Origin: Gammaproteobacteria bacterium
Lineage (GTDB): Bacteria > Pseudomonadota > Gammaproteobacteria > Pseudomonadales > Azotimanducaceae_A
Assembly: GCA_028819775.1 (NCBI GenBank)
Contig: JAPPKV010000011.1
Coordinates: forward strand, 1 to 7,265
Length of the DNA: 7,265 nucleotides
Direction: 5' to 3'
How positions within the stretch are numbered: the stretch's first letter is position 1; every line of letters begins with the position of its first letter. Of this stretch, positions 1 through 7,265 are shown piece by piece. The notes below the pieces were generated by a model that was not told the origin of the DNA, did not search any database, and saw only the letters and a program-made list of their open reading frames with translations. Made by a program: the position numbers and the translations under genes.

Positions 1-1453
1 GGCCTGCGGTTCGTCCGAACACCGCTCCCGCGGTCAGCCCGGTGCCGCCGGGATAATTGAAATAGTAGAGCCCGCCCACCAGTTCGCCGGCTGCGAACAA
101 ACGCGGAATCGGCGAGCCGTCCTCGGCCAGCACCCGGGCTTCGGCATCGACCGCCAAGCCCCCGAAGGTGAACGTAATGCCGCAGGTGACGCCGTAGGCT
201 TCGAAGGGCGGCGTGTCCAGACGGTTCGCCCAGTTCGATTTCGGCACGGCGAGGCCGACCGTGCCGCGGCCGTCCTTCACCGCCGGATCGAAAGGCGTCT
301 CGGTGTCGACTGCGGCGTTGAACCGGGCGACCTCCGCCACCAATGCCCCGGCATCCATCGTCTCGGTCGACGCGATCCTCTCCGCCAATGCCTCGATGCT
401 GTCCGCCGCGGCCCTGGTCACCCTGCCGACGCGGTACTCGTCGCGCAGCAGGTGGGCGACCTTGGCATCGAACAGCTGCCAGGCGCACTGACCCGGCTGG
501 TTCAGTATCTCGCGTCCGTAGCGCGCATAGGTGTAGTTGCGGTAGTCGGCCCCCTCGTCAAGAAAGCGGAGTCCGTCGCGGTTCACCACGATGCCGAACG
601 GGTAGGAGTGCTTCTGGAAGTTGTCGCCCACGTCCAGGTCGCCGAATTCGGGTGCGTTCATATCCCATGCGACCGCATGGCAACCCGAAAAGTTGCCCCG
701 GGTCGCCGCGCCGATGCCGACCGCCATCCGTATGCCGTCGCCGGTGTTGAACCGTGTCCCCCGGACCTTGGCGAGATCCCACCCCGGGCCGAGGTAGCGC
801 GCCCGCCAAGCCGGGTTGGATTCGAAGCCGCCGCAGGCGAGCACCACGGCGTTGGCATGGAGGCGAGGCCCTTCGGGCGCACTCCCGAGGCGGATTTCGA
901 AACCGTCCGGTGTTCCTTCGAGTCCGCTGGCGTGGGCGCCGTAGCGAATCTCGACCCCCGATTTCCGGGCGATGTCCGTCAACGAATCGATCAGTCCGGG
1001 CCCGCCGCCCCAGGCTTCGACGGTGACGCCGCCCCAGAAACGCACCTTCCCGCCAATCTCGAACGACTGCCGCCCGTAGAGCGGCAGAAAACGCACACCC
1101 TTCTCGCGCATCCAGCACAGCACCTCAAAACTCGAGTCGATGAGGCGTTCGGCAAGCTCGGGGTCGGCGCGGTAGTCCGTCACGCGGCCCAGGTCGTCGT
1201 AGAAGCGCTCCCTGGTATAGGTGCCGAAATCCGCACGTCGGACTTCGGCCTCGGTGAGTTCCGGCATCAGGCGACGCAGATCGTCCACCCCGCCGTAGAC
1301 GGTACGCATCGCGCCTGCGGTGAAGCGCGAATTGCCGCCTCGCAGAGCGTACGGCGCCCGTTCCAGCACGGTGACCTCCGCACCGCGCTCCCTAGCGGCT
1401 ATGGCGGCGACCAACGCGGCGTTACCGCCGCCGATCACGACGACGTGGGGCAC
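1..1453 (-). CDS. tcuA: TcuA-type FAD-dependent dehydrogenase (C-terminus cut by window edge)
   Basis: Flavoprotein of the fumarate reductase/succinate dehydrogenase flavoprotein superfamily, closest by eye to FAD-dependent tricarballylate dehydrogenase TcuA, which oxidises tricarballylate to cis-aconitate. My translation gives 484 codons open to the left edge. The N-terminus reads VPHVVVIGGGNAALVAAIAA, a Rossmann dinucleotide-binding motif (G8-G10, N11), with Glu31 at the end of the second strand and then RGGNSRFT (38-45), a TcuA-like block. ACGGFESN lies in the middle, and the end reads GITFTFGGLAVDA, then FAAGELVGG and GGTGLTAGAVFGRTAG, the usual C-terminal FAD-contact region, so few residues are missing. 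The start is GTG at 1453-1451, with GAGGA five bases upstream. It is divergent from the VOC gene. No TcuB or TcuC partner is visible. Substrate is inferred; a ketosteroid- or fumarate-type dehydrogenase of the same superfamily is possible. Confidence 0.8.
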   Translation of the reverse strand, partial: MPHVVVIGGGNAALVAAIAARERGAEVTVLERAPYALRGGNSRFTAGAMRTVYGGVDDLRRLMPELTEAEVRRADFGTYTRERFYDDLGRVTDYRADPELAERLIDSSFEVLCWMREKGVRFLPLYGRQSFEIGGKVRFWGGVTVEAWGGGPGLIDSLTDIARKSGVEIRYGAHASGLEGTPDGFEIRLGSAPEGPRLHANAVVLACGGFESNPAWRARYLGPGWDLAKVRGTRFNTGDGIRMAVGIGAATRGNFSGCHAVAWDMNAPEFGDLDVGDNFQKHSYPFGIVVNRDGLRFLDEGADYRNYTYARYGREILNQPGQCAWQLFDAKVAHLLRDEYRVGRVTRAAADSIEALAERIASTETMDAGALVAEVARFNAAVDTETPFDPAVKDGRGTVGLAVPKSNWANRLDTPPFEAYGVTCGITFTFGGLAVDAEARVLAEDGSPIPRLFAAGELVGGLYYFNYPGGTGLTAGAVFGRTAG

Positions 1454-1483
1454 GGCTATCCTCGTCCGGTGTCGGGGAGCGCA

Positions 1484-1512
1484 ACTATGCGAACCCCGGA
1501 GAGCCCCTGCAA
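1484..1512 (-). promoter_or_regulatory. Possible weak promoter for the TcuA-like gene
   Basis: On the minus strand TTGCAG (1512-1507) and CATAGT (1489-1484) are separated by exactly 17 bases and lie about 30 bases before the GTG start. The -10 box matches the sigma-70 consensus at four of six positions, the -35 box at only three. It lies in the 109-bp divergent region shared with the VOC gene. No comparable plus-strand promoter stands out; TAGACT at 1518-1523 is a poor -10 candidate with no -35 partner. Confidence 0.22.
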
Positions 1513-1562
1513 GCGGTTAGACTCCGAAGCTCCCGCACGGCAAACCCACGGAGAAGAGACCG

Positions 1563-1937
1563 ATGCGCACAGACACGATGTTGTTCGCCAAGGACGTGGT
1601 CGCGACGTCCCGGTGGTACCAGGACTTCCTCGGCATGCAGTCCGGGCATGGCGGATCTGAGTTCGAGATGCTGATGGACGGGGACACGCTGCTCCTCGAA
1701 CTCCACGAGATCGACGCGGATCACGACCATGGGGTGGCCACCGGCAACCCGCTCGGCCACGGTGTCGTCGTCTTCGTTCACGTCGAGGATCCGGACGCCG
1801 CGCTGAACCGTGCCCTGGAGTTGGGCATCGAAGTCGTCAGCGACCTTCAATACAACCAACAGGCCCGCATGACCGAGTTCACCGTTCGGGATCCCAACGG
1901 CTACGCGATCTGCGTGTGCAAGTCCGACTGGGGTTGA
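1563..1937 (+). CDS. VOC superfamily (glyoxalase/bleomycin-resistance fold) protein
   Basis: Small cytoplasmic protein of 124 residues, the normal size for one VOC unit made of two beta-alpha-beta-beta-beta modules. Module 1 starts with MLFAKDVVATSRWYQDFLGM (6-25), the typical strand followed by a helix ending in a Y-x-x-x-LGM turn. Module 2 starts with HGVVVFVHVEDPDAALNRAL and ends with MTEFTVRDPNGYAICVCKSD, the standard DPNG turn before the last strand. Usual metal-ligand positions look changed: the first strand has Met/Phe rather than His, and the last strand has Cys where Glu is common, so divalent-metal catalysis is doubtful. GGAGA sits eight bases before ATG. Divergent from the TcuA-like gene and convergent with lpxC. 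Substrate unknown; it could be a lyase, isomerase, dioxygenase relative or a drug-binding protein. Confidence 0.85.
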   Translation: MRTDTMLFAKDVVATSRWYQDFLGMQSGHGGSEFEMLMDGDTLLLELHEIDADHDHGVATGNPLGHGVVVFVHVEDPDAALNRALELGIEVVSDLQYNQQARMTEFTVRDPNGYAICVCKSDWG

Positions 1938-1947
1938 CTTCCGTCGG

Positions 1948-1962
1948 CGCCTGTTTCAGGCG
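1948..1962. other. Short perfect hairpin after the VOC gene
   Basis: CGCCTG, loop TTT, CAGGCG: a perfect six-base-pair stem beginning 11 bases after the VOC stop codon. There is no T-rich tail on either strand, so it is not a canonical intrinsic terminator. It may mark the transcript 3' end. Confidence 0.35.
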
Positions 1963-1990
1963 AGCGCACCATAGCCGGTTCGGCCGCGTC

Positions 1991-2007
1991 CGAAGGAGGC
2001 GCCTTCG
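1991..2007. other. Second hairpin in the convergent VOC/lpxC gap
   Basis: CGAAGG, loop AGGCG, CCTTCG: a six-base-pair stem in the 164-bp gap between the convergent VOC and lpxC genes. No poly-T tract follows on either strand. It may serve as a bidirectional 3'-end structure, but the evidence is only the inverted repeat. Confidence 0.3.
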
Positions 2008-2059
2008 CCATTCGCTGTGCGCCGACCCGCCTCCGTCCCAGCCACACCGGCCTCGCACG

Positions 2060-2098
2060 AACCGAACGCAACCGGTCGCGATGCTCCCGTTCGCGTTC
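2060..2098 (-). other. Inverted repeat just downstream of lpxC
   Basis: On the minus strand CGAACGC and GCGTTCG, seven bases each, flank about 23 bases and begin within a few bases of the lpxC TGA stop. This is a possible 3' stem for the end of the dcw transcript. There is no U-run, so any termination here would need Rho or another mechanism. Confidence 0.3.
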
Positions 2099-2101
2099 GT
2101 T

Positions 2102-2989
2102 TCATACGAGGCTGATCGGCGGCCTGCAACCGTTTTCGAATGTGACGGACCGATAGCTACCCGGATCGGCCAGCAGCTGCCTGATCAAGCCATTGTTCGA
2201 CCCGTGACCGGATTGGTAGCCGGAAAACGCGCCAATGATCGGATGGCCGGCAACGTAGAGATCTCCGATCGCATCGAGGATCTTGTGCTTGACGAACTCG
2301 TCCTCGCAGCGCAGTCCCTCGTCGTTGAGCACGCCGTCGTCGTCGACGACCACGGCATTGTCCAAACTGCCGCCACGCACCAGGTCCATGGCACGTAGCC
2401 GTTCGATGTCCGACAGGAAACCGAACGTGCGGGCCCGGCTGATGTCGCGAATGAACGCCCGCGAAGAGAAATCCACCGTCGCATGCTGGCAGAGCCCCAC
2501 GAAGTACGGATGATCGTAGTTCATCGTGTACTCGAGCCGGAACCCGTCGTGCGGCGAGAGAGCGGTGACCGCGTCCCCATCCGTCCAACTCACCTCCCGC
2601 GTGACCTGCAGGAAGCGTTTCGGTGCCGGCTGCTCTTCGACGCCCGCCGCGCGGATGAGTCGAACGAATGGTGCGGCGCTGCCGTCCATGATCGGCAACT
2701 CCGAGCCGCTTACATCGACCTCGGCATTGTCGATGCCCAAGCCCGCGAAGGTCGCCATCAAGTGTTCGATCGTGGAAATCCGCACGTCGTCGTCGCCAAG
2801 GGTCGTCGCAAGTTGCGTATCGACGACGTTCTGCGCCTTCGCCTCGAAACTGCAACCTAGGTCGCAACGCCGAAACACGATGCCCGCGTCCGGGTGCACC
2901 GGGCGGATGGTCAGGTCGACCTCCTGGCCGGTGTGCAGCCCGACCCCCTTCGCGTGCACCGTGCTTGCTAGCGTTCTTTGTCTTATCAA
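2102..2989 (-). CDS. lpxC: UDP-3-O-acyl-N-acetylglucosamine deacetylase LpxC
   Basis: Zinc amidase that deacetylates UDP-3-O-acyl-GlcNAc, the committed step of lipid A synthesis, in the cytoplasm. The 295-residue protein begins LIRQRTLASTVHAKGVGLHT, as in E. coli LpxC (MIKQRTL). Metal and catalytic residues are in place: E75-H76 in STIEHL, H235 and D239 in VKHKILDAIGD, and H262 in SGHGSNN. All are shifted by three from E. coli E78, H79, H238, D242 and H265. The start is a TTG at 2989-2987, chosen because residues further upstream are low-complexity Arg/Gly/Pro and unlike the family. The upstream GGCGGG is a weak ribosome-binding match. The stop is TGA. It follows ftsZ on the same strand after 323 bp, with a possible own promoter. 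The slightly short C-terminus (ends ISLV) lacks the E. coli tail that takes part in FtsH degradation. Confidence 0.96.
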   Translation of the reverse strand: MIRQRTLASTVHAKGVGLHTGQEVDLTIRPVHPDAGIVFRRCDLGCSFEAKAQNVVDTQLATTLGDDDVRISTIEHLMATFAGLGIDNAEVDVSGSELPIMDGSAAPFVRLIRAAGVEEQPAPKRFLQVTREVSWTDGDAVTALSPHDGFRLEYTMNYDHPYFVGLCQHATVDFSSRAFIRDISRARTFGFLSDIERLRAMDLVRGGSLDNAVVVDDDGVLNDEGLRCEDEFVKHKILDAIGDLYVAGHPIIGAFSGYQSGHGSNNGLIRQLLADPGSYRSVTFENGCRPPISLV

Positions 2990-3223
2990 CTGGCGCCCGC
3001 CGTAAAGGTGTGTTCTACGTTCCGGGCGCCCCCGACGCCCGGGCGCCGAGCCAGGTGGTCCAGTTCGATGCCTTGGCCAGGCCGTCGTCGGTCGCCCTAC
3101 GGCGGCATCATCCAAACCCCGCGCACAGACCACCGCGCCGGCCACCGAATATTAGCAATCGGTTCGAACCGCTACTGCCGAACTTTTGTAACAGTTTGTA
3201 TCGACTGGATTTTTGGGACAGCC
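2990..3223 (-). other. lpxC leader region with GC-rich repeat
   Basis: Non-coding stretch between repeat copy 4 and the lpxC start. Next to the gene it has a 9-bp direct repeat CCGGGCGCC at 3022-3030 and 3039-3047. The two GGCGCC cores can pair with each other, or GGGCG (3024-3028) can pair with CGCCC (3036-3040), forming a GC-rich stem roughly 35-60 bases before the start codon. The right part is AT-richer and holds the promoter candidate. The open frame running upstream of the TTG to 3145 has no recognisable protein features. Confidence 0.5.
3149..3171 (-). promoter_or_regulatory. Candidate extended -10 promoter with palindromic operator-like site, lpxC
   Basis: On the minus strand TGCTAATAT (3157-3149) is an extended -10 motif (TGn plus TAATAT, four of six matches with the key A2 and T6). 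No good -35 is found at 16-18 bases. Immediately upstream is the perfect 12-bp palindrome CGGTTCGAACCG (3160-3171), placed where a repressor or activator would overlap the polymerase. Transcription from here would give lpxC a leader of about 150 bases. Confidence 0.35.
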
Positions 3224-3307
3224 AGCGGCGGCACACGGCCCGACGAATGAAGACGACCATACGGCATCGAGGCGCGACTCGAGCGGGAGCCTTTTGCCGC
3301 GGACAGC
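3224..3307 (+). repeat. dcw intergenic repeat, copy 4 (inverted)
   Basis: Fourth copy of the repeat found in the other gaps of this cluster, here on the opposite strand to copies 1-3. The plus strand reads AGCGGCGGCAC at its left edge, then the 64-base core 3244-3307, starting CGAATGAAG, passing CGGCATCGA and GACTCGAGCGGGAGCC, and ending GCCGCGGACAGC. It aligns to copies 2 and 3 without a gap. Its edge lies five bases from the ftsZ stop codon. The outer arm has CGAAT against ACTCG (four of five pairs). Confidence 0.85.
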
Positions 3308-3312
3308 AACAT

Positions 3313-4470
3313 CTAGTCCGCCTGTCGACGCAGGAATGCCGGGATGTCGAGGTAGTCGGGATCCGCGGGCACCTGCCTTGTGGCCGCCTCCTCCTTGGCG
3401 GGGTTGTTGCGCATAACGGTGGGTCGATCCAGGTCTCGGTAGTTGGTCACGCCGATCGGATTGCGCAGGGAAGGCGACGGTTCTGCGGATTCCGATTTGG
3501 CGTTGCCGAGACCGGTCGCCACGACCGTTATCCGCATCTCGTCGCCGAGCGTATCGTCGCTCACCGTGCCGATCACGACGGTTGCCCCCTTCGAGGCCAG
3601 GTCCCGAACCGAATTTCCGATCTCCTGGAATTCGCGGATGCCAACGCTTGGGGCCGTCGTTATGTTCACCACGACGCCTCTTGCGCCGCGCAGGTCCACG
3701 TCTTCCAGGAGCGGGCTGTTGACCGCCTCGTCGATGGCGTCGCGTGCGCGGTTGTCGCCCGACGCCTGGCCGGTACCCATGATCGCCATGCCTCGCTCCG
3801 ACATCACCGTGCGAACGTCCGCGAAGTCGACGTTGATGCGGCCCGGCCTGATGATGATGTCCGAGATTCCTCTGACTGCACCTAGCAGCACGTCGTCCAC
3901 TGCGGCGAAGGCCTGGTCCATCGTGGCATCGTCGTCGAACACGGAAGGTAGCCGGTCGTTGGATATGGCGATCACGGAGTCGACATGCTGTGACAGTTCG
4001 ACGATGCCCTGTTCTGCAACCTTCGTGCGGTTCTCGAATTCGAACGGTTTGGTCACCACGGCGACGGCCAATGCGCCGATCTCCTTGGCGACCTCGGCCA
4101 CGACGGGTGCCGCGCCGGTTCCGGTGCCGCCGCCCATGCCCGCCGTGATGAATACCATGTCGGCCCCGGCCAGCACGTCGTGGATCCTGTCGCGATCCTC
4201 GATGGCCGATTGGCGTCCCACTTCCGGGCTTGTGCCGGCACCGAGACCCTTCGTGATTTCGGCACCCAACTGAAGCGTCGTCGGCCCCTGTAGGGTGCCG
4301 AGCGCCTGCGAGTCCGTATTGGCGGCGACGAAGTCGACACCCTGCACGCCGCTCGCAATCATGTGCCTAACGGCGTTGCCGCCCCCGCCACCCACGCCGA
4401 TGACCTTGATCACGGCGGTGCGCGTCGGATTGTCGACTAGCTCGAATGGCATGTCGGTCGTCGTAGTCAT
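3313..4470 (-). CDS. ftsZ: Cell division protein FtsZ
   Basis: Tubulin-like GTPase that polymerises into the cytokinetic ring at mid-cell. It has 385 residues, close to the 383 of E. coli. GTP-binding motifs are present: GVGGGGGNA (25-33), AANTDSQAL (49-57) and the tubulin signature GGGTGTG (113-119). The T7 catalytic loop is INVDFADVRTVM. A polar variable linker follows the GTPase core, and the conserved C-terminal peptide DYLDIPAFLRRQAD, which binds FtsA and ZipA, ends the protein. I place the start at ATG 4470-4468, giving MTTTTDMPFEL, because AAGGA lies seven bases upstream and the length fits; a TTG at 4497 in frame has no such site. Stop TAG. It follows ftsA after 137 bp containing repeat copy 1, and lpxC lies downstream. 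All essential motifs are intact. Confidence 0.99.
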   Translation of the reverse strand: MTTTTDMPFELVDNPTRTAVIKVIGVGGGGGNAVRHMIASGVQGVDFVAANTDSQALGTLQGPTTLQLGAEITKGLGAGTSPEVGRQSAIEDRDRIHDVLAGADMVFITAGMGGGTGTGAAPVVAEVAKEIGALAVAVVTKPFEFENRTKVAEQGIVELSQHVDSVIAISNDRLPSVFDDDATMDQAFAAVDDVLLGAVRGISDIIIRPGRINVDFADVRTVMSERGMAIMGTGQASGDNRARDAIDEAVNSPLLEDVDLRGARGVVVNITTAPSVGIREFQEIGNSVRDLASKGATVVIGTVSDDTLGDEMRITVVATGLGNAKSESAEPSPSLRNPIGVTNYRDLDRPTVMRNNPAKEEAATRQVPADPDYLDIPAFLRRQAD

Positions 4471-4477
4471 TTCCACA

Positions 4478-4482
4478 TCCTT
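4478..4482 (-). promoter_or_regulatory. Ribosome-binding site of ftsZ
   Basis: AAGGA on the minus strand, seven bases before the ATG at 4470. It decides the ftsZ start against the in-frame TTG at 4497. The surrounding GACAAGGA resembles the GACAAGGA at the ftsA start (repeat copy 2). Confidence 0.75.
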
Positions 4483-4483
4483 G

Positions 4484-4510
4484 TCAAATGATTTCAAACC
4501 CGAGTGTCAT
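4484..4510 (-). other. Possible 8-codon micro-ORF ahead of ftsZ
   Basis: On the minus strand an ATG (4510-4508) opens an 8-codon frame, MTLGFEII, ending in TGA at 4486-4484, 13 bases before the ftsZ ATG. It lies between repeat copy 1 and the ftsZ ribosome-binding site. The site before it (GGCGGCAGCG) is a weak Shine-Dalgarno. Such a frame could couple translation or be chance; only position supports it. Confidence 0.2.
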
Positions 4511-4526
4511 CGCTGCCGCCAACCTG

Positions 4527-4609
4527 CTTGTCCGCGGCTAGAGGCCCCACCCGAGTCAAGCTTCGATGTCGTATTGTCATCATCACTCGTCCCATGCGGG
4601 TACCCCGCT
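4527..4609 (-). repeat. dcw intergenic repeat, copy 1 (ftsA/ftsZ gap)
   Basis: Minus strand: begins AGCGGGGTACCCGC, whose AG belongs to the ftsA TAG stop codon. The core (4589-4527) follows, starting CGAGTGATGATGACAA, passing GACATCGA and GACTCG, and ending AGCCGCGGACAAG. One single-base gap is needed against the other copies. The inverted arms CGAGT/ACTCG and GATG/CATC are perfect. The copy-specific left edge also forms a hairpin, GCGGG-GTA-CCCGC. It ends 56 bases before the ftsZ ATG. Confidence 0.88.
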
Positions 4610-5831
4610 AGAGGTCGTTGAACCACGACCTCAATCGCGCGAATGCGCCGCTGCGGTTCGTCTTGCGACCGCGGCGGCCACTCTCCTTTTCCTGCTCCAT
4701 TCCATACATCAGCAAACCGACCCCCGTCGAGTAGATCGGGTTGCTGACAATGTCGGCGATGCCGGCGATCCGCTTTGGAGCGGCGACATCCACCGGCATG
4801 TGAAACACCTCTTCGGCCAGCTCCACGACGCCTTCCATCTTCGCTGAGCCGCCCGTTAAGACAACACCGGAAGCGATCAACTCGGCGTTGCCGCTACGGT
4901 TGAGTTCCCCTTGTACGAGGGTGAAAAGTTCCTCGTAGCGTGGCTCCACGACCTCGGCGAGCGCTTGGCGCGAGAGTTCCCGCGGTGGCCGGCCACCGGC
5001 GCCGGGAACCTGTATGGTTTCCTCCGCCCGCGCCAGTTGGGCCAGGGCGCAGGCGTGCTTGATCTTGATCTCCTCGGCGTGCTGGGTCGGCGTCCTGAGC
5101 GCCATGGCGATGTCGTTGGTCACCTGATCGCCGGCGATGGGAATGACCGCCGTGTGGCATATCGCCCCGTTCGTGAACACCGCGATGTCGGTCGTGCCGC
5201 CGCCGATGTCCACGAGGCAGACCCCGAGGTCGCGTTCGTCGTCGGTGAGCACGGACATGCTGGACGCCAGTTGTTCGAGGATGATGTCGTTGACCATGAG
5301 CCCGCAGCGTTCGATGCATTTCTCGATGTTCTGCGCGGCATTGACCGCGCAGGTGATGAGGTGCACCTTGGCCTCCAGGCGTACGCCCGACATCCCGAGC
5401 GGTTCCTTGACGCCCTCCTGGTCGTCTACCAGGAATTGCTGGCGGAGCGTGTGTAGCACCTTTTGATCTGCTGGAATCGCGACGGCCTGCGCTGCGTCGA
5501 GCACGCGGTCCACGTCCTGCTCGTACACCTCGCGATCGCGTATCGCGACGATTCCGTGCGAGTTGATACCTCGGATATGGCTGCCCGCGATTCCCGCGTA
5601 GACCGAGTCGATCTCGCAGCCCGCCATCAGCTCCGCCTCCTCGACGGCTCGCTTGATGGCCTCCACCGTGGACTCGATGTTCACCACGACGCCCTTTCTC
5701 AGGCCCCGGGAATGGTGGGAGCCGATGCCGACCACCTCGAGATCGCCGGATGCCGATACCTCGCCGACGATCGCGGCCACCTTGCTGGTGCCGATGTCCA
5801 ATCCGACGACCCTATGCGATTCGCCGCTCAT
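4608..5831 (-). CDS. ftsA: Cell division protein FtsA
   Basis: Actin-like ATPase that anchors FtsZ filaments to the inner face of the cytoplasmic membrane and recruits later divisome proteins. It has 407 residues, near the usual 420. ATPase phosphate motifs are GLDIGTSKVAAIVGE (10-24) and CLVDIGGGTTDIAVF (205-219), and the adenosine motif is SGVVLTGGSAKMEG (321-334). The inserted 1C interaction domain, unique to FtsA, spans roughly 86-165 and begins SHIRGINSHG. The last residues, GAFARLRSWFNDL, form the amphipathic membrane-targeting helix after a basic linker (GRRGRK). The start is ATG with AAGGAA four bases upstream, and that site overlaps the edge of repeat copy 2. Stop TAG overlaps repeat copy 1. 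Between ftsQ and ftsZ, the classical order. Confidence 0.99.
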   Translation of the reverse strand: MSGESHRVVGLDIGTSKVAAIVGEVSASGDLEVVGIGSHHSRGLRKGVVVNIESTVEAIKRAVEEAELMAGCEIDSVYAGIAGSHIRGINSHGIVAIRDREVYEQDVDRVLDAAQAVAIPADQKVLHTLRQQFLVDDQEGVKEPLGMSGVRLEAKVHLITCAVNAAQNIEKCIERCGLMVNDIILEQLASSMSVLTDDERDLGVCLVDIGGGTTDIAVFTNGAICHTAVIPIAGDQVTNDIAMALRTPTQHAEEIKIKHACALAQLARAEETIQVPGAGGRPPRELSRQALAEVVEPRYEELFTLVQGELNRSGNAELIASGVVLTGGSAKMEGVVELAEEVFHMPVDVAAPKRIAGIADIVSNPIYSTGVGLLMYGMEQEKESGRRGRKTNRSGAFARLRSWFNDL

Positions 5832-5838
5832 CCGTTTC

Positions 5839-5923
5839 CTTGTCCTCGGCCAAAGGCTCCCGCTCGAGTCGAGTATCGATGCTGCATTGTCATCATCACT
5901 CGTTTCACCGGGGTGCCACCGCT
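5839..5923 (-). repeat. dcw intergenic repeat, copy 2 (ftsQ/ftsA gap)
   Basis: Minus strand: starts AGCGGTGGCACCCCGG, with its AG inside the ftsQ TAG stop, then the 64-base core (5902-5839) from CGAGTGATGATGACAA through GCATCGA and GACTCGAGCGGGAGCC to GAGGACAAG. Its last bases overlap the AAGGAA ribosome-binding site of ftsA. It fills nearly all of the 90-bp gap. Inverted arms CGAGT/ACTCG and GATG/CATC are perfect. Confidence 0.9.
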
Positions 5924-6611
5924 AGTCTTCCGATTCCCACTGCACGGCGACGCCGGTGTGGTAGCGGGCATCGACGCGAACAACGCGTTCCGACGAGTCC
6001 GCGAGTTCCTTGGCGTATACCACGAGAAACCGATCGAATCGCTCCCGCAACGCCGTCGATCCGAGGACGACCTCCATCCCGTCGGCGAACGCGACCGACC
6101 AGTCGCCGACGCCGTCCTCTTCGAGTCGGGCGATGCGAAGGCCGATGGCTCGCGCCTGCGCATTGAGCAGATTGTAGATCCGCATCGCCTCGGCGCCGTC
6201 GGACAGCGAGCCCGATAGGATCGGCAAATCCGAATCCCGACCGACGCCCGAATCCGAGGGTACGGGGACGACATCGCCGCCCGTCGTCAGATACGCGTCG
6301 TCGCCCCAACCTGCGGCCAACGTGTCCCGAACGACCGCGACATGCAGGGTGTCCGGCCAACGCAGCCGCACCATCACCTGGCGCACCCACCCGATCGACT
6401 CGATGGCCGCGGCCACGTCCCGGGCACCATGCGGGCCCGGTCGGGACAATACCGTGTCCACGACCTCTTGCACCTGCCGGCTCTCCGGCACGGTCAACTG
6501 TCCCTCGAGCCGCACGAGTCCGACATCCACTGTCGCCACCGCCTCGGCGAACCGGAGCCCCCCGAAACCGGCGACGGCGACAACCGCCAGCCATACCAGT
6601 GACCGAACCAT
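5922..6611 (-). CDS. ftsQ: Cell division protein FtsQ
   Basis: Bitopic divisome protein that links early cytoplasmic and late periplasmic division proteins through the FtsQLB complex. It has 229 residues, shorter than the 276 of E. coli. A single hydrophobic segment spans about 5-23 (LVWLAVVAVAGFGGL). The periplasmic POTRA domain follows from about 27 to 98, with the recognisable end IGWVRQVMVRLRWPDTLHVA and then the beta domain (AAGWGDDAYLTTGGDVV). The cytoplasmic part before the membrane helix is only about four residues. The start is fixed: the codon immediately before the ATG is an in-frame TAG, and GAGGGAG lies five bases upstream, overlapping repeat copy 3. Stop TAG overlaps copy 2. Family identity rests on the POTRA motif, size, topology and position before ftsA. 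Confidence 0.95.
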   Translation of the reverse strand: MVRSLVWLAVVAVAGFGGLRFAEAVATVDVGLVRLEGQLTVPESRQVQEVVDTVLSRPGPHGARDVAAAIESIGWVRQVMVRLRWPDTLHVAVVRDTLAAGWGDDAYLTTGGDVVPVPSDSGVGRDSDLPILSGSLSDGAEAMRIYNLLNAQARAIGLRIARLEEDGVGDWSVAFADGMEVVLGSTALRERFDRFLVVYAKELADSSERVVRVDARYHTGVAVQWESED

Positions 6612-6619
6612 CTAGTCTC

Positions 6620-6708
6620 CCTCACCGCGGCAACGGGCTCTCACTCGAGTCAATCGTTGATGCCGTTTCGTCACCATCATTCGTCGGGCTTCTGCGCCGC
6701 CGGCCGCT
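6620..6708 (-). repeat. dcw intergenic repeat, copy 3 (murC/ftsQ gap)
   Basis: Minus strand: left edge AGCGGCCGGCGGCG, then the 64-base core (6683-6620) starting CGAATGATGGTGACGA, passing GGCATCAA and GACTCGAGTGAGAGCC, and ending GCCGCGGTGAGG. It is the most diverged copy but aligns without gaps to copies 2 and 4. Its end overlaps the GAGGGAG ribosome-binding site of ftsQ. Unlike copies 1 and 2, its far edge lies about 88 bases from the preceding stop codon. Confidence 0.8.
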
Positions 6709-6796
6709 CTTGACCGCCCTTGGCGTCTTTACATAGGTTGCATGTGGCAAAGTGCATCGGATTGCTCCCGAACGGCTGGCGTCCTCGCCAGACGCG
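6709..6796 (-). other. murC-proximal part of the murC/ftsQ gap, with hairpin
   Basis: Non-coding stretch just after murC. A perfect stem CTGGCG, loop AGGA, CGCCAG (6791-6776) begins five bases after the murC stop and has no U-run, so it is a 3'-end or processing structure at best. Further on, TATGTA (6736-6731) is a poor -10 candidate without a convincing -35. ddl or murB, often found here, is not present even as a remnant that I can recognise. Confidence 0.4.
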
Positions 6797-7265
6797 CTAG
6801 GCGTTCCTCAGTGCTTCGGCGACCCAAGCGATGTCCCCGGCACCCTGAACGACCACCACGTCGTCGTCCGCGACGACCGTGCGCAGGTGTGCCAATGCCG
6901 ACTCCGGCGTTGGGACAAACTCGGGGCGTCGGCCGTTGGCCAGCCGAATGTCGCCGGCCAACGTGGCGCCGTCGGCACGGGCAATGGGGGGCTCGCCGGC
7001 CGGGTAGACCTCGGCGATGAGCAATTCATCGAGATTCGACAACACATCGACGAACTCGTCGTAGAGGTCCCGGGTCCGGCTGAATCGATGCGGCTGATAG
7101 ACCATCACCAGGCGGCGCTGCGGCCAGATCCCGCGCGCGGTACGGACCACCCGTTCCAGTTCCGTGGGGTGGTGGCCGTAGTCGTCGACCAGCGTCAGGC
7201 TCCTTCCCGCGAAACGGGACGGGCAGGTCTCGAACCGGCGGCTCACGCCGCGGAATCCCTCCAGG
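6797..7265 (-). CDS. murC: UDP-N-acetylmuramate--L-alanine ligase MurC (C-terminal part)
   Basis: ATP-dependent cytoplasmic ligase that adds L-alanine to UDP-MurNAc, the first amino acid of the peptidoglycan stem peptide. Only the last 155 residues are in the window; the frame runs open through the right edge and begins LEGFRGVSRRFE, the start of the C-terminal Mur ligase domain. Conserved blocks match MurC: DDYGHHPTEL, YQPHRFSRTRDLYDEF, EVYPAGEPPI and VVQGAGDI. The GTG at 7246 is an internal codon, not a start. The central ATP-binding and N-terminal UDP-MurNAc domains lie outside. Stop TAG. It is the upstream gene of the dcw segment here, followed directly by ftsQ. Confidence 0.97.
   Translation of the reverse strand, partial: LEGFRGVSRRFETCPSRFAGRSLTLVDDYGHHPTELERVVRTARGIWPQRRLVMVYQPHRFSRTRDLYDEFVDVLSNLDELLIAEVYPAGEPPIARADGATLAGDIRLANGRRPEFVPTPESALAHLRTVVADDDVVVVQGAGDIAWVAEALRNA

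Follow-up and report, generated by a model that had tools for sequence, protein, structure and literature searches.

In all probability, the repeat that occupies every gap of the murC-ftsQ-ftsA-ftsZ-lpxC division cluster (dcw) is a non-autonomous mobile element of ~90 bp whose dcw pattern reflects a CTAG target. The best label for it is a new PATE/YPAL-like family of non-autonomous elements. On this account a copy in each gap would be explained by target availability and tolerance, and no division-specific regulator would be needed. The pattern points to a putative mobilising enzyme with a CTAG-type target. It also offers a natural experiment: essential operons have accepted 90-nt insertions exactly where one gene stops and the next starts, and sister species supply both the filled and the empty form of a junction.

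Copies in the division cluster

The window, i.e. the whole stretch of 7,265 nucleotides analysed, holds the following features:

~6612..6706, minus strand: repeat copy in the murC-ftsQ gap (profile and alignment)
~5831..5925, minus strand: repeat copy in the ftsQ-ftsA gap (profile)
~4519..4611, minus strand: repeat copy in the ftsA-ftsZ gap (profile)
~3222..3316, plus strand: repeat copy in the ftsZ-lpxC gap, opposite in orientation to the genes (profile)
6797..7264, minus strand: 3' part of murC, TAG stop at 6797-6799 (TIGR01082, partial and below cut-off)
5922..6611, minus strand: ftsQ, TAG stop (NF008043 below its cut-off, and FtsQ homologues)
4608..5831, minus strand: ftsA, TAG stop (TIGR01174 above cut-off)
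3313..4497, minus strand: ftsZ, start uncertain, TAG stop (TIGR00065 above cut-off)
2102..2992, minus strand: lpxC, start codon uncertain, TGA stop (TIGR00325 above cut-off)

The first-pass annotation had placed four copies in these gaps, three on the minus strand and one on the plus, and was borne out in number, place and strand. A profile built from any three copies finds the fourth (E 2.4e-17, 9.9e-16, 3.4e-18 and 7.4e-13), the best non-copy place in the window reaching E 0.21. All six copy pairs outscore every one of 500 dinucleotide-preserving shuffles (z 7.9-21.9), so the similarity withstood the shuffled-sequence comparison proposed as its refutation. The earlier count of 37 invariant columns holds for the 64-column core; over the full alignment of 98 columns, 47 are identical in all four. 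When Rfam was searched against the window at E <= 1, nothing overlapped a copy, and the one sub-threshold match (2332-2357) was unrelated.

With its flanking tetranucleotides the element is wider than first noted, and ftsQ, ftsA and ftsZ therefore each have their stop codon inside a copy. The ftsQ TAG falls within the left CTAG (5922-5925) of the ftsQ-ftsA copy, whose decayed right end overlaps into the ftsA ATG at 5831. The ftsA TAG likewise falls within the left CTAG (4608-4611) of the ftsA-ftsZ copy, the right edge of which reads TTGG (4519-4522). In the inverted ftsZ-lpxC copy it is the right CTAG (3313-3316) that includes the ftsZ stop, and the left edge is CCAG (3222-3225). The right CTAG of the murC-ftsQ copy (6612-6615) adjoins the ftsQ ATG (6611); its left tetranucleotide has decayed to CGGC. 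The end of lpxC, with its TGA stop, is without a copy.

Dispersal and orthologous sites

A covariance model matched 24-34 places per genome in five relatives and 3 in a sixth, counts that are limited both ways, as 150 candidates of each genome were scored and the list reaches down to E 0.01. Among the 150 candidates scored per genome there was no match in the remaining ten genomes of the genus-level group. The copies occur in both orientations and in unrelated gaps such as rpoB-rpoC, rplU-rpmA and rplA-rplJ; a ribosomal operon of genome G741 carries three in three gaps, a dcw-like pattern. Conversely, the dcw cluster of G709 has none, against 28 matches in that genome (among the 150 candidates scored), and that of G758 is also without copies, yet copies occur elsewhere in the genome. 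The first-pass annotation had offered two readings, an abundant dispersed repeat or a control element specific to the division cluster, to be told apart by such a search of relatives. With many unrelated gaps filled and dcw presence varying between sister species, the first reading stands; the empty dcw cluster of G709 and the ribosomal operon of G741 speak against the second.

Within the searches made, every genome in which the element turned up belongs to a single gammaproteobacterial family; a related subfamily occurs elsewhere in that family. In five genomes at FtsQ 51-55%, blastn matches were weak and short (best E 0.008, G769), and none of 80 loci from FtsA relatives further away yielded a copy to the profile (best E 3.4). 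FtsQ homologues themselves were absent at E<=1e-50 from a class sample of 369 genomes, and at E<=1e-30 three, all distant, appeared in an order sample of 293. One exact pattern had 0 matches in viral contigs, and a distant blastn search of plasmids and phages with one copy as query gave no match.

Orthologous sites, in dcw gaps as well as in a ribosomal operon, are variously filled and empty. The murC-ftsQ site is filled in the window, G801, G816, G741 and G791 and empty in G758 and G709; the ftsA-ftsZ site is filled in the window, G801, G816 and G741 and empty in G758, G791 and G709. The ftsQ-ftsA site is filled in the window and G801 and empty in the other five genomes (G816, G741, G758, G791 and G709). 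The ftsZ-lpxC copy is present in the window and G801, and the gap has no copy in G758, G791 and G709; in G741 no copy occurs in the 1044 bases read behind ftsZ, and the G816 contig ends inside ftsZ, ahead of this gap.

Between murC and ftsQ, G758 reads GAACGG-CTAG-GTG and G709 GAACGG-TTAG-GTG; the filled junction of G816, G741 and G791 reads CTAG-[element]-NTAG-start codon. Where one locus (L203) has a copy behind S8, another (L236) is empty and shows just the 4 bp CTAG. The sequence at empty sites is CTAG, TTAG, CTAA or GTAG, and in close relatives some orthologous sites are empty and others hold short remnants. In G758 and G709, the genomes with copy-free dcw clusters, all four genes end in NTAG.

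In a tree, copies group largely by position, which roughly matches inherited insertions, so that the idea of conservation at orthologous gaps is partly borne out. In the murC-ftsQ gap, the copies from the window, G801, G816, G741 and G791 are mutually nearest. In the ftsA-ftsZ gap the same is true of the window, G801 and G816; the G741 copy lies closest to these three, whereas they lie a little closer to an unrelated copy (L120) than to it.

Element anatomy and gene junctions

Anatomy was examined on independent loci. The 188 profile hits at E<=1e-3 gave 144 distinct copies, reduced to 134 by removing partial matches (starting after profile position 12 or ending before 80) and to 130 by removing copies with <60 bp of flank. 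Merging by homology of either flank left 85 loci; the merging may have united unrelated copies via tandem neighbours in one group, which counts 13 members.

At ~90 bp the element is too short to encode a transposase. As in a non-autonomous mobile element, its copies are dispersed and lack coding room, and its orthologous sites are both empty and filled. The left boundary is sharp: TAG stands exactly there in 71 of the 85 loci, and in 89% of these 71 the base before it is C. The right edge is often NTAG, with TAG at the exact place in 30/85 and TAR within 11 nt of the end in 38/85 loci vs 47/850 flank windows. The bases preceding the left and the right TAG differ systematically. A simple 4-bp target duplication is unsupported, the right TAG being less regular and its preceding bases unlike those on the left. 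There are no terminal inverted repeats (left end CTAGCGGYGGCA, right end near CAAGGAGANTAG). The fold is one long, imperfect, weak hairpin, not two clear subterminal palindromes; z-scores for the sense strands of the window copies are weak (-1.9, -1.7, -1.9 and -0.04), and covariation is slight (2/13 pairs). A few copies form head-to-tail pairs, in which a TAG or its decayed form is common to both members.

The left TAG is the stop codon of the upstream gene in 28/85 loci, or 28 of the 77 non-genic copies (35 including opposite-strand stops at the right end). Among background non-genic CTAG sites, 75/150 are stop codons. Targeting of stop codons beyond CTAG itself is unsupported; copies are no commoner at stops than non-genic CTAG sites are. 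Copies lie inside called genes in 8/85 loci vs 214/364 background CTAG sites. The gene calls used for stops, neighbours and anti-SD energies alike come from a codon-usage script, not an established gene finder; on the window it returned the expected genes. For the 33 genes that start beside a right end, the median anti-SD energy is -5.8, compared with -5.0 for 336 other genes (p 0.39) and -3.2 for random sequence (p 5e-5). Where no start codon follows, the tail scores no better as a ribosome-binding site than random sequence does (median -3.2, n=50), which argues that the ribosome-binding site is maintained, not built in.

These features suggest how the pattern may have arisen. An element moved in trans by a putative enzyme would insert at CTAG, more loosely at YTAR, and many of the non-genic CTAG sites available to it would be UAG stop codons. 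The upstream reading frame would still end at its old place, since insertion would leave a TAG there. A gene beginning directly after the right end would use the tail as its ribosome-binding site, and selection would then preserve the tail. With the stop kept and the tail so used, copies could survive inside essential operons, and the dcw cluster, in which NTAG ends four genes in a row, would be expected to show one copy per gap.

Alternatives, mobility and related systems

A mobile origin may have been followed by retention for a putative job, each copy now serving as a transcribed intra-operon hairpin that determines messenger stability or breaks the translational coupling of its neighbours. 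A precedent is reported from Yersinia, where ERIC (IRU), a foldable repeat like the present one, is described as co-transcribed with its neighbours (PMC2229807). Of the loci flanked by two genes of the same direction, more have the copy in sense than in antisense orientation (33 vs 15, binomial p 0.013), several copies lie in essential operons, and some insertions are retained across several species. This sense bias, however, may be no more than a consequence of a stop and a start having to be rightly placed, and orthologous sites in close relatives are empty or reduced to short remnants, so that such retention is unlikely, if still worth weighing.

An origin as a MITE of some DDE insertion sequence whose 4-bp target is of the YTAR type is rather improbable. 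Such targets characterise the IS5 group, and they fit the empty sites as well as the many loci with TAG at both ends. The ends of the repeat, however, lack terminal inverted repeats, and the bases ahead of the two TAGs differ. Searches for a longer element used exact-end patterns, each with a backward control: for the left end there were 57 matches in 6 genomes, below the control in every genome and thus not enriched by count, and for the right end 25 vs 4 for the control. Of the fourteen loci read, one (L317) was already known as a weak copy, and the other 13 were not among the known copies. Truncated left fragments appeared in L296 and, weakly, in L287, the remainder being chance-like, and none of the 14 held a longer element with either end (7 further left-end matches had no locus).

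No transposase tied to the element was found among the genomes and loci searched. Movement as a REP element by RAYT is very unlikely, although the repeat is palindromic and intergenic with TAG at its 5' end, and Y1 transposase genes (PF01797) occur in some carriers. They match in 4/6 carrier genomes, but also in 3/5 non-carriers, and neither in G709, for all its 28 matches (among the 150 candidates scored), nor in G758. None of the 16 Y1 loci found contains a copy (best E 0.13); two of them carry arrays of a different REP family, type GTAGGGGACGGGC. REPs are described as short extragenic palindromes of about 20-35 nt with a conserved 5' head, often GTAG, and an inverted arrangement in BIMEs (PMC2817692); the present repeat is ~90 bp long, its pairs are direct tandems, and it shows no RAYT association.

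A cis-regulatory RNA leader of the division cluster, by which every copy would control the following gene through its structure, would suit the imperfect hairpin, the copies directly ahead of ftsQ, ftsA and ftsZ and the orthologous murC-ftsQ copies, but is extremely improbable given the copies in rpoB-rpoC, ribosomal and other operons, the empty dcw clusters of G709 and G758, the inverted copy behind ftsZ and the little covariation.

The non-autonomous mobile element finds its nearest likenesses elsewhere. ERIC is ~127 bp long, with a TA target and terminal inverted repeats. By that description of ERIC the present repeat is set apart in length, target and ends. The PATEs of Haloquadratum are described as transposase-free and many-copied, with near-terminal palindromes, no terminal inverted repeats and strain-specific insertions (PMC3119063). 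The repeat resembles them in its many transposase-free copies without terminal inverted repeats and differs in its one long imperfect hairpin and its CTAG at stop codons; PATEs, as described, share ends with IS605-type transposons, and no such transposon was found here. YPAL (RU-2) of Yersinia is reported to be not A+T-rich, with internal inverted repeats, no TA termini, and empty and filled sites (PMC2229807), all of which the repeat shares; YPAL is, however, ~168 bp long with target duplications of 3-26 bp, compared with ~90 bp and TAG at the edges. The TAACTGA repeats of Beggiatoaceae likewise lie in intergenic positions just upstream of the start codons of many genes, some essential, but are heptamer direct repeats, for which the account consulted describes no ~90-bp mobile-element anatomy (PMC4679880).

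Since the element is folded, lacks terminal inverted repeats and has a short fixed target, a movement chemistry like that of the IS200/IS605-derived PATEs may be proposed, as a guess that is possible but somewhat doubtful. More speculatively, and probably too broadly, the family may belong to a superfamily of very small mobile elements that have specialised in the gaps between the genes of operons. A left-edge stop codon (CTAG in one subfamily, CTAA in the other) and a right tail like a ribosome-binding site would make stop-start insertion frame-neutral for both neighbours. In this lineage a 90-nt folded spacer would repeatedly have taken the place of tight gene-to-gene coupling in essential operons (dcw, rpoBC, ribosomal).

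The repeat in the division cluster and its spread

The element of about 90 bp found in the gaps of the murC-ftsQ-ftsA-ftsZ-lpxC division (dcw) cluster represents a previously undescribed family of short, non-autonomous mobile elements. Two readings had been offered in the first-pass annotation, a dispersed repeat abundant in the genome or a control element specific to division genes. The dispersed-repeat reading is right, with 24-34 model matches in each of five genomes. The control-element reading fails: the element is dispersed, the dcw sites are empty in some species, and other operons are filled. The family is mentioned in no title or abstract opening found among open-licence papers.

The four copies of ~83-89 bp that had been reported, one per gap, are genuine, with a similarity well above chance. 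When each was left out of the profile in turn, it was recovered with E no higher than 7.4e-13. The next-ranked site in the window reached E 0.21, and all six pairwise copy scores lay above those of 500 shuffles. The gene identities hold in NCBIfam as well: LpxC, FtsZ and FtsA score above their cut-offs, and FtsQ and MurC (only its 3' part is within the window) match below theirs. For FtsQ, another 52 homologues were found at E<=1e-3, and 49 of these are 52-98% identical.

Judged by FtsA, the closest named genomes reach 70-77% identity, and 80 loci from these contained no element copies. Relatives were drawn from a family-level sample of 200 genomes, in which FtsQ was 76-98% identical in six (G801, G816, G758, G741, G791 and G709) and 51-55% identical in five more. 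In each of five genomes a single blastn query found 9-19 matches at E<=1, a few of which were due to chance. A covariance model built from 34 copies was then applied to all 16 members of the genus-level group, scoring the best 150 candidates per genome. At E<=0.01 it matched 34 times in G801, 31 in G741, 30 in G791, 28 in G709, 24 in G816 and 3 in G758, and none of the best 150 candidates matched in any of the other ten. Under stricter filters, with 20 candidates scored per genome, 8 of the 200 family genomes matched at E<=0.001: the same six, and G706 and G790 with a single weak match apiece. G758 has a smaller genome (3.4 Mb of sequence) and only 3 matches, although its sister G791 has 30; the low count may reflect copy loss linked to genome reduction, or incompleteness.

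Element ends, probable target and stop codons

The left end is sharply defined: in 71 of 85 independent loci TAG sits exactly at the boundary, with C before it in 89% of these 71, and the sequence further out is near-random. At the right end, TAR falls inside an 11-nt window in 38/85 loci vs 47/850 control windows in the flanks, and TAG is at the exact place in 30/85. The left and right ends do not form inverted repeats of each other. Each copy can be folded into an imperfect hairpin, but z-scores are modest and covariation is slight. A plain 4-bp target duplication is not supported, since the bases preceding the two TAGs differ among 134 copies (left: C 97, G 11, T 2; right: A 19, C 14, T 12, G 8). 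C precedes TA at four orthologous empty sites (L236, L193, L220 and L174), as expected if the element had a CTAG-type target on its left side, the arrangement seen in IS200/IS605 elements. Left ends specific to each subfamily (CTAG in this one, CTAA in the second, described below) agree equally well with these bases being part of the element itself.

A CTAG target would place many copies at stop codons, including those of essential operons. The left TAG is the exact stop of the upstream gene in 28/85 loci, and in 7/85 the right end coincides with the end of an opposite-strand gene. Of 364 background CTAG sites in these loci, 75 are at TAG stops, 214 inside genes and 75 elsewhere; element copies lie inside called genes in 8/85. 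Thus insertion at CTAG with loss of gene-breaking insertions is enough, and no special preference for stops is needed. In the window, murC, ftsQ, ftsA and ftsZ all terminate with NTAG; lpxC and the VOC gene stop at TGA. This would account for the pattern of one copy per gap. The dcw genes of G758 end in CTAG, TTAG, GTAG and CTAG, and those of G709 in TTAG, CTAG, GTAG and CTAG; both clusters are without copies.

Head-to-tail element pairs occur at L105/L207 (G741 C9), L119 (G801 C142), L250 (G709 C58) and L226 (G791 C11); the two members have an intervening TAG, intact or decayed, in common. An extra ~85 bp separates the murC stop from the murC-ftsQ copy in the window (6711-6796) and in G801; the copy begins right at the murC stop in G816, G741 and G791. 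The extra stretch looks like a second insertion into the same CTAG. Apart from the same place in G801, this sequence gave only chance-level matches in the fetched loci.

Gain and loss at orthologous sites

The murC-ftsQ site is filled in the window, G801, G816, G741 and G791, and empty in G758 (GAACGG-CTAG-GTG) and G709 (GAACGG-TTAG-GTG). ftsQ-ftsA is filled in the window and G801 and empty in G816, G741, G758, G791 and G709; ftsA-ftsZ is filled in the window, G801, G816 and G741 and empty in G758, G791 and G709. At ftsZ-lpxC an inverted copy is present in the window and G801, and none was found in G758, G791 or G709, nor in the 1044 bases read in G741; the G816 contig stops within ftsZ. A protein tree from ftsQ, ftsA, ftsZ and lpxC (G816 and G741 incomplete) placed G709 nearest the outgroups, followed by (G758,G791) and (G741,(G816,(window,G801))), with supports of 0.90-1.00. 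This topology would imply either loss of the murC-ftsQ copy in G758 or an independent gain in G791. In a tree of copies, those at murC-ftsQ are mutually nearest, as are the ftsA-ftsZ copies of the window, G801 and G816; the G741 ftsA-ftsZ copy is close to these three, slightly more distant than an unrelated copy.

Multiple occupied gaps are not peculiar to the dcw cluster, since a ribosomal operon of G741 carries three copies in three gaps among S14, S8, the gene in L6's place, L18 and S5. At the corresponding sites, G816, G801 and G791 have in some cases a copy, in others an empty site or a short remnant. The S14-S8 gap, filled in G741 and G816, holds remnants of 41 and 28 nt at L236 and L172; the 41-nt remnant seems to keep both element ends, as after an internal deletion.

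Neighbouring genes and related sequences

Between co-directional genes the sense orientation is commoner (33 vs 15, p 0.013). Genes starting <=14 nt from the right end (33 loci) have ribosome-binding sites (RBS) on a par with those of other genes (median anti-SD energy -5.8 vs -5.0, p 0.39), the random-level median being -3.2. Tails without a start codon behind them are at that random level (median -3.2, n 50). Thus the tail is used and maintained as an RBS where a gene requires one; it is not a constant feature of the element. An NCBIfam scan covered 20 of the neighbour proteins; among these the L210 neighbour had no match, and the sole match of the L139 neighbour was a weak one to BchD.

Neighbours of element copies, with the basis of identification
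rpoB-rpoC (partial genes), NCBIfam
L21-L27, NCBIfam
L1-L10, NCBIfam
S14-S8, NCBIfam
L18-S5, NCBIfam
BCCP-prmA, NCBIfam
yajC, NCBIfam
sucB (in G758), NCBIfam
tusD, NCBIfam
sspA, NCBIfam, below cut-off
clpB (partial), NCBIfam
diphosphomevalonate decarboxylase, NCBIfam
secD, lpd and exbB-exbD, our reading of translations

Pursuit of the two weak outlier matches (G706, G790) led to a second subfamily, which starts CTAACGAGGCGATGCCTC, ends near CCGCGATCAAGAAAACTAG and matches the first in design. It is present in G706, G739, G790, G685, G756 and G777; with the best four candidates scored in each genome, 13 of 200 matched. Its left tetranucleotide is the upstream stop in 4/28 matches (3 TAA, 1 TGA), so the stop coincidence is weaker here.

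A 5' half related to this element family, CTAGCGAGGC...CCGACGAGGCATG, directly adjoins sequence of the REP type described below in G791 (L343, L364 and L365), possibly as a composite; other sequence comes next in G801 (L345/L363). Y1 transposase genes lie amid arrays of a different REP, type GTAGGGGACGGGCTTGTCCC, at L261 (G791) and L262 (G741), and a REP of this type is also found behind ftsZ in G758 (L260:2200-2223). At L266 and L271 (G801) there are two frames with weak resemblance to Y1 transposases, both interrupted by a single TAG.
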